From Streptomyces luomodiensis (lineage in GTDB: Bacteria; Actinomycetota; Actinomycetes; Streptomycetales; Streptomycetaceae): a stretch of 64,000 nt of DNA. Location: the NCBI RefSeq assembly GCF_031679605.1, contig NZ_CP117522.1, positions 9,858,001 through 9,922,000 on the forward strand, in the 5' to 3' direction. Below the pieces are notes generated by a model. The model did no database searches, was not told the DNA's origin, and saw nothing but the letters and a program-made list of their open reading frames with translations. Shown here one piece after another: positions 1 to 64,000 of this stretch; the first letter of the stretch is position 1; the number at the start of each line of letters is the position of its first letter. The position numbers and the translations under genes are program-made.

Positions 1-277
1 GCTGCACATCCTGCACCACGCGGCCGAGGAGGAGATCCACGGCGCGTGGATGACCGAGGAACTGGCCCGGCACGGCTACCAGATCAGCCCCGGCACTCTG
101 TATCCGACGCTGCACCGGCTGGAAGCCGACGGGCTGCTCACCTCCGAGCAGCGGGTCGTCGACGGGCGCACCCGGCGGGTGTACCGGGCGACGAGCGCCG
201 GGAAGCAGGCACTGGAGGAAGACCGGCGGGCGCTGCGCGAACTGGCTCGCGAAGTCCTCGGTGACGACGCCCGGTAG
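1..277 (+). CDS. PadR-family transcriptional regulator (5' end cut off)
   Basis: The reading frame is open from base 2 and ends at TAG 275-277; the true start lies before the window. It holds the PadR winged-helix core: the HGYQISPGTLYPTLHRLE stretch (recognition helix and wing start), then a GLL turn, a charged wing and a YR.T..G..AL ending. PadR proteins are dimeric repressors, often of transporters or multidrug genes. The gene converges on the APC permease, only 25 bp apart. An ATATCG/CGATAT inverted repeat in the permease/methyltransferase promoter region (1619-1635) is a plausible target; that link is inferred. Confidence 0.88.
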   Translation, partial: LHILHHAAEEEIHGAWMTEELARHGYQISPGTLYPTLHRLEADGLLTSEQRVVDGRTRRVYRATSAGKQALEEDRRALRELAREVLGDDAR

Positions 278-302
278 GACGGAGGTGCGCATTTGGGGAC
301 AC

Positions 303-1580
303 TCAGGCGGCCGGACGGGCGCCCAGGGCGCGGCGGATGCTGTAGGCGGCGGCGCCGGCGACCAGCACCGCGGCCCCCGACAGCACCGAGGACAGCGGCA
401 GGGCGAAAGCGAGCACCATGCAGCCGGCCACCCCGGCGACGGGGATGATCCGCGGCGGACGGCCTTCCTCAGGCGTGAGGGTCCAGGCGGAGGCATTGGC
501 GATGGCGTAGTACGCCAGCACGCCGAAGGAGGAGAACCCGATCGCGCCGCGCACATCCGCCACCGCCGCCAGCACGGCCACCACCGCGCCGACCACCAGT
601 TCGGCCCGGTGCGGCACCTTGAACCTCGGATGGACCGCCGCCAGCACGTGCGGCAGGTGACGGTCACGGGCCATGGCCAGCGTGGTACGTGAGACCCCGA
701 GGACCAGCGCGAGCAACGAGCCCAGCGCGGCCACCGCCGCCCCCACCCGGACTACTGGTACCAGCCAGTCACCACCCGCCACCCGCACCGCCTCCGACAG
801 CGGAGCGGCGGCGTGCGCCAGGCGGCCGGGACCGAGCACCACAAGCGCCGCGACGGCGACCACCGCGTAGACGACGAGCGTGATACCGAGCGCGATCGGA
901 ATCGCCCGAGGGATCGTGCGCGCCGGATCTTTGACTTCCTCACCCAGGGTGGCGATGCGGGCGTACCCGGCGAACGCGAAGAACAGCAGGCCCCCGGCCT
1001 GCAGCACTCCGCCGAAGGAGGCGTCCGCGCCGATGTCCAGCCGTGCCGCATCCGCGGCCTGAGAGGTCAGGGCGGCGACCACGACGGCGGCGAGGACCGC
1101 CAGCACGACCGCGACGATCGCCCGGGTCAGCCACGCCGACTTCTGCACGCCCGCGTAGTTCACCGCGGTCAGCGCCACCACGGCCGCGACCGCCACCGCG
1201 TGCGCCTGCCCTGGCCACACATACGCCCCGACCGTCAGTGCCATCGCCGCGCACGAGGCGGTCTTGCCGACGACGAAGGACCACCCGGCCAGGTATCCCC
1301 AAAACGCGCCCAGCCGTTCCCGCCCGTACACATACGTGCCGCCCGAGGCGGGATAGCGGGCGGCCAGCCGGGCCGAGGACGTCGCATTGCAGTACGCCAC
1401 CGCCGCCGCGGCGGCCAGCCCCAGCAGCAGCCCGGATCCGGCCGCGCGGGCCGCCGGCGCGAGCGCGGCGAAGATCCCCGCGCCGATCATCGACCCCAGG
1501 CCGATCACCACCGCATCCGGCACCCCCAGCCGCCGCTGCAACTCATCCGGCACCCCGCCCGCCGTCGACGCCTTCCCCAT
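303..1580 (-). CDS. APC-family amino acid permease
   Basis: 425 residues, mostly hydrophobic helices. The N-terminal segment has the APC signature around VVIGLGSMIGAGIFAALAP (helix 1 with the GxG substrate-backbone-binding break), followed by an ARYPASGGTYVY motif between helices 2 and 3. The family imports or exchanges amino acids or amines through the cytoplasmic membrane. The length is a little short for 12 helices but no lesion is seen. The ATG at 1580 follows a purine-rich site (GAGGGAG). It is divergent from the methyltransferase across about 160 bp. The substrate cannot be told. Confidence 0.88.
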   Translation of the reverse strand: MGKASTAGGVPDELQRRLGVPDAVVIGLGSMIGAGIFAALAPAARAAGSGLLLGLAAAAAVAYCNATSSARLAARYPASGGTYVYGRERLGAFWGYLAGWSFVVGKTASCAAMALTVGAYVWPGQAHAVAVAAVVALTAVNYAGVQKSAWLTRAIVAVVLAVLAAVVVAALTSQAADAARLDIGADASFGGVLQAGGLLFFAFAGYARIATLGEEVKDPARTIPRAIPIALGITLVVYAVVAVAALVVLGPGRLAHAAAPLSEAVRVAGGDWLVPVVRVGAAVAALGSLLALVLGVSRTTLAMARDRHLPHVLAAVHPRFKVPHRAELVVGAVVAVLAAVADVRGAIGFSSFGVLAYYAIANASAWTLTPEEGRPPRIIPVAGVAGCMVLAFALPLSSVLSGAAVLVAGAAAYSIRRALGARPAA

Positions 1581-1618
1581 GGCCCCACTCCCTCACTGCC
1601 CTTCGCTAACGGATCCCG

Positions 1619-1635
1619 ATATCGGAAGACGATAT
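1619..1635. promoter_or_regulatory. Putative PadR-type operator (inverted repeat)
   Basis: Perfect inverted repeat ATATCG-GAAGA-CGATAT between the divergent permease and methyltransferase starts. AT-rich half sites of this kind stand out in such GC-rich DNA and resemble PadR operators; binding is inferred. Confidence 0.45.
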
Positions 1636-1739
1636 ATGAGCGAATGCGGGCATCCCCAGCACCGGCCGACTGCCGGGACTTGGCCTACCCTGACCGCAGC
1701 AGGCCACATTTGGTCCGCCGATGGGTGAAGGGACAGCGG

Positions 1740-2405
1740 GTGGCTGGAGGACATGAGGAGCTGGGCGAGGCCCAGCGCCGCCACTGGGAGCAGACCTACA
1801 CCGCCCACCCCGGCATGTATGGTGAGGTCCCTTCCGCGCCCGCCGTCCACGCCACCGGGGTCTTCCGCTCCGCCGGCGCCCAGGACGTCCTCGAACTCGG
1901 CTCCGGACACGGCCGCGACGCCGTGTACTTCGCCCGCGAGGGCTTCACCGTCCAGGCGACCGACTTCTCCGGAACCGGCCTTGAGCAGCTGCGCGCCGCC
2001 GCCCGGCGGCAGGGGGTGGCCGAGCGGGTGACGACCGCGGTGCACGACGTCCGCGAGCCTCTGGCGCTGCCCGACGACAGCGTGGACGCCGTCTTCGCGC
2101 ACATGCTGCTGTGCATGGCGCTGTCCACGAAGGAGACCTATGCCGTCGTCAGCGAGGTCCGGCGCGTGCTGCGGTCCGGCGGGGTCTTCGTCTACACCGT
2201 CCGGCACACCGGCGACTCCCACTACGGCACCGGAACCGCACACGGCGACGACATCTACGAGCACGGCGGCTTCGCCGTCCACTTCTTCCCCCGCGACCTG
2301 ATCGATGCCCTCGCCGACGGCTGGGCCCTGAACGAGGTCCACCCCTTCGAGGAGGGGGGCCTGCCCCGCCGCCTGTGGCGCGTCACCCAGACCCTGCCCC
2401 GATGA
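1740..2405 (+). CDS. Class I SAM-dependent methyltransferase
   Basis: 221 residues from a GTG at 1740, chosen because AGGGAC sits just upstream. The Rossmann SAM site is clear: VLELGSGHGRDAVYFA (motif I), then TDFS (acidic loop), DVREPLALPDDSVDAVFAHM (motifs II/III) and LRSGGVFVYTVR (post-motif III). It resembles small-molecule methyltransferases of the tellurite-resistance/thiol-methyltransferase type. Its stop overlaps the start of the TusA-like gene (ATGA), so the two are translationally coupled. The substrate is unknown. Confidence 0.87.
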   Translation: MAGGHEELGEAQRRHWEQTYTAHPGMYGEVPSAPAVHATGVFRSAGAQDVLELGSGHGRDAVYFAREGFTVQATDFSGTGLEQLRAAARRQGVAERVTTAVHDVREPLALPDDSVDAVFAHMLLCMALSTKETYAVVSEVRRVLRSGGVFVYTVRHTGDSHYGTGTAHGDDIYEHGGFAVHFFPRDLIDALADGWALNEVHPFEEGGLPRRLWRVTQTLPR

Positions 2406-2731
2406 CCGCGGTACTCATACCGGCGGCGGACATCACGGTCGACGGCACCGGCCTGCTCCGCGTCACCCTCCTGCTCCGCCTGCGCAAGCAGATCGACGGC
2501 GCCGCGCCGGGCACCGTCGTGCACGTCATCGCCACCGACCCGGCCGCCCCGCTCGACCTGCCCGCCTGGTGCCACATGACCGGCCACGCCTGCCTGGGGC
2601 CCGTCCCCGGCGCCGACCCGGGTACGCGCTCCCGTTGGCCGTCGACGCCCTGCCCACCCGTGCTGACGCGCCATGGCACCCAGTCAGCCCCTGGCCTCCG
2701 GCACCACCGAGCTCACTCGTCTTCGTCCTGA
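2402..2731 (+). pseudogene. TusA/SirA-like sulfurtransferase, frameshifted
   Basis: The ATG at 2402 overlaps the methyltransferase stop. The first 70 or so residues look like a sulfur-carrier fold, with LPAWCHMTGHACLGP holding the candidate sulfur-accepting Cys. Near 2620 the meaningful reading moves to another frame, where YALPLAVDALPTRADAPWHP follows naturally; the original frame runs on as Arg/Ser-rich noise to 2731. I read this as one indel in a once-functional gene. Coupling to a methyltransferase suggests thiol or sulfur chemistry (inference). A sequencing error could also explain the shift. Confidence 0.6.
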
Positions 2732-2849
2732 TCGGCCGTGGCCGGGTCGCGCGGCGGGCGCAGGCCGACACCGGACAGGACGCCGGCACGGAAGCCGTAG
2801 CGGCCCAGGCAGTTGAGCACGCTGGGGCAACGGCGGTGGCGCCACGCTG

Positions 2850-3125
2850 GCCTACGCGGGCGGGCAGGCCGTGTCGCATCCTGGTGGCTCTGGGATCGAG
2901 CCTGGTCCTGCCGTCGTGGCCCGTCGTCGTGAGGAACCCTCGCGACGTCCCTGCGCTGCAGCCCACGCGGTGATCCCCGTCGGCGGCATGGTCGTCTCCG
3001 GAGCCATGCAGACCACCGCCCTGGTCCTGATCCGCCTGCGGGAGGAGGCCCGCATGGCCCGGCCCGCCATCAAGGCACGCCTCGCCCTCGGCCTGCCCGC
3101 CACCGAGGAGCGTCGGGCCGGGACG
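2850..3125 (+). pseudogene. Remnant of FetB-like (UPF0014) ABC permease
   Basis: An open segment reads HAVIPVGGMVVSGAMQTTAL, then RLREEARMARPAIKARLALG. This matches the cytoplasmic coupling region of the UPF0014/FetB permeases (P.GGM..G.AM..T.L.L.RL..E...R...I.A.LALG). No start, no further helices and no partner ATPase are present, so it is a fragment. It lies between the TusA-like pseudogene and the polyprenyl synthase. On the minus strand around 2736-2830 another short plausible stretch (LGRYGFRAG...GLRPPRDP) remains unidentified. Confidence 0.5.
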
Positions 3126-3163
3126 TCATCCGGTCGAGGACCTATCCGGCCCGGACATGAAGG

Positions 3164-4276
3164 TCAGGGCAGTTCGTCGGCCATCGCGCCTACGAAGGCT
3201 GCGAGTTCGGCCTGGGCGGCCGGATCGGGCACCGCGTCGGGTAGTGCTCGCCGGGCCAGACTGGTGTGTTCCCGAATCCGGTCCTCCAGCCACGTTCGGC
3301 CGCCGCACTCCTCGATCAGGGCAGCGACGTGTTCGAGTTGTTCGACGCTGGGCTCAGTGGTGTCGTCGTAGAAGGCAGCCAGCTGGTCGCGGGCCGGTCC
3401 TCGGGACCGGAGGGCGAAGGCCACGAAGGCCCGCCCCTTACGGCGGCGCAGGTCGGCCCAGGGTTCTTCCAGCGACTCTCGCGAGGTCCCCCAGACTCCT
3501 TCCCAGTCGTCGAAGAACGCCATGGCCATGCCGGCGTGGTAACCGAACCTCTCGGCCGCCGCCACTTCGTCCTCCGAAGCCCCCCGCATCAGCGCGCCGA
3601 CCATGGCCACTCCGACAGTCGGGAAGGCGATGGTGCTCTCCAGCAGGTCGAGCGAGTCCTCCAGGACCATCCGCGAGCTTCCTTCGGAGTCCACGTCATG
3701 GATCTGACCCGAGCAGCACTCCCGGATCGCGTACGCCGCGCGGCGGCTCAGTTCGACCGCGGTCCGGGGCGTCTCGGTGGCCAGCAGCTCGAAGGCCAGG
3801 CAGTGAAGAGCGACTCCGACCTGGATGGCGGAGGGCACCCCGAATACCGTCCACAGCGTGGGGCGCCCCTTGCGGAGCATCTCGTGGTCCGAGATGTCGT
3901 CGTGCACGGTGCCTGCGGCGGACATCAGCGTGCCCGCCACGGCGGCATTGCGGACGCCGTCCCACGCCTTCTTGGTACTGCCCGCGCACAGCAGCGCCAC
4001 CAGTGCGGGTCGCCGCCGGAAGCCGACTGGGGTGGAGGGCCGTCCGTCGGCGTCGATCCAGCCGAAGTGATACTCCGCCATGTGTCTGACGGGCTGGCTG
4101 AGCATGGCCGTCGCCTCGCGCAACGCGGGCTCCATGTAGCAGATCACGTCATCGATGATCTGCTGTGACGTACGTTCAGTCTTCAATGCGGCCTCCGTCT
4201 GCTCCGAACGAGAACGAGTGCGGTTGTCCAGCTCGCTGCCGGTCCTGCGGTCGGACAGTGGCTTGACCTGCGGCAT
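3164..4276 (-). CDS. Polyprenyl synthetase family protein (isoprenyl diphosphate synthase-like)
   Basis: 370 residues from ATG 4276, preceded by AGAAGG at good spacing. The first aspartate motif is VHDDISDHEMLRKGRPTLW (Asp126, Asp127, Asp130, then the RKGRPT loop), where Mg2+ and the allylic diphosphate bind. The second is reduced to FFDDWEGVWG (about 256), so the last Asp of DDxxD is missing. That fits a divergent E-isoprenyl diphosphate synthase or a class I terpene-synthase relative. No methylerythritol, squalene or carotenoid gene adjoins it, so the product is unknown. Confidence 0.82.
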   Translation of the reverse strand: MPQVKPLSDRRTGSELDNRTRSRSEQTEAALKTERTSQQIIDDVICYMEPALREATAMLSQPVRHMAEYHFGWIDADGRPSTPVGFRRRPALVALLCAGSTKKAWDGVRNAAVAGTLMSAAGTVHDDISDHEMLRKGRPTLWTVFGVPSAIQVGVALHCLAFELLATETPRTAVELSRRAAYAIRECCSGQIHDVDSEGSSRMVLEDSLDLLESTIAFPTVGVAMVGALMRGASEDEVAAAERFGYHAGMAMAFFDDWEGVWGTSRESLEEPWADLRRRKGRAFVAFALRSRGPARDQLAAFYDDTTEPSVEQLEHVAALIEECGGRTWLEDRIREHTSLARRALPDAVPDPAAQAELAAFVGAMADELP

Positions 4277-4536
4277 CCGACCTTCTGAGTCCAGGAATGG
4301 GAAAGGCGGTCGACGCCTTGACCGACGGCAGTGTCGCTGCAACGGCACGATCACACTCTGTATCCCCGTGGGGAGACGTTCCACGCGCCCTCTCACCCGG
4401 TAGGACCGGCCGGACGACCGGGTGGATGTGGCGATGCCCGCCGCCCCCCTCGCTTGGCCGGCCCCCTGCAGCGAGTTTCTCGACGCCATTGCGACGGCGC
4501 TGATCTTCTTCCGTCCCGGCTGCCATCACAGCCGCG

Positions 4537-4983
4537 TTGATCGGCTACGTCGGCATTGCGCTGACTGCCGCCATCACGGGTGTGCTCGCGCTCGCCGCGG
4601 CCGTCTGGCGGCTTCCCCGTGACTCCTGGCCCGATGTGGTCGGGGTCGCGATCCTGTCGGCGGCCTCCGTGTTCCTATGGCGGATCTGCGCGTACGAGCC
4701 GCAGGTCAACAACGATGGCCTGCCCGGTTTCTCGGCGAACGACTGGGCCGCGCCCGTTCTGACGTACGTCTTCCTCTGCGTTTGGGCGTGGCGAACCCAC
4801 GTCGACGGGAGTGCCGCTATAGCGTCGCGGCGGACGGCCGTGATCCCGACCGCCGGTCACCCCAGCGGGCCTACGGAGGCGCGAGGCCCTGCGCGGCCCC
4901 CTATTCCCCTCGGCCGGTTCCCGCCGGCGTCATGGGGCACCCCGCGTTGCGTTCGCATGCCGTCCGGGATGGGACGGGCGTAA
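4537..4983 (+). CDS. Small membrane protein upstream of ctaD
   Basis: 148 residues; about three membrane segments (roughly 3-22, 35-50, 70-87), then a Pro/Arg-rich tail that looks poorly conserved. It contains a [18 protein letters not shown] stretch. The only usable start is TTG 4537, since a stop lies in frame at 4501, and no good ribosome site is visible. It ends 32 bp before ctaD on the same strand and is probably co-transcribed, perhaps as an accessory factor of the oxidase (inference from position). The family is not recognised. Confidence 0.6.
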
Positions 4984-5015
4984 CGCCGCAGGGCGAGGAC
5001 GCGTGGAGGAGAACG

Positions 5016-6689
5016 ATGACGGAACTGTCGGAATACACCACCAGCCTCTGGCGGAAGGCCACCGCTGAATCCTCGCTCGGCCGGGCGCTGCTGCGCTGGG
5101 CCACGACGACCGACCACAAGGTGATCGGCCGCCTCTACATGGTCACTGCGTTCTGCTTCTTCCTCTTCGGCGGTCTGCTGGCCATGGGCATGCGGGCCGA
5201 ACTCGCCCGTCCTGGACAGCAGTTCATGTCCCTGGCGGTCTACAACCAGCTCTTCACGGTGCACGGCACGGTGATGATGCTGCTGTTCGCCACGCCGATG
5301 TTCGCCGGGTTCGCCAACGCGGTGATGCCGCTGCAGATCGGCGCGCCGGACATGGCCTTCCCGCGCCTGAACGCCCTGTCCTACTGGATGTTCCTCTTCG
5401 GCGGCCTGATGGTCGTGTCCGGCTTCCTGGTACCCGGCGGAGCCGCGTCGTTCGGCTGGTTCGCCTACGCCCCGCTGAACAGCGCGTACCGGACGCCCGG
5501 CGCCGGCGGCGACCTGTGGACGATGGGCCTGGTCGTGACCGGCGTGTCGACGACGCTCAGCGCGGTCAACTTCATCGCCACCATCATGGCGCTGCGGGCC
5601 CCCGGCATGACGATGTTCCGGATGCCGATGTTCACCTGGAACGTGCTGTTCACCTCGATCCTCGTGCTGCCCGCCTTCCCCGCGCTCACCGCCACGCTGC
5701 TGGCCCTGGAGGCCGACCGCAAGTTCGGCGCGCACGTGTTCGACGCGGCGAACGGCGGAGCCATCCTGTGGCAGCACCTGTTCTGGTTCTTCGGCCATCC
5801 GGAGGTGTACATCGTCGCGCTGCCGTTCTTCGGAGTGGTCTCGGAGATCATTCCGGTGTTCTCACGCAAACCGCTGTTCGGCTATCTGCCGATGATCGGC
5901 GCGACGATCACGATCACCATGCTGTCCGCGGTCGTATGGGCGCACCACATGTTCGCCACCGGTGCCGTGCTGCTGCCGTTCTTCTCCCTGATGTCGTTCC
6001 TCATCGCGGTGCCGACGGGGATCAAGTTCTTCGCATGGATCGGCACCATGCACCGCGGGTCGCTGTCGTTCGAGACGCCGATGCTGTGGTCGTTCGGGTT
6101 CCTGGTGTCGTTCCTGCTCGGCGGTCTCAGCGGCGTGATCATCGCGTCTCCGCCGCTTGACTTCCACGTCACCGACTCGTACTTCATCGTGGCGCACCTG
6201 CACTACGTGCTCTTCGGCACCATCGTCTTCGCCATGTTCGCCGGTTTCTACTTCTGGTGGCCCAAACTCACCGGGAAGATGCTGAACGAGCGGCTGGGCA
6301 AGCTGCACTTCTGGCTGCTGTTCCCCGGCTTCCAGCTGACCTTCCTGGTGCAGCACTGGCTCGGCACGGAAGGCATGCCCCGCCGCTACGCCGACTACCT
6401 GCCCGCCGACGGCTTCACCCTGCTCAACACGCTGTCGTCAACGGGCGCGTTCCTGCTGGGCGTCTCCACCCTGCCGTTCCTGTACAACGTCTGGCACACC
6501 TCCCGGTACGGCGAACGGGTCACCCTGGACGACCCCTGGGGCTACGGCCGCTCCCTGGAGTGGGCGACCTCTTGCCCACCGCCGCGCCACAACTTCGTCG
6601 CTCTACCCCGGGTGCGCTCCGACTCACCCGCCTCCGACCTGCACCATCCGGAAATCCTGCGGCAGTCCCTGGGGGAGGGTTCGCGTTGA
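5016..6689 (+). CDS. ctaD: Cytochrome c oxidase subunit I (second-copy type)
   Basis: 557 residues with twelve hydrophobic helices. Haem a and CuB/haem a3 ligands are all visible: [11 protein letters not shown] (first haem a His, about 83), [13 protein letters not shown] (His-Tyr cross-link pair and the Glu of the D channel), WAHHMFATG (two CuB His) and [11 protein letters not shown] (haem a3 and haem a His). It is the catalytic, proton-pumping subunit of an aa3-type oxidase. The ATG at 5016 follows GGAGGAG. There is no subunit II or III nearby, which suggests a secondary copy sharing subunits encoded elsewhere. The start of the next gene overlaps its stop. Confidence 0.95.
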
Positions 6690-7078
6690 AGGTCGAAGCA
6701 GTGCTCTTCGGCGGCGTCGCCGTGTTCTTCGCCGGTTCCGCCACCCTGTACGGCGTCTGGTCGAGGTGGGATCCCGCAGGTACGGCGGTCCTGATCATCG
6801 CCTTCGGGATGGCCGCCGTGGTGTCGGTCTTCTGTGCGATCCAGTACCGGCGCCAGGGGCGCCGCCCTCAGGACCGCAGGGATGCCGAGGTGGCGGCCGC
6901 GGTCGGCCCGTTGGAGTTCTTCCCGGCCCACAGCCCGTGGCCGATCGTCACGGCGTTCGGCTTCACCCTCGCCGCCACCGGGGTGGTGTACGGGCTGTGG
7001 CTGTTCCTCATCGGGATGGGGATTCTGGCTCGGGGGGTTCTGGGGATGGTGTTCCAGTTCGTGACTCGAGGGAGCTGA
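6686..7078 (+). CDS. ctaF: Actinobacterial cytochrome c oxidase subunit IV-like protein
   Basis: 130 residues from TTG 6686, which overlaps the ctaD stop (TTGA) and has a GGGGGAGGG site before it. Two pairs of membrane helices flank a charged loop ([19 protein letters not shown]), and the second half begins with [20 protein letters not shown]. This is the pattern of the small actinobacterial aa3 oxidase subunit IV. Translational coupling to ctaD supports assembly into the same oxidase. The last 71 bp overlap the convergent qcrB end. The family call rests on topology, the short motif and position. Confidence 0.75.
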
Positions 7079-8546
7079 GCGGCTTCCTCGGTGCTCCCGG
7101 CCGGAAGCCGGTCACCGGTTCGTGGCCGCTCTCGTAGCCGCCCTCCACGGTCTGGCGCACCTGACCGGTCTCTTCCCCCTCTTCCAGGCGCTTCTGCTCC
7201 GCCTCCAGCAGGGCGTGGCACAGCCGCCGGGTGAGCAGGAAGGCGACGACCGGTGCCACCACCAGAGCGATGCGTAGGATCCACGTCAGCGTGTTCATCG
7301 AGATCCGGAAGGTGTACGCCACCACGTCGTTGCCGCCGGCCAGCAGCAGGATGCCGTAGCAGGTGACCCCGGCGACGCCGAGCCCGGTGCGCACCGGGCG
7401 TTCCCGCGGCCGGTCGCACAGGTGGTGTTCCCGGTGGTGCTCCCCTGTCAGCCACTGTTCGACGAACGGGTAGGCATAGAGGACGACGAACAGCAGTGCC
7501 GGCAGGACGATCGCGGGCAGCAGGACGTTCCACATGAGCGTGTGGCCGGCGACGCTCGTCTCCCAGGGCGGTACGAGCCGCAGTGCGCCCTCCAGGAAGC
7601 CGACGTACCAGTCGGGCTGCGAGTCGGTCGACACCTGGTCGGGACGGTAGGGGCCGTATGCCCACACCGGGTTGATCTGCGCGAGCCCGCCGAGCAGCGC
7701 CATGACCCCGAACACCATGAGGGACAGACCCGTCGAGGAAGCCGTGAACTGAGGGACCATCGGCTTGCCGAGGGCGTTGCGGTTGGTGGTGCGGGGGCCG
7801 CGCCACTGCGTGTGTTTCAGGTAGAACACCAGGATCAGGTGCACGGTGACCAGGGCGAGCAGCGCCCCGGGCAGCAGCAGGATGTGCAGGCCGTACAGGC
7901 GGGGGATGATGTCCTGGCCGGGGAACTGGGACCCGAACGCGAACATGCTCATGTAGGTTCCCACGACCGGCAGGGACAGCATGATCCCCTGCGCGATGCG
8001 CAATCCGGTGCCGGAGAGCAGGTCGTCGGGGAGCGAGTAGCCTGCGAAACCCTCGGCCAGGGCGAGCAGGAACAGCGTGACGCCGATGATCCAGTTCATC
8101 TCCCGCGGCCTGCGGAACGCACCCGTGAAGAAGATCCGCAACAGGTGCAAACCGATCGCGGCGACGAACACGAGAGCGGCCCAGTGGTGCATCTGCCGCA
8201 TGAGGAGTCCGCCGCGCACGTCGAAGCTGATGTGCAGGGTCGAGTCGAAGGCGGCCGACACGAGCACACCGCGCAGCGGCACATACGGCCCGGCGTAGAC
8301 CACCTCGCGCATCTCCGGCTTGAAGAAGAACGTCAGCCACACCCCGGTCAGCACGAGAACGAGCAGGCTGTAGAGCGCGATCTCCCCGAGGAGGAACGAC
8401 CAGTGCTCGGGAAAGGCTTTACGCAGCAGGCTTCCGCCGCCGTCCAGGAGGGGAAGCCGCCCGTCCGCCGCAACGACGAACCGCTCTCCGGGGCCGCGGG
8501 TCGCGGCCGCCCGCGGCAGGGCCGGTGGCCGACTCTCCGCACTCAC
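7008..8546 (-). CDS. qcrB: Cytochrome bc1 complex cytochrome b subunit (second-copy type)
   Basis: 512 residues from GTG 8546, with AGGGA upstream. Haem-ligand histidines are present in two pairs: MHHWAALVFVAAIGLHLLR and YGLHILLLPGALLALVTVHL. The quinol-oxidation site reads QPDWYVGFLEG, the actinobacterial variant of PEWY. The C-terminal extension with further helices is typical of Gram-positive actinobacterial QcrB. It transfers electrons from menaquinol to cytochrome c. No qcrA or qcrC adjoins it, so it must use subunits from the main locus if functional. It converges on ctaF, overlapping by 71 bp. Confidence 0.94.
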   Translation of the reverse strand: MSAESRPPALPRAAATRGPGERFVVAADGRLPLLDGGGSLLRKAFPEHWSFLLGEIALYSLLVLVLTGVWLTFFFKPEMREVVYAGPYVPLRGVLVSAAFDSTLHISFDVRGGLLMRQMHHWAALVFVAAIGLHLLRIFFTGAFRRPREMNWIIGVTLFLLALAEGFAGYSLPDDLLSGTGLRIAQGIMLSLPVVGTYMSMFAFGSQFPGQDIIPRLYGLHILLLPGALLALVTVHLILVFYLKHTQWRGPRTTNRNALGKPMVPQFTASSTGLSLMVFGVMALLGGLAQINPVWAYGPYRPDQVSTDSQPDWYVGFLEGALRLVPPWETSVAGHTLMWNVLLPAIVLPALLFVVLYAYPFVEQWLTGEHHREHHLCDRPRERPVRTGLGVAGVTCYGILLLAGGNDVVAYTFRISMNTLTWILRIALVVAPVVAFLLTRRLCHALLEAEQKRLEEGEETGQVRQTVEGGYESGHEPVTGFRPGAPRKPLSSLESRTGTPSPEPPEPESPSR

Positions 8547-8989
8547 GGTGCGTCCCTGCCTTCAGTGGCCCCCTCACACCGCTCCCGGTCCACGTAACGC
8601 CTCCTTCTGCCACCTCGCTGACCGTTCCAAGCCATGCATTGCCCTCGGGCCGACGGGCGAGTAACCCCGTCCGCGCGAAACACTCGGCCGACCCGGGCGG
8701 TGCACCCGTTCGGCTGTGCCCCTGGCCGGACCGAGCGCCGCGCCTTGCTTTCCGGGGGAAGAACGCGATGCCTGGGACGATCGGCACGGCGGCGACGGTC
8801 ACCCACCGTGACACGAGCGCGGCAGTGCTGCGCCGGTACCTTCCTTTTCGCTCCGCCGGCCGGTCCTCGAAGCGTCGGACCAGCCGGACGGCTGAGTGCG
8901 TAGCCCGCCTTGGCAAACCGGTAGCTGGAAGCCGATCGCGCGGCGTGCGGTACGAGCACCTGGACAGCCAGACCGCCCTGCCACCCCTG
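8547..8989. other. Non-coding stretch, nothing recognised
   Basis: About 440 bases between qcrB and the nuclease remnant. Short frames exist on both strands, but none shows a family motif, a ribosome site or a convincing start. Confidence 0.5.
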
Positions 8990-9734
8990 TCGTAACGTCC
9001 GAAGAGCTCTCGGAAGAAGCCAGCGACTGCCCGAGGGCCGGCACTCCGGTCGAGCTCGTGGCCACCGAAGCGGTAGACCTCTTATCCGGAGAGCTTCAAC
9101 TGCCGTTCTTCCGACATCATCTGGGCATACAGCTTGGGGCTCGCCTTGCCGTTGATCGAGTAGTGCTGTTGGCCGTCGACCTCCAGGCCCCCCGAACCCT
9201 GTGGGGCAGCAGCAGGAGGAAGTCCATACGCTGCCTCGCCAAAGGGACAGGCGCGACCCGGGTCTTCGCGGTGTAGGGGTCGTAGTGGAAATACACCTGG
9301 GGAATCAGGGCGGGCAGGACAGGCCCTCCCTTTCGGAAGTACAAGGCCGCGTACGTGTGGAACAGGACTTCTTCCGGCGGGGAAGCGAGCGAATCCGCGA
9401 GCCGTGCGCACAGAGTCCTGGAGGCGGCCTCCTGGGCACTGCCACGGCGGGGTCCGTCTGCTGCCTCCGCCTCGCTCGCGCAGAAGGGATAGCCCATCTC
9501 CCGGCTCCAGATCACGGGTGGCCAGCTGCGTTCGGCGCACAGATCACGCAGCACGGCCAGGCCCCGTCTGGTCCGCCAGCGGCTGAGCTCGCACGCCCCC
9601 ATCAGCGCTCCTTGACCGGGGAGGGCCACGCCGACTTGATCCGTACTGCTCTGTTCGAGGTTGCACCGGTCGGCGTGGTGCTCAGCGGAGAGAGCTGGCG
9701 TACGCCCGGCCCCTCGTCGCCGTCGGCCTGTCAT
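8990..9734 (-). pseudogene. PD-(D/E)XK nuclease-domain protein, broken by frameshift and stop
   Basis: Reading leftward from 9734, one frame gives EEVLFHTYAALYFRKGGP, then LIPQVYFHYDPYT and RQRMDFLLLLPH. Near 9195 the sense moves to another frame (GLEVDGQQHYS, then ASPKLYAQMMSEERQLKLSG). An in-frame TAA at 9082-9084 stands where a Tyr codon is expected, and the protein then resumes as EVYRFGGHEL...FFRELFGRY. The VEVDG..HY and DR.L...GYEVYRFG pattern belongs to a restriction-endonuclease-like domain of actinobacterial hypothetical proteins. With two lesions, the gene is dead. Its original role, possibly defence, is unknown. Confidence 0.7.
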
Positions 9735-10047
9735 GGGCGGAGCTGATCAGCTGGTGGTGGGGACCGGTCGTGCCCGTGGTCATCCGGCGGAACTGGGTGG
9801 GCTTCTCGCTGGTCCAGGCCCGTTCCCATTCCTCCGGTGAGCGAGTCACTGATGACCTGGGCAGCTGTCACGCTGATGACCTGGCGGCTCATCCGCCGCA
9901 AGCCCTGTGCCCGCCGAACGGCAGAACGTCACTCCGTACTACCTCGTGCAAGCCGCCTGAGGCAGGCGCTCACCCTGGCAGCTTCGCATCGGTGCGCCCC
10001 TGGGCGCCGCACTGCCCTGTCCGGGGCTCTCCACCGCGCGTATTGCG
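9735..10047. other. Degenerate stretch
   Basis: Some 310 bases. A short hydrophobic piece (ELISWWWGPVVPVVIRRNW, around 9740-9800) and a tail-like piece (PAERQNVTPYYLVQAA, 9910-9960) suggest remnants, but no family could be named. Confidence 0.35.
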
Positions 10048-10716
10048 TTATGGATGGAACCGCCATCGGCCTTCGGAAAGGATATCCACCGTGCCGTTCC
10101 TGACGCGGACGGCCGTCTCGTCGTCGATGAAGTAGATGGGGAAGTCCGCTCGCGCAGCGATGCGATCAGCCCAGGCGTCGTCCCGCTCGGGGAAGTCCGG
10201 CGAGTACAGGTGGGGCTTGAGATACCAGTCGAAGAGGCCGAAGGGTGGCTCCACGGTCGTCGCGCCGAGCACGTGGAGGTCCGTGGTGTCTCCGATGATA
10301 TCGGCAGAGTGTCCGGTGAGATTGCGGCTGAAGATCATTGATCCGGCGCTGACCCCCACATAGACGCGGCTCTCCAACGCCTTGAGGAAGCCGTCGGCCA
10401 GGCCGTTGCCGGTGATGCTGCGCGCGAGGTGGTAATGGCTGCCGCCTTCGACATAGATGACGTCGGCGTGGAGCAGCCGGTCGAGCACCATCTGCCGGGG
10501 CAGGCCGTTCAGCTCCAGGATGTTGAACTCCCGCCAGCCGAGGCCGTGCAGCCGGTTCATGTCCGCGACGACCCACCCGTGGTCTCCGGGTTCGGCGACT
10601 GATGCCGTGGGCACGTACACGACGTTCGCCGATCCGAACGGCCTGCCCAGCATGTCCCGCAGCGCATCTCGCAGCGTCTCGTTACGCAGGCCACTTGCCG
10701 TCAACAGAAAGTTCAT
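10048..10716 (-). CDS. Peptidase S51 (dipeptidase E-like)
   Basis: 222 residues from ATG 10716; no strong ribosome site is seen. The nucleophile elbow is YVGVSAGSMIF (Ser123), preceded by VIYVEGGSHYHLAR. LKPHLYSPDFPERD may supply the His and lies where family members carry it. S51 enzymes are cytoplasmic Ser peptidases cleaving Asp-X dipeptides; cyanophycinases are relatives. Its length is normal for the family (about 220-240). It stands alone between decayed regions. Substrate specificity is not predictable. Confidence 0.86.
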   Translation of the reverse strand: MNFLLTASGLRNETLRDALRDMLGRPFGSANVVYVPTASVAEPGDHGWVVADMNRLHGLGWREFNILELNGLPRQMVLDRLLHADVIYVEGGSHYHLARSITGNGLADGFLKALESRVYVGVSAGSMIFSRNLTGHSADIIGDTTDLHVLGATTVEPPFGLFDWYLKPHLYSPDFPERDDAWADRIAARADFPIYFIDDETAVRVRNGTVDILSEGRWRFHP

Positions 10717-11376
10717 TCGGCGAGCCAAGCACGACTCACGGGCGCGCGCAACGAACCCAGGATCCACCGGGCCCAGACAACGGCCCCCAGCCTGAGATCG
10801 TTCTGCGCGACGCGACTCACCCCCCGGGAACACGCGGGCAGGTCTCGCGCTGCTGATGGCCCCCTGGCGCGCCCGTGCCCACAGGCGAAGGAGTCCTGGA
10901 GGTGGCCGCCGAGGGTGTGCCAGGACGGGCTGGGGTGTGGCAGGCGCAGCGTCTCCAATCCCGCAGTGGCCGGCCCGCACCGCTGGTCCTACGGGGGTGC
11001 AGGGTCACTCGGCCACCACTCGGCCCACCTGAGCTCGCAGCGGGCGCAAAGGGTGTAGTGGACGGTGGAAGCGGCATCGTCGGCGGGATTGGCGGCGCGC
11101 TCCCTCCAGCCGGGCCGTTCCGGGGGAGGAGTGTGCTGTCAGGGTGCGTCCAGCCTGATCACGGTCCAGCCGGTCGGCTGTCGGCTCCATCTGTCGCCGA
11201 TGATCGCGCGTAGGCCCGTTTGCCGGGGCGTGCCGTTGGCCGAACGGTCACGGTGACCGCGCCGCTCCTCAGATCGCGCAGCGGCGTGCGGACGAACAGC
11301 GGGGCCGGATGGCTGATCCTCTCCGGCCCCGCTGTCGTCTGTTCGCGGTGGCCACTCACCTCAGCAGCCGGGGGAG
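10717..11376. other. Long intergenic stretch, nothing firmly recognised
   Basis: About 660 bases. On the minus strand near 11000-11120 a 48-codon open piece contains VHYTLCARCELRWAEWW, which has a natural amino-acid mix but no start and no known family. The rest shows no coding signal. Confidence 0.4.
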
Positions 11377-11835
11377 TCATCCGCAGCCGGGATAGCCATC
11401 CGCAGCCATCCGTTTGAACGCTGCCTGCGATCCCGATCCGAAGATCCCGTCGATCGCGCCGGTGTAGCCCCAGGCTTCCTTGAGGAGGCGCTGCAGGGCC
11501 TTCTTCGTGCCGGTGCCGACGATGCCGTCGATCGCGCCGGTGTAGCCGTAGTTGGCTTGGAGATTGCGCTGGAAGGCCTTCCAGCTGTTGGTCCCGAGTT
11601 GCCCGTCGATCGCGCCGGTGTAGCCATAGCCCCGCAGCCAGCACTGGATGTTCTTGGCCTCGGTCGTGTTCAGGCCCAAGTTGTTCACGGCCAGCGGAGT
11701 GACAGCCTCAGCGCCCACCGCTGGCTTCGAGACCGACGCGGGCGCCGCAAAGCTTACGCCCGCCCCTGCCAGGCTTCCCGCGGCGATACCAGCGACGGCA
11801 ATGGTGCTGAGGAGCCCCCTCGTCAAAACTCGCAT
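11377..11835 (-). CDS. Secreted peptidoglycan-binding-domain protein
   Basis: 152 residues from ATG 11835, with a clear AAAGGGG ribosome site. Residues 1-30 are a Sec signal peptide ending SFAA. The mature part carries three copies of a peptidoglycan-binding (PG_binding_1-like) motif: YGYTGAIDGQLG, YGYTGAIDGIVG and WGYTGAIDGIFG, starting near 70, 96 and 121, each followed by a helix with an aromatic/Gln core. It probably binds cell wall outside the cell. There is no catalytic domain, so it may be a wall-binding adaptor or inhibitor (inference). The gene stands alone. Confidence 0.85.
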   Translation of the reverse strand: MRVLTRGLLSTIAVAGIAAGSLAGAGVSFAAPASVSKPAVGAEAVTPLAVNNLGLNTTEAKNIQCWLRGYGYTGAIDGQLGTNSWKAFQRNLQANYGYTGAIDGIVGTGTKKALQRLLKEAWGYTGAIDGIFGSGSQAAFKRMAADGYPGCG

Positions 11836-12239
11836 TCGTTTACCCCTTTTGGCTTGAGTTGGAAATGCGGCACCTGACGGGCCTGGTGTGCCCATCATGA
11901 GTCGCAGGGCGAGCCAGTGTCCGAAAGCGGGACTCGGGAGCGGAAAACCTGGGCGCCCGTTAATGACACGTGCAGCACTCCAGGAATTGTTCAGCACCCG
12001 ACTCCGCTACGGTAAGAACTGATGCATGCCTGCGGCACTGGGCGTCCGGATCGGCCACCGGCCCTGTCCTTCATGATGGCCAGGCCGGCCCGGGACCCGT
12101 CCCGGTGACCTGCACGGCCGCATCGATGAAGAGGGTGCTGGCGGTCGGAGCCAACCGGCTCCGCGGCCGTCGCAGGCACACACAACAGACGTTCTTCGAG
12201 GACGACAATCGAGACGCCGATACCGGCCAGGACGACGGC
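11836..12239. other. Upstream region of the wall-binding protein and decayed DNA
   Basis: About 400 bases. The part next to 11835 must hold that gene's promoter, but no convincing -10/-35 pair was picked. The rest lies beyond a regulator remnant and shows no clear gene. Confidence 0.4.
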
Positions 12240-12357
12240 GGCCTGGCCCGCCCGGCGGGCCAGCAGCTCCAGCACGGCGAACTCCCGGGGTGTGAGTTCC
12301 ACCCGGGTCCCGGCCCGGCGGCAGACCCGGCCGGCGACATCCAATGAGAGGTCGCCC
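12240..12357 (-). pseudogene. Fragment of an OmpR-type response-regulator DNA-binding domain
   Basis: The minus strand reads VGDLSLDVAGRVCRRAG, then VELTPREFAVLELLARRAGQ. This is the start of an OmpR/PhoB winged helix (D.A...V.R.G..V.LT.REF.LLE.L.R..G). Similarity stops after about 40 residues and the ISL3 remnant abuts its upstream side. Confidence 0.6.
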
Positions 12358-12598
12358 ACGGCAAGGACGGCCCCAACAGCCGTTCATCCAGGGTGCGTTG
12401 GTACGGACTGTGCACGCGTTGCGCTTGCTTCCGGTAGTCCGGGCACCGGCCCGGGCGACCGGTGGATATCGCCTCCACCACCAGGTCGCCGACGGAGTGG
12501 TCGACGCGCTCCACTCGCACATCGATCCCTGGAAACAGCACATCCTCGACCGTCTTGCTCGCCATGGCAGGAAACACCCTGCTGAAACGATCCCCCAT
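12355..12598 (-). pseudogene. ISL3-family transposase N-terminal fragment
   Basis: Reads DVLFPGIDVRVERVDHSVGD, then RCPDYRKQAQRVHSPYQRTL. This is the ISL3 zinc-finger leader (LLFPG..V..V......ACP.C....RVHS.Y.R.L), with the Cys pair partly lost. It ends abruptly at the response-regulator fragment, so it is a recombination scar. Confidence 0.6.
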
Positions 12599-12822
12599 TC
12601 CCGCCTCTGACCTGGGGATTCACGGAACTGCGGACAGAGCCACATTCAAAGATCCCTAATCAACACTTCCACCGTCGTCCGCAGGACTCGCGCAACACCA
12701 ACCGCACGGACTGGTCCAGTTGGACGGAACGTGCTGTGCAGCCTGACAAACGGTGCTGTACGAACCAGCCATGACCCTTGTCTCGCCCGGTTCGACCACG
12801 CGGAGGGTGTCCGCTCTGGTAC

Positions 12823-12930
12823 ACGCAAGCGGCGGGCGGCATAGCGCCGTCCGCTACCGGCTCACCGAGCTCGGCCTGTCCTTGGAAACGCCGCTCTCCG
12901 CCCTGCGGGTCTGGGCCGACACACACATGC
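12823..12930 (+). pseudogene. C-terminal fragment of an HxlR regulator
   Basis: Reads SAVRYRLTELGLSLETPLSA, then LRVWADTHM, the wing and last helix of HxlR proteins (V.Y.LTELG.SL..PL.AL..WA). It is a decayed relative of the intact HxlR gene 300 bp downstream. Confidence 0.65.
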
Positions 12931-13106
12931 CGTCGGCGATCTGCCGCATCGCCTCCGGCCGAGCCGTCCTGCTTTCCGGCGATCGCGATGGCCGGGACCG
13001 TGATCCGCGAGAGCCGGTCCAGGACGTCCAGGCGGGCCATGGCGCGCCAGGCCGCCGCCCACTCCTCGGCCCGGTCCCGGCGTGCGCGTGCGTAGCGCAC
13101 GCGCAC
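12920..13106 (-). pseudogene. Fragment of an alpha/beta hydrolase
   Basis: Reads EEWAAAWRAMARLDVLDRLS, then ITVPAIAIAGKQD, and after a frameshift EAMRQIADGMCVS. This is the segment around the catalytic Asp (VPALVIAGE.D.S....A...IA..). It tail-overlaps the HxlR fragment in the opposite direction. Together they look like an older copy of a regulator/hydrolase pair. Confidence 0.6.
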
Positions 13107-13107
13107 G
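13081..13107. terminator. Strong hairpin between hydrolase remnant and HxlR gene
   Basis: Perfect 11-bp stem CGTGCGCGTGC / GCACGCGCACG with a 5-base loop (GTAGC). No T tract; it could be a terminator or structural relic. Confidence 0.35.
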
Positions 13108-13129
13108 GCCCAGCCGTCGGCAGGGAGGG

Positions 13130-13141
13130 GTTACTAGTAAC
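13130..13141. promoter_or_regulatory. Putative HxlR operator (GTTACTAGTAAC)
   Basis: Perfect 12-bp palindrome 58 bp before the HxlR start. It shares the CTAGTA core with the site before the hydrolase gene (13736-13758), so autoregulation is likely. Confidence 0.5.
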
Positions 13142-13198
13142 ATTACAGAACTACTTTCGATTCAAAACTACCAGCCGGTTCGCCGGGGAGGAGAAGTC

Positions 13199-13666
13199 GT
13201 GTCCGACCACAGCAGCCACGTCAGCTACCAGCACGGGCAGGAGTTCCTGGCCGCGATCTCCGAGCGCTGGAACTACCAGATCCTGCGGGAGGTGTTCTTC
13301 GGTGTCCGCCGGTTCGGCGAACTCAAGCGGACCCTGGGCATCTCGGCGAACATCCTCACGGCGCGGCTCAACAGCCTGACCGAGCTGGGCCTGCTCGCCA
13401 AGCGCGCCTACCGCCCGGACAAGCCGTGGTACGAGTACGAGCTCACCGACAGCGCCCGTGAACTCGTGGTCCCCGCCATTGCGGCCATCACGCGCTGGGC
13501 CGAGACCCAGACCGCGGACGGCGACATCACACGGTATCCGCTGATGCACACGACGTGCGGGAACCCGACCAATCCTTACCTCGCGTGCAGCAGCTGCCAT
13601 GAGCCGGTCGAGGCTTCGACTCTGCGGCCGGTCTCCGCCGAGGAAAGCGGCGCCGGTCAGAAGTAG
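13199..13666 (+). CDS. HxlR-family transcriptional regulator
   Basis: 155 residues from GTG 13199, with a GGGGAGGAG site. Winged-helix core: ISERWNYQILREVFFGVRRF, then GELKRTLGISANILTARLNS (recognition helix), LAKRAYRP...YELTDSA (wing), and WAETQT in the last helix. The C-terminal tail holds a TCGNPTNPYLACSSCHEPV cysteine cluster, which in some HxlR proteins senses metal, electrophile or redox state. It precedes, on the same strand, the hydrolase and SnoaL-like genes, which it probably controls through the CTAGTAGC sites. Confidence 0.9.
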   Translation: MSDHSSHVSYQHGQEFLAAISERWNYQILREVFFGVRRFGELKRTLGISANILTARLNSLTELGLLAKRAYRPDKPWYEYELTDSARELVVPAIAAITRWAETQTADGDITRYPLMHTTCGNPTNPYLACSSCHEPVEASTLRPVSAEESGAGQK

Positions 13667-13735
13667 GGGGTAAGGCCGGTCCGTGGTCCCGCCGGCCACC
13701 CGGGCTGGGCGCAAGGTGCCTAGTAGCGTTTTGAA

Positions 13736-13758
13736 ACTAGTAGCGTTATGCTACTAGT
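13736..13758. promoter_or_regulatory. Putative HxlR operator, 9-bp arms
   Basis: Perfect inverted repeat ACTAGTAGC-GTTAT-GCTACTAGT. An extra direct half site CTAGTAGCGTT begins at 13720, 17 bp before its repeat at 13737. It lies 42 bp before the hydrolase start. Confidence 0.6.
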
Positions 13759-13799
13759 GCAGGACTTGAACGTCTCCTCGTCCACGCAAAGGACTGATC

Positions 13800-14648
13800 A
13801 TGACTACGAACTGGCTGGAAGGAACCACCGAGAAGCTGATCCCCACCTCGCTCGGCCTGATCAATGTGCGCGCCGGTGGCCGTTCCGACGGCCCCGCCAT
13901 GGTGTTCTGGCCCAGCCTGATGATGGACTCGACCATGTGGCGGTACCAGTACGAGCACTTCGCCCCGACCCACCGCGTCGTGCTGATCGACAGCCCCGGA
14001 CACGGCAAGTCCGACGCGCTGCGCAAGATCATTGATCTCGAGGACTGCTCGGACGCGCTCGTCGAGATCCTCGACGCGCTCGACATCGACAAGTGCGTCC
14101 TGGTGGGCAACAGCTGGGGCGGCATGCTCGCCGGGGTCTTCCCGGCCTACTACCCGGAGCGGACCGCGGCGGCGATCGGCATCAACTGCACCGCCTCCCT
14201 GCCCACGATGTTCGAGAGCATCTGGGCCACCGCGCTGTCCGCTTTCCTCTCGCTGCACGCGAAGATGCCGCCGCTGGCCGCCAAGGCCGCGCGCGGCGCG
14301 TTCGCCGGGCCGACCGCCGAGGCCACCAACCCCGAATTCGTCGAGTTCACCAAGTTCGTCCTGCGGGACGACCCGAAGTCGGTCGCGTGGGCGCTGCGCA
14401 GCATCCTCATCGGCCGCAAGGACGAGCACCGCCGCCTGAACACCATCAAGGACGTGCCCGTCCTGATCATCGCCGGCGAGGAGGACAGCCAGTTCCCCGT
14501 CCACGTGGTGCGGAAGATGGCCGACGCCATCGAGGGCAGCACCTTCCGGGTGCTTCAGCACACCGCGCACCTCGCCGCCCGCGAGAACCCCGAAGGCGTC
14601 AACGCCGAGATCGACGCCTTCCTCGCCGACCTGCCTGCCGCGGCCTGA
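13800..14648 (+). CDS. Alpha/beta hydrolase
   Basis: 282 residues. Catalytic features: LVGNSWGGMLAG (nucleophile Ser105), VPVLIIAGEEDSQFP (acid) and LQHTAHLAARENP (His). The oxyanion region is AMVFWPSLMMDSTMW. This is the fold of 3-oxoadipate enol-lactonase/haloperoxidase-type hydrolases acting in the cytoplasm. The gene follows the HxlR operator and is followed after 16 bp by the SnoaL-like gene, so the two form an operon. The substrate is unknown; an aldehyde- or quinone-responsive detoxification role would fit HxlR control (inference). Confidence 0.88.
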   Translation: MTTNWLEGTTEKLIPTSLGLINVRAGGRSDGPAMVFWPSLMMDSTMWRYQYEHFAPTHRVVLIDSPGHGKSDALRKIIDLEDCSDALVEILDALDIDKCVLVGNSWGGMLAGVFPAYYPERTAAAIGINCTASLPTMFESIWATALSAFLSLHAKMPPLAAKAARGAFAGPTAEATNPEFVEFTKFVLRDDPKSVAWALRSILIGRKDEHRRLNTIKDVPVLIIAGEEDSQFPVHVVRKMADAIEGSTFRVLQHTAHLAARENPEGVNAEIDAFLADLPAAA

Positions 14649-14664
14649 TCAGGAGGCCATCACC

Positions 14665-15072
14665 ATGACATGCATAACAGGCACCGCACACGCGACGGCC
14701 GTGCCCGACTGGGTCCTGAAGTTCATGGACGCCATCGACACCCTGGAGTTCGATGAAGGATTCGCGCCGCTGACCGAGGACACCGACATGTTCTTCGGCA
14801 CCGCGCACATCCACGGCGTCGAGGCCATCAAGGCGTTCTTCGTCAAGATCGACGCACCGCTGATCATCACCCATGAGGTCCTGGAGTACTGGACTGCGGG
14901 CGACGGCGTCCGCCTGCTGCGCGGCGAGGCGGTCATGGCCAAGAAGAGTGCACCGGACCAGGTGGTGCGCGCTCCGTTCATGCACATCTTCTCTCTCGAC
15001 CGGGAAGAACCGGTCCGCGTCCGGACACTCCGTATCACCGCGGGCCCGCTTCAGACCGACTCCGTGATGTGA
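14665..15072 (+). CDS. SnoaL-like (NTF2-fold) protein
   Basis: 135 residues; AGGAGG lies upstream of ATG 14665. The pattern WVLKFMDAIDTLEFDEGFAP, then TDMFFGTAHIHGVEAIKAFF is the first helix and strand of the SnoaL/NTF2 cone, and the end LRITAGPL is the final strand. These folds act as small hydrolases, isomerases or ligand binders. Its coupling to the alpha/beta hydrolase suggests that both act on the same small molecule. No catalytic residues can be assigned with confidence. Confidence 0.8.
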   Translation: MTCITGTAHATAVPDWVLKFMDAIDTLEFDEGFAPLTEDTDMFFGTAHIHGVEAIKAFFVKIDAPLIITHEVLEYWTAGDGVRLLRGEAVMAKKSAPDQVVRAPFMHIFSLDREEPVRVRTLRITAGPLQTDSVM

Positions 15073-15477
15073 CTCTGGAGTTACGGCCTGCTCCGCCCCT
15101 GCTGCGGCCCGCTCGTACTGGTTGAGGTCGGTGCGGGCGAGGCCCTCCAGCCCGGCGAACTCGCCCGGGGATGAAGGACTCCAGCCATGCTGGGGCGGCG
15201 TCGTGCGGGCCTTGGGCATACAGCCGGTCGGCCCGCATGCCGTGACCTCCCTGCCCACACGGGGAAGGCTGTGAGGTCAACGTCTGTGGCGGCCAGTGCT
15301 CTGGTGGGGCGGTTCACCGGGCGGGCGGCGGACGCTGTCGGGCGAGGGCGGACGCAACCAGAACTGCGGCATAGGCGGGACGGTTCGCGCTGGTCACATG
15401 GGCAACGACAGAAGACACACCGGACCGGAGGACCATCAAGGTCTGTGCCAGAGCCTGAGAAATGACGGCGTTGCGGG
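15073..15477. other. Intergenic stretch, nothing recognised
   Basis: About 400 bases. A minus-strand piece near 15080-15220 (GEFAGLEGLARTDLNQYERA) looks protein-like but is too short to name. Confidence 0.4.
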
Positions 15478-15960
15478 TCAGCGAAGTCTCTTGGCCAACA
15501 CCTGCTCCCTGGTCACTCCACCGGGCAACAGGTCTCCAGGCTCTTCGGTGGCGACGAACCCATGGCGTTGGTACAGGGCGATGGCGGGCTCGTTTCCTGG
15601 GATCACCGCGAGCTTCAGTGTTGTGGAGTCCGATCGCAGGGCCCACGTCGTGACTGCTTCGATCAGCCGGTCTCCGACACCGTCGCCTCGCGCCTCGGGG
15701 CTGACCCATAGCGACCTGAGTTCGCTCGTCTCGCCGTCCCCAGGGATGCCTCTGACCATGCCGACAGGCAGGCTTCCCCGCAACGCGACGACGTTGTAGG
15801 AACCGGGGATGGCCAGACGAGCACGCCACTGCTCCTGTCCACCCCTGTGCCAGTCGGCGAGCCGGGATCTGAACGCATGCGGCGCTTCGGTCAGGGCTGC
15901 AACACGGATCTCCTGCCACAACGGCCAGTCATCCGACGTGATGATCTGCAGTTTCACCAT
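15478..15960 (-). CDS. GNAT-family N-acetyltransferase
   Basis: 160 residues from ATG 15960. The acetyl-CoA site is ELRSLWVSPEARGDGVGDRL (strand 4 and the R/QxxGxG/A P-loop as RGDGVG), followed by LKLAVIPGNEPAIALYQRHG (GNAT motif B). It transfers acetyl from CoA to an amine. The frame continues upstream without a stop into a decayed transporter, but the family length and the EIRVAALTEAPHAF N-terminal helix support a start at 15960. The substrate is unknown. Confidence 0.87.
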   Translation of the reverse strand: MVKLQIITSDDWPLWQEIRVAALTEAPHAFRSRLADWHRGGQEQWRARLAIPGSYNVVALRGSLPVGMVRGIPGDGETSELRSLWVSPEARGDGVGDRLIEAVTTWALRSDSTTLKLAVIPGNEPAIALYQRHGFVATEEPGDLLPGGVTREQVLAKRLR

Positions 15961-16722
15961 GCAGTGGAGTTTGCCGCACGGCCGCAGGCTGGCCCGGCCG
16001 GCGGAAGTGCCTTGCACGGCCCAGGTCTGGGGGAGGAAGGCGAACACGCTGCACAACACGGCGAGATAGATCAGCTGGGCCCAGGTGGTGGCACTGCTGT
16101 GGACCAGGTCAGGCAGGTGGGTGACGGCGGGCGGCAGGAACAGTGCCGAGCCGACGACGGTCTGGGCGATCGTCAGGTGCAGCGGGTCCATGGGACGGCC
16201 CGCGGTGAGCCGTCCGACGAGAGCGACGTGCCCGCCCGGACGACTGCGGCGGCGAGCATCAGCACGTCTCCGAGCCGTGGTGCGCGCAGCCCGGCGCTGG
16301 AAGTGAGCAGCCCGAACGGCCACAAGGCAGAGTCCGGCGGCGAGGAAGAACGTCCACGGCAGCCGGGGGCCGCCGGTGCGGTCCAGCAGCGGTGTCAGCA
16401 CGATGGTCAGGCTGATGACGAGCCCGGCGTTCGCGGCGCTGGTGTGCGCCACCCCGTAGGTCTCCATCACGAGCACGGCTGCCTGGGTGACTCCCAGCAG
16501 CGACCTGACGCGGACCTCCGCGCGGGTCCAGCGGCACCAGCGGCGCTTTTGGCGGCGGGAGGCGACCAGGGCACCACACGCGAGCGCGGAGATCGCATAC
16601 CGGGCGAACAGGACCGCCAGGACCGGGAGCGCGACGGTGGCCGTCTTGGCCGCGAGATAGCTGGAACCCCAGACCAGCGCGACCGGGAGAAGTACCGCAT
16701 CGGTGCGGCGGGCAACATGCAT
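15961..16722 (-). pseudogene. DMT (EamA) transporter, truncated and frame-damaged
   Basis: From ATG 16722 the protein reads LLPVALVWGSSYLAAKTATV, then LFARYAISALACGALVASRR and AANAGLVISLTIVLTPLLDR, typical EamA helices 1-4. Between about 16320 and 16220 the sensible reading (GLLTSSAGLRAPRLGDVLML) is in another frame, and the first frame becomes sense again at GHVALVGRLTAG, so two compensating indels are present. The protein stops matching after YLAVLCSVFAFLPQTWAVQG, missing the last two helices, where the GNAT gene begins. It looks non-functional. Confidence 0.7.
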
Positions 16723-17137
16723 GCCCCCACGCTGCCCACCGGCCCGAGCGCACCGCCCGAAAGGGCGTCCGAACGGTCCTTGCCGAGTTGCACCGCGCCG
16801 CCGCACAGATCCAGGGCCGAGACCGCTGAGCCACCCACTACCGCTACCGGTATCGGTGTGCACATGCCGAGGAACAGCCAGGAGCGATCAAACGGCCTTC
16901 GCCGGCCGCCCTGCGGGGCGAGTTCTCCGTCCGAGGGCTCCTCGATGCCGGAGAGCCTGGTGAGCAGCATCCGGGTCGTGTATTCGGTGTGCTCGCACAG
17001 CAGTTGGGCGCCCAGGTCTGCGTCGCGGTCGACGGCGACCCGGGCGAGTGCCTGGTGGTCGCCGACGAGGCGCAGGCCGAGGCTGCCGTCACGCGCATCG
17101 CCGAAGAGCTCGGAGCATCGACGATCCTCGTGAACAA
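16723..17137. other. Unassigned stretch with possible remnant on the minus strand
   Basis: About 415 bases. The minus strand reads ADLGAQLLCEHTEYTTRMLL, then TRLSGIEEPSDGEL, around 17030-16920, with natural composition. No family was recognised. Confidence 0.35.
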
Positions 17138-17420
17138 GACGTGGCCGCGTTGTGGCGGGCCTTGGAGGAGGTCGCGCCCCAGGCCGCGCTCTCCAGCGCG
17201 GCCGCCACGGTGGTGAGCCTGGTGCCGGAGGACGACGACACGGCGGAGACTGCGCTGCGCGGGGCGCTGGTGCTGCGCTACAACACCGTCAAGCCGTTCC
17301 TGTCGCTGCTGGGCGAGTCGAAGGCGCTGGACGCGGTGCCCGGCGGCAGCAGGATCCTCACCGGAGTGCAGCGGCTCCCGGTCCTGTCGCGGCGGAAGGC
17401 AGGCGAGAAGCCGTGCTCCG
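17138..17420 (+). pseudogene. Tn3-family transposase fragment
   Basis: Reads DVAALWRALEEVAPQAALSS, then ALVLRYNTVKPFLSLLGESK. This matches the N-terminal region of Tn3-type transposases (RYNTVRPFL..L......FGA). It lacks the DDE domain and ends after RRKAGEKP. Confidence 0.65.
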
Positions 17421-17787
17421 TACGCCGATCCGAGTACCTGCGCCAGGAGACCGAGCTGAGCCCGCGCCACCTCGCCGTCGAGTGCATCGACCGCTACCGA
17501 CGGCAACAGGACTGACTGTGCGCCGTGCTCAACGCCGTCGACCGAGCGACGGCAGCCCTCCCGACACAGCCCGAACCTCCGGATCGTTCTTCGGCCAGAG
17601 GCGCAGCCCGAGGGGACTGCGACTCTTGCGTCGGCTCGCGGAGGCAGCAGGAGAGTGGCCTCCAGATGCCCGCACAGTGGGGCCACTTCGGGCCGTTCCG
17701 GACGCCTGTCGGCGCAGGCGGTGACCGTTTCGCCGGGGCCATTTACGGTCGTCGTAGCCACCTGATCGCTTCGATGCCGCCGCCTTC
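17421..17787. other. Intergenic stretch, nothing recognised
   Basis: About 370 bases between the Tn3 fragment and the YciI-like gene; no coding signal seen. Confidence 0.45.
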
Positions 17788-18165
17788 TCAGCTGGTCAGC
17801 TCCGCAAGGCGCTCGAACAGCTGAGCGTCGCTGGTGCCGGCGCGGCTGGACTCCTCGCTGAGCACCCCGAACATAGGGTCCCACTGGGTGACCGTCATCT
17901 CTTGGACCTGGCCCTCTGCGAGGTAGGGGTCGGTGCCGACGATCTCGAGCAGTGCCTCCTCATCGGTTGCTGCGAACACCAGCAGTGCGGTGCGCTCCCA
18001 CGCCTGGCCCGGCTGTCCCGGCGTCGTGTTTGTGCGGGTGGTCGGTCCTGAAGCGCGCAGCTGACCCGACTCGACGCGTTCGACGAGCCACCGCAGGTGC
18101 GCATCGAGGTGGCGCGCCCAGCCGGTGGGATCACGGTGGACGTAGCTGACGACAAAGTGTGGCAT
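17788..18165 (-). CDS. YciI-like domain protein
   Basis: 125 residues from ATG 18165, with GGGGAAGGA upstream. The fold signature is MPHFVVSYVHRDPTGWARHL, then LDAHLRWL, RTALLVFAATDEEALLEIVG and TDPYLAEGQVQEMTVTQWDP, the ferredoxin-like dimer of YCII/muconolactone-isomerase-like proteins. The His/Asp pair expected in the pocket is present (H..HL and DPY). It is transcribed away from the triple GCATGCTT operator shared with the catabolic cluster, so it is likely a small enzyme of the same pathway. Confidence 0.83.
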   Translation of the reverse strand: MPHFVVSYVHRDPTGWARHLDAHLRWLVERVESGQLRASGPTTRTNTTPGQPGQAWERTALLVFAATDEEALLEIVGTDPYLAEGQVQEMTVTQWDPMFGVLSEESSRAGTSDAQLFERLAELTS

Positions 18166-18221
18166 GGCATGTCCTTCCCCGGGCTCTCGGCGATTCGCGC
18201 GGCCGCCCGGCAGATGCGTCA

Positions 18222-18268
18222 GCATGCTTGCAACCAGATTCGCATGCTTATATTGTAGCAGCATGCTT
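18222..18268. promoter_or_regulatory. Triple GCATGCTT operator with embedded promoter, copy 1
   Basis: GCATGCTT occurs at 18222, 18242 and 18261. On the plus strand a -35 TTGCAA (18228-18233), a 17-base spacer and a -10 TATTGT (18251-18256) are interleaved with it. The repeat spacing (20, 19) and promoter layout are identical to copy 2 at 27280-27326 before the flavin reductase. Likely bound by the MarR protein at 26716-27246. Confidence 0.75.
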
Positions 18269-18480
18269 ACGGATGGGCGAATTCCATGTTTCCTTATGCG
18301 GGTCCCGACCCGGCATGGTTTTCGGTCCGTCCCCAGCGGCATCGTGGCAATCCCTCGCGTGACGCACACAGCAGGCCTGTCGGCATGGCATCCCATCGGT
18401 TGCGCCGGCTCGATGCGGTCCTCCCCAGCAAGGCGTCCACCCCCTCCCGTTCATCCGATCGCCACCTGACGCGGCGGACC
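18263..18480 (+). pseudogene. Decayed 5' copy of the flavin-reductase gene
   Basis: The ATG at 18263 sits in the third operator repeat, as in the intact gene at 27321, and both begin ATGCTTACGGA. Further shared blocks are CCCCAGCGGCATC (18331) and the region giving VPSGIVAIP against FPSGITAIT, then PASKASTPSRSSD against LPGKTSSTFPVIA. The frame is broken and the homology fades by about 18480. The transporter gene starts at 18512, so this relic now serves as its leader. Confidence 0.7.
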
Positions 18481-18511
18481 CTCATCCCGAACCTCAATGG
18501 AGAGGTGTGTC

Positions 18512-19828
18512 ATGGCCCATCCAGCAGACATCCCGGCCGGAACGTTGAGACGTACGACGCTTGCGGCGGCGGTCGGTAACACGGTGGAGACGTACGACTA
18601 TGCGGTCTACGGCTTCCTCGCCACCGTGCTGGCGAAGGTCTTCTTCCCGGCCTCGAGCCCTACGACCGCGCTGCTGTCGTCGTTCGCGGTGTTCGGTTCG
18701 GCCTTCCTCGCCCGCCCGGCGGGTTCCCTGGTCTTCGGGCCGCTCGCCGACCGGCTGGGCCGCCGGCCTGCCCTGGTCGCGTCGCTACTGCTGATGGCAA
18801 CAGTCAGCACACTGATCGGCGTGCTGCCGTCGACGGCGACCATCGGAATCGCCGCGCCCGTCCTGCTCGTGCTGCTGCGGTTCGCCCAGGGGCTGGCGGC
18901 CGGCGGCGAGTTCACGACCGCGATCATCTACGTCGCCGAGTTCGCCCCGCCGCACCGGCGCGGGGCATTGTCGAGCCGCGTACAAGTGGGCAGTCTCGCT
19001 GGATTGCTCATCGGCGCTGTCGTCGTGCTCTTCCTCAACGCGGAGCTGACACGCGAGCAGATGCTCGCATGGGGCTGGCGGGTGCCGTTCCTGCTCGCGC
19101 TGCCTCTCGGCGCAATCGGCCTCTACCTGCGCAGCCGGTTCGGCGAGACCCCGGAGTTCCTCGCTGCGCGTAGCGAAACGTCCGCACAGGACGCCAATGT
19201 CAACGACCTGTGGGCCCGCGTTTTGCTGCTCGTGGGGGTGTCCGTACTGCACGTCATCGGCTTCTACATGACGTACACCTACGTCCAGAGTTACCTCATC
19301 CAGCTGGGTCTGTCCCCGTTCACCGCCACCTCGGTCATCGCCTTCGCGCTGCTGATCGGCCTGTTCCTGGTGATCGCGGGTGGCCGGGTGTCTGACCGGA
19401 AGGGCCGGCCCACAGCGCTGCTGGCGACCTCACTCACCGTGCTCATGATCACGTATCCGCTGTTCGCTGTGCTGTCCACCGCTCCTTCGCTGTGGCTCGT
19501 GATCCTCTGCACCGTGCTGCTGTCAGCCGGTCCGGCCTTCTACTCCGGCATCGCGCCGATCACTTACGTCCAACTCATCCCAGTCCGGATGCGCGGCAGG
19601 ACCGTTTCGGTGTCCTACAACATCGCCGTGGCCGCACTGGGCGGCTCCGCGGTCTTCATCTGCCAGGCCCTGATCGAGCTGACCGGTGACAAGCGTTCCC
19701 CTGCCTACTTGCTGCTGGCCGCGGCCGCCGCTAGCGCGATCGCCGCGTTTGCGCTCACCCGCCGGGCCACCCAGCACGCCCAGCCCTCTCCCTCGCCCGT
19801 GTCCCTGTCCGCAAAGGCCGGTTCATGA
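18512..19828 (+). CDS. MFS transporter, metabolite:H+ symporter (MHS) type
   Basis: 438 residues, twelve helices. Start ATG 18512 follows GGAGAGG. N-terminal AVGNTVETYDYAVYGFLATV is the MHS/ShiA-KgtP-ProP opening; ADRLGRRPALV is the helix 2-3 MFS signature and RFAQGLAAGGEFT the helix 4 signature. This subfamily imports organic acids (ketoglutarate, shikimate, dicarboxylates, aromatic acids) with protons. It is the first gene of a tight operon: the next ATG overlaps its stop. The cargo is therefore probably the carboxylate degraded by the downstream enzymes. Confidence 0.9.
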   Translation: MAHPADIPAGTLRRTTLAAAVGNTVETYDYAVYGFLATVLAKVFFPASSPTTALLSSFAVFGSAFLARPAGSLVFGPLADRLGRRPALVASLLLMATVSTLIGVLPSTATIGIAAPVLLVLLRFAQGLAAGGEFTTAIIYVAEFAPPHRRGALSSRVQVGSLAGLLIGAVVVLFLNAELTREQMLAWGWRVPFLLALPLGAIGLYLRSRFGETPEFLAARSETSAQDANVNDLWARVLLLVGVSVLHVIGFYMTYTYVQSYLIQLGLSPFTATSVIAFALLIGLFLVIAGGRVSDRKGRPTALLATSLTVLMITYPLFAVLSTAPSLWLVILCTVLLSAGPAFYSGIAPITYVQLIPVRMRGRTVSVSYNIAVAALGGSAVFICQALIELTGDKRSPAYLLLAAAAASAIAAFALTRRATQHAQPSPSPVSLSAKAGS

Positions 19829-20817
19829 CGACTTTGACCCTGCCCGACGCCCACGCACTTATCGTGGCCGCGATGACCGCGTGCGGTCATTCAGCCGAGG
19901 CCGCCGAGACCATTGCGGACCACTTGCTCGACTGCGAACTGCGCGGTCTGTCCTTCGGAGGGCTCGCCCGCGCGCTGTCCATAGTGGAGCGCATTCGCAC
20001 AGCCGACGCGCCGCCGCAGCCGATCCGGGTCGTCGCCGAGACGCCGGTGTCGGCCACCGTGGACGGCGGCGACCAGGTGGGCTACCTGGTCGGCATGCGC
20101 ACGCTGCAGCTGGCCATAGCGAAGGCCCGCGCACAGGGAATCGCCATCGTCGGCGCACGCAACACTTGGTATACGGGGATGTTCTCGTACTACCTGGAGA
20201 AAGCCGCGAAGGCCGGACTCGCCGGGGTGATCGCAGGCAGCGCGCCAGCGCTCGTGGCCCCGCACGGCGGCACCGAAGCCCGCTTCGGCACCAACCCGAT
20301 CGCCTTCGGTTTCCCAGCCACCCCGACTCCGATCATCTGGGACATCGGCACCTCCGCCGTGATGTACGGGGAGGTGAAGCTGAAGGCCCGACTCGGGGAG
20401 AAGCTGGCCCCCGGCCAGGCCTACGACGCCGCCGGGACTCCGACACTGGACCCGGCCGCCGCGCTCGAGGGCGCGTTCGGCGTGTGGGGCGGCCACAAGG
20501 GCTCCGGGCTCGCTCTGGTCGTCCAGCTGCTCGGCATGATGACCGGCGCGGCCGCCGACCCGCCCGGTGTTTCGGGCTGCGGCTTGTTCGTCGTGCTGTT
20601 CGACCCCGGCGCACTCACCGACGCGGGCGACTACCAACGGCGGGTCGCGGCGTTTGCCGAGATGGTCCGCGCAACCCGTCCCGTCGAGGGCGGCAGGCCG
20701 GTCCGGGTGCCGTTCGACCGCTCGGTGGCCTGCCGGGACGAGACGCTACGTCGCGGCACTGTCGATGTGCCCGAAGTGGTGGTCGCGGCCCTGCGGCAGG
20801 AGGCCGGACGTGCCTGA
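19825..20817 (+). CDS. Ldh2/MDH2-family NAD(P)-dependent oxidoreductase
   Basis: 330 residues; ATGA overlap with the transporter. Family marks: GARNTWYTGMFSYYLEKAAK (usual form G..NS.H.G...YY...A...G), HGGTEARFGTNPIAFGFP, and GGHKGSGLALVVQLL. These belong to the malate/L-lactate/sulfolactate dehydrogenase family (YlbC, ComC, AllD). The usual catalytic His of NS.H.G is Tyr here (NTWYTG), a notable change. It should oxidise a 2-hydroxy acid or reduce the oxo form. The next gene overlaps by 8 bp. Confidence 0.85.
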   Translation: MTTLTLPDAHALIVAAMTACGHSAEAAETIADHLLDCELRGLSFGGLARALSIVERIRTADAPPQPIRVVAETPVSATVDGGDQVGYLVGMRTLQLAIAKARAQGIAIVGARNTWYTGMFSYYLEKAAKAGLAGVIAGSAPALVAPHGGTEARFGTNPIAFGFPATPTPIIWDIGTSAVMYGEVKLKARLGEKLAPGQAYDAAGTPTLDPAAALEGAFGVWGGHKGSGLALVVQLLGMMTGAAADPPGVSGCGLFVVLFDPGALTDAGDYQRRVAAFAEMVRATRPVEGGRPVRVPFDRSVACRDETLRRGTVDVPEVVVAALRQEAGRA

Positions 20818-21310
20818 AAGCCCCGACGCCTTCGCGATCGAGCCGTCCCCGTCGGGCCGGCTCCTGTGCGGCGGATGCGCTCCACACGACTCCTGCCGTC
20901 TGGGCGTCGAGATCGCTGACGCGCAGGACGACAAGGTGCGGTTCGACGTCATCTGCCCACCGTTGTGGCACGGCGGGCCCGGCGTCGCGCACGGCGGCTG
21001 GAAGGCCGCGGTCTTCGACGATGTGTTCAGTGTTGTCGCACTGCGGGTCGAACCGCGGCTGGTGACCAAGTCGCTGTCGATCTCCTACCTCCGCCCGGTC
21101 CCGGTCGAGCGGCCCGTCGAGGTGCTGGCGCGGATCGACCGGCATGCCGGCAGGCAGTGGAAGGTCTCCGCCGACATGACGCTCGCCGGCATGGTGCCGG
21201 CCATCGCCCGGACCGAGTTGCGGACACGCCACCCGCATCACGTCGCCCGGCACGAGGCCTGGCCCGCCCGCCAACCGATGTCCCACAACGGATCTCGCGC
21301 AGAAAGCTGA
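20810..21310 (+). CDS. Hotdog-fold thioesterase
   Basis: 166 residues from GTG 20810, overlapping the dehydrogenase end by 8 bp. The PaaI/YbgC-like motif is GVAHGGWKAAVFDDVFS (HGG..A...D), followed by TKSLSISYLRPVPVERPVEV. It starts with a CGGCAPHDSCRLG segment as in several thioesterases of this kind. It would hydrolyse an acyl-CoA intermediate of the pathway, or salvage CoA from dead-end products. The gene is embedded in the operon; LLM oxidoreductase follows after 7 bp. Confidence 0.83.
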   Translation: MPESPDAFAIEPSPSGRLLCGGCAPHDSCRLGVEIADAQDDKVRFDVICPPLWHGGPGVAHGGWKAAVFDDVFSVVALRVEPRLVTKSLSISYLRPVPVERPVEVLARIDRHAGRQWKVSADMTLAGMVPAIARTELRTRHPHHVARHEAWPARQPMSHNGSRAES

Positions 21311-21317
21311 GGGCACC

Positions 21318-22346
21318 ATGGTCGAATTCTTCACCGGGCTGCAGCCCCTTCAGGCCGGCGAGACCGACCCCGACCGAATGATCTCCAGGATCCGGGAACT
21401 GGACCGCTCGAAGGCCATCGACCGGGTCCTTGTCGGGTACTCCTCCACCTGGCCGCACAACCACGCCACAGCGCCCTTCGCGCTGGCGCTGTCAGAGAAG
21501 TTCTCGCCGATTGTCGCGCACCGCCCCGGCGTCATGGCGCCGGTAGCAGCCGCGCGCTACTTCGCCACCCTCGATGTGCTGGCCCGCGGGAGGCTCGCCA
21601 TCAATGTGGTCGTCGGTGGCTCTGACAAGGATCTGCGCCGTGAATCGGATGACCTGCCCAAGGCCGGACGCTACCGGCGGGCGGTCGAGTACCTCGACAT
21701 CGTCCGCCGCGCCTGGACCGAAACCGCGCCCTTCGACCACCACGGCGAGTACTACACGGCCGAGGCGGTGAAGCTGCAGACCAAGCCGGTGCAGGGGCAG
21801 GTGCCGATCTTCATGGGTGGCGAGAGCGCCGACGCCGTGGACTTCGGCGCCCGGCACGCCGACCTGTACATGCTCTGGGGGGAACCGTTCGCCGGCACGA
21901 AGGAGCGCATCGACCGGGTCTCGGCGGCAGCCGAGCGTTACAACCGCCCGATGCGGTTCTCGCTGAGCCTGCGCCTCTTCATTGGTGACACCGACGACGA
22001 CGCGTGGGCCCAGGCCCGGGCTGTGGAGCGGCAGATCGCGGAGGCCGCTGGAACTCCGACCTTCTTGCGGTCGTCGTCGACCGACACCTCCGTGGGGCGG
22101 CAACGGGCGCTCGCGCTCACGGCGGAGGAGCTGCATGACGACTGCTTCTGGACCGGGCTGACAAAGCTCCTGGGCGGCTTCGCCAACTCCCAGGCGCTCG
22201 TCGGCACCGAGGAGCGCATCCTGGACACCCTCGGCAGGTACCGGGAGCTCGGAGTCGACGCGTTTCTCGTGACGACCGGCGCCGAAGCGGCCTGGGACCC
22301 GTCGTTGGAGGGCTTCCTGGCTCGTGCGAAGAAGGAGCTGGCATGA
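21318..22346 (+). CDS. LLM-class FMNH2-dependent monooxygenase (SsuD-like)
   Basis: 342 residues, a luciferase-like TIM barrel. Diagnostic stretches: SSTWPHNHATAPFALAL, PIVAHRPGVMAPVAAARYFA, LARGRLAINVVVGGSDKDLR (close to the alkanesulfonate monooxygenase GR...NVV.G) and QVPIFMGGESADAVDFGARH. Enzymes of this class use free FMNH2 and O2 to cleave C-S, C-N or C-C bonds. The reductant is probably supplied by the flavin reductase at 27321, which carries the same operator. The CoA-ligase ATG overlaps its stop. Confidence 0.88.
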   Translation: MVEFFTGLQPLQAGETDPDRMISRIRELDRSKAIDRVLVGYSSTWPHNHATAPFALALSEKFSPIVAHRPGVMAPVAAARYFATLDVLARGRLAINVVVGGSDKDLRRESDDLPKAGRYRRAVEYLDIVRRAWTETAPFDHHGEYYTAEAVKLQTKPVQGQVPIFMGGESADAVDFGARHADLYMLWGEPFAGTKERIDRVSAAAERYNRPMRFSLSLRLFIGDTDDDAWAQARAVERQIAEAAGTPTFLRSSSTDTSVGRQRALALTAEELHDDCFWTGLTKLLGGFANSQALVGTEERILDTLGRYRELGVDAFLVTTGAEAAWDPSLEGFLARAKKELA

Positions 22347-23986
22347 CGGTAACCACCGCCGCGGACAATGGAGTCCGAGGCCTTGAGGGCTTCTCCGATC
22401 TCGCCGACGGCACGGTCGGCGGTCTCATCGCTGCCCGCGCCGTAGAGCATCCGGACAGGCTCGCGCTTGTCTTCGAAGGCACCGAACTGACCTACGGCGC
22501 ACTCGACGCGGCCGTCACCGACGTGGCGCGCGGTCTTATGTCAGTAGCCGCCACACCGGGCAGCTCGGTTGGGATCTTCCTGCCCAACCAGCCCGAATAC
22601 CTGCTCGCCTGGCTCGGAGCGGCCCGCGCAGGCCTCGTCGAGGTCCCGATCAACACCGCCTACAAGGGCCCTTTCCTCGACCACGCGCTCCGCGGCACTG
22701 GCGTGCGCGTATTGGTCACCAATGCGGCCTTGCTGGAACTCGTCGCCGACCTGCCGGAAGTACCGCACACGCTCAAGACCGTCGTGCTGCTCGACGGCGA
22801 CCGGCACCGCCGCATCCCGCCCGGGGTAGCGGTACGGACGTGGAGCGACCTGCTCGCGGCCGGCGACCCGGCGACAGAGCTCCCCCGCGTCGCGCCGCAG
22901 GACCCGGTCGCGATCATGCTCACCTCCGGTACCACCGGGCGCAGCAAGGGCGTGGTGCAACCGCACGTGATGCAGGTGGTCGCCGGGCGCGAGTGCGCGG
23001 TGCAGATGGCCACGACCGCCGATGAGAGGCTCTACACCTGCCTACCGCTGTTCCACGGCGCCGCGCAGATCAACATATCCATGCACGCCTTCTACGCGGG
23101 CACGACCGTGGTCCTCGGCCGTCGGTTCAGCGCCAGCAAGTTCTGGGACGAGCTGCGCACCCACCGGGTTACCCAGTGCAATGCCCTCGGCTCCATCCTG
23201 CCGATGCTCCTCGCGCAGCCCCCGTCCGACCGCGACTGCGACCACCAGCTGACGAAGGTGTTCGCCGCGCCCGCCCCGCCCCAAGTGCTGTATCCGTTCG
23301 AGGAGCGCTTCGGCGTGCACGTCGTAGAGGGCTACGGGCTCACCGAGATCAAGAACGTTCTGTACAACCCGATCGGTGCCCGGAAGGTCGGCTCGCTGGG
23401 CCTGCCCACCGAATCGTCCGTTCTCGAGATCCACGACGAGTCCGGGAACCGTGCCGCGCCCGGCCAGGCCGGGGAGATCGTGTACCGGCCTCGCCTGCCG
23501 AACATCATGTTCTCCGGCTACCACGACGATCCCGAAGCGACGCTCGCGACCATGAAGGACCTGTGGTGGCACACGGGTGACCTGGGCTACACCGACGAAG
23601 ACGGCTACTTCTACTTCATCGACCGCAAGAAGGACGCCCTGCGCCGCCGCGGCGAAAACATCTCCTCACACGAGGTGGAGTCGGTGCTGCTTGCCTACCC
23701 CGGCGTCGTGGCCGCTGCTGCCATAGGCACGCCGTCGGAGCTGGGCGAGGACGAGGTTCTCGCCGTCGTGCAACTCGAACCCGGCTGCAAGCTGGAACGT
23801 GCGGAACTGTTCGCTCACTGCGACCGGTCGATGCCGCACTTCATGGTCCCCCGCTACTACCGCATCGTCGACCGGCTCCCGGTCACCCCGAACGGCAAGG
23901 TACGCAAGCACCAGTTGCGTGACCAGGGCCGCGCTGATGCCTGGGATGCGCTCGCCGCCGGGCTCAAACCCACCCGCCACACCTGA
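22343..23986 (+). CDS. AMP-dependent acyl-CoA synthetase
   Basis: 547 residues. Adenylation core motifs: IMLTSGTTGRSKGVVQPH (A3), VEGYGLTEIKNVLYN (A5), WWHTGDLGYTDEDGYFYFID (A7/A8), RRRGENISSHEVE (hinge) and TPNGKVRKHQLRD (A10 Lys). It resembles crotonobetaine/carnitine-CoA ligase and other carboxylate-CoA ligases. It activates a carboxylic acid with ATP and CoA. It overlaps the monooxygenase stop (ATGA) and is followed within 8 bp by the lyase-like gene, which would act on the CoA ester. Confidence 0.91.
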   Translation: MTVTTAADNGVRGLEGFSDLADGTVGGLIAARAVEHPDRLALVFEGTELTYGALDAAVTDVARGLMSVAATPGSSVGIFLPNQPEYLLAWLGAARAGLVEVPINTAYKGPFLDHALRGTGVRVLVTNAALLELVADLPEVPHTLKTVVLLDGDRHRRIPPGVAVRTWSDLLAAGDPATELPRVAPQDPVAIMLTSGTTGRSKGVVQPHVMQVVAGRECAVQMATTADERLYTCLPLFHGAAQINISMHAFYAGTTVVLGRRFSASKFWDELRTHRVTQCNALGSILPMLLAQPPSDRDCDHQLTKVFAAPAPPQVLYPFEERFGVHVVEGYGLTEIKNVLYNPIGARKVGSLGLPTESSVLEIHDESGNRAAPGQAGEIVYRPRLPNIMFSGYHDDPEATLATMKDLWWHTGDLGYTDEDGYFYFIDRKKDALRRRGENISSHEVESVLLAYPGVVAAAAIGTPSELGEDEVLAVVQLEPGCKLERAELFAHCDRSMPHFMVPRYYRIVDRLPVTPNGKVRKHQLRDQGRADAWDALAAGLKPTRHT

Positions 23987-23994
23987 GGAACCAC

Positions 23995-24930
23995 ATGTCC
24001 CTACCCGATGCGGTACGCATCCGCGAGATCGCGCCCCGGTTGACCTTCCAAGACCATGTCGTCCCGACCGAAGTAAAGATCGAACTCGTTGGGCGGCTCA
24101 TCGACGCCGGCGTCCGAGCGTTCGAGCTGTCCTCCTTCGTCCGGCCCGATCTCGTACCGGGCCTCGCCGACGCCGAGGAGGTGTTCGCCCGGGTGCCGCG
24201 GGTGCCCGGCCTCAGCCTCGGCTGCTGCGTCGGCAATACGCGCGGGCTCGCTCGCGCGGTCGGCGCGGGGGCCGACACGGCGTATTTCCTGCTCTCCGCT
24301 GACGAGGAATTCGCCCGCGCCAACACCGGACGGTCCACCACGGACTCGTTGCGTGAACTGGAGCGCATGGCCGCGTTCGCCGCGGACCGGAACATCGTGC
24401 TCGGCACCTACGTCATCTTCGCCTGGGGTGGGCCGACCGGCCCCGCCCGCAGCGGCGAGGACCTCGAACCGCTGGCCCGGCGGCTCCTCGACATCGGGGT
24501 GGACCATTGGATCCTCGCCGATTCCTCCGGCTACGCGGCCCCGCCCCAAATCCGCGAACTCCTCACCGCCGCGCTCCGGCACGTACCGCCTTCGAACCTG
24601 ACCGTGCAGATCCACGACGGCCGCGGCATGGGCCTTGCCGCCCTGCTCTCACTCCTCGAACTCGGTGTCCACGCTATCGACACCTCCCTTGCCGGCAGCG
24701 GTGGCCACCCGGCGATGCCCGGCACCCAAGGCGGCGGCCTGTGCACCGAGGACGCCGTGCAACTGCTCCACTTGTGCGGGGTGGAAACCGGTATCGACCT
24801 GCCCCGCCTCATCGATACAGCGAATTGGCTCACCAGCGAGGTCGGCGTTCCCGGTAAGGGATTCGTCCGACACACCGGTTGCGTACCGAGCACTGCCCAG
24901 CCCGGCGAACCACTCGCCTTCACCTGGTGA
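23995..24930 (+). CDS. HMG-CoA lyase-like DRE-TIM protein with altered active site
   Basis: 311 residues, a pyruvate-carboxyltransferase-type barrel. Alignment by eye to hydroxymethylglutaryl-CoA lyase: the GPRDGLQ motif is APRLTFQ (catalytic Asp to Leu), the metal-binding HxHD is QIHD (first His to Gln), and the Cys loop GGCPYA is GGHPAM (Cys to His). ELSSFV and the C-terminal STEDAV-like helix are kept. So the fold is retained but the known chemistry is unlikely; it may cleave a different acyl-CoA or do a non-lyase step. It is next to the CoA ligase. Confidence 0.8.
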   Translation: MSLPDAVRIREIAPRLTFQDHVVPTEVKIELVGRLIDAGVRAFELSSFVRPDLVPGLADAEEVFARVPRVPGLSLGCCVGNTRGLARAVGAGADTAYFLLSADEEFARANTGRSTTDSLRELERMAAFAADRNIVLGTYVIFAWGGPTGPARSGEDLEPLARRLLDIGVDHWILADSSGYAAPPQIRELLTAALRHVPPSNLTVQIHDGRGMGLAALLSLLELGVHAIDTSLAGSGGHPAMPGTQGGGLCTEDAVQLLHLCGVETGIDLPRLIDTANWLTSEVGVPGKGFVRHTGCVPSTAQPGEPLAFTW

Positions 24931-25092
24931 TAGCAACCAAGAGCTGCTGTCCCGTGCACCACAGCCGTCCCGACCAACACGGCTTGGGATCCGCGCCTCG
25001 GTGCCTTCCACCATCAGTCCAGTACGGCTTGCGCACCGCAAGCGAGATCAGCCGCTGAGTACCACTTCAGCGCTATGGGTCAAGGAGGACCA

Positions 25093-26589
25093 GTGACGAA
25101 AACCCGCAGGCCCACGATCGTCGTAGCCGGCGCAGGGCTGACCGGGCTCTGTGCGGCGGTCTCCGCCCGCGAGGCCGGCGCCCACGTTGTGCTGCTGGAA
25201 AAGGGCAGCCGTGAGGACGTCGGCGGGAACGCCGCCTTTTCCGGCGGGTTGTTTCTCTTCTGCTATGACGGGCCGGACGATCTGACGTCGATCACGGAAG
25301 AATTCGAGCCGGGCATGAAAGCCGACCGGATCGAGGCACCGCCCTACACCCGCCAGGCCTACGCAGCCGAGCTGATGGCGATGAGCGACGGCCAAGCCGA
25401 ACCCCGGCTGGTCAACGCGCTGGCTGAACGGTCGTTGGCCACGGTCCGCTGGCTGGCCGCGAAAGGCGTCCGCTTCACATTCAACCGCACCCTGGGGGCC
25501 GAGGTCCGCGACGGCGTCCTGCACATCCCACCCGGCCAGGTGCTGACGTGCACCGGCGAGGGAATGTCGCGCGGGTTCGAGGTGATCCGTCCCTTGCTTG
25601 CGCACGCCGAGCGGGTCGGCGTGGAGATCCGCTGGTCCACACCACTGGCGGATGTGCTGCGCAGCGACGGCCGGGTTACGGGCGTCGCGATCGGCGACGG
25701 CGGCCAGACCGTGCCCGCCGACGCCGTGGTGATCGCCACCGGCGGCTTCCAGGCCGACCGCGAACTACGCCGCGAGTATCTGGGGCCGCAGTGGGAGTCG
25801 GTGCGTCTGCGCGGCACCCGCCTGGCCACGGGCGACGGGATCCAGGCAGCACTTCGCGCCGGCGCGGACAAGGCCGGTACCTGGTCGAGCTGCCATTCGG
25901 CCGCAGTCGACCCGACCATGCCCTCACCGGGGTCCAGCGAGGCCTCACCACCGTTCCCCCTGCACGGCTTCTGGCTCGGCGTGCTCATCAACCGCGACGG
26001 CGAGCGGTTCGTCGACGAGGGCCCCGGCCCGTGGGTCAAGAACTACTCGAGGATGGGCAAGGCGATCATGCGGCAGCCCGGGTGCGAGGCCTTCGAGATC
26101 TTCGACCAGCGGACCGCGGCCCGGGTGGCCGATGAGTTCGCCGGCGCGGCGGTGCCCCTCGTCGCGCACACCGTCCCGGAGCTCGCCGAGCGGATCGGGG
26201 TGCCCGTCGACCGGCTGACGCACACGCTCGAGACGTTCAACAACGCGTGCCCACCCGGCAACGACATAAGTGAAGATTGCGGCACGGACGGCATAACGCC
26301 ACCTAAGTCCCGCTGGGCTACGCCCCTCGACCGGCCACCGTTCGTCGCCTATCCCGCCACCGCGGGGCTCACCTTCACGTTCGGCGGTATCCGGATCGAC
26401 CCGGACGGCCGGGTTCTTGGAACGGACGGGGCACCGGTGACCGGTCTGTACGCGGCCGGCGAGGCTATCGGTGGTCTGTTCTACGGCGACTATCCCGGTG
26501 GCGCCGCCCTCATGCGCGCCGCGGTCTTCGGCCGCGCGGCCGGACACACTGCCGCGACCGAAACCAGGCCGACTCCTCACCTGGCCTGA
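25093..26589 (+). CDS. FAD-dependent dehydrogenase (fumarate-reductase/KstD-like)
   Basis: 498 residues from GTG 25093, chosen because AAGGAGG sits 5 bases upstream; ATG 25075 is the alternative. N-terminal FAD site IVVAGAGLTGLCAAVSAREA (GxGxxG) with Glu at LLEKG, then a VGGNAAFSGG second motif. C-terminal FAD loop: GLYAAGEAIGGLFYGDYPGG. This architecture fits the flavoprotein subunit of fumarate reductase, 3-ketosteroid dehydrogenase and tricarballylate dehydrogenase. It would insert or reduce a C=C bond alpha to a carbonyl. It lies 160 bp after the lyase-like gene, same strand. Confidence 0.88.
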   Translation: MTKTRRPTIVVAGAGLTGLCAAVSAREAGAHVVLLEKGSREDVGGNAAFSGGLFLFCYDGPDDLTSITEEFEPGMKADRIEAPPYTRQAYAAELMAMSDGQAEPRLVNALAERSLATVRWLAAKGVRFTFNRTLGAEVRDGVLHIPPGQVLTCTGEGMSRGFEVIRPLLAHAERVGVEIRWSTPLADVLRSDGRVTGVAIGDGGQTVPADAVVIATGGFQADRELRREYLGPQWESVRLRGTRLATGDGIQAALRAGADKAGTWSSCHSAAVDPTMPSPGSSEASPPFPLHGFWLGVLINRDGERFVDEGPGPWVKNYSRMGKAIMRQPGCEAFEIFDQRTAARVADEFAGAAVPLVAHTVPELAERIGVPVDRLTHTLETFNNACPPGNDISEDCGTDGITPPKSRWATPLDRPPFVAYPATAGLTFTFGGIRIDPDGRVLGTDGAPVTGLYAAGEAIGGLFYGDYPGGAALMRAAVFGRAAGHTAATETRPTPHLA

Positions 26590-26726
26590 AGAGCGCGGAG
26601 CAGGCCGGAAAGGGACGCACTGCGGTCAAGCTCGTCGATCCGATCCGCGATCGCCTGGCTGCCTGCCCGTCCGTAGATCGGGTCGGCAGCCAGGTGGAAT
26701 CGCGCGATGACCTCTTCAGTGGTCAT
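26577..26726 (-). CDS. 49-residue ORF overlapping the marR stop
   Basis: ATG 26726 lies inside the end of the MarR gene (11-bp overlap), and the frame ends 13 bp inside the convergent FAD dehydrogenase. The sequence MTTEEVIARFHLAADPIYGR, then IADRIDELDRSASLSGLLRA is balanced and helical, unlike random shadow frames. No family is recognised. It could be a translationally coupled small partner of the regulator, or the remnant of a longer gene. Confidence 0.45.
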   Translation of the reverse strand: MTTEEVIARFHLAADPIYGRAGSQAIADRIDELDRSASLSGLLRALQAR

Positions 26727-27246
26727 CGACGCGGGGGCGGCCCATGTTCCGGAGTTCGTTCTCCACCACGAGCGCGGCCTGCCGCAGGCGGCCATCGGTG
26801 GCGACGATGTCGTCCCGTCCAAGCGTGGCGTTCAACGTGTCGCTGATCTTGAGGACCTCGCGGCTCATCTCGTCCAAGGCGGCCAACCCTGCCTCGGTGA
26901 CCTGGAGCGAGAGTGCCCGTTCGCTCTCTGGATGTGCGTCACGCGCAACGAAACCGCGGTTCTCCAGTTGGGTGACCATCCGCGTCATCGTCTGCGGCCG
27001 CACGTAGGAGCGGCGTGACAGCTGAGCGAGGGTCAGGCGGGGCTGACTGGCCAGGATCCGCAGGGCGCTGTAACTGGACAGTGTCATCTTCCACGGGCGC
27101 AGTCGCGTGTTCCCGATCCTGGTGACCGCCCGCTCGAACCGGAAGACGGCGTCGATCATCGAAGACGCTTCGTCCATACCGGCGGCAGCCTCGGTCGGCG
27201 AGCGACCGTCGTCGAACGGGTTGATGTAGGGGCGTCCGCTTGTCAC
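26716..27246 (-). CDS. MarR-family transcriptional regulator
   Basis: 176 residues from GTG 27246. Winged helix: TLAQLSRRSYVRPQTMTRMV (recognition helix VRPQTMTRMVTQLENRG), then wing VARDAHPESERALSLQVTEAG. The N-terminal helix has FERAVTRIGNTRLRPWKMTL. It is divergent from the flavin reductase, across the triple GCATGCTT operator, and the same operator precedes the transporter operon. It is the natural candidate repressor of both; MarR proteins usually release DNA on binding an aromatic or carboxylate ligand. Confidence 0.9.
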   Translation of the reverse strand: MTSGRPYINPFDDGRSPTEAAAGMDEASSMIDAVFRFERAVTRIGNTRLRPWKMTLSSYSALRILASQPRLTLAQLSRRSYVRPQTMTRMVTQLENRGFVARDAHPESERALSLQVTEAGLAALDEMSREVLKISDTLNATLGRDDIVATDGRLRQAALVVENELRNMGRPRVDDH

Positions 27247-27279
27247 CCATGCAGCATATGACTGCGGGACCGGAACTCA

Positions 27280-27326
27280 GCATGCTTGCCAGGTATTAAG
27301 CATGCTTGTATTGTGTAAGCATGCTT
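27280..27326. promoter_or_regulatory. Triple GCATGCTT operator with embedded promoter, copy 2
   Basis: GCATGCTT at 27280, 27300 and 27319 (the last two extended to AAGCATGCTT palindromes). -35 TTGCCA (27286-27291), 17-base spacer, -10 TATTGT (27309-27314). The expected transcription start coincides with the flavin-reductase ATG at 27321, so the mRNA is probably leaderless. Confidence 0.78.
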
Positions 27327-27836
27327 ACGGACGTCGGCGATTCTTCACAACTGTCAGGCCCCGACGCTGCACGTTTCCGGGCCGTCCTCGGGCACTTCCC
27401 CAGCGGCATCACCGCTATCACTTCGCGCGATGCGCAAGGCAGGCCGGTGGGCATGACCGTCGCGTCATTCACCTCGGTATCACTCACCCCTCCACTCGTG
27501 GCGTTTCTGCCCGGCAAGACGTCGTCGACGTTCCCGGTCATCGCCGAGCGCGGCACCTTCTGCGTGAATGTCCTCGCTGCCGACCAAGAGCGGATCTGCC
27601 GTGCACTGTCGGTGTCGGGAGGCGACAAGTTCGCCGAGGTGGCCTGGCTGCCCGGGCCGCATGGCGACCCGGTCATCGACGGCGTGGTCGCCTGGATCGG
27701 CTGCACGGTCGAAGCCGTGCACGACGCCGGTGACCACTACATTGTCATCGGGCGTGTCGACGACCTCGATGCCGACAGCACGGCGTCGCCCCTGCTGTTC
27801 TTCAAAAGCCGCTACAACCACCTCACATCAGCCTGA
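27321..27836 (+). CDS. Flavin reductase (two-component monooxygenase partner)
   Basis: 171 residues. Flavin_reduct domain: GHFPSGITAITSRDAQGRPV, then GMTVASFTSVSLTPPLVAF, KTSSTFPVIAERGTFCVNVL, and a C-terminal GDHYIVIGRVDDL. It reduces FMN with NAD(P)H and hands FMNH2 to a monooxygenase, here most likely the SsuD-like enzyme at 21318. The ATG at 27321 is the first base expected to be transcribed and there is no ribosome site, so leaderless translation is likely. It is followed by the isomerase-like gene. Confidence 0.9.
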   Translation: MLTDVGDSSQLSGPDAARFRAVLGHFPSGITAITSRDAQGRPVGMTVASFTSVSLTPPLVAFLPGKTSSTFPVIAERGTFCVNVLAADQERICRALSVSGGDKFAEVAWLPGPHGDPVIDGVVAWIGCTVEAVHDAGDHYIVIGRVDDLDADSTASPLLFFKSRYNHLTSA

Positions 27837-27916
27837 TGGGCGAGCATCTTGCAGCCCCACGAGGCGGAATCAAATCAGGCGTGCCTCAGAGCATTGACAG
27901 CAGGAGGTCCATCGAC

Positions 27917-28711
27917 ATGGAGCGCGGAGTTCTGGGCGAGCTGATCGCCGATCTGGCGGCGGAGTTCGACTCGCTGCGGGTGCTCATCACCTCTGGGACA
28001 GATCTGGTGCGGCCAACTCCCGCCGTCGGCTGGGACATCAGATCCAGCGTGTCGCACTTGATCGGCTGTGACCTCCTGGCCAAGGAAGCGATCGCCGCTC
28101 CCGATGAATTCCAGCGTGCCCGTCCCGCCACCGACGATGGCCTGGCCGAGCTTCTCGAAAGCCACATCGCGGCCCGCCGAGACCTCCCGGCAAAGGACCT
28201 GCGACAGGAATGGGATGAAGCCTTCGCAGCACTTCTGAGGGCTTTTGCGTCCTCGTGTCGAGACGAAAACGTTCCCTGGTTCGGGCCACCGATGAGCCCG
28301 GCGACGCTGGCCACAGCTCGCCTGATGGAATACTGGGCCCACGGCCAGGATGTCGCTGACGCCCTGAAGATCGTCCGCCAGCCCACGGACCGGATCCGGC
28401 ACGTTTGTCACCTCGGGTTCGTCACGTTCGAATTCAGCTTCGTCAACCGCGGCCTGCCCGTGCCGCCGTCCCCACCGCGTGTCGAGCTGCGCCTGCCCAG
28501 CGGCCTGCCCTGGGTCCGCGGCCCAGAAGACGGCCGTGCCTTGGTTACCGGCGACGCACTCGACTTCGCCCTCGTGGTCACCCAGCGCAGGCACCGGTCC
28601 GACACGTCCCTGACCTGCCGAGGCGAAGTCGCCGAGCAATGGCTCGCCATCGCCCAATGTTTCGCCGGCCCGCCCGGCCCGGGCCGGGCGCCGAGCGAGG
28701 TTCCGTACTAG
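27917..28711 (+). CDS. Maleylpyruvate isomerase-like (DinB/TIGR03084-type) protein
   Basis: 264 residues from ATG 27917 behind CAGGAGGTCC. N-terminal DinB helices: LRVLITSGTDLVRPTPAVGW, then DIRSSVSHLIGCDLLAKEAI and MEYWAHGQDVADALKI. His at VSHL and the HGQD motif are the expected metal ligands of mycothiol-dependent maleylpyruvate isomerase relatives. Such enzymes use mycothiol for cis-trans isomerisation or conjugation. The gene follows the flavin reductase by 80 bp and may be in the same transcript, suggesting a mycothiol step in the pathway or detoxification of an intermediate. Confidence 0.83.
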   Translation: MERGVLGELIADLAAEFDSLRVLITSGTDLVRPTPAVGWDIRSSVSHLIGCDLLAKEAIAAPDEFQRARPATDDGLAELLESHIAARRDLPAKDLRQEWDEAFAALLRAFASSCRDENVPWFGPPMSPATLATARLMEYWAHGQDVADALKIVRQPTDRIRHVCHLGFVTFEFSFVNRGLPVPPSPPRVELRLPSGLPWVRGPEDGRALVTGDALDFALVVTQRRHRSDTSLTCRGEVAEQWLAIAQCFAGPPGPGRAPSEVPY

Positions 28712-28800
28712 CGTGATGCGCCTGAAATGGTGGCGCTAAGAGGTCCTAACAGAAGTTGTCGGTCAAGTGACTGTCGGTTTGTCTGCTTGTTGGTCGTGTC

Positions 28801-29210
28801 ATGAGGAAGCGTCAGTCGCGGCCGTGGATGGTGTCGGACGAACTCTGGGCTCTGATCGAGTCGTCGTTACTGACCGAACCGGGACCGAAACTGGTGGCGG
28901 GCAGGCCGCGGGTGCCGTGATCGACTCCTCCCACGTGCGGGCCGCTCGGCGCGGCGGCAAAAGCGGGCCCAGCCCGGTCGACCATGCACCGCCGGGCAGC
29001 AAGCACCACGTCATCACCGACGCTCAGGGCGTCCCGCTCGCGGTGTCGTTGACCGGCGGAAACCGCAACGACGTGACACAGTTGCTGCCGCTGCTGGAGA
29101 AGATCCCGGCCGTGGCTGGCGTCGTCGGCCGCCCCAGACGTCGGCCAGAGATACTCCTCGCCGACCGCGGCTACGACCACGACAAGTACCGCCGCCTGGT
29201 GCGGGTGTGA
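28801..29210 (+). pseudogene. IS5-family (IS427-like) transposase with internal deletion
   Basis: ATG 28801 begins MRKRQSRPWMVSDELWALIE. After about 40 codons the sequence jumps to VIDSSHVRAARRGGKSGPSP (first DDE Asp) and KHHVITDAQGVPLAVSLTGG, then ILLADRGYDHDKYRRLVR (second Asp). The middle and the end with the final Glu are missing. A right-hand remnant adjoins the recombinase pseudogene. Confidence 0.8.
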
Positions 29211-29261
29211 GTAGTTGCGGTACAGAAAGTGCCGCTGAGACTGATCTTGCTCCGTGCTGGG

Positions 29262-29931
29262 CTATTTCGCGGGGGCTTCGAGACGCCGCGGTAGGGCGCC
29301 GGCGCGCAGTTCCCGTAGATCGGGGATGTGGTGGTAGACGGTGCCCCGGGGAGACGCCGAGGAGCTTGGCTATCGAGGTGATGGAGCGGCCGGGGTCGGG
29401 CAGGAGGTCGCGGGCGGCGCGGATGACTTCCTCGGTGGCGAGGGTGGGGTGTCCGCCGATGCGGCCGCGGGCGCGGGCGGCGGCCAGGCCCTCGTTGGTG
29501 TCGATGACGATGAGTTCGCGGATGAACTCCGCAAGGGTGGCGAAGACGTGGAAGACGAGCCGGCCGCCGGGGGTGGTGGTGTCCAGGTTCTCGTGGAGCG
29601 AGGTGAAGCCGATCCCGCGCTCGCGCAGCTCGGCGACCATGTTGATGAGGTCCTGGAGGCTGCGGCCGTAGCGGTCGAGTGAGGGGACGGCGAGGGTGTC
29701 GCCGGGGTCGAGGAAGGCGTGGCATGCCTTCAGCTCGGGGCGCAGGGCGTTCTTGCCGGACTTCTGGTCCGCGAAGATCTTCCGGCACTCGGCGGCGGTG
29801 AGCGCGTCGATCTGCCGTTCGAGCTTCTGTCCGCCGGTGGAGACCCGGGCGTACCCGATCTTGATTTCGGTGCGGACGAGCGGTTCGGCGCCGAGCAGGT
29901 CCGGCCCGTCGGCCGGTTCGAGGGCGGCCAT
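29262..29931 (-). pseudogene. Serine recombinase (Tn3-type resolvase), C-terminal frameshift
   Basis: From about 29931 the frame reads IKIGYARVSTGGQKLERQID (catalytic Ser), VPSLDRYGRSLQDLINMVAE and GGRLVFHVFATLAEFIREL, the resolvase catalytic core with its E helix. The helix-turn-helix ITSIAKLLGVSPG continues only after a one-base shift at about 29344, as TVYHHIPDLRELRAGALPRR, ending at TAG 29262-29264. A CCCCGGGG run at the shift makes slippage or a base-call error possible. It lies just inside a Tn3-type terminal repeat. Confidence 0.8.
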
Positions 29932-29943
29932 GGCCCCGGGTCA

Positions 29944-29981
29944 TGTCAGAAAACGGTGGTCTGGGGTTGTCGAATGACCCC
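29944..29981 (-). repeat. Candidate 38-bp Tn3-type terminal inverted repeat
   Basis: Read on the minus strand it begins GGGGTCATTCGACAACCCCA and ends TTCTGACA, exactly 38 bp, the usual length and GGGG start of Tn3 repeats. The transposase pseudogene breaks off exactly at its outer end. The partner repeat was not found in the window. Confidence 0.55.
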
Positions 29982-31133
29982 GGTTTACGCGGGACGGCCT
30001 CCTCCACCGCCGCCCACAGCGCGGCGACATCCGGGTCCGCGTCGTGCTCGGCGACCAGGTCCAGTTCCTCGGTGAGGATCTTCGACGCCTTCGCCAGGAT
30101 GCGCGCCGCCTTCTCCAGCTGCGGCAGCATCGCCAACCGCTCCCGCTCCGAGGCCCGCCGCGCGGGGCTGATCAGCCGGTTCGCCATCAGCATCGCGAAC
30201 AGGTCCAGCGCGTCATCGACCGCCTGCGCCTCCAGCTCCGCCACACCGCCGTCAGCAGCGCCGTGCGCCGCGGCTCCGGCGTCCGCTCGATCGTCGGTGC
30301 CTTGCCCAGCTGCCCGTACCGGGCCAGCGTGGACAGCCGGTCACCGGCACCCGCGACAGGTTCACCCGCCCGAGCGCGAATGCGGAGATCTCCTCCACCC
30401 GCTCCATCGCCCGCACCATCGCGGTGTCCGTCGACTTCACCGGCGGCGTGCGCAACCGCTCCAGCGCCGAGACCCGCTTGCCCTCCGGCACCGCCAGCAG
30501 CTCCGCCAGCGCCGGCGCGAGCGCGGGATCGGCCCGGTGCGCGGCGCGGGTCACCGCCTCGTACAGGCGCCGCTCGGCCGCCGTACGGGCCTCCGACACC
30601 TGCCGGGCCAGCACCGACACCCCCGGCAGCAGCACCCGGTTCTTCCGCAGCCACGTCACCGCGTGGTTGAACAGCGGCACCGGCCCCTCGGCGTGCGTCC
30701 ACGCCCGCCCGTACAGGAACCCGCGGAACTCCCGCCCCCATCGCCGGTCGGTGAAGTCGCGGTACCTGAACCGCTCCTGGATCTCCTCCGCATGCTCGTA
30801 CGGCGTCCGGCGCCGCTCGGGGCACCGCTTCACGCACGAGGCGTCGGTGATGCCGAGCTGCCCGGCCAGGTACTCCACGACCTCCCACGGCACCGCGAGC
30901 GGGTCCTCCCCGAGGAACCGGCCGATGTAGCGGACGGTGCAGATCTGCACGGCCATGCCCAGCCGGTGCGCGTCCGTACGCCGCAGCGCGATCAGATCGC
31001 GGTCGTCGTCATCGAGGAAGAAGAACCGCTCCAGCTCCGGGCGCGTGGGCACCTTGATGAACGTCCCGTACGCCTCGGCCTGCTCGTCAGTCAGAAACTC
31101 CACCGGCACGAGGCGGACCGTAGCCAGCGTCAT
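29982..31133 (-). pseudogene. Tn3-family transposase, truncated and frameshifted
   Basis: ATG 31133 starts LVPVEFLTDEQAEAYGTFIK, then RPELERFFFLDDDDRDLIAL, VQICTVRYIGRFLGEDPLAV and WLRKNRVLLPGVSVLARQVS, the DUF4158 N-terminal domain. At about 30350 the frame shifts (DRLSTLARYGQLGKAPTIER continues elsewhere), and again at about 30245 (ALDLFAMLMANRLISPARRA). It stops at VEEAVPR, right at the 38-bp repeat. About half the protein, including all DDE residues, is missing. Confidence 0.8.
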
Positions 31134-31199
31134 CACCCGCCCGACGATCTTTCCGGGAACCCCAGCGAGGGCCCCGGCAGGTGAACGCGGCAGCGGCGC

Positions 31200-31362
31200 G
31201 GCCTGGGCATCTTCCGCTACGTGGTCGAGGGCACGATTGCCTGGCTGCACGGCTTCCGCCGACTGCGGATCCGCTGGGAACGATGCGACGACATGTCACG
31301 GAGCCTTCCTCGGTCTCGCCACCCGCCTGATCACCCACCGCCACGTCCAACGCCTGCGGTAA
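31200..31362 (+). pseudogene. C-terminal fragment of an IS5-family transposase
   Basis: Reads VVEGTIAWLHGFRRLRIRWE, then after a frameshift AFLGLATRLITHRHVQRLR and a stop. This is the last helix with the catalytic Glu region (VVERT..WLH.FRRLR.RWERR) of IS5 elements. No upstream part is present. Confidence 0.75.
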
Positions 31363-31372
31363 ATCTCAGACT

Positions 31373-31500
31373 TAGAGGTCGCGCAGATAGGCGGCGTGGG
31401 GAGTCCCTGGCGACGAGGCGGGCACGGGTCCTGGTGATCAGGGGTTGCGACGCTCTGTGATCACTGGAGATAGACCTGCGTACGCGCTGCCGTCATGCTC
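31373..31500. mobile_element. Left-end remnant of the IS5 element seen at 33.8-34.7 kb
   Basis: Contains GAGGTCGCGCAGATAGGCGG, the inverted match of the right end near 34675-34697, followed by GAGTCCCTGGCGAC, TTGCGACGCTCTGTGATCAC and similar blocks shared with 33818-33890. The transposase itself is absent. Confidence 0.6.
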
Positions 31501-31530
31501 AGGTCTGAGCCCAGGTGGTGGGGGTCGGTG

Positions 31531-31640
31531 TCAGCTGAGTGTTTCGCCGCCGTCGATGGTGATGATCTGGCCGGTGACGTAGTTGTTGGCCATGAGGAAG
31601 AGGGCCGAGGCGGCGGCTTCCTCGGCGGTGCCGAAGTGGC
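31531..31640 (-). pseudogene. C-terminal fragment of a short-chain dehydrogenase
   Basis: Reads GTAEEAAASALFLMANNYVT, then GQIITIDGGETLS and TGA: the last helix and VTG..I.VDGG strand of SDR enzymes. Nothing upstream remains. Confidence 0.7.
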
Positions 31641-31716
31641 CGAGGGGAGCGGTCGATCCGGGGCGGCGGCGATCGCACGACCTCTTGGCAGAGCCGCACG
31701 CGCGAGGTCGCCGAGG

Positions 31717-32489
31717 TCAGTGGTGTGGTCGGCGTAGCCCTGCGACGAGGAGTTCGGCCATGCGGCGTGCGTCGTAGCGGGGATCGCTCTCCGCGCCGAT
31801 GCAGAGGTTTCCGACGCCGCGCATGAGCTGGTACGCATCGATGTCGGGGGCGGATCTCGCCTGGCGACGGCTGCGGCTTCGAGCAGTTCGGTGCAGACGG
31901 GTAGGAGGCGGTCGAGGAAGTAGGCATGCAGCGCCTCGAACCCGGTGTTGTCGGCCTGCAGCACGGCGGCGAGTCCGTGTTTGGTCACCAGGAAATCGAC
32001 GAAGAGGTTGATCCACTGCCCTAGGGCGTGTTTCGAAAGTAGCGCCGTCCGCCCGGAGGGCGGGCCCCGCGGCGTCTGGTGCGTGTGATCGCAAGGCGGA
32101 GGGTCGTCCTCGTAGTGGGCCTACTCGGACGATCCCGACAACGCAGCGAGCGCGCGTGCCAGGCGTCGCGGGGCAGGCGGGACTTTCGAAACACGCCCTA
32201 GTGCGGAGTGCGGGGACGGGTTAGTCGCCAGCAGGGCCGGACCGGCATCGGCGCAGGCGTCGACCTGGTGCCGATAGACGCCGATGATGAGGTCCGCTCG
32301 CGTCGGGAAGTGGCGGTAGATCGTGCCCACCCCGACGCCGGCCTTGGCCGCGATGTCGCGTACCGGCGCGTCTACGCCTGACGTGACGAAGACCGCGGCG
32401 GCCGCATCGAGCAGGGTCTTCTGGTTGCGCCGGGCGTCCTTGCGCCTGGACGGGGCTGCTTGTCCTGCGCCCTTGTCGCTGTCGTTCAC
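31717..32489 (-). pseudogene. TetR-family regulator interrupted by a small insertion element
   Basis: GTG 32489 begins the DNA-binding domain: RNQKTLLDAAAAVFVTSGVD, VRDIAAKAGVGVGTIYRHFP, then TRADLIIGVYRHQVDA. After PHSAL the 173-bp element at 32025-32197 intervenes; the ligand domain resumes with GQWINLFVDFLVTKHGLAAV. A one-base shift in a run of C near 31870 puts the end (DIDAYQLMRGVGNLCIGAES) in another frame. It is divergent from the aldo/keto reductase and two GGAAC/GTTCC palindromes lie between, so it was probably that gene's repressor, now lost. Confidence 0.8.
32025..32197. mobile_element. 173-bp MITE-like element with CTAG target duplication
   Basis: Ends are perfect inverted repeats GGCGTGTTTCGAAAGT / ACTTTCGAAACACGCC, flanked on both sides by CTAG (32021-32024 and 32198-32201). 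Removing the element plus one CTAG restores the tetR reading PHSALGQWINLF exactly. It holds no gene; it must have been moved by a transposase in trans, probably an IS5 relative that targets CTAG. Confidence 0.85.
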
Positions 32490-32521
32490 CGCACTGCTCC
32501 TCCCGCTCGCCGCTTGCAAAG

Positions 32522-32559
32522 CGGAACCGTGTTCCGTATCTTTCGGAACAGGGTTCCGC
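32522..32559. promoter_or_regulatory. Tandem TetR operator
   Basis: Two palindromes, CGGAAC-CGT-GTTCCG (32522-32536) and CGGAAC-AGG-GTTCCG (32544-32558), 22 bp centre to centre (about two helical turns), between the divergent tetR and aldo/keto reductase starts. Confidence 0.65.
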
Positions 32560-32641
32560 TTTGCTCATGGTGCCAGAGCAGGGGCCCGGCAACCAAGCCA
32601 TGCAATGCACCATGCTTCACCCGCAATGAGGAGACACGGTC

Positions 32642-33661
32642 ATGCAGTACCGCACCTTGGGCCGCACCGGTGTGCAGGTCAGCACCCTCGCGCTCGGCGC
32701 GATGAACTTCGGAAAGATCGGGCGCACCACCCAGGACGAGGTCACCGCCATCGTCGACGCCGCCCTGGGGGCGGGGATCAACCTGATCGACACTGCCGAC
32801 GTGTACAGCGGCGGCGAGTCGGAGGAGATGGTGGGCAAGGCCATCGCGGGCCGCCGCGACGACATCGTGCTGGCCACGAAGGCGACCATGCCGATGGGCG
32901 ACGAGCGCAATCGCCAGGGCAGCTCGCGCCGCTGGCTGGTCACCGCTCTGGAGGACAGCCTGCGTCGGCTCGGCGTCGACCACGTCGACCTCTACCAAAT
33001 CCACCGGTGGGACCCGAACACCAGCGACGAGGAGACTCTGTCAGCGTTGACAGACCTGCAGCGCGCGGGAAAAATCCGCTACTTCGGCTCCTCGACCTTT
33101 CCCGCCTACCGCATCGTGCAAGCCCAGTGGGCCGCCCGGGAGCACCACTTGAGCCGTTACGTCACCGAACAGCCCAGCTACTCAATCCTGCAGCGCGGCA
33201 TCGAGACCCATGTGCTGCCCGTGACCGAGCAGTACGGGCTCGGCGTCCTGGTATGGAGCCCACTGGCCTCGGGCTGGCTGTCGGGCGCGATCCGCGAGGG
33301 CAGGGAGATCACCACCAGCCGCTCCACGTTCATGCCGCAACGCTTCGACACCACCATCCCCTCCAACCGGGCCAGGCTCGACGCCGTCGAACGGCTGGCC
33401 GGAGTCGCCGACGAGGCCGGCCTGACGATGATCCAGCTCGCGCTCGGCTTCGTGACCGCGCACCCCGGCGTGACCAGCGCGCTTGTCGGCCCCCGCACAC
33501 TGGACCACCTGCACTCGCAGCTCGCCGCCGCAGACACCAAGCTCTCCGCCGACGTACTCGACGCGATCGACGCCATCGTCGCCCCCGGTGCCGACCTCGC
33601 CGCACACGAGAAGAACGACACCCCGCCCTCGCTACTCCACCCGTCCCTGCGGCGCCGCTGA
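32642..33661 (+). CDS. Aldo/keto reductase
   Basis: 339 residues from ATG 32642; GAGGAGACACGGTC holds the ribosome site. Catalytic tetrad: NLIDTADVYSGGESEEMVGK (Asp, Tyr), DIVLATKATMPM (Lys) and DLYQIHRWDPNT (His). C-terminal NADPH-binding GPRTLDHLHSQLAA. Usual length for the AKR family with YhdN/Gcy-like features. It reduces carbonyls with NADPH in the cytoplasm. Its presumed TetR repressor is broken, so it may now be constitutive. It is divergent from that gene across the tandem operator. Confidence 0.91.
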   Translation: MQYRTLGRTGVQVSTLALGAMNFGKIGRTTQDEVTAIVDAALGAGINLIDTADVYSGGESEEMVGKAIAGRRDDIVLATKATMPMGDERNRQGSSRRWLVTALEDSLRRLGVDHVDLYQIHRWDPNTSDEETLSALTDLQRAGKIRYFGSSTFPAYRIVQAQWAAREHHLSRYVTEQPSYSILQRGIETHVLPVTEQYGLGVLVWSPLASGWLSGAIREGREITTSRSTFMPQRFDTTIPSNRARLDAVERLAGVADEAGLTMIQLALGFVTAHPGVTSALVGPRTLDHLHSQLAAADTKLSADVLDAIDAIVAPGADLAAHEKNDTPPSLLHPSLRRR

Positions 33662-33796
33662 TCACCCCAGCGACAGCCTCCATATCCTCTTGTGCGACGT
33701 CCCGAAGCTGCAGCAGTGGATGGCGGTAGCAAATTCCGCTTCATGGTCGGCTTATGGGACTTCCATCACCTGGCGGTCCATCAGTAATCTGCCGCA

Positions 33797-34700
33797 GTCG
33801 GGCAGATGGGCTGCGTGAGGAGTCCCTGGCGACAAGGCGGGCCCAGGCCCGGTGATCACGAGTTGCGACGCTCTGTGATCACTGGGGGGACCTGTACCCG
33901 TGCTTCCATCATGGCTGTCCGCTGGGGTGCCACCGCCGCCGTATCAGCGACCGGATCGTGTTCGACAAGCTGCTGCAGCTCCTGCGGTTCGGCTGCTCCT
34001 ACCAGGCGATCTCCGACACGACCTGCTCGGCGACCACCATCCGCAATCGCCGCGATGAGTGGATCCGGCTCGGCGTCTTCGCCCGGCTCAAGCAGATCGT
34101 GCTGGAGTCCTACGACCGGATCGTCGGGCTCGTGCTCGACCAGATCGCCATCGACGGCTCCATCACCAGGGCTCCCAGCGGCGGGGAGGTAGCCGGGCGC
34201 TCACCGGTCGATCGCGGCAAGCAGGGCTTGAAACGCTCGGGCATGACGGATGGTTACGGGATCCCACTCGGCCGTGTCCTGGCCGGGGCGAACCGCCACG
34301 ACTCACCGCTTCTCGCGCCGACGCTGGACCTGCTGGACGACATCGGGCCGCTGCCCGACGACATCACAGTGCATCTGGACGCCGGCTACGACTCGGACAA
34401 GACCCGCGCCGAACTCGCCGCCCGCGACCTGCACGGCCGCATCGCGCACAAGGGGGAGAAGGCGCCGATCCAGGCGAGCCGGCGGTGGCATGTCGAGCGC
34501 ACGCACGCCTGGCAGAACGCCTTCCATCGCCTTGCCCGCTGCTACGAGCGCCGTGCGACCGTCGTCAACGCCTTCTTCGACCTCGCGGACACGATCATCA
34601 CCATCCGTAGCCTGATACGCCGAGCCTGGAGCACCCACCGCTGGGACGACCGCCCCAAGCGACGCCCATGAGCGCCCGCCTATCTGCGCGAGCTCTTATC
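33797..34700 (+). mobile_element. IS5-family insertion sequence
   Basis: Spans the transposase with imperfect ends: left near 33797 (CAGTCGGGCAGATGGGCTGCG) and right near 34675-34700, which inverted reads AGAGCTCGCGCAGATAGGCG. The ends match 16 of 20 bases or so. Exact borders and target duplication were not resolved. Confidence 0.6.
33958..34671 (+). CDS. IS5-family transposase (start uncertain)
   Basis: From GTG 33958, 237 residues; the same frame is open back to about 33870 (CFHHGCPLGCHRRRISDRIV), so the natural start may have been lost and the copy may be inactive. DDE core: LVLDQIAIDGSITRAPSGGE (first Asp), VHLDAGYDSDKTRAELAARD (second Asp) and RRWHVERTHAWQNAFHRLAR (Glu in the VERT motif). 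It cuts and joins the IS ends. Confidence 0.83.
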   Translation: MFDKLLQLLRFGCSYQAISDTTCSATTIRNRRDEWIRLGVFARLKQIVLESYDRIVGLVLDQIAIDGSITRAPSGGEVAGRSPVDRGKQGLKRSGMTDGYGIPLGRVLAGANRHDSPLLAPTLDLLDDIGPLPDDITVHLDAGYDSDKTRAELAARDLHGRIAHKGEKAPIQASRRWHVERTHAWQNAFHRLARCYERRATVVNAFFDLADTIITIRSLIRRAWSTHRWDDRPKRRP

Positions 34701-34712
34701 CAGTTGCTGTGG

Positions 34713-35798
34713 TCAGTAGGGTTTGAATTCGGGGTAGTAGGCTGCGGCGGCGGTTGCGGTGTCGATGTTCCGTGGGAAAAGCGCGGCTTCGTAGGCGCGG
34801 ATGGCCGCGTCGATGTCCTTGGGCTGTTCGGCGATGGCGTTGCCGAGCTGGCCTGCGTCGAAGAGCGCCCAGTTCGCCCCTTCGCCGTCCGGCGGTGCCA
34901 GGTGGGCGGCGTCTCCGATGAGCGTGACCCCAGGTATATGTTCCCAGCGGTGTCCGATCGGTAGCCCGTACAAGGGGCGGAAAATCGGCGGGATGTCGCT
35001 GTCCGCGACCAGGGCGACGAGCTCCGGCGCCCACCCCTCGAACATCGCCGCGACCGTGCGGGTGGCCGCAGGGCCGTCATTGAAGTCGATGCCGTCGAAC
35101 CAGTCGAGCGGCTGGTCGAACATGGCGTAGGAGTGCAGGGTGTCCCCGCGCTCGCGCTGCACGCCAAGACCGATGCGGGTGGTTTCGTCGTAGGCGGTCA
35201 TCGACCCGCCGCCGACCAGCGCCAGGGTGGCAGGGTGCCGGGTGTCGCTCTCATACAGGTACGTCTCGACCATCGAGCGTCCGGCATAGGCGGGCGTGGC
35301 GTCGGAGAGCAGCGGTCGCACCTTCGACCAGGCGCCGTCGGCACCGACGAGGATGTCGGTGACAATCGTCGATCCGTTGGCGAAGGTCACTTCGTGACGA
35401 CCGTCGTCGAGGGTCCGAACGCTCCGAGTCTTGTGGCCCCAGACGACCCCGCCGGCAGGCAGGGATTCCAGCAGCAACTGTCGCAGCTCGCCACGCTGCA
35501 CCTCGGGGCGGCCTCCGGCGGGGTCATCGGGCTGGTCCGCCAGGATGGTGCCGTCAGGCGCCACGTCACGGGATGCCTGGCGACCTTCGAGGACGAGGGA
35601 TCGGAAGCCGTCCATCAGGCCGGCGGCACGGATCCCGTGCTGTCCGTTGTAGTCGTGGATGTCGAGCATGCCGCCTTGGCCTCGGGCCTGAGCAGACGCC
35701 TCCGCTTCGTACACCGTGGACGGGATTCCATGAACCGCCAGGGTTCGTGCCAGTGTCAGTCCCGCAAGACCGGCACCGATGATCGTTATCTGAGTCAT
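34713..35798 (-). CDS. FAD-dependent monooxygenase resembling TetX
   Basis: 361 residues. N-terminal FAD fold ITIIGAGLAGLTLARTLAVH (GxGxxG), then a GGMLDIHDYNGQHGIRAAGL segment that parallels the GGTLDLH..SGQEA...AGL of tetracycline-inactivating TetX. C-terminal GVTLIGDAAHLAPPDGEGAN is the GD motif of class A flavin monooxygenases. It would hydroxylate an aromatic or polyketide compound with NADPH and O2. The MarR gene lies 84 bp upstream on the same strand and probably controls it. Whether it acts on tetracyclines cannot be told from sequence alone. Confidence 0.87.
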   Translation of the reverse strand: MTQITIIGAGLAGLTLARTLAVHGIPSTVYEAEASAQARGQGGMLDIHDYNGQHGIRAAGLMDGFRSLVLEGRQASRDVAPDGTILADQPDDPAGGRPEVQRGELRQLLLESLPAGGVVWGHKTRSVRTLDDGRHEVTFANGSTIVTDILVGADGAWSKVRPLLSDATPAYAGRSMVETYLYESDTRHPATLALVGGGSMTAYDETTRIGLGVQRERGDTLHSYAMFDQPLDWFDGIDFNDGPAATRTVAAMFEGWAPELVALVADSDIPPIFRPLYGLPIGHRWEHIPGVTLIGDAAHLAPPDGEGANWALFDAGQLGNAIAEQPKDIDAAIRAYEAALFPRNIDTATAAAAYYPEFKPY

Positions 35799-35881
35799 AC
35801 ATGCGTTCCTTACTGCTGGTGGATGAACCGGCGGTCCTGCCCGCGAGGCTCCCGGCCGCCGTGCGGAGCAGTAGAGCCGGG

Positions 35882-36322
35882 TCAGGGAGAGCGGGGAGGC
35901 TCGATCCGGGACGCGAGCTGTTCCAGGAGTTCATGGAGCCGCGCCTGCTCTGCGGCGCCAAGCGGCGCGAGGATCGACTCCTCGACACGGTCCATGGCCT
36001 CTTCGAAACCCCGGATCAGTTCGGAGCCCGCTGGAGTGGCATGCACCCGACGGCTGCGCGTGTCATCCTCCTGCGTCTGGCGCTCCACGAGTCCGCGCCG
36101 CTCGAGTCCGGCCAGGAGCCGCGAGACGCTCGGCGCACTGGTGCGCATGGCCCGCGCGACGTCACGCTGAATGGCATCCGGATTCTTCGACAGGTACGCC
36201 AACACGGCACTCTGCTCGTGCGTGAGGCCGCGTTCCCGTATCCAGTCGTCAGCGATGCGTCGCTGCCCCCACACAATCCACCGCATCAGCTCCAACGTGC
36301 TCTCACGCTTCAATCTGCCCAT
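35882..36322 (-). CDS. MarR-family transcriptional regulator
   Basis: 146 residues if it starts at ATG 36322. No ribosome site precedes it, so it may be leaderless; a longer frame up to 36358 exists but begins inside the AT-rich operator region. Winged helix: DAIQRDVARAMRTSAPSVSR, LLAGLERRGLVERQTQEDDT. N-terminal helices include RGLTHEQSAVLAYLSKNPD. First gene of an operon with the TetX-like monooxygenase; likely a self-repressor released by the enzyme's substrate. Confidence 0.88.
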   Translation of the reverse strand: MGRLKRESTLELMRWIVWGQRRIADDWIRERGLTHEQSAVLAYLSKNPDAIQRDVARAMRTSAPSVSRLLAGLERRGLVERQTQEDDTRSRRVHATPAGSELIRGFEEAMDRVEESILAPLGAAEQARLHELLEQLASRIEPPRSP

Positions 36323-36354
36323 AGTTAACACGCTAACTGTTGCTGCGTTAACAA
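36323..36354. promoter_or_regulatory. GTTA/TAAC operator region of marR
   Basis: Sequence just before the marR ATG has GTTAACACGCTAAC followed by TGTTGCTGCGTTAAC, giving overlapping GTTA-N-TAAC inverted repeats in otherwise GC-rich DNA, a typical MarR site. Confidence 0.5.
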
Positions 36355-36544
36355 TCAAGTCTCCTTGGACTTTGCCCCACTACATGGACACACACGCTGC
36401 CGCGCCGGACCTCCTCAAGCAGAACCTGTCCGCGGTCACTCTCCGGCGATCAAGCGGACGCACGGGTTCGTCATACCGGCCGACGAGGTGCGGCTCGGGG
36501 TGGTCGTTTCCGTGACCTGTCCGCCGCCGCTGCGGCCGTAGCTG

Positions 36545-36690
36545 CCGCCCCGCGCCGGTTACGCGGAGCGCACCTACTGTTGACAGGGCCAGAACCTGTC
36601 ACCCACGCCGATGTGGCCGCCGAGCTGACCCGAGCCCCGAACCGGGAGGTCGAGCACAGCCGGATCGAGCCCCAGCAACACCGGGAGGCC
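36545..36690 (+). pseudogene. NmrA-like NAD(P)-binding protein fragment
   Basis: Reads YAERTY, then after one shifted base LTGPEPVTHADVAAELTRAP and NREVEHSRIEPQQHREAT. This is the C-terminal half-site of NmrA/NAD(P)H-binding proteins (LTGPE.L...E.A..L....GR.V......). No Rossmann part is present. Confidence 0.45.
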
Positions 36691-36734
36691 ACGGCCCGAC
36701 TTCTGTTACGGCCTCTGAGCCGGAGGCTATTTTC

Positions 36735-37640
36735 ATGGCGTTTCGGGGCCCTCGTGCTGTCGAAGTCGTGCTGTTTGCTGAGGAGCGTGCGGAGTTGACA
36801 CGTTGGGCGGGTGGAGCGGTGTCGGCCGGTGTGGCGGAGCGGGCCCGGATCATTCTGGCCTGAGCGGAGGGGCCTCAAATACCGCTGCGGCTGCGGACTT
36901 CGGGGTGTTTATGGAGACAGTGCGCAAGTGGCGTTCGCGGTTCGCGGCCCGGCGGACGGCGGGCCTGGTGGACGAGCCATGGCCGGGCCGGCGCAAGCCG
37001 GAGCTGGTGCTCTCCGAGGCCGAACGGGCGGAGCTGACGCGCTGGGGCGCGGCGGGCGAAGACCGCGCAGCCTGGCGCTGCGGGCGAGGATCGTGCTGCG
37101 GTGCGCGGAAGGCGGGTCGAACAAGGAGGTCGCCGCCGAACTCGGTGTATCGCAGGGAACGGTTAACCGCTGGCGGTCGAGGTTCATCCGCTTGCGGCTG
37201 GATGGGCTGAGCGATGAGCCGCGTCCCGGTAGGCCGCCCTCGATCCTGCCGGGCCAAATCGAGGATGTGCTCACGGCGACGTTGGAGTCCACCCCGGGCA
37301 AGGACACGCACTGATCGCGGGCCTCGATGGCGAAGCACTCCGGGCTGTCGAAGTCCACCATCGGGCGGATCTGGAAGAGGTTCGACCTCAAACCTCATCT
37401 CCGGGACGCGTTCAAGCTCTCCACCATCCGCAGTTCATCGCGAAGGTTGACGACGTCGTCGGCTTGTACCACGACGAGAAGAGCCAGATCCAGGCGCTGG
37501 ACCGGTCCCAGCCGGTGCTGCCGATGATGCCGGGCATGCCCGAGCGACGCACCCACGACTACTGCCGGCACGGCATCACCAGCCTGTTTGCCGCCTTCAA
37601 CATCGCCGACGGCAGCGTGATATCGGAACTGCCCATGACG
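36735..37640 (+). pseudogene. Chimeric, frameshifted IS630-family transposase
   Basis: Two IS630 N-terminal helix-turn-helix modules stand in tandem. The first (ATG 36735: AEERAELTRWAGGA...ERARIIL, stop, then VFMETVRKWRSRFAARRTAG) runs into a second (SEAERAELTRWGAAG, after a shift LALRARIVLRCAEGGSNKEV, VSQGTVNRWRSRFIRLRLDG). HSGLSKSTIGRIWKRFDLKP and VDDVVGLYHDEKSQIQALDR (first DDE Asp) follow in other frames. The last two acidic residues are lost. At least three frameshifts; dead. Confidence 0.8.
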
Positions 37641-37977
37641 TTCAGCGTGGGCTGCCCGTCCGGCGGGGTCTGGAAGGGGAAGGCGGCGCCCGAGGGCCCG
37701 GCGTCCAGTACGCGCTGATCTCCGAAGGCCGGCGCCGGGCGGGGCTGACCGTGTGCCGCTGCCGCAGGATCACAGCTCCAGGTTGCGGCCATCCGCGGCG
37801 CCCGCTCATCGAGCCCGCATCTCAACGGCTCGCCCGCCGCGCGGTCGCCTCCGCCCAGCAGGCGCCGACCTGGCCCCATTCCGCGGCATCCACGGCACGG
37901 GGGCAGGGGCGCAACGATCGTGGCCGCGGCTGCTCCAGGCCGAACACGAGAGGCTGTCGGTCAACGAGTAGAGGCCA
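37641..37977. other. Intergenic stretch, nothing recognised
   Basis: About 340 bases between the IS630 remnant and the SDR end. One open piece (GVQYALISEGRRRAGLTV) looks natural but could not be assigned. Confidence 0.4.
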
Positions 37978-38703
37978 TCACCAGGGCACGACGCCGTTGT
38001 CGTCGAACTGCTGGCCGGTGGGGCCGTCGTCGGGCAGGGTCGCCAGCCGGATCGCGATCGCGGCGCCCTGCTCGGCGGTCCGGGTGCCGCTGAACCCGTT
38101 GAGGTCGGTGGCGACGTATCCGGGGCACGCGTTGTTGATCAGAATGCCGGTGCCGCTCAGCTCCTTGGCGTACTGGATGGTGACGGCATTGAGGTAGGTC
38201 TTCGTCGGCGCGTAGGCTCCGCTGATCCCTCCAAGATCGACACCCGGCGTGGTCTGCAGGGTCAGCGAGCCGACATGACTGGACTGGTTGACGATCCGCG
38301 GATGTGCCGAGCGGCGCAGCAGCGGCAGCATCGCATTGGTGACGCGGATGACGCCGACGACGTTGGTCTCCACCAGCCGCCGCACGGTCTCCAGGTCGAT
38401 GCTCGATGGTTCCTCCGGCCAGCCGCCCGCGGCGCCGGCGTTGTTGACCAGCACGTCGAGCCGCCCTTCTTGCTCCTCGATCAGCCGCGCCGCAGTGGTC
38501 ACGCTGGCGTCGTCGGTCACATCCAGCGGCACGGCGAACGCGTCGACGCCTGCCGCGCGCAGCTTCCCCACGGCCTCTGTCCGGCGCTGCTCGTCCCGGG
38601 CACCGACACCGACGCGCCACTCCAGCGCGCCGAGCCCGGCCGCGATCTCGTATCCGATTCCCTTGTTCGCGCCGGTGACCAGCGCTGTCTTCTTTTCGCT
38701 CAT
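37978..38703 (-). CDS. Short-chain dehydrogenase/reductase
   Basis: 241 residues from ATG 38703. NADP site TALVTGANKGIGYEIAAGLG (TGxxxGIG), RLDVLVNNAGAAGG (NNAG), IVNQSSHVGSLTL (catalytic Ser) and GAYAPTKTYLNAVTIQYAKE (YxxxK, Tyr and Lys with the expected spacing in YAPTK). C-terminal NACPGYVATDLN. It resembles carbonyl-reductase-type SDRs. Divergent from a broken LysR gene that may once have controlled it. Confidence 0.91.
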   Translation of the reverse strand: MSEKKTALVTGANKGIGYEIAAGLGALEWRVGVGARDEQRRTEAVGKLRAAGVDAFAVPLDVTDDASVTTAARLIEEQEGRLDVLVNNAGAAGGWPEEPSSIDLETVRRLVETNVVGVIRVTNAMLPLLRRSAHPRIVNQSSHVGSLTLQTTPGVDLGGISGAYAPTKTYLNAVTIQYAKELSGTGILINNACPGYVATDLNGFSGTRTAEQGAAIAIRLATLPDDGPTGQQFDDNGVVPW

Positions 38704-38810
38704 GGCATCGAGTGTGGGCGCGCTTCGATCAGACACCAATGGCCGTCTCGGTAAGGCACCAATACCTCAGCGACATCAATCGAGCCTCCGCCGGCGTGGA
38801 CCGTGGGGGC

Positions 38811-39648
38811 GTGGAGATACGCGAGCTGCGGTATGTCGTCGCCCTCGCCGAGGAACTGCACTTCGGCAAAGCCGCCGAGCGTCTCCAGACAGCCCAGTCG
38901 CCGCTGTCGCGCGCCATCGCCCGGCTCGAACGACGGCGCGGGGTCACGTTGCTGGAGCGCACCAGCCGGAGGGTCACCCTCACCGACGCCGGGACCGTGC
39001 TCTTGTCCGAGGCGCGTGCGGTCCTCAGCGCGGTGACCGTGGCCGAGCGGCGTACCCGGCAGGCCGGGCAAAACCGACCCCGGCTCGTGCTCGCCGTCAA
39101 ATCCGGCACCGCCGGGGATCTGCTGAGCAAGCTCCTCGACGCCTACCAGGCTGAACCCGGTGCGGCCACCGTCGAGGTGCTGCTGCGAGGCGCATCAACA
39201 CCAGGAACTGCTGCGCGGGGGAAAGGCCGATGTGGCTCTTCTGCACCTGCCGTTCGACTCGGCGCTTGGACTCGACACCGAAAGTCTGTGCACCGAAGGA
39301 CAGGTGGCGGTTCTGCCCGCAGCCCACCCCCTTGCCGGCCGCACTCGCCTTCGGGTGGCCGAAGTCACCGCGTTGCCGGACCTCCCGATGGCCCGCTGGC
39401 CCGACTCCGGTGGCGCTACCCGGAAGGACCCGGGGCAGAAGTCAAGAATCTGACACAGCTCTTCCAGCTGGTTGCGCTCGGCCGAGGCACCGTGATCGTG
39501 CCCGAGTCCGCCGTCGTCGACCTGCGGCCGGGATCTCGCCGCCGTGCCGGTTCTGGACGCGCCGCTGGTGACAACGGTGATCGCCTGGCCGCCGCTGAGT
39601 CGGCTTCGCGCGGTCGCCGACCTGATCGGCGTGGCAACACGTCTTTGA
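38811..39648 (+). pseudogene. LysR-family regulator with several frameshifts
   Basis: GTG 38811 begins IRELRYVVALAEELHFGKAA, then SPLSRAIARLERRRGVTLLE, an intact winged helix. The effector domain is spread over frames: LVLAVKSGTAGDLLSKLLDA, then HQELLRGGKADVALLHLPFD (shift near 39190), LTQLFQLVALGRGTVIVPES (shift near 39430) and VPVLDAPLVTTVIAWPPLSR to TGA 39646 (shift near 39530). Divergent from the SDR. The first 120 residues could still bind DNA, but the gene is clearly damaged. Confidence 0.85.
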
Positions 39649-39976
39649 CCAACCGTCCGCGTCCGCGCAGGTCAATCGACGAATGCAACACCCGCCGTCG
39701 TCAAGATGAAGGACCGGAGCAACTCCTCCGGGGTGGTACCAGGAAACGAGCGCTGCCGCTCCGGCTCGGTGTCCGCAAGCACATTCGCCACAACGCCTCC
39801 ACCAGCACATGAAGGTGACTCCAGCGGCCACGGCGCCACGCCGCTCGGCCCGTGGCCCGACCGGCGCACTGTCACATGAGCGTTTCCGCTGGCCCGCCGG
39901 GGACGCCGGTGAGTAGCCCCGGCCGATCATTTCGGCTGTCGTGGCCGTACCCGGACGTGGTCGGAAGCGGCGCGGG
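39649..39976. other. Intergenic stretch with an unassigned minus-strand tail
   Basis: About 330 bases. The minus strand reads ANVLADTEPERQRSFPGTTP, then EELLRSFILTTAGVAFVD, ending at 39672; composition is natural, but no family was named. Confidence 0.35.
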
Positions 39977-40288
39977 TCAGAGTTGGTCGTAGATCGCGGC
40001 CAGGCGCCGTAGGACGTCGGTGGCAGCGTCCAGGGCGATGGTGTCGTGATGGGCCAGCGCTGAGGTGAGCGCTTCGGTCAGGAGTGTCTGGCGCTCCTGA
40101 TGGCGGGCTCTGCCGGCGTCGGTGAGGGAGACCTGGACCGATCTCTTGTCGTGGGCGGGGCGTTCGCGGGTGACGTAGCCGGCCGTGACCAGGCCGTTGA
40201 CCAGCTGAGTGGCTGCGGCTGCGGTGGTCTCGGTGGCCGCGGCCAGTTCTAGATAAGTACTTAGGTAGATCTCCCGGTTGCCCCTCAC
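39977..40288 (-). pseudogene. MarR-family regulator lacking its N-terminal helices
   Basis: GTG 40288 would give 103 residues, against about 145 in the family. The recognition helix and wing are present: LELAAATETTAAAATQLVNG, LVTAGYVTRERPAHDKRSVQ, and a full C-terminal helix. The first 35-40 residues (dimer helix 1) are missing and the sequence ends at a TAAGTACTTA palindrome (40254-40263). Divergent from the alpha/beta hydrolase, which it may have regulated. Probably inactive. Confidence 0.6.
40254..40263. promoter_or_regulatory. TAAGTACTTA palindrome before the hydrolase
   Basis: AT-rich perfect palindrome 42 bp before the hydrolase ATG, inside the truncated MarR frame; a likely MarR-type operator. 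Confidence 0.45.
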
Positions 40289-40304
40289 TGGAAGGACCAC
40301 CGTC

Positions 40305-41561
40305 ATGACCACTCGCTCGACCGGACAGAGCTGGGCCCTGGACGTCGCCCTGGCCCAGGGCGGCTTCGACGCCCTGCACCCCCAGGCCAAGGGCACCTTG
40401 GAGCAGCTCGGCCACGACCACACCGACTTCGACAAGGTCTTCGACCTGGTCGGCAGCGGCGCCATGCTGCCCAAGGCCTGGGCGACGGTGGCCGGACAGG
40501 CCGAAGAGCGCGCCGCCCACCACGAGCAGGGCGGCTTCCACCAGACCGCCGCAGACCTGTACCTGCGCGCCGCGGTGATGTGGGGCCGCGCCCAGTACTC
40601 GATCTTCGACGCCACCGACCCGCGCAAGCTCGCCTTCCGCGAGCGCGCCAACCACTGCGTCGAGCGCCTCGGCGCACTGCGCGAGCACCGCGTACGCCGC
40701 GTCGTGCTGGACTTCGAGGGCGGGCAGATCTTCGGCCTGCTGCACCTGCCCGCCGGCGAAGTCACCGCCGCCCCCGCCGTCATTCTCGGCCCCGGCATGG
40801 ACATGATCAAAGAGGACTACATCTACGCCGCGGAGCGCTACTACACCTCCCGCGGCATCGTCGCCCTGTCCATCGAAGGGCCCGGCCAGGGCGAGACCCG
40901 CGCCAACGGACTGACCGTCGACCTGACCAACTACGAGCGCGCCATTAGCCGCTACATCGACCACCTGGCCTCACTCCCGCAGGTCGACCCGATACGGATC
41001 GGCATGTTCGGCATCTCCATGAGCGGCTACTGGGGCTCGCGCGCCGCCGCCACCGACCCGCGCCTGTCCGCACTGGCCGCCTTCGAGGCCGTCACCGGCG
41101 ACTTCACCACCATCTTCGAGCGCGCCCAGCCGACCTTCAAGAACAACTACATGTACATGGCCGGCTACACCGACGAGGACGCCTTCGACCGCGACCTGGC
41201 CGCCCACATGCCACTCGGCGACCTCGTCAAGGACATCACCTGCCCCGTCCTGTACGGCATCGGCGAGTTCGACGAGCTCACGCAACTCGAGCAGGCCCTG
41301 GCCAGCTACGAGAAGGTCCGCGCACCGAAGGAGATGCGCGTATACGAGGACGAGTTCCACCCCCTGGGCGGCACCGCGGCCGAAGTATTCCGCTTCGGCA
41401 CCGAATGGCTCGAGCGCGCCCTGAACGGCGAACTGCGCGAACCCGGCCGCGACGTACGCCACTACGTCCACCGCGACGGACGCATCACCGACCACACCGC
41501 CAACCCCACCTGGTGGCTCAACACCACCCCCGCCCAGGTCACCAACGCCCGCAACGCCTGA
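40305..41561 (+). CDS. Alpha/beta hydrolase (FrsA/DHPON hydrolase-like)
   Basis: 418 residues from ATG 40305, GGAAGGA upstream. A helical N-terminal region of about 150 residues precedes the hydrolase fold. Nucleophile GMFGISMSGYWGSR (Ser238, GxSxS), acid at GEFDEL and His at EDEFHPLGG. Motif PAVILGPGMDMIKEDY forms the oxyanion region. This architecture is that of 2,6-dihydroxypseudooxynicotine hydrolase and related C-C bond hydrolases, and of FrsA. It likely acts on an aromatic ketone or ester. It stands alone after a truncated MarR gene. Confidence 0.87.
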   Translation: MTTRSTGQSWALDVALAQGGFDALHPQAKGTLEQLGHDHTDFDKVFDLVGSGAMLPKAWATVAGQAEERAAHHEQGGFHQTAADLYLRAAVMWGRAQYSIFDATDPRKLAFRERANHCVERLGALREHRVRRVVLDFEGGQIFGLLHLPAGEVTAAPAVILGPGMDMIKEDYIYAAERYYTSRGIVALSIEGPGQGETRANGLTVDLTNYERAISRYIDHLASLPQVDPIRIGMFGISMSGYWGSRAAATDPRLSALAAFEAVTGDFTTIFERAQPTFKNNYMYMAGYTDEDAFDRDLAAHMPLGDLVKDITCPVLYGIGEFDELTQLEQALASYEKVRAPKEMRVYEDEFHPLGGTAAEVFRFGTEWLERALNGELREPGRDVRHYVHRDGRITDHTANPTWWLNTTPAQVTNARNA

Positions 41562-41677
41562 CCCCGCTATCGGGGCGCCCCACCCACAAGGACCGCCCCG
41601 ATACCGCACCCCACGACACCGCCCGACACCGCCCGACCTCCGTGGGCAACGGCTTTCCTCGCGACGGAGACTCGGTG

Positions 41678-41860
41678 ATGGTCAACCCGTTCATCGAGGC
41701 GGAGAAGCAGGGCGGTCACAGCGTCAAGGGGGCGTGTGAACTGCCGAAGGTCTCCCGTGCCGCCTTCTACGTTCGCCGCAGCGGTGAGCCGGGACCGAGT
41801 GCCGTTCGCGATGCGGAACTGACCGGGAAGATCATCGGCAATCTGAATGCGGAAGCCACC
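41678..41860 (+). pseudogene. IS3-family orfB N-terminal fragment
   Basis: Reads MVNPFIEAEKQGGHSVKGAC, then ELPKVSRAAFYVRRSGEPGP, the leader of the IS3 orfB (V..F...... V...C..L.VSRA.YY). It ends before the integrase core. Confidence 0.7.
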
Positions 41861-41922
41861 GGCGAGCGTGTCCTTGGTGATGCACCGGGTCATGCGGCAG
41901 GCGGCTTCAAGAGTGAGGAGGC

Positions 41923-41963
41923 GGCTGTCCCCCGTAGTGCAAGTACGGGGGACAGCCCTTTTT
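41923..41963 (+). terminator. Intrinsic terminator
   Basis: Perfect 14-bp stem GGCTGTCCCCCGTA / TACGGGGGACAGCC, 7-base loop, followed by CTTTTT on the plus strand. It lies between the IS3 fragment and the end of the repeat protein and could stop transcription from either side. Confidence 0.85.
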
Positions 41964-41988
41964 CACGCGCGTTCACCCGAAGGTCAGG

Positions 41989-43443
41989 TCACACCGGCGG
42001 GATGCACGGCCGCAGGATGCCCGTCGAGGTGACGGTGGCGCCGCCGACGACGGCAGTCGCCTGGTAGGTGAGGTTGATGATCTGCAGCGGACCGAGGTTC
42101 ACCGAGAGGGTGGCGGTACCCGTCGCGTCGGTCACCGCCGCCCCCACAGGCACACCGCCCACCAGGAACTGCACCGGGATACCCGCGGCCGCCGGCGTCA
42201 CCGTGGCCGTCAGCGTGGCCGGGAAGAGGAGTGGATTGAACAGGTTGATCCGCCAGCAGGCGGGGAGAGCCTGCAGCGCTCCCGGAGCCGCCCCGGGCAG
42301 TACGACGATGGGGAGGGGGAGGGAGGCTGTGCCGGTGCAGTTGCAGGCGGTGCCGGCGGGGGTGGCGGTGACGGTGGCGGTGGCTGTGGTGGTGCCGGCG
42401 GTGGGGAAGGTGACGGTGGCTGTGGCTTGGCCGGAGGCGTTGGTTGTGCCGGTGCCGAGTGTTCCGCTTGGGCTGGTGAAGGTGACGGTGGCGCCGTTGA
42501 GGGGTTGGCCGTTGCACAGCACCAGTGCCTGGAGGGTGGTGGGCTGGCCTGCGGTGACGGTGCCGGTTGGGGGCAGGAGCAGGACCGTGCAGATGCCCTG
42601 AGGCAGTACGACGATGGGGAGGGGGAGGGAGGCTGTGCCGGTGCAGTTGCAGGCGGTGCCGGCGGGGGTGGCGGTGACGGTGGCGGTGGCTGTGGTGGTG
42701 CCGGCGGTGGGGAAGGTGACGGTGGCTGTGGCTTGGCCGGAGGCGTTGGTTGTGCCGGTGCCGAGTGTTCCGCTTGGGCTGGTGAAGGTGACGGTGGCGC
42801 CGTTGAGGGGTTGGCCGTTGCACAGCACCAGTGCCTGGAGGGTGGTGGGCTGGCCCGCGGTGACGGTGCCGGTCGGGGGCAGAAGCAGGACCGTGCACAT
42901 GCTCGTTGTGACCGGAGCGAAGGTGCATGCGGGGCAGGTCCCGGCGGCTGCCACGAAAGTGGCCGTCACGGACTGACCCGAGGTCAGTAGCACCCCGAGG
43001 TCGACCGGCGTCACGACGCCGTTGGTGACGGGCGTCGACACCATCCCTCCGCCGGGCAGGGTGTACTGGACCGTGCCGTTGAGCGAGGCGGTATCACCAC
43101 TGCAGGCGAGGGTTGTGCTGGCCTGCGTGGTCGTGCCCACGGTGGTTAGGGTGGTCGAGATCGTCCCGGGGGGTGCGGGGGTGATGGTGATCGGTACGAC
43201 CTCGGTGCCGGTGATGGTGGCACCGCTGGTGTACACCACGGTGATGGTCTGGGGGCCGGACCCGACGGCTGTGAAGGTGACCGGAGGGGTGGTTGCGTCA
43301 GCCGCGACGGTCGCGGTCTGGATCTGGGCGTCGTAGGTGAAGGTGGCGGTGTTTCCGGCGCCTACCCCAGCAGGGACGGAAGTCACCTGGGCCGTGAACG
43401 TGGTACAGGCCGTGGGGGTGGGGGGAGTGATGGCGACTGGCAT
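41989..43443 (-). CDS. Ig-like repeat protein with cysteine-rich tandem domains, no signal peptide
   Basis: 484 residues from ATG 43443, with GAAGGGG upstream. It is built of Thr/Ala/Val-rich beta domains. Two nearly identical 102-residue units (DNA period 306 bp) each start CTVLLLPPTGTVTAGQPTTL and end ACNCTGTASLPLPIVVLP, with Cys at fixed places. The pattern GQPLNGATVTFTSPSGTLGT, TTNASGQATATVTFPTAGT is that of bacterial Ig-like (Big/invasin-type) folds. An N-terminal Ig-like domain and a C-terminal one flank them. No signal peptide, anchor or enzyme domain is visible. Function unknown; adhesion or structural role is a guess. Confidence 0.75.
   Translation of the reverse strand: MPVAITPPTPTACTTFTAQVTSVPAGVGAGNTATFTYDAQIQTATVAADATTPPVTFTAVGSGPQTITVVYTSGATITGTEVVPITITPAPPGTISTTLTTVGTTTQASTTLACSGDTASLNGTVQYTLPGGGMVSTPVTNGVVTPVDLGVLLTSGQSVTATFVAAAGTCPACTFAPVTTSMCTVLLLPPTGTVTAGQPTTLQALVLCNGQPLNGATVTFTSPSGTLGTGTTNASGQATATVTFPTAGTTTATATVTATPAGTACNCTGTASLPLPIVVLPQGICTVLLLPPTGTVTAGQPTTLQALVLCNGQPLNGATVTFTSPSGTLGTGTTNASGQATATVTFPTAGTTTATATVTATPAGTACNCTGTASLPLPIVVLPGAAPGALQALPACWRINLFNPLLFPATLTATVTPAAAGIPVQFLVGGVPVGAAVTDATGTATLSVNLGPLQIINLTYQATAVVGGATVTSTGILRPCIPPV
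42296..42907 (-). repeat. 306-bp tandem direct repeat inside the Ig-like gene
   Basis: Two copies (about 42296-42601 and 42602-42907) differ at only a few bases. In-frame, so copy number can change without breaking the protein. Confidence 0.85.
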
Positions 43444-44002
43444 GGTGCAGCCCCTTCGAGTCGGTGTGTTCGCGGGGCTGCCACTCGCTGCCGGGGTGCC
43501 CAAGGGAACGGAACAGAGAACTCGAAAGCGATCTCTGTCCTGGCCCCGACAGGGAGATGGGCACCCCACAGTCGATGGGAACAGTAAAGCCACGGCTTGC
43601 GATGATTCACCACACTGGGTGCCAGATGCCAGCCTTTTGGCCTAGTGTCCTGGCGCAGAACCTGCCCGCTGCAGGCCTCCTCGAAGGGAAGACATGCTGC
43701 GTGGATGGAACGTCAGCCGGGGCGCCGCTGTATGGACGGCAACGCGGGGCCCAGCCACGGGGAAAGTGCTCCGCACGGGTGAATGGTGGTGGCCCGGCCT
43801 TGCCAGCCAGGCATGGGCGAGCGCACGGTGAAATAGAGTATGGCAGCCTATCCCGGACCGGAAACCCCGCTGTGGGGGGGAATCGGCTCTTCCGGACCGG
43901 GTTGGGCGTAACACTGACGACCATACCCGCGGCAATCGCGCCTCCTACACCCTTTCTGCCGGGCGACCGCCTGACTTGCGGACAGGACGAAGGACACCCT
44001 GA
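43444..44002. other. Intergenic stretch, nothing recognised
   Basis: About 560 bases upstream of the Ig-like gene. It must contain that gene's promoter; no convincing gene on either strand. Confidence 0.45.
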
Positions 44003-44196
44003 ATCATCCGAGTGGACTTCCTGCGATCCAGAAGTCCCTCCGCCGGCACCGCATCACGGAGAACTTCAACGTTTTCGCGGTGGCCTTCACCACCCACGAG
44101 GTGGCGGCGGTCGATGCAATCAAGCCCGGGATGCGCGGTGGCCCGAACCTGGTGTGTAGGGCCGAGCGGCTTCACGCGCCTCACACGGTCAACTGA
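44003..44196 (+). pseudogene. C-terminal fragment of an aldo/keto reductase
   Basis: Reads KSLRRHRITENFNVFAVAFT, then THEVAAVDAIKPGMRGGPN. This matches the AKR end (PKS....RI.ENF.VFDF.L...E.AAID.L..G.R.GP). No barrel precedes it. Confidence 0.6.
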
Positions 44197-44199
44197 CTT

Positions 44200-44722
44200 C
44201 TCGTTACCCCGCGCGGTCGGCGCCATCACCACCGCCGTGGCCGCACTGGATGTGGTGTCTCCCGCCGTCAGCGCTGGCCGGGAACTGGCCCTGGGGACAT
44301 CTCCGCCCCCCACCGAGGAAGAAGCACTCGCCGGTCGGCTGACCGCCCGCCTGCTGCTCGCAACCGAGGCGAGCGAACCGCCCCCGCCTCCGGAGCCGGC
44401 CGTGGTGGCGGCCGCTGCGGTGTGGTCCGGCGCCGCGCGGCTGCGCGGCCACCAGCCGCGGGCCCTCCAGCCACGGGTGCGACGCACGCTGCGCCGAGCC
44501 GCCGCCACCTGCCCGGCGCTCGCTCCACTCGCCGATCAGACCGTCCCCCACAAATCTGACCCTGCGGTCCGCGGCCATCCGCGCGTTACTGGACCGCACG
44601 ACCGAGGCGGCGCTGGCCGCAGGGGCATCACCGTGCGCTGGCCGCCGCAGCTGCGCACCGCCCTGGTCAGCCGCATCGTGATCGGCACACCCCATGGCAC
44701 GCGGCCGGGGGCGGCCGCGTAG
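44200..44722 (+). CDS. Hypothetical Ala-rich protein, doubtful integrity
   Basis: From about 44200 the frame has strong third-position GC bias and reads AITTAVAALDVVSPAVSAGR, then EEEALAGRLTARLLLATEAS and ARLRGHQPRALQPRVRRTLR. No start with a ribosome site is evident, and it follows the aldo/keto reductase remnant without a stop. Around 44555 the better codon use moves to another frame (SAAIRALLDRTTEAALAAGA). Probably a damaged or chimeric gene. No family recognised. Confidence 0.35.
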
Positions 44723-44853
44723 TTCGGCCTGCAGCACCTTCGGCGGGACTGGACGGGACAGTCGCTTCAACGATCCCGAGGTGGGGAGCCCACCGCCTCG
44801 GGGCCGTTGACCGTCAAGCGCTGCAAGGGGTGTTGCCTGGGCAGAAGCGGAAG

Positions 44854-45897
44854 TCAGGCCACCCACTCTTTGAGCTGGCGCACGAGTCCGGCGGGGTCGT
44901 CGCCGGTCGGGGTCACCTGGAGATTGGTGACGCCGGACTCGCGGAAGGCTTCGATCCGCTCCCGGACGTAAGAGGCCGGACCGACGAGGTTGGTCTGTTC
45001 AAGGAGTGGGAATGGGACCTTGGCCTCGGCTTCCTTCTTCTTGCCGTCGAGGTAGAGGTCCTGGATCTCCTTGGCCTCGGCTTCGTAGCCGTAGCGTCGG
45101 ACGAGGTCGTTGAAAAAGTTCTTGCCGCGGGCGCCCATGCCTCCGATGTAGAGCGCGAGTACCGGCCGCGCGAGGTCGAGTATCTCCTTCACGTCCTCGC
45201 CGATAGCGACGATGCCACCGGCGACGACCTCCAGGGGCGCGAGGTTCTCGGAGCGCTTCGCGGTTCCCGCGGCGAGCGCGTCGCCCCATACCCCGGCGGC
45301 GCCCTCGGGGGAGTACAGGAAAGGCAGCCAGCCGTCGGCGTACTCCGCCGCGCCTTGGACTGATTTCGGTCCCAGCGCGGCGATGTAGAGCGGAACCGAG
45401 GGGCGTAGCGGCTTGGTCATGATCTTCAGCGGCTCACCAAGACCGGTGCCCTGACCGGCTGGGAGAGGGATCTCGAAGGAGTGGCCGCTGTAGTCGACCG
45501 CCTCGCGCCGCAGGGCCGCGCGGATGATCTCGACGGTCTCCTTGGTACGGCCGGTCGACTGGACGAAGGGCAGGCCGTGCCACCCTTCGATGATCTTCGG
45601 GTTGGAGGCGCCGAGGCCGATGATGGCGCGACCGCCGGACACGCTGTCGAGGCCGGCCGCAGTCGACGCGAGCATGGTCGGGGTACGGGAGTAGACGTTG
45701 AGGATGGCTGCGCCGATCTCCACGCTTGAGGTGCGGGCCGCCAGGTAGCCCATCAGGGTCGGCGAGTCGTAGCCGTACCCCTCGGCGACCCAGACGGTGT
45801 CGAGCCCGGCGGCCTCAAGTCGAGTGATGTGGTCAGCGGCCTCGTGCGGGTCTGTGCCGTAGGTGAGCATTGTCGAGATCTTCATGGTCCGCTTCAT
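44854..45897 (-). CDS. LLM-class flavin-dependent oxidoreductase (F420-type)
   Basis: 347 residues if ATG 45897 is used; ATG 45885 is the alternative. Luciferase-like barrel: AADHITRLEAAGLDTVWVAE, GAAILNVYSRTPTMLASTAA, DSVSGGRAIIGLGASNPKII (typical of F420-dependent N5,N10-methylene-H4MPT reductase-like enzymes), and a VPLYIAALGPKSVQGAAEYA strand. It is the last gene of a five-gene minus-strand operon, 10 bp after the SDR-like gene. In this setting it likely oxidises or reduces an acyl-CoA-linked ring substrate, but the reaction is not known. Confidence 0.87.
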   Translation of the reverse strand: MKRTMKISTMLTYGTDPHEAADHITRLEAAGLDTVWVAEGYGYDSPTLMGYLAARTSSVEIGAAILNVYSRTPTMLASTAAGLDSVSGGRAIIGLGASNPKIIEGWHGLPFVQSTGRTKETVEIIRAALRREAVDYSGHSFEIPLPAGQGTGLGEPLKIMTKPLRPSVPLYIAALGPKSVQGAAEYADGWLPFLYSPEGAAGVWGDALAAGTAKRSENLAPLEVVAGGIVAIGEDVKEILDLARPVLALYIGGMGARGKNFFNDLVRRYGYEAEAKEIQDLYLDGKKKEAEAKVPFPLLEQTNLVGPASYVRERIEAFRESGVTNLQVTPTGDDPAGLVRQLKEWVA

Positions 45898-45907
45898 CAA
45901 CAGGGCC

Positions 45908-46708
45908 TCACTTCGAAGTCGGCGAGTCGAAGCTTGCGCCCATGCCGATGCCGACGCCACCGTCAACCGGGATCACCGCGCCGGTGACGAATCGCACGTT
46001 GGGTGACACGAGCGCACTGACCAGGTCGGCAAACTCGCGGGGCTCCCCGATGCGTCCCATCGGTACCCCGTTCCCGAGGCCGGCCTTGGACAGCTCTGGC
46101 TGCCGTTCCAGCATTCCGCCCAGCAGGGCGGTGTCGAAGAATCCGGACAGCAGAGTGTTGACGTTGATGTCCTGCCTGGCGACCTCCAGGGCGAGGGTCT
46201 TGGCGTAGCCGATCACCGCCGACCACACGCTGACGGGCGCCGCCATGCCGATGGCCGGGCGCTCGACGACGCCGGAGACCACGTTGAGGATGCTGCCGCC
46301 TTCGGTGGTCATGTACGGCAAGGTGGCTCGCACAGACCTGACGACGTAGAAGAAGTGGCGCTCGAAGGCCCTCAGCCACGCCTCGTCGGTGAGCTCGGAG
46401 ATGCGCCGGATCGGCGGTCCGCCGTCGTTGGTGACCAGAACGTGAACGGCTGGACCGAACCGCTCAAGGGTCGAGGCGGTGACGCGCTCGATGTCGGTGT
46501 CGGCCGAGCAGTCGGCGGCCAGCCCGAGGACTTTCTCCTCGCCGTATGCGCCGGCAAGCCGTTGCGCGGCGGCTGTGACCTTCTCCGCGCGCCGCGCGAA
46601 GATCGTGACATTGGCGCCTTCCTTCAGAAGACGATCGGCGATGGCGTATCCGAGGCCGTCGCTGCCGCCGCCGACGATCGCGACCTTGCCGGTCAGTCCG
46701 AGGTCCAT
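45908..46708 (-). CDS. SDR-family protein lacking the catalytic Tyr
   Basis: 266 residues from ATG 46708 (TGATG overlap with the amidohydrolase stop). The cofactor motif is present (KVAIVGGGSDGLGYAIADRL) and the C-terminal VTGAVIPVDGGVG is standard. At the active site the usual YxxxK is replaced: VSVWSAVIGYAKTLALE has Trp for Tyr and no Lys four residues on, and NNAG is NDGG. So the fold is a FabG-like SDR, but classical proton relay is absent; it may be a hydratase, isomerase or a non-catalytic partner. Confidence 0.85.
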   Translation of the reverse strand: MDLGLTGKVAIVGGGSDGLGYAIADRLLKEGANVTIFARRAEKVTAAAQRLAGAYGEEKVLGLAADCSADTDIERVTASTLERFGPAVHVLVTNDGGPPIRRISELTDEAWLRAFERHFFYVVRSVRATLPYMTTEGGSILNVVSGVVERPAIGMAAPVSVWSAVIGYAKTLALEVARQDINVNTLLSGFFDTALLGGMLERQPELSKAGLGNGVPMGRIGEPREFADLVSALVSPNVRFVTGAVIPVDGGVGIGMGASFDSPTSK

Positions 46709-47592
46709 CACTGAACTCCGATCGAGGTGAGGAAGGTCTCGGCGTTGCCGGAGAACACGTCGTCGAGGATGTCGGGGGAGAAGCCCTCCTCGCGCCACTC
46801 CTCGACCAGTCTCTCGTGGGTGAGCATCGGGTAGTCGGCTCCGAAGAAGACCTTCTTGCGCAGCCGCCTGCCGATCTCGTGCTTGAGTTCGTCGGGGAAA
46901 TAGCGCGGTGACCAACCGTGGAGTTCCATCCACACGTTCGCCTTGTGCAGTGCGACCGCGATCATCTCCGACTGCCAGGGCCACGCCACCCGAGCCGCGA
47001 TCACGTTCAGATCGGGATGCTTGGCCGCGATGCGGTCGACGTAGCGGGGGTGGCAGCCCTCGAGGGTGATGCCCATGCCTCCGCGGGTGCCGGCCCCGGT
47101 GGCCGACATGCCGACATGGACCAGGACGGGACGGTTGGCCTCGATGCACATGTTCAGACAGGTCTCCCATTCCGGCTGGTCGGGTGTCCCGGCCGGTGTG
47201 AACGAGTGGACCGTCAGTCCGACGAGTCCCGTCCCCTCGCTCAGGCAGCGTTCGAGTTCCTTGACATGAGCTGGTTGCGTGGGATCGATGCCGATCCAGT
47301 TGCCGAGTACGACGTCGGGGTGCCTGCGCGCATAGTCGAAGGCGTAGTCATGCTGGTCGCGGAGTGCACCGGCGTCCATGGTGTGGGTGAACGCGAAGTC
47401 GAGCATCGCCTTGACGTTGGCGCGGCGAAACTGGACGGCCTGCTCCTCCTCGCTGACGAAGCTCATGCCCCACTTGAAGTAGCCCTGCAGAGCCTCGCGG
47501 TCTTCGGCGGTCTCGTACGGGCTTCCCTTCCATCCTCGCTCTGTGCCCCAGTGGGAGTGGAAGTCGATCAGTCGGTCCGGCGGTGCGTTCAC
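46708..47592 (-). CDS. Amidohydrolase family 2 (ACMSD-like)
   Basis: 294 residues from GTG 47592 with GAAAGG upstream. Metal-binding signature: RLIDFHSHWG (HxH on strand 1), NRPVLVHVGMSATG (His on strand 5) and KVFFGADYPMLTHERLVEEW (Asp on strand 8). These are the zinc ligands of aminocarboxymuconate-semialdehyde decarboxylase-like enzymes, which decarboxylate or hydrolyse ring-cleavage products and beta-keto acids. It is coupled to the SDR-like gene and lies 45 bp after the CoA ligase. Confidence 0.88.
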   Translation of the reverse strand: MNAPPDRLIDFHSHWGTERGWKGSPYETAEDREALQGYFKWGMSFVSEEEQAVQFRRANVKAMLDFAFTHTMDAGALRDQHDYAFDYARRHPDVVLGNWIGIDPTQPAHVKELERCLSEGTGLVGLTVHSFTPAGTPDQPEWETCLNMCIEANRPVLVHVGMSATGAGTRGGMGITLEGCHPRYVDRIAAKHPDLNVIAARVAWPWQSEMIAVALHKANVWMELHGWSPRYFPDELKHEIGRRLRKKVFFGADYPMLTHERLVEEWREEGFSPDILDDVFSGNAETFLTSIGVQ

Positions 47593-47637
47593 ACTGAGTG
47601 CCTTTCGTGAATGGCCATGGGAAGGGCATCGGGATGG

Positions 47638-49233
47638 TCAGTGGACATTGCGGGTCGAGTCGGCCCAGAACGGCGCGCGCAGGCGCTTCTTGTCGATCTT
47701 TCCCACCGGCGTGACGGGAAGTGAGTCCACGACCACGACCTTCTTGGGCGCGTACATCGATCCCTTGACCTGCTTCACGTGGGACTGGAGCGCGGGAATG
47801 TCGACCTGTCGCCCCGGTCGCGGGACCACGAACGCGGTGACGATTTCGCCCCAGCGGCTGTCCGGCACGCCGATGACGGCGGCTGAGCCCACCGAAGGGT
47901 GCGTTGTCAGGACGGCCTCGACTTCGCTGGCGTAGATGTTGAAACCGCCCGAGATGATCATGTCCTTCTTGCGGTCCACGATGTAGATCAGGCCCTCGGC
48001 GTCCTGGCGGGCGAGGTCTCCGGTGTGGAGCCATCCCCCCTTGAGTGCCGCTTCTGTCTCGTCGGGGAGGTTCTTGTAGCCCTGCATCACCCCGCGGCTC
48101 CGCATGGCGATCTCGCCCACCTCGCCCAAAGGAACGTCGTGGCCGTCGTCGTCGATGAGCCTGATGCGGTTGCCGACCACCGGACGGCCACAGGAGGCGA
48201 GTTGCTCAAGGCTCGCGGTCTCGTGTGCGGCCTTGGTCAGGACCGTCCCGATGCCGGCCGACTCCGTCTGCCCGTAGACCTGGGAGAAGACCGGACCGAT
48301 CCGCTCGCGAGCCTCCGCCAGGCGCACCGGCGACATCGGTCCGGTGGCGTACCAGATGACCTCAAGGCTGGAGAGGTCTCTGGTCTCCGGACGCTCCTGA
48401 TCCAACAAGGTGTAGATCATCGTCGGAATGCCGTTCACACAGTTGATGTGCTCGGCCTCGACAACGTCGAGGAACCGGCTGGGTTCGAAGCCCTGCTCGA
48501 TCACGACCGTGCCGCCACGCAGCAGTGCCGGGATGACGGCCAGCCCGGCCGCGTGGGTGAGCGGGGCCGCTGCCAGGTACCGCGGGAGGTGTGGCTGCTC
48601 GAAGTCGGCCATGTGCGCATAGACCATCTGCACCATCGACCGATGAGGCTGCATCACGCCCTTGGGTCTGCCGGTCGTCCCCCCGGTGTACTGCAGCCAG
48701 GCGACATCCATCTCCGTCGCCGGACCACGGTCGAGCGATCGAACCGCCGGGGGCTCGCCCTCGGGCGGACCACCGGCGGCGGGGATCACCATCAGGTGCC
48801 GCAGGGAGTCGACCTCGCCGAGGACCTGGCGTCCATGCTCCTCCAGGGGCGCGGTCACCACCAGCACCGCGGCCTCCGCGTCCTCGCAGACGGTGATGTG
48901 GTCCCTGACCGAGGCCAGGGTCTGCAGCCCGGTGAAGCGGCCGCCCAAGAGATACGTCGCGGCCTGGACGATCCATGATTCAGGCATGTTCGGACTGAGC
49001 ATCGTGACCCCCACCCCGCGCCCCACTCCCCGACGGGCCAGCGCGGCCACGTACTGCGAGAGAAGGTCCCTCACGTGCGCATAGGTCAGTCGCCGATCAC
49101 CAGCCACGAAGGCCTCGGACGAGCTGTGCCGGCTGAGCGCCTGCATGATCAGGTCACCTAGCGTGACTCCGGAGGATGCCGTCGTGGCGGCTGCCGAAGC
49201 CGCAGGGCCGTGACCCGGAAGGTGGTGAGACAT
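47638..49233 (-). CDS. AMP-dependent acyl-CoA synthetase
   Basis: 531 residues from ATG 49233. Motifs: WLQYTGGTTGRPKGVMQPHR (A3 P-loop), FSQVYGQTESAGIGTVLT (A5), GWLHTGDLARQDAEGLIYIV (A7), DRKKDMIISGGFNIYASEVE (A8 and hinge), TPVGKIDKKRLRAP (A10 Lys). It resembles long-chain/aromatic acid CoA ligases. First structural gene after the AraC regulator; it would activate the carboxylate that the amidohydrolase, SDR-like and LLM enzymes process. Confidence 0.92.
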   Translation of the reverse strand: MSHHLPGHGPAASAAATTASSGVTLGDLIMQALSRHSSSEAFVAGDRRLTYAHVRDLLSQYVAALARRGVGRGVGVTMLSPNMPESWIVQAATYLLGGRFTGLQTLASVRDHITVCEDAEAAVLVVTAPLEEHGRQVLGEVDSLRHLMVIPAAGGPPEGEPPAVRSLDRGPATEMDVAWLQYTGGTTGRPKGVMQPHRSMVQMVYAHMADFEQPHLPRYLAAAPLTHAAGLAVIPALLRGGTVVIEQGFEPSRFLDVVEAEHINCVNGIPTMIYTLLDQERPETRDLSSLEVIWYATGPMSPVRLAEARERIGPVFSQVYGQTESAGIGTVLTKAAHETASLEQLASCGRPVVGNRIRLIDDDGHDVPLGEVGEIAMRSRGVMQGYKNLPDETEAALKGGWLHTGDLARQDAEGLIYIVDRKKDMIISGGFNIYASEVEAVLTTHPSVGSAAVIGVPDSRWGEIVTAFVVPRPGRQVDIPALQSHVKQVKGSMYAPKKVVVVDSLPVTPVGKIDKKRLRAPFWADSTRNVH

Positions 49234-49323
49234 GCCTCAAAGCGTGGCCGCCGAGCGGGCGGGCGTGCCACCGATGTTCCGCCCCGAATTTCGGATAACC
49301 CGCCAGGGTGGCAGAGGCAGTGC

Positions 49324-50112
49324 TCAGCCGTGAGCTGCACCCGCTGTGGAGCGGTAACGACCGGGCGTCTGGCCGACGAGATCGGTGAAGGCGTTGATGA
49401 AGCTGCCGGGGTTCGCCCAGCCAAGTCGGATCGCCGTCTCGGTGACCGAGGTACCTTCACAGAGTTCGAGCAGCGCTCGCTGAATCCGCAGCAGCGTGCG
49501 CCACTGATGGAAGCTCATCGACAGTTCGCTGCTGAACAGCCGACTGAGAGTCCGTTCGCTCGAGCCGGTTCGGTGCCCCAGCTCCGCCAGCGTCGCCGAA
49601 ATGGCCGGGTCGGCGTGCAGCAGGTCGGTGACGGCCTTAAGGCGAGGATCGCTCGGCTCCGGCAGCCGTAGTGCCTCCTGCGGGGCGCGGATCAGCTCCG
49701 CGCCGATCACTGCGAGCAGCAGACGGCCACGCTCACTGGCGGCAGTCTCGTGCTCGCTGCTCATCGCCAGGTATGCCTCGCGCAGCAGCGCACTGGCCAC
49801 GAAGACCGACGGCTCGGGCGGCAGTTCCTCGGACAGCGCTGCCGGAACCGGGAGCACGCGGACATCGGTCTCACCGTAGGAGCGACTGCTGTGGACATAG
49901 AAGGGCGGCACCCACGTGATGCGGTTGGCCGGCGCCACCCAGGTGCCGACCTTGGTCGTCGTGACGAGCGCCCCAGAGGCGGCGTACCGCAGCTGGCCGT
50001 AGTCATGGAAGTGCGCGGCGATGTCCTCACCGTGCGCCATGGGCTCGCAGACCGGCGAGTCGTCGGTCCAGAACACTGCTTGCTGCGCAACCTCAGCCAC
50101 AGCAATCAGCAT
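49324..50112 (-). CDS. AraC-family transcriptional regulator
   Basis: 262 residues from ATG 50112, the family length for NimR/YdeC-type members. N-terminal cupin: HGEDIAAHFHDYGQLRYAAS, then GTWVAPANRITWVPPFYVHS. C-terminal two-helix DNA-binding domain: LAELGHRTGSSERTLSRLFS and TAIRLGWANPGSFINAFTDL, TPGRYR. It lies 90 bp upstream of the CoA ligase on the same strand. Probably an activator of the operon that responds to its substrate. Confidence 0.9.
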   Translation of the reverse strand: MLIAVAEVAQQAVFWTDDSPVCEPMAHGEDIAAHFHDYGQLRYAASGALVTTTKVGTWVAPANRITWVPPFYVHSSRSYGETDVRVLPVPAALSEELPPEPSVFVASALLREAYLAMSSEHETAASERGRLLLAVIGAELIRAPQEALRLPEPSDPRLKAVTDLLHADPAISATLAELGHRTGSSERTLSRLFSSELSMSFHQWRTLLRIQRALLELCEGTSVTETAIRLGWANPGSFINAFTDLVGQTPGRYRSTAGAAHG

Positions 50113-50159
50113 AACTTGCGTTGGCGGGCCATCAGAATAGGGGATGACGAATCCAATAA

Positions 50160-50330
50160 CACGCCCGTGAGGGGCCACTCCGCATCGCTCATGTCCGAGG
50201 CGTACCGGAGCCGGCACTCGGGCCGGTCGGCCGCATTCTCGAACCGATGGGCGAGACAGCCACACCCAGGAGTGGACGAGCTGGACTCGGCGACCACGGC
50301 CACGCGACACTTCGACACCAGGGCCGTAGA
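50160..50330 (-). pseudogene. IS5-family transposase N-terminal remnant
   Basis: Reads LAHRFENAADRPECRLRYAS, then DMSDAEWPLTGVLL, the RY.SD.SDAEW....LLP leader of IS5 transposases. It abuts the AraC start, so it now forms part of that promoter region. Confidence 0.6.
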
Positions 50331-51009
50331 GAACGGCCAGTCACCCAGTGCAAGAAATCGCCCCCCGACAGATCCGGGGGGGGGGGGAGTCGGCATAGGG
50401 TGCGGCGCATCCGTCTCTCAGCCACCAGACCTGACCACGTTGCGGTCCGATCACCACCAGCGTCCACCTCACCAGGCCGGTCGCTACCCAGCAGCACCGA
50501 GCCGTGCTGGTAGGTCTGGTGCAACAGGAACGAGTGGCGGGTGTGGTCGTAGTAGTCGTACGTCGTAGTAGTCGTACTCCCACTGCCATTCCTCCTCGAG
50601 CGGGAAAGGCTGACTGAGCACGCGTGCAGCGGTGCCATCGAAAGGCTCCGGGCTCCTCCAGCAGTCCGCTTCCCAGGCAGCCCAGCTGGCTGGCTTCTGC
50701 CCCACGGGCAGCAGACCACTCTCGTCCGGCGGACCGTCGTCGGTGCCGTTCGCGATCTCGGCCACCTGGTACGGCTCAGGCAACACCACGCCGTGCCGAC
50801 GTTCCCATGCCTCAAGTGCCGCCCAGCCCAAAGGGCAGTGCCTCGGCAAAGCCAGGCCTGCCCAGCGCTCAACAAGACGGCCCCTGGAATTCGCCCATGC
50901 GGGGTGGGGCCTGTGCATGATGTACGTCCTGAGGACCGCCCAGCCCACCGGCCAGGTGGCACGAGGCGAGGACACAGGAGCGGATGCCTCCGCCCGGGCG
51001 GTGAGCCAC
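50310..51009 (-). pseudogene. SUKH (SMI1/KNR4)-family protein with frameshifts
   Basis: The middle reads EAWERRHGVVLPEPYQVAEI, then ANGTDDGPPDESGLLPVGQK, a typical SUKH core. After EEEWQWEYDYYD a 16-bp tandem duplication (50546-50577) shifts the frame; the continuation HTRHSFLLHQTYQHGSVLLG lies in another. A second shift follows near 50480 (LVVIGPQRGQVWWLRDGCAA) and a third at a 12-base G run (50376-50387), before GGDFLHWVTGRSL. SUKH proteins are immunity factors against nuclease toxins or regulators; no toxin gene is seen here. The exact start is unclear. Confidence 0.75.
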
Positions 51010-51399
51010 TTATCGACCGACCGCACGCCGGGCAAGCTCCTTGAGCTCTATACGTGCGGCGGGCGTGCCCGACGGTCCGCACCAGTACGGGTGCCCGGCG
51101 ATGTGTACCGAGAGTTCCTGCAGGCGTCGGCGGCTCCTCGCGGTGCTCGCCGTCGGACCGGATTCCGCGAGCTGCCAGTACGTGCGGTACCAGGCGGTCT
51201 GCGCCTCCACGAGGTCATGGAGGGCGTCGTGCTGGGCCATGCGCTGCATGGGATCGCTTGTTCGGATGTTGAGGCAAGCAGGCGCCCGGTACACGTGCAG
51301 CATGAGGCCGGGCGGGAAGGTCTCCGGCGATATCCCCGCGGGCCCGAGGACAGCTGGAGCCCGGCTGTCGACGAAGTGCAGCAGTACTTCGCCGACCAT
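51010..51399 (-). CDS. Hypothetical protein upstream of the SUKH gene
   Basis: 129 residues from ATG 51399. Reads MVGEVLLHFVDSRAPAVLGP, then TSDPMQRMAQHDALHDLVEA and QTAWYRTYWQLAESGPTAST, natural helical sequence ending IELKELARRA. A nine-base C run at 51412-51420 lies just upstream; the start could be displaced by a slip there. No family recognised. Likely in one transcript with the SUKH gene. Confidence 0.5.
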   Translation of the reverse strand: MVGEVLLHFVDSRAPAVLGPAGISPETFPPGLMLHVYRAPACLNIRTSDPMQRMAQHDALHDLVEAQTAWYRTYWQLAESGPTASTARSRRRLQELSVHIAGHPYWCGPSGTPAARIELKELARRAVGR

Positions 51400-51895
51400 C
51401 CGACCACCCCGCCCCCCCCCGACCACGGAGGCGAAGATCGGCGGAACCCTCACCAGCATCCCGGCGGTACAGCGCAGCATCGACCCGGCACTGGTGCAAG
51501 GGCTCCGGCGGGCCTTCGCGATCGCCGATGCCCGCCCCGACCTGGCTGCGCGCTGAATCCACGCCACGCATCACCTGACGCGGCCGCACCACGCCCCTCG
51601 GCCGTCAGGGACGGTCAGTACAGGTGCGAGGTGTGCGGCTGCGGTGTTCCGAGCCTGTCCCGGACAGCTGCCTTGACCAGGCAGGACAGGTTCACGGTGT
51701 CCCGGACAGCCGGGATGCCTTGCTGGCGGGGATGCGCCTGGGAACAGTTGGTGTCATCGATGGCCCGGCGCGTCCCGTCCTGGTCTGGCTGTGCGGCGAG
51801 CCGGCACCGATCCGGGGGCCGGCGAGGCATCGCCGACTGGCTGATCAGCTGACGCAGGGCGGTCGTGGGCCTACTTCATTCGGGAGGAGATCAGT
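51400..51895. other. Unassigned stretch with homopolymer
   Basis: About 495 bases. A plus-strand piece near 51430-51555 (GGTLTSIPAVQRSIDPALVQ, then GLRRAFAIADARPDLAAR, stop) and a minus-strand piece near 51640-51800 look weakly coding. No family was named for either. Confidence 0.35.
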
Positions 51896-52360
51896 GTGAA
51901 ACGAGGTAAGCAGCAAAGGACTTCGCGTAGATGGGTGCTCGTGGCGGCCAGTGGGACGCTGGCTCTGGCAGGGATGCTCGCCTCCGCCGGCACCGCTCAG
52001 GCAGCCACCCCCTGGAACGCGACGGGCACCCAGGCCGATGTGGTGGGGGCCTGGGCACATGGCGAGTACTGGGTATCCGGCGATACCAGCTACGCGAAGG
52101 TGACGATCACCGACTCGCAGTCGGACGGCGCCAGTGGGCGCGTCTACTTCCGTTGGCGTTTCGGGGATGGATCGACCAGCGGCGCGTACGGGCCGCTCAC
52201 CGCCTCCGGGTACCAGAAGGAGACGACGCGGACGTACTCCTACCCCCGAGGGGCCCTCGACTCGTATGACCCGTTCGAGGTGAAGGAGGTCCGAGTCGAC
52301 AACGGAGTGGAAGTCGACTGGGGCGGCTGGGATGTTCCGGAGCCCTTCAACAGCAACTGA
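51896..52360 (+). CDS. Small secreted protein
   Basis: 154 residues from GTG 51896, with a GGGAGGAGA site. Residues 1-36 are a signal peptide (positive MKRGKQQRTSRRW, hydrophobic VLVAASGTLALAGMLASAG, then TAQA). The mature part has the strand-rich stretch GEYWVSGDTSYAKVTITDSQ, then GRVYFRWRFGDGSTSGAYGP. No cysteine, anchor or catalytic motif is visible. It may be a small beta-sandwich protein of the kind Streptomyces exports in numbers. Followed by a strong hairpin. Confidence 0.78.
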   Translation: MKRGKQQRTSRRWVLVAASGTLALAGMLASAGTAQAATPWNATGTQADVVGAWAHGEYWVSGDTSYAKVTITDSQSDGASGRVYFRWRFGDGSTSGAYGPLTASGYQKETTRTYSYPRGALDSYDPFEVKEVRVDNGVEVDWGGWDVPEPFNSN

Positions 52361-52384
52361 CAGACCATAGCCATCGGTCTCTAT

Positions 52385-52429
52385 CTATGGGGTGGTCCCC
52401 GCCGTCTCACGGCGGGGACCACCCCATAG
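52385..52429. terminator. Factor-independent hairpin (20-bp stem)
   Basis: Perfect stem CTATGGGGTGGTCCCCGCCG with its complement, 5-base loop TCTCA. No T run, as is usual in Streptomyces; 24 bp after the secreted-protein stop. Confidence 0.75.
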
Positions 52430-52447
52430 GACCTACGCGCTCGGGAC

Positions 52448-52625
52448 TTACAGTTCGTCGACCGCCTCGCGGACGCGGTCAGTGTTCCAGGTGTCGCCAT
52501 CTAACATGGGCCGCACAGTGGCCTCGTAGCGCTGGAGAATCTGGGGGGGGCGGCGTCGGCGCCGTGGCACCAGACACTCTCGAAGCGGCCAATCCAGCGC
52601 TCGATGCCCTTGAAGTAGATGCTGG
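52448..52625 (-). pseudogene. Tail fragment of an unidentified protein
   Basis: Reads NSSIYFKGIERWIGRFESVW, then CHGADAAPP, and, if the eight-base G run at 52543-52550 had nine bases, QILQRYEATVRPMLDGDTWN, TDRVREAVDEL and TAA. The fragment joins the IS5 remnant directly after its AHQHAAGARK. Family unknown; possibly part of a gene cut by the IS. Confidence 0.45.
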
Positions 52626-52972
52626 AGTTGGTTTCTTGCGGGCCCCAGCGGCGTGCTGGTGGGCCCGGCAGGAGGTGGAGTCCACGCTCACCATCGACCA
52701 GTCGATGCGGCCCTCGGTGTCGGCGTCGGCCAGGACGGCTGCGAAGAGCCGGTCCCAGGTGCCGTCCGCCGACCAGCGTCGATGCCGCCCGTACACGGTC
52801 TTCCACTTGCCGGACGTGCAGGCAAATCCCGCCATGGCACCCCGTGCGGTTGCGGTACAGGATCCCGTTGATGACCCTGCGGTGGCCTGCCCAACGGCCG
52901 CCTCGGCTACCGGACTTCGGCAGATGCGGGCTCAGTCGAGCCCATTCCGCGTTCGTGAGAGTGCCATGAGCA
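52626..52972 (-). pseudogene. IS5-family transposase fragment
   Basis: Reads LTNAEWARLSPHLPKSGSRG, GGRWAGHRRVINGILYRNRT, then after a shift GKWKTVYGRHRRWSADGTWD and RIDWSMVSVDSTSCRAHQHA (first DDE Asp). The second half is gone. Confidence 0.8.
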
Positions 52973-53012
52973 TGCCAACGACGTCAGTCACAAGGTCTGC
53001 CACGGCCAGAAC

Positions 53013-53579
53013 CTAGCCACCCGTGTGTTCAGTCCCCGCTTGCGGGGACCCACGGAGGGAGGTGTCCAGAGCAGTCATGAGCTGCGCAGCGCGGCTCTTA
53101 CCGCTGGGCGCGAGAGGGTATCGCTGGAGGATATCGATCAGGGCCGGTGTGGCTCGTTCGCGGGCCTCTTCGATCGCCCGGTTCCCGGCCCTGGGATCCT
53201 CGCCTGCGTCGATTTCGGCGATGCGTGCCGCATTCGCAGCGGCGCGCAGGATGTGGCCTACCTGGTGAGCCTTCGCGATCGGGTGCAGGTAAGCGGCAGA
53301 TGCGGCATCGCCGGCGGCTTGCGCAGCGAGACGTGCGGTTTCAGTGGCAGTCTCCTTCGCCGCTCGGTGAGCGTCCATCGACGTGACGCGCTGGAGCTTG
53401 GTCCTGGGCGCACCGTTGATGAACTCCCATGCCGCATCGATGGCCGCCCGCGGTCGGGTGTCACCGGGGTTGGCATCCTCGAACACCGGGAGAACTTCCT
53501 GCGCAGTCTCGGCGACGTAGCGCGCTACGACTCGCAATTCGTCCATGGACAGTTCGAAGTCACCGTTCACGCTCGTCAC
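53013..53579 (-). CDS. Imm-5-like (putative immunity) protein
   Basis: 188 residues if GTG 53579 is used; GTG 53570 is an alternative and no strong ribosome site helps. The protein is helical: MDELRVVARYVAETAQEVLP, then RPRAAIDAAWEFINGAPRTK, then AGDAASAAYLHPIAKAHQVG, HILRAAANAARIAEIDAG. The repeated A-W-x-F-x-x-G and H-P-x-A-K pattern is that of the Imm-5-like immunity family found next to polymorphic toxins. No toxin is adjacent, so it may be an orphan immunity gene. The large nuclease-like gene lies 260 bp away on the same strand. Confidence 0.65.
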   Translation of the reverse strand: MTSVNGDFELSMDELRVVARYVAETAQEVLPVFEDANPGDTRPRAAIDAAWEFINGAPRTKLQRVTSMDAHRAAKETATETARLAAQAAGDAASAAYLHPIAKAHQVGHILRAAANAARIAEIDAGEDPRAGNRAIEEARERATPALIDILQRYPLAPSGKSRAAQLMTALDTSLRGSPQAGTEHTGG

Positions 53580-53838
53580 GAAGGTGATCGTCGCACATTC
53601 AGGAGTGAGGCACGCTCGCGGGCAGGCCCAGCTCCTTGGTCCGGGCGGAGAGAGAGCTTGGCTCCGTCCGTGATCCGCCGGTTGGACCCTAGTCGCCGAC
53701 ATCAGTACCTGCGACCTGCCGTGCTGGCGCGGACAGAAGGCCGGCCGGCCCCGCTTCGATCCGGCGGGGGACAGCCATCTGTTGTGCCGAGACAGCGGTC
53801 GGAGCGCCTTAGACGGAGGGGTAGAGGGGCCGCTGCCG

Positions 53839-56304
53839 TTACGGCTTCCGCTTCGGGGTGCTTTTCGTGCGGCGCGGTGGCCGCTTGGCGTTCGGGTGGA
53901 TAGCGCGCTGAAAGTCGGTTGCGGGCCGCAAGGACTGCATGCTGGCCGTCAGCGCGGCGTCGGGGGGCCCGATGTGGCCGTCGTAGAGGACTTCGACGAG
54001 ATCGTGGGTTGGTTCGTCGTACAGGAAGACGACGCCTCGCGGCAGGCCGAGCTGGTGCTTTTTGGCCCGCAGGTAGCCCCGGAGGCTTTTCTCGGCGTCG
54101 TCGGGGGCCTGTCCGGCGGGGCAGGTGGCCCACACGAACAGCCATCCCTCGGCTGCGTCGATGTCTTGCGTGATAGGCACCGTCATGCTGCGGCCTCGGC
54201 CGTTGGGATCCGGGTGGTTGAGGAGCTGCTCGCCGTGGCGCGCGAACTGATGCTGAACGGCCTCTGCTATGGACAGCAACGTTGCACCGATACTCAGCCA
54301 CCCGGTGACCTGACGTGACTGCAGTTCGTCGATGAGGGGGACGAGTGGCGTGGGCACCATCGCCGGCTTGGGCACAGGCTCAGAGCCCTCGTCGTCACAC
54401 TGCTTGGCGTAGAACCACCTGTCGAGCGCATCGGTCCGGCTGCTCAGGTAGACCGGCTGCTGTTCGCGGTAGCGACGCAACTCCGCCGTGGTCGGCTCGG
54501 ACAGGAACGGGAAGGCGACCCGTACCTGCGCCGGGTCGGGCTCGACCCACAGGCCCGCTTCGAAGAAGTACAAAAACAGGTCCAGCTCATCCGGGGCGCG
54601 GAACATGACGGTGACATCAGGATTGCGGCGTCGACGCAAGTAGAGGAGGAACTCGGCCGGGCGCGCCACGAGCTCGATGATCAACTCCAGGTCGTGCAGG
54701 GACACCGTCCAGGGAATGTTGTCCGGGTCGAGCAGGCCGGCCTTCACCATCTCCGCGGTCGCAGTCAGAACGGTCGAGAGGTCATCGAGACTGACGACGA
54801 CGGTGTGTATCTCGCGGACATGGCTGAGGTCGACCCAGCCCTCGTTCTCGATACGCAGGCCACCGTCCCGCTGGATCGCGTCCCGCATGCGGCCGGACTG
54901 CTCGGCCGCTTTCGTGATGATGCCGGTCAGGTCGGTGCGGAGCCGTGTCCTCTTCCCTCCCCGGGACAGGGCGCTCAACGCGACGGCCTTGTCCTCCACA
55001 ATGATGGCAACGTCGTCGAGAACGACGAGGTGGTCGCCCTCGACGCGCTTGGTGTACTTCGCCGGCTCCGCCGCCTCAGTTTCCTGGTCGTTCGCAGGCA
55101 GGTAGTACTCGAATGCGTCCCGGAACCGGGCCCCGGGAAGCACGCGGCCCAGCGCGTCACGCGTGCGCAACTCCAGAAGGTCTCCGCGGTGCTTGGCGTA
55201 CTGGGCCCATACGGGCTGAGACGTCTTCAGCTGCTCCTCGAGGTTCTCCCGGACGGCGAACACGTTCAGCGCATGGTGCGGCAGCATGAGGCGCCCACTG
55301 TCGCTGACGATGAGCGGCCGGGTGCGCATCGGGTTCTTGCCGGTCGTGAACGCGTCGATGACGTCCGCAGGTCCATCCGTCCCAAGGTCGAGTCGGAACC
55401 GTTCGACCACGGCTCTGACACGCTCTACGGCAATGCCCGTGTGCGCGGCGATGTCGTCGACGGCGACCGTGGCCTGCTCGGCGCCGGGTTCGAACAGTGA
55501 CATGAGGCTGGACCTGGCGCGCTCCTTCAGCCGGTCGTCCCCCCGGCCCTTGTGCGTCGCGGCCATCGCGATCTGCATGGCTCCGCCCATGGCATTGAGG
55601 CGGTCGTTCAGGCCCGCGTGTTGCAGGTGGTGACATGCGTCGAGGACAGCCAGGGCGTCGGTCGCGTCGAAGCCGAGCTGGTCGTTGAGTGCCGCGCGAA
55701 CGCTCGGATCGCCATCGAGGAGCACAAGGTTGGTTTTCTCGACCATCTCCGAGTAGGACATGTTGCGCATCCACACCTCAGCGCCCCGAACGAGCAACGA
55801 CATGAGCGCAAGCTTGTCTGCCGGGTCAACGGCGGCGAGGGACCGCAGCTGCGCGAGATGAAGAATTTTGCCCAGGTCGTCCTTCACCTCCGAGACGAAG
55901 TGGCTCATCTGCTGAAACTCGACTTCCGGGGCATCAGCCGTCGCCGTCTCATCCTGGGCGGCGAGAGCAACCAGCGCCAATAGTTCCAGATAGGCGGCGC
56001 CCGCCTCCGGGGTGACGGGCATCTGTCCCGCAGGGGCCAGCGGGAGGAATGCCAGGCGCGCCACCTCGATGAGCCGGATCGCGTCGAACCGCCGCAGCTT
56101 CGCGACGAGCTCCTGGACCGCGTCGTCGAATGCTGCATCTGCCTTCGCCACAGGGTCATCGCCGGCGACCGTCGGCACCAGCTCTACCAAGGCAGCAAAG
56201 GACTCCGCCATCACCTGCGCGTGCGGGTCGAACGCCGGCGTTGCCGAGCCGGCACGGCGCTTCCGCTTGTTGCGCGTGACGCGCCGCTTCGATCGAGAGC
56301 TCAT
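53839..56304 (-). CDS. Large protein with a PD-(D/E)XK nuclease-like signature
   Basis: 821 residues from ATG 56304. A basic N-terminus (MSSRSKRRVTRNKRKRRAG) is followed by about 300 helical residues. A nuclease core can be traced: HRGDLLELRTRDAL (Glu378), then GDHLVVLDDVAIIVEDKAVA (Asp431, Glu437, Lys439: D-x5-E-x-K), then TRLRTDLTGIITKAAEQSGR. The last 380 residues are mixed alpha/beta and end in a very basic tail (KRPPRRTKSTPKRKP). No helicase or methylase motif was found. Related functions could include defence or DNA repair. No known family was recognised by eye. Confidence 0.6.
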   Translation of the reverse strand: MSSRSKRRVTRNKRKRRAGSATPAFDPHAQVMAESFAALVELVPTVAGDDPVAKADAAFDDAVQELVAKLRRFDAIRLIEVARLAFLPLAPAGQMPVTPEAGAAYLELLALVALAAQDETATADAPEVEFQQMSHFVSEVKDDLGKILHLAQLRSLAAVDPADKLALMSLLVRGAEVWMRNMSYSEMVEKTNLVLLDGDPSVRAALNDQLGFDATDALAVLDACHHLQHAGLNDRLNAMGGAMQIAMAATHKGRGDDRLKERARSSLMSLFEPGAEQATVAVDDIAAHTGIAVERVRAVVERFRLDLGTDGPADVIDAFTTGKNPMRTRPLIVSDSGRLMLPHHALNVFAVRENLEEQLKTSQPVWAQYAKHRGDLLELRTRDALGRVLPGARFRDAFEYYLPANDQETEAAEPAKYTKRVEGDHLVVLDDVAIIVEDKAVALSALSRGGKRTRLRTDLTGIITKAAEQSGRMRDAIQRDGGLRIENEGWVDLSHVREIHTVVVSLDDLSTVLTATAEMVKAGLLDPDNIPWTVSLHDLELIIELVARPAEFLLYLRRRRNPDVTVMFRAPDELDLFLYFFEAGLWVEPDPAQVRVAFPFLSEPTTAELRRYREQQPVYLSSRTDALDRWFYAKQCDDEGSEPVPKPAMVPTPLVPLIDELQSRQVTGWLSIGATLLSIAEAVQHQFARHGEQLLNHPDPNGRGRSMTVPITQDIDAAEGWLFVWATCPAGQAPDDAEKSLRGYLRAKKHQLGLPRGVVFLYDEPTHDLVEVLYDGHIGPPDAALTASMQSLRPATDFQRAIHPNAKRPPRRTKSTPKRKP

Positions 56305-56381
56305 GATCTGATCTCACCAGATGTCGGAATCGAGCGGGTAACGGTTTGTGTCCGTTTCGATCAGCCGGTCCGGCCCGGGCA

Positions 56382-56490
56382 TGGCTGCCGACGGACGCCG
56401 AGCTGGAATGGGCCCGGCGGGTCGTGCGGGCCGCCGGGGACTTTGACGGCGCCGCGGTGCGCGTGGACGGACAGATGACCGACCGGCTTC
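56382..56490 (+). pseudogene. CitE/HpcH-type lyase C-terminal fragment
   Basis: Reads WLPTDAELEWARRVVRAAGD, then FDGAAVRVDGQMTDR, the last helix of HpcH/HpaI or CitE-like lyases (PT..E..WARRV..A.....GA..VDG.M.D.P). The barrel is missing. The rest of 56305-56693 is very GC-rich and shows nothing else. Confidence 0.5.
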
Positions 56491-56693
56491 CTCCGCCAGG
56501 CTCGGCCGGGGCTGCCCGCCGGGCCCGCCGCGCCGGCGGCGCCCCGCCCCGAGCAGGCCGCCGGCCGGGTCCGCCGCGGAGCCGCGCCCCGGCGCGCCCG
56601 CGCGGGAGGTCTCAGCGGCGGACGAGGCCGTCACGCGTCAGCGCGGTGGTGAACGCCGCACCGCTCATCCGGCACGGTCCGCGCGACGGCGCG

Positions 56694-57707
56694 TCAGGCC
56701 CTTCTGCTGCTGTCCCTCACCACCAGCCGGTACGGCGCTTTGGAGTCGGCCGGCGGCGGTGCCGTGCCCTCGATGACGGAGACGAGCGTGCCGACCGCGG
56801 TGCGCGCGATATGCGCTTTGTCGGGGGCGATGGTGGTGAGTGTGGGCGAGCTGTACTCGCCTTCCTGGATACCGTCGACACCGACCACGGCGATGTTCTC
56901 GGGCACCCGTACTCCCGCCTTGGTGAGCTCGCGCATGGCGCCGAGGGCGAGGAGGTCGTTGTAGCAGAAGACGGCGTCGGGCGGCTCGGGCAGGGCGAGG
57001 AGCCGGCGCATGGCCTGGGCACCGAGATGGCGGTGGAAGCGCGGTGTGGAGACGATGAGGTTGTCGTCGACGGGCAGCCCGGCCTGCTCCAGGGCCTGGC
57101 GGTAACCGATGGTGCGCAGCTGGGCGGTCTCGCCGGTGCTGTACTGCTGGTCGCCGATGGCGGCGATACGCCGGCAGCCCATGGCGACGAGGTGCTCGGT
57201 GGCCTCGCGGGCAGCGGCGACGTTGTCGATGGCCACGTGGTGGAAGTCGCCGTTGAAGATGTGTTCGCCGAGCAGCACGACGGGCACGCGGTTGGCGCGC
57301 CTGCGCAGTTCGTCCGCCGAGATGGCCAGCGGGCTCAGCAGCAGTCCGTCGAACATGGTGGCCCGTGACCCACGGCCGAGCAGCTCCCGTTCCCGCTCCC
57401 CGTCACCGTCGGTCTGGTCGAGCATGACGACGTATCCGTGCGCGCGGGCCGCGGTGATGATCTCACGGGCGAGTTCGGCGAAGTAGGGGACGTCGAACTC
57501 CGGCACGACGAGGGCGAGCATGCCGGTGCGGCCGCGCCGCAGGTTGCGGGCGACCAGGTTCGGCCGGTAGTCGAGCTCTTCCAGCGCCGCCTCGACCCGG
57601 GTCCGCAGTTCCTCGGAAACCGGCACAGAAGCGTTGACCACGTTGGACACCGTGCGGATGGAGACTCCCGCGCGCCTGGCGACGTCGCGGAGGGTTGCGC
57701 CGGCCAT
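56694..57707 (-). CDS. LacI-family transcriptional regulator
   Basis: 337 residues from ATG 57707; GAGAGG upstream. DNA-binding part: TLRDVARRAGVSIRTVSNVV, then VEAALEELDYRPNLVARNLR (hinge helix). Effector domain, periplasmic-binding-like: MLALVVPEFDVPYFAELARE, DGLLLSPLAISADELRRR, PPDAVFCYNDLLALGAMREL, VVGVDGIQEGEYSSPTLTTI. Divergent from the sugar ABC transporter operon, which it most likely represses until a sugar binds. The TTGCA...TGCAA pairs in between are its likely operators. Confidence 0.93.
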   Translation of the reverse strand: MAGATLRDVARRAGVSIRTVSNVVNASVPVSEELRTRVEAALEELDYRPNLVARNLRRGRTGMLALVVPEFDVPYFAELAREIITAARAHGYVVMLDQTDGDGERERELLGRGSRATMFDGLLLSPLAISADELRRRANRVPVVLLGEHIFNGDFHHVAIDNVAAAREATEHLVAMGCRRIAAIGDQQYSTGETAQLRTIGYRQALEQAGLPVDDNLIVSTPRFHRHLGAQAMRRLLALPEPPDAVFCYNDLLALGAMRELTKAGVRVPENIAVVGVDGIQEGEYSSPTLTTIAPDKAHIARTAVGTLVSVIEGTAPPPADSKAPYRLVVRDSSRRA

Positions 57708-57795
57708 CCAGGGACCTCTCTCTGCTGGTGTTCCGTCTGCCGGAGTTCTCCGGCAGGGCTGCTCCGCTTCGCAGCAATCGAATGTTACCCAGGTA

Positions 57796-57840
57796 TTGCA
57801 TCGTTGCAAAAGGCGACGCATCATCTCTGCATCGTTGCAA
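57796..57840. promoter_or_regulatory. Two LacI-type operators
   Basis: TTGCA-TCGT-TGCAA (57796-57809) and CTGCA-TCGT-TGCAA (57827-57840), 31 bp apart, between the divergent lacI-type and transporter genes. AT-containing half sites TTGCA match LacI family habits. Confidence 0.75.
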
Positions 57841-57975
57841 CCGGACGGCGGCGCAGACGCTGTGACGACGGCGGGCGCGGATGCGCGCCGCCCGCCGCAC
57901 CGCATGCCCCGCCGGACCGAACACCCGCCGCACCGCACGTCGCGGTGGCCGCTTTCCCCCAGAGGAGCCGCGCTC

Positions 57976-59337
57976 ATGTCCAGACCATCCGTTCCGCGCC
58001 GCAGTGTCCTGCGCGGCGCCTTGGGCGTCGGCGCCCTCGCCGTCGGCGCCGGCCCCCTGGCCGCCTGCGCTCCCGGCTCCACCGGAAGCGGACCGCGCAA
58101 GCTCACCGCGACGTCCAGCGCGTCGGCCAAGGGAGAGATCACCATCTGGAGCCGCTCGGGTGATCTGTACAAGGTCTTCGACGCGGCCATCGACACGTTC
58201 CGCAGGGCCCATCCGCACGTCACGGTGCACCATCAGGCCGTCGACATCGACTCCAAACTCGCCAACACGTTGATCACCGGGGCCGACCTGCCGGACGGCA
58301 GTTTCTGGGACGACGCCAAGATCGGAAGCCAGGCCGAACACCTCTACGACCTGACGGACCTGATCGCCCCGTACCGCAAGGACACGTCACCGTACAAGCT
58401 CTCGGTCAACACCGTCGACGGCCGGATCTACGGAGTCCCCTGGGACCTGGACCCGGGACTGCTCTGGTATCGCGAAGACCTGCTCGAGGACGCGGGGGTC
58501 GACCCGGCGGGCCTTGCCACGTACGACGATCTGCTGGACGCCGCACGGGCGTTGAAGGAGAGGAACCCCAAGGCGGGCCCGATCCACCTGGAGAAGGACC
58601 CCTTCCTCGGCCAGCTGTGGCTGGAGATGCTCGCCAACCAGCAGGGCACCAGTCTGGCGGACGCCAAGGGCGCGCTCCGTCTGGACTCCGAGGAGTACCG
58701 CACCATCCTCACCTGGGTCCGGTCGGCGGTCCACGAGAAACTGGTGACGCACACCGAGTACCTCAAGCAGGGCGACCTCGCCGCCCTGGAGGACGGCCGG
58801 CAGGCCCTCGTGCCCTGGGCGACGTGGTGGTCGTTCGCCCCCCAGCAACTGCTGAAGAAGACCAGGGGCAAGTGGCGGGTCACCCGGCTGCCGGCCTGGA
58901 CGGCCGGCGGGGCGCGCAGCGGCGCGATGGGCGGCAGCAGCTTCATCATCCCGGCCAAGGCGAAGAACCCCGAACTGGCCTGGCTGCTGTACGAGTTCCT
59001 GTGCTTCAAGCAGCCTGGTTACAGCGCGGTGTACGGACCCGGCAGCGTCTACCCCGGCGGCCTCAACACCTCGGTGCCCAGCTACACACCCGCCCGGAAG
59101 GCCGACAAACCGCTCTTCAAGCCGGTGGACGCGCTCGGCGGCCAGGACCTGTGGAAGGTCGCCGTGGACGCGGCCGCCACCATCCCGGCCGCCGCGCCCA
59201 TCCCGGCCTGGTGGGGCAAGTCGATCGACTACCTGGGCAACAATCTGCAGCGGCTGATGGAGGGGTCGATGACGCCCGACGACGTCATCGACGACTCCAC
59301 GCGCAAGATCCAGCGCAACCTGGTGGACCGCGCGTGA
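57976..59337 (+). CDS. Sugar ABC transporter substrate-binding lipoprotein
   Basis: 453 residues from ATG 57976 (AGAGGAGC upstream). A twin-arginine-like leader (VPRRSVLRGALGVGALAVG) ends in lipobox LAAC (Cys31), so it is exported folded and anchored outside. Solute-binding fold of family 1: KGEITIWSRSGDLYKVFDAA, then IYGVPWDLDPGLLWYREDLL and NPELAWLLYEFLCFKQPGYS. It captures an oligosaccharide for the two permeases that follow. The permease start overlaps its stop (GTGA). The sugar is unknown. Confidence 0.92.
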   Translation: MSRPSVPRRSVLRGALGVGALAVGAGPLAACAPGSTGSGPRKLTATSSASAKGEITIWSRSGDLYKVFDAAIDTFRRAHPHVTVHHQAVDIDSKLANTLITGADLPDGSFWDDAKIGSQAEHLYDLTDLIAPYRKDTSPYKLSVNTVDGRIYGVPWDLDPGLLWYREDLLEDAGVDPAGLATYDDLLDAARALKERNPKAGPIHLEKDPFLGQLWLEMLANQQGTSLADAKGALRLDSEEYRTILTWVRSAVHEKLVTHTEYLKQGDLAALEDGRQALVPWATWWSFAPQQLLKKTRGKWRVTRLPAWTAGGARSGAMGGSSFIIPAKAKNPELAWLLYEFLCFKQPGYSAVYGPGSVYPGGLNTSVPSYTPARKADKPLFKPVDALGGQDLWKVAVDAAATIPAAAPIPAWWGKSIDYLGNNLQRLMEGSMTPDDVIDDSTRKIQRNLVDRA

Positions 59338-60263
59338 CTCCGGCAACCCTCACACCCCCGCGCAACGAGGAACACACGGCCCCGGCGCCGCTCCGCACCC
59401 GTCGCCGTCGGCTCTCCCTCACCCCCTATGTGTTCGTCGCTCCGTTCTACGTCGTCTTCGCCGCCTTCGGCCTGTACCCTCTGGTCTTCGCCCTGCAATT
59501 GAGCTTCACCAACTGGAAGGGCGCCGGCGAGGCCCGCTTCATCGGCCTGGACAACTACACCTACCTGCTGACCAGCCCCGAGTTCTGGGCGTCCCTGGGC
59601 AACAGCGCGGTGATGTGGCTGCTGATCGTGCCCGTCCAGATCGTGGGCGGCCTCGCCGCTGCGGTGCTGCTCGCCAACGCGCGGCTGAGGCTGCGGGGCA
59701 TGTTCCGGGTGGCGTTCATCGCCCCCTTCGTCACGCCGTTGGTGGCCATGGCCCAGGTGTGGATCGTGGTCTTCGACTCCGATTACGGACTCGTCAACCA
59801 CCTGCTGCGGCTGGTGGGTCTGCCCGGAGTCGACTGGCTGACCTCGACCACCTGGGCCAAGCCCACGCTCGCGCTGCTGTTCCTCTGGAAGACCACCGGA
59901 TTCGCGGTCATCATCCTGCTCGCGGGGCTCCAGGCGGTGCCGTCCGACGTGTACGAGGCCGCCGCGCTGGACGGGGCCTCGCGCCGGCGCCAGTTCTGGT
60001 CGCTGACACTGCCGCTGGTGCGCCGCAGCATCGCGTTCCTGATCGTCGTACAGACCCTCGCGGTCTTCCAGATGTTCGCCGAACCGTTCGTGGTGACCCA
60101 GGGCGGACCGTACGGCTCGACCACCACCGGCGGCCTGTACCTCTACAACCACATCACGGCATCCGACCTCGGGACGGGAGCGGCCAACTCCTTCCTGCTC
60201 GTCCTCCTGGTGTTCGCCCTGTCCCTGCTGTCCGTGCGCCTGCTGCGCTCCCGAGACGAGTGA
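59334..60263 (+). CDS. Sugar ABC transporter permease (MalF/UgpA type)
   Basis: 309 residues from GTG 59334, overlapping the lipoprotein stop by 4 bp. Six helices; LTPYVFVAPFYVVFAAFGLY is helix 1. The EAA loop is VYEAAALDGASRRRQFWSLT, then LPLVRRSIAF, which docks to a MsiK-type ATPase encoded elsewhere. It forms half of the membrane channel with the next gene. No ATPase is encoded in the locus, as usual for Streptomyces CUT1 systems that share MsiK. Confidence 0.93.
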   Translation: MTPATLTPPRNEEHTAPAPLRTRRRRLSLTPYVFVAPFYVVFAAFGLYPLVFALQLSFTNWKGAGEARFIGLDNYTYLLTSPEFWASLGNSAVMWLLIVPVQIVGGLAAAVLLANARLRLRGMFRVAFIAPFVTPLVAMAQVWIVVFDSDYGLVNHLLRLVGLPGVDWLTSTTWAKPTLALLFLWKTTGFAVIILLAGLQAVPSDVYEAAALDGASRRRQFWSLTLPLVRRSIAFLIVVQTLAVFQMFAEPFVVTQGGPYGSTTTGGLYLYNHITASDLGTGAANSFLLVLLVFALSLLSVRLLRSRDE

Positions 60264-60268
60264 CCCGT

Positions 60269-61132
60269 ATGAAGCACAAGAGCCTGTCCCAGCCCAGACC
60301 CGGTCCTCTCCAGTACGTCTTCCTCGCCGGCCTGGCCGTCCTGTTCGTCTACCCCATCTGGTGGGCGATCAGTTCCTCCCTGAAGCCACCGAACGAGATC
60401 GTCCGCGCCCCGCTGTCGTTCTCTCCCGGCTCGGCCACGCTGCACAACTACCAGGCGATGTTCCACGACGTGCCGATCGGCACCGGTTTCCTCAACACGG
60501 TGCTGGTCGTCGTGGTCAAAGGGGCGCTGACCATGTGCTTCTGCCCGCTGGCCGGCTACGCCTTCGCCAAGTACCGCTTCCCGGGGCGGGACCTGCTCTT
60601 CGGCGTCCTCATGCTCACCCTGATGCTGCCGACCCTGGTACTGATCATCCCGCTGCTGCTGCAGATGAGCCAGCTGGGCTGGGTCAACACCTACCAGGCA
60701 CTGATCCTGCCCGGCAGCATCGACGCCTTCAGCATCTTCTGGATGCGGCAGACCATCGCCGCGGTCCCCGACGAACTCCTCGACGCCGGGCGCGTGGACG
60801 GAGCCGGCGAGTTCGGGATCTTCGCCCGCATCGTGGTGCCCGTCATCCGCCCGGGTATCGCCGCACTCGGCGTGCTCACCACGATGAACATCTACAACGA
60901 CTTCGTGTGGCCGGTCGTCGCCGTCAACGACGAGAGCCACCAGACCCTGCAAGTCGTCCTGTCCACCCTCGCCCAGAACGTCACCGGCAACCGCATCGGC
61001 GCCGACTTCGGGAGCGTCTGGGGTGAACTGCTGGCCGCCGGCAGCATCGCGATGCTGCCCGTCCTGCTGCTCTTCATCCTGCTGCAACGCCACTTCATCA
61101 ACGGAATCCTCGCGGGCAGCGTCAAGGGCTGA
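60269..61132 (+). CDS. Sugar ABC transporter permease (MalG/UgpE type)
   Basis: 287 residues from ATG 60269, 5 bp after the previous stop. Six helices; IWWAISSSLKPPNEIVRAPL is the MalG entry loop. The EAA loop is PDELLDAGRVDGAGEFGIFA, then RIVVPVIRPG. Typical end ILLQRHFINGILAGSVKG. Partner of the MalF-type permease; together they import the glycan captured by the lipoprotein. The GH2 enzyme gene follows 63 bp downstream. Confidence 0.93.
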   Translation: MKHKSLSQPRPGPLQYVFLAGLAVLFVYPIWWAISSSLKPPNEIVRAPLSFSPGSATLHNYQAMFHDVPIGTGFLNTVLVVVVKGALTMCFCPLAGYAFAKYRFPGRDLLFGVLMLTLMLPTLVLIIPLLLQMSQLGWVNTYQALILPGSIDAFSIFWMRQTIAAVPDELLDAGRVDGAGEFGIFARIVVPVIRPGIAALGVLTTMNIYNDFVWPVVAVNDESHQTLQVVLSTLAQNVTGNRIGADFGSVWGELLAAGSIAMLPVLLLFILLQRHFINGILAGSVKG

Positions 61133-61195
61133 CGCCCGCACCGCACCCGGCTCGACACCGCGCCCCTTGAGCTCACGATCGGAGCACACCCACCC

Positions 61196-63280
61196 ATGCC
61201 CGTCCCCCGCCCCGAGTACCCCAACCCGCTCTTCGACCGCTCGCACGCCTGGCTCAACCTCAACGGCAGCTGGGACTTCCGGGCCGACCCCGCCCAACAG
61301 CACACCGCGGCCGCCGCGGACGGCTACGACCAGCGGATCACGGTGCCCTTCGCCTGGGAGACCCCCGCCTCCGGCATCGCCGCGCACTGGCTGGAGACCG
61401 CCTGGTACCGCCGCACGTTCACCGTGCCGTCCGCCTGGTCCGGGCAGCGCGTCGTCCTCCACTTCGGCGCCGTCCACCACGAGGCCACCGTGTGGGTCAA
61501 CGACACGGAGGTGGCACACCACGAAGGCGGCTACACACCGTTCTCCGCCGATGTGACGGACGCGCTCGGTGACGGCGAGCAACTCCTCGTCGTGCGTGTC
61601 CACGCCCCCGCGGACAAGCTGGACATCGTCCACGGCAAGCAGCGCAGCATGCCCCGCGACGACTACGACGGCGTCTGCTTCACCCCGTCGTCCGGCATCT
61701 GGCAGACCGTCTGGCTGGAGTCACGCCCCGCCACCCATCTCGCCACGCTGCGACTGCGCCCGGCCCACGACCTGACCGGTATCGCCGTCGACGCCACCGT
61801 GCGGGGCCCGGAGTCCGGCACCGCGCGGCTGCGCCTGCGGGTGCGCGGCGAGGACTCCACCGTCACCCTGGACATCGGCCCGGACGGACGGGCCGGAGCC
61901 GTACTGCCGGTGGCCACCCCCAGGCTGTGGTCACCCGAGGATCCGCACCTGTACTCCGTCGACGCGGAACTGACCAGCGCCGACGGCACCGACCGCGTCA
62001 CCTCCTACACCGGGCTGCGTTCGATCGCGGTGGACGGCGAGGCGCTGTATCTCAACGGGCACCGGCTGTTCATCCGCGGCGTGCTCGACCAGGGCTACTG
62101 GCCCGACACCGGGATCACCGCGCCCGACGACGCGGCCCTGCGCCGGGACCTGGAACTCGCCGCGGACGCCGGCTACAACCTCGTACGCAAGCACCTGAAA
62201 CTGGAAGACCCCCGCTTCGTCCACCACGCCGACACCCTCGGCATGCTGCTGTGGGCCGAGCCCGCCTCTCCCGGACGCTTCTCGCCCGAGTCCACCGCCC
62301 GGTTCGCCGAGCAGATCCAGCCCATGGTGGAACGCGACGGCAACTCTCCCGCCATCATCATCTGGGGCCTGTACAACGAGGAGTGGGGCCTGGACTGGGA
62401 CCTCCCCGGCGACCCGGCCAAGCAACAGGCGGTCGCCGACGCCTACGACCGGATCAAGGCCCTCGACCCCACCCGGCCCGCCGTCGACAACTCCGGCTGG
62501 ACCCATGTCAGAACCGACCTGCTCGACTGGCACTACTACGACGAGAGCGCCGCGTCATGGGCCGCCACGGTCGCCGATCTCCTCTCCGGCCGGCGCGATG
62601 ACTTCCCCGTGAAACTCGGCCCGGACCTGGTCGTCCACAAGCAGCTCGCGGTCACCGGACAGCCGCTGCGCGGCCTGCCCAACCTCAACAGCGAATACGG
62701 CGGCGGCTTCACCGGCCTGGAACGCGCCTGGCACCTGCGCTGGCAGACACAGGAACTGCGCCGCCACGACCGGCTCGCCGGCTACGTCTACACCGAGCTG
62801 TACGACATCGAGCACGAGAGCGCCGGACTGCTGGACTTCCACCGCGGAGCCAAGGACCTCGCGGGCGTCGACCCGGGCCATGTGAACGCACCCACCACGC
62901 TCGTCCTGGACCTCACACCGGTCGCTCCCGGACGCGATCTGCTCACCGCCACGCGGGAGTTCACGGTCGGCGTCCGCGTCTCCCACCACGGCACCGAACC
63001 GGTCGAGGGCACCCTGCACACCACCTGGACCGCCGTGTACGCGGCCGCTCCCGAATCCCCCGGCAGCCCCGTGCCCGGGTGCCACGCCGAAGCCAAGCCG
63101 TACGTCCTCGGAGAGGCCGTCGAGGTGCCCGCGACGCTGCCCGAGGGCCGGACCAGCGGACGACTGCACCTGGCCCTGGTGGCGGAGGGCGGAAGCGTCG
63201 TGGCCCGTACCGCGCTCGACGTGGACACCCGGAGCGAGCCGCACATCGGGGACGATCCGCGAGCCGGCCGAGCCGAGTGA
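61196..63280 (+). CDS. Glycoside hydrolase family 2 protein
   Basis: 694 residues from ATG 61196. Domain order: sugar-binding jelly roll (SHAWLNLNGSWDFRADPAQQ, VVLHFGAVHHEATVWVNDTE), Ig-like domain, then TIM barrel from about 285. Catalytic residues: acid/base Glu in IIIWGLYNEEWGLDW (about 395) and nucleophile Glu in LPNLNSEYGGGFTG (about 499). It has no signal peptide, so it should cleave the imported oligosaccharide in the cytoplasm, as a beta-galactosidase, glucuronidase, mannosidase or arabinopyranosidase. The active-site context does not settle which. Confidence 0.92.
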   Translation: MPVPRPEYPNPLFDRSHAWLNLNGSWDFRADPAQQHTAAAADGYDQRITVPFAWETPASGIAAHWLETAWYRRTFTVPSAWSGQRVVLHFGAVHHEATVWVNDTEVAHHEGGYTPFSADVTDALGDGEQLLVVRVHAPADKLDIVHGKQRSMPRDDYDGVCFTPSSGIWQTVWLESRPATHLATLRLRPAHDLTGIAVDATVRGPESGTARLRLRVRGEDSTVTLDIGPDGRAGAVLPVATPRLWSPEDPHLYSVDAELTSADGTDRVTSYTGLRSIAVDGEALYLNGHRLFIRGVLDQGYWPDTGITAPDDAALRRDLELAADAGYNLVRKHLKLEDPRFVHHADTLGMLLWAEPASPGRFSPESTARFAEQIQPMVERDGNSPAIIIWGLYNEEWGLDWDLPGDPAKQQAVADAYDRIKALDPTRPAVDNSGWTHVRTDLLDWHYYDESAASWAATVADLLSGRRDDFPVKLGPDLVVHKQLAVTGQPLRGLPNLNSEYGGGFTGLERAWHLRWQTQELRRHDRLAGYVYTELYDIEHESAGLLDFHRGAKDLAGVDPGHVNAPTTLVLDLTPVAPGRDLLTATREFTVGVRVSHHGTEPVEGTLHTTWTAVYAAAPESPGSPVPGCHAEAKPYVLGEAVEVPATLPEGRTSGRLHLALVAEGGSVVARTALDVDTRSEPHIGDDPRAGRAE

Positions 63281-63343
63281 GCCGCACGAAGCAACCCGTT
63301 GCGGGCACCAGCCCCCCCTACTCATCCGCGAAGGAGTGGTTCC

Positions 63344-64000
63344 GTGCGCCTGTCCGCGCCCAGACACAGATCACCGGCCGTGCTCGGCATCCTGGTACTG
63401 CTGGCCGCGCTGATGTCCCTGTGGTCCTCGCCGGCCTCCGCCACACCCGCCGGACAGGTCCTGGCATCGCCGGACCTGTCCGCCAACCCACAGGGCGACA
63501 ACAGCTACCCGCGCGCCATCCGCCTCGACCACGACGGCTCATCGGGCCAGACCATGCTGGCCACGTTCGCCCGGCGCAATCAGGGCGGCCCCAACTCGCT
63601 GCCCCTCTACCGCAGCACCGACGGCGGCCGGACCTGGAGCTCCACCCCCATGTCCACGATCACCTCACACACCGCGGGCTGGGACCTGGAAGCCCCCGTC
63701 CTGTACGAGGTGCCCCGCACCGCGAACGGCCTGAACGCGGGTGACCTGCTCGCCGCCGGCACCGCCTGGAAGGCGGGGGACTTCACGGCGCAGAAGATCG
63801 AGGTCTTCAAGAGCACCGACCACGGCCGGACCTGGCAGTACCTGTCCAACTGCACCCAGAGCAGCGGGATGCCGAACACCATCGGCCACGGCATCTGGGA
63901 ACCGTGGTTCCTGCTCGCGCCGAACAACACGCTCGCCTGTTTCATCTCCGACGAACGGCCGGCGAACACCCCGACCAACAACCAGGTCATCGGCCACTAC
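63344..64000 (+). CDS. Secreted BNR/Asp-box (sialidase-like fold) glycosidase, cut by window end
   Basis: GTG 63344 with AAGGAG at good spacing; 219 codons are visible and the frame is still open at 64000. Signal peptide: hydrophobic LGILVLLAALMSLW ending SPASA. Asp-boxes STDGGRTWSS and STDHGRTWQY mark a beta-propeller of the sialidase/GH33-GH93 kind. QGDNSYPRAIRLDHDGSSGQ fits the first blade. As an extracellular enzyme it could release the oligosaccharide imported by the adjacent transporter, for example arabinan-type (GH93) products, but that is inference. Confidence 0.82.
   Translation, partial: MRLSAPRHRSPAVLGILVLLAALMSLWSSPASATPAGQVLASPDLSANPQGDNSYPRAIRLDHDGSSGQTMLATFARRNQGGPNSLPLYRSTDGGRTWSSTPMSTITSHTAGWDLEAPVLYEVPRTANGLNAGDLLAAGTAWKAGDFTAQKIEVFKSTDHGRTWQYLSNCTQSSGMPNTIGHGIWEPWFLLAPNNTLACFISDERPANTPTNNQVIGHY

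Follow-up and report, generated by a model that had tools for sequence, protein, structure and literature searches.

A flavin-reductase gene probably decayed in place behind the retained head operator of a Streptomyces transporter operon

How does a transporter operon come to begin with the same operator as a flavin-reductase (FR) gene that stands intact at its other end? The two sites lie in the window, a stretch of 64,000 nucleotides from the 10.04-Mb genome (10,044,493 bases) of Streptomyces luomodiensis (NZ_CP117522.1). A three-box operator with its promoter occurs here twice, at the head of the operon (copy 1) and at its tail (copy 2), oriented alike and 9.06 kb apart (Table 1). A preliminary description read copy 1 as a captured promoter whose source was the FR gene at 27321. 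We conclude instead that copy 1 is in all likelihood the operon's old promoter and operator, still in place, behind which the operon's own first gene has decayed.

Table 1. Features of the operon, its two operators and neighboring genes (window coordinates)
Feature	Position	Strand	Evidence or remark
YciI-family gene, divergent from head operator	17788-18165	-	PF03795
Head operator (copy 1)	18222-18268	+	Boxes 18222-18229, 18242-18249, 18261-18268
Head promoter	-35 TTGCAA 18228-18233; -10 TATTGT 18251-18256	+	Spacer 17
FR relic	18263-18469	+	Homology to FR; 68-codon open frame from old start codon
MFS transporter, metabolite:H+ symporter-like	18512-19828	+	Pfam PF07690, PF00083; TcuC among better matches; TIGR00883 and TcuC models both below their cut-offs
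Malate/L-lactate dehydrogenase family (Ldh_2)	19825-20817	+	PF02615
Hotdog thioesterase (4HBT)	20852-21310	+	PF03061 on longer open frame 20567-21310; start at 20852 is our choice
Luciferase-like (LLM) flavin-dependent monooxygenase, SsuD/SfnG-like	21318-22346	+	PF00296; NCBIfam matches below cut-off
Acyl-CoA ligase	22343-23986	+	PF00501, PF13193
HMG-CoA-lyase-like protein (HMGL)	23995-24930	+	PF00682
FAD-dependent tricarballylate dehydrogenase TcuA-like	25075-26589	+	NF006130, 438.9 bits (cut-off 369)
MmgE/PrpD-family C-terminal remnant	26580-26732	-	Residues 413-463 of 463, 100% identical to S465 gene
MarR-family regulator	26716-27246	-	PF01047, 55.1 bits (cut-off 24.6)
Tail operator (copy 2)	27280-27326	+	Boxes 27280-27287, 27300-27307, 27319-27326
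Tail promoter	-35 TTGCCA 27286-27291; -10 TATTGT 27309-27314	+	Spacer 17
Intact flavin reductase (tail FR)	27321-27836	+	171 aa if start is the ATG in box 3; open frame 27306-27836: PF01613, 150.4 bits (cut-off 27), residues 28-173 of 176; Flavin_Reduct domain spans nearly the whole protein

The two operators are built to one plan. Box GCATGCTT occurs three times in each, with steps of 20 and then 19, and the TTGC(A/C)A-17-TATTGT promoters lie in equal phase, as had been described. From the ATG, the first 11 bases are identical. A whole-genome scan for the triple GCATGCTT pattern with spacers of 10-13 returned these two sites only, and the reversed pattern, scanned on both strands as a control, gave 0 matches. 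Relaxing the scan to two boxes (spacer 8-34) added one site, before another FR gene at 8.974 Mb; in this genome, multi-box sites are confined to FR heads. The shared spacing was rejected as a mark of recent duplication. Of 31 related operators, 27 place box 3 at 39 or 40 from box 1, and four, whose box 1 is degenerate, at 38; the 20/19 steps are therefore an old property of the operator. All nine Streptomyces heads have exact boxes 1 and 3, and four of them an exact box 2. Between the window and strain CB01635 the operator is not clearly better conserved than its surroundings (40/50, compared with 114/151 for the alignable relic body and 1182/1316 for the MFS gene).

The boxes overlap the -35, adjoin the -10, and cover the predicted transcription start, which for the head would be the A of the ATG at 18263. 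A TAnnnT motif occupies positions -12 to -7 from the ATG, six bases before it, in 31/31 related operators. Leaderless transcripts are described, in a passage of PMC8079986, as having a TAnnnT -10 at a mean distance of 6.3. Transcription from these promoters may be leaderless. The MarR protein encoded beside the tail operator is the presumed repressor of both.

Copy 1 runs into a decayed FR start, in agreement with the preliminary description: ATGCTTACGGA is present at 18263 and CCCCAGCGGCATC at about 18332. Past the operator, alignment of 18272-18511 with 27330-27620 scored 52, 113, and 42 in three scoring schemes; among 1000 dinucleotide shuffles the highest scores were 31, 82, and 28, and 0/1000 reached the observed values. 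A search of related genomes found the same relic in the same-species strain S465 and in CB01635. Its frame runs for 68 codons in the window and in S465, and for only 5 in CB01635, which led us to reject a conserved leader peptide. The CB01635 relic matches the 3′ end of FR genes (their last 60 bases) through the stop codon, with shuffles doing as well in 0/1000 cases against head FRs, 0/1000 against tail FRs, and 1/1000 against FRs of the second Streptomyces clusters (c2). For the whole CB01635 relic the count was 0/200, and for its middle 111 bases 6/200. The match of the window relic's own 3′ end is weak, at 74/1000; global tests gave 156, 79, and 58 of 1000, and local tests 1, 0, and 1 of 1000. 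Both gene ends remain, the 5′ part in the window relic and the 3′ end to the stop in that of CB01635. Since CB01635 retains the 3′ end, it was a whole gene that once stood at the head, not a captured 5′ end.

At the place of 18263-18480, related strains carry an intact FR, not an unrelated gene. It directly follows the operator in 11/11 Pseudonocardiaceae clusters whose LLM monooxygenase is 87-90% identical (L039, L040, L041, L042, L095, L141, L142, L178, L179, L180, and L181), with the transporter directly after it in nine. FR likewise stands directly behind the operator in 3/3 c2 clusters, one of them in the window's own genome. Behind the heads of all nine Streptomyces clusters this gene is gone. 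It has decayed to a relic in the window, S465, and CB01635, and in the six others FR and transporter are both missing, absence being scored where tblastn gave none in the fetched stretch of ~20 kb. None of these nine clusters was found to combine an intact head FR with a tail FR. The idea that a copied gene end brought the operon under control finds no support in this gene order, and because of that order and the CB01635 3′ end we favor decay in place over promoter capture. FR-MFS may not be the deepest order, because the transporter lies shortly downstream of operator-like boxes, and no FR was found between them, in a more distant lineage (LLM 79-80%; 6/6 fetched clusters of seven, G755 left out) and in Streptomyces G399. 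Genome-search counts (e.g., at least 10 of 392) are lower bounds, since large groups were sampled with a strict E-value and the best 5 of up to about 50 candidates per genome were taken. L160 and L038 denote one locus, and G524 and S465 one genome; neither pair was counted twice. In CB01635 a NIPSNAP/YciI gene lies left of the head. An inversion between the operators was considered for its place there, with which the MarR orientation does not fit.

Head and tail operators belong to two lineages. GCT[TC]ATA follows box 2 in 9/9 Streptomyces heads, 3/3 c2 operators, and 8/11 Pseudonocardiaceae heads, and in 0/8 tail operators, while AAGCATGCTT forms box 2 in 8/8 tails and 0/23 others (one tail, that of G548, is missing, its MarR and FR start being lost). 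Copy 1 therefore does not derive from a recent duplication of copy 2. The tail FRs form one clade (91/96), as do the tail MarRs (97/99). Trees do not decide the nearest sister of either. In a concatenated quick tree, from which Brevibacterium and G399 were left out, the nine Streptomyces clusters likewise group as one clade by their operon genes (SH-aLRT 100). None of the trees included L043 (Rhodococcus), L178-L181, or the 79-80% lineage.

The tail MarR-operator-FR could have been acquired from another related cluster, with the head FR still decaying in place, a possibility that we hold to be real and rather unlikely. The box-2 difference between tails and all heads would fit it, and clusters with their own MarR-FR (the c2 clusters) do occur in 3/9 Streptomyces genomes; however, the tail FR and MarR clades are both separate from c2, and the donor cluster was not found. 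Much less credible is promoter capture, by which a copy of the operator and FR start at 27280-27836 would have come to lie ahead of the transporter operon, placing it under MarR, and the coding part would then have decayed. Capture can draw on the true homology of relic and FR, on the common direction, distance, and first bases of the copies, and on the distant lineage with its operator-like boxes before a transporter and no FR. Nor does the AU test reject a grouping of the relic with the tails, be it all of them (p 0.147) or its own only (p 0.078). That test rejects none of the groupings tried (heads, 0.352; c2, 0.323), and tree tests of the relic's position are indecisive. Capture would make copy 1 nearest to copy 2 among known relatives, yet over the alignable part the relic matches its own tail FR at 124/201 positions, the Sciscionella head FR at 125/201, and the A. 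saalfeldensis head FR at 123/183. Recent copying of 27280-27326 to 18222 was rejected on these identities and the box-2 signature, and the FR tree, where the relic falls outside the tail clade, points likewise. The intact head FRs of relatives and the 3′ end and stop of the CB01635 relic also speak against capture. What holds of the duplicated promoter is that the operator stands before a decayed FR and the transporter operon, not that it was taken from the FR at 27321. Chance or shared high-GC composition, which an identity of only about 62% might suggest, has next to no claim on this likeness given the dinucleotide shuffles and the intact FR that relatives carry at this position.

For decay in place, we propose the following course. 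The ancestral order would have been MarR ← operator → FR - MFS - Ldh2 - thioesterase - LLM monooxygenase - CoA ligase - HMGL - TcuA. Later, most likely via duplication, the Streptomyces lineage would have gained a MarR-operator-FR module at the 3′ end as well, and would have lost the head MarR. The head FR, redundant by then, would have decayed in place in the window, S465, and CB01635, and would have been deleted along with the transporter in the six other strains. The operator-promoter would have been retained because the remaining genes are still driven from the head. Judged from sequence, the MarR protein would bind the boxes and repress head and tail promoters until an inducer arrives, and FR would supply reduced flavin to the LLM monooxygenase. 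Going by family names, one could guess at a pathway that leads from tricarballylate by way of aconitate and itaconate. The MmgE/PrpD-family gene that is a remnant beside MarR is intact in S465 (Pfam), with operator boxes nearby at L037 19493 and 19512. A plasmid search at near-identity with 18200-26600 gave no match.

Pseudogene formation inside an operon whose promoter is retained is known as operon remodelling. The shared element is a first gene lost by decay or deletion, with downstream genes left on the old promoter. Here, by contrast, a single genus shows both relic and clean deletion, relatives keep the gene intact, and an intact form of the lost gene persists behind a second operator at the far end of the cluster. 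Together they outline a route by which an operon loses its leading gene and retains its promoter, the gene and the presumed regulator probably having been established at a second place beforehand. Promoter capture does not follow from a common operator and a gene fragment; gene order in related genomes is what settles the matter. HcaR, PcaV, and HpaR are likewise MarR-domain regulators divergent from a catabolic operon gene (40 PDB sequences matched the MarR protein, HcaR and PcaV included; the HpaR model matched below cut-off), but here three 8- to 10-base boxes lie about two helical turns apart, one of them on the start codon. An operator of this form is a clean target for a test of the MarR regulon. 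Among the matches listed, judged by titles and starts of abstracts, none was a published study of a MarR regulon with this operator or gene set. Two-component flavin-dependent monooxygenases share the pairing of an LLM monooxygenase and an FR in one cluster; here, unlike there, the FR resembles HsaB/FerA/HpaC-type reductases (all NCBIfam models below cut-off) and is gone from the operon head.

In five of the six strains without head FR and transporter, the first FR codons are fused in frame to the last transporter codons. The resulting open frame has 17 codons, is probably leaderless, and ends in a stop that overlaps the next gene's start (ATGA). It is conceivable, though doubtful, that the dying first gene becomes a translation starter for the operon. 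The old promoter and start codon, with the box that overlies the latter, would then be retained by selection for their role as a coupled starter, and the 68-codon relic frame of the window would be an earlier stage.

Three GCATGCTT boxes, at steps of 20 and 19, stand before the transporter operon (head operator, copy 1) and recur between a MarR gene and an intact flavin reductase (FR) gene (tail operator, copy 2). A genome-wide pattern search found the triple-box operator at these two places only, in agreement with the two copies given in the preliminary description. A looser two-box search added one genomic place, which precedes a further FR gene sharing 82% identity with that of the window. 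Among named records the closest is Streptomyces sp. S465 (transporter 98% identical); the same-species genome matched in the LLM search has its LLM gene at an identical contig position and is taken as this strain.

Features of the cluster and related loci (window positions unless stated)
Feature	Position	Strand	Remarks
Window	9,858,001-9,922,000 of contig		near end of 10,044,493-base single-contig genome
YciI gene	17788-18165		left of head operator
Head operator (copy 1)	18222-18268		genes behind it, in order: transporter (MFS), malate/L-lactate dehydrogenase family (Ldh2), thioesterase, luciferase-like monooxygenase (LLM), CoA ligase, HMG-CoA-lyase-like (HMGL), tricarballylate dehydrogenase-like (TcuA)
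FR relic	18263-18469		
MmgE/PrpD C-terminal remnant	26580-26732	minus	51 of 463 residues
Tail operator (copy 2)	27280-27326		MarR (minus) on one side, intact FR (plus) on other
Open frames beside cluster	29014-31250	minus	
Two-box place	8.9748 Mb of genome		precedes another FR gene
Second related cluster (L107)	8.965-8.985 Mb of genome		MarR-FR head, no transporter
Intact MmgE/PrpD, S465	18066-19457 of L037		
YciI plus NIPSNAP genes, CB01635	7412-8434 of L038		left of head operator

The DNA from 18272 on aligns with the FR gene better than 1000 of 1000 dinucleotide shuffles under three scoring schemes, and its old reading frame retains PSGI.AI, the same as FR. We therefore take the decayed FR gene that had been described behind copy 1 to be real. 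The CB01635 relic aligns with the final 60 bases of FR genes, stop included; 0 of 1000 shuffles did as well for head and tail FR, and 1 of 1000 for FR of the second clusters (c2). This stop lies 42 bases upstream of the transporter, a matching TGA lies at equal distance in the window, and the two stop-to-transporter stretches agree at 41 of 46 bases. The entire CB01635 relic gave 0/200 shuffles against FR and its middle 111 bases 6/200. For the 3' end of the window relic the results are mixed: local tests gave 1, 0 and 1 of 1000, global tests 156, 79 and 58 of 1000, and a previous test with the spacer included 74/1000. The alignments indicate that an entire FR gene was formerly present at the operon head.

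A transporter scan with one genome per species yielded 60 loci. The order operator, intact FR, transporter, other genes occurs in one Sciscionella and four Amycolatopsis loci (transporter 75-78% identical). Searches with the LLM protein gave hits in the genus of A. saalfeldensis (at least 5 of 80 genomes), in its family (at least 18 of 390), in the genus of the window (at least 10 of 392) and in a sample of the class (at least 1 of 394, the window's own). Eleven of the 18 family matches have an LLM 87-90% identical. FR is the first gene after the operator in all 11 of these clusters, and in nine of them the transporter comes next. Ten have a closely related, divergently oriented MarR ahead of the operator, the exception being A. 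acidicola (MarR 52-53% identical, located elsewhere). In several of the 11 no thioesterase or no TcuA was found. Since relatives carry intact FR and then the transporter behind the operator, the relic is, on gene order, in its original place.

Nine Streptomyces clusters are of the window type. All keep the head operator, with boxes 1 and 3 exact in 9/9 and box 2 in 4/9. The relic and transporter remain in the window, S465 and CB01635; FR and MFS are gone from the other six (G055, G548, G329, G096, G423, G536), where the box-3 ATG lies 43-50 bases upstream of Ldh2. Eight of nine have MarR-operator-FR at the 3' end; in the ninth, G548, only part of this FR remains. A quick tree puts the operon genes of all nine clusters in a single clade (SH-aLRT 100), within which the three relic-bearing clusters group together (97) and the other six weakly (74). 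The tail copies likewise form clades of their own, FR at 91/96 and MarR at 97/99. It was this operon's own leading gene that was lost; the relic is a true one, and the promoter is kept in all nine strains. This is a tidy case of operon remodelling rather than a novel type of system.

It had been proposed that the operator and FR gene end were duplicated from copy 2, bringing the transporter operon under control. That account has to be turned round into loss of the operon's own first gene, given the intact FR at this place in relatives, the FR 3' end in CB01635 and the box-2 marks. Box 2 runs into GCT[TC]ATA in 9/9 Streptomyces heads, 3/3 c2 and 8/11 Pseudonocardiaceae heads but in 0/8 tails, while AAGCATGCTT is box 2 in 8/8 tails and 0/23 other operators; both marks were picked after inspection of the sequences. 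Overall operator identity alone would not decide origin, because over 34 ungapped bases the window head matches its own tail at 26, c2 at 26-28 and seven Pseudonocardiaceae heads at 17-29. The relic falls outside the tail FR clade (97/99) in the tree, but no placement that was compared is rejected by the AU test (tails, p 0.147; heads, 0.352; c2, 0.323; own tails only, 0.078). As the sequences stand, copy 1 is not copied from copy 2 in its present form. MarR-FR would have come to lie at the cluster tail as well, most likely by duplication; no intermediate with two intact FR genes, head and tail, was found among the nine clusters. Across the 31 operators compared, the groups differ in which boxes stay conserved: in tails box 2 in 8/8, box 3 in 7/8 and box 1 in 5/8; in c2 boxes 2 and 3 in 3/3 and box 1 in 0/3; in Pseudonocardiaceae boxes 1 and 3 in 10/11 each and box 2 exact in 0/11.

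In the six clusters fetched, out of seven, from a more distant lineage with LLM 79-80%, and in Streptomyces genome G399, operator-like boxes sit just upstream of the transporter with no FR found in between. The operator-MFS link may therefore be older than the FR-MFS link. The c2 clusters, in the window's genome, S465 and G548, read MarR, operator, FR and Ldh2 onward without a transporter. In L107 the TcuA match is limited to residues 451-486; by eye, its FR-Ldh2 spacer appears to retain the transporter start.

In five of the six heads lacking FR and MFS (L156, L157, L159, L162, L163), the first FR codons are fused in frame with the last MFS codons. The TGA of the resulting 17-codon frame overlaps the Ldh2 ATG. 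In G055 the left half of the frame matches the beginning of the window relic, and its right half the end of the window MFS; in G096, the sixth head, the frame is lost. The frame may serve as a translation starter or be no more than the scar of a single shared deletion.

A TAnnnT hexamer ends six bases upstream of the box-3 ATG in 31/31 operators. In S. lividans the -10 element is TAnnnT, a mean of 6.3 bases before the transcription start, and leaderless transcripts make up 17% of the total (PMC8079986). Given this spacing, the ATG is the predicted transcription start for both promoters. MarR is the presumed repressor, because its gene adjoins the operator and multi-box sites in the window's own genome are confined to three places, each preceding FR or the relic. 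Bound to the boxes, it would cover the -35 and the start and crowd the -10. Relatives have additional two-box sites, such as one between PrpD and the adjacent gene, and A. acidicola has one on another contig. FR would presumably supply reduced flavin to the LLM monooxygenase.

In S465 the MmgE/PrpD gene is intact, is flanked by TcuA and MarR, and has two boxes close to its start. The window seems to have lost all but the C-terminal remnant of this gene, together with that operator, through a deletion. The open frames beside the cluster look like genes for a serine resolvase and for a transposase of the Tn3 type. YciI, joined by NIPSNAP in CB01635, occupies the place left of the head that MarR holds in Pseudonocardiaceae.
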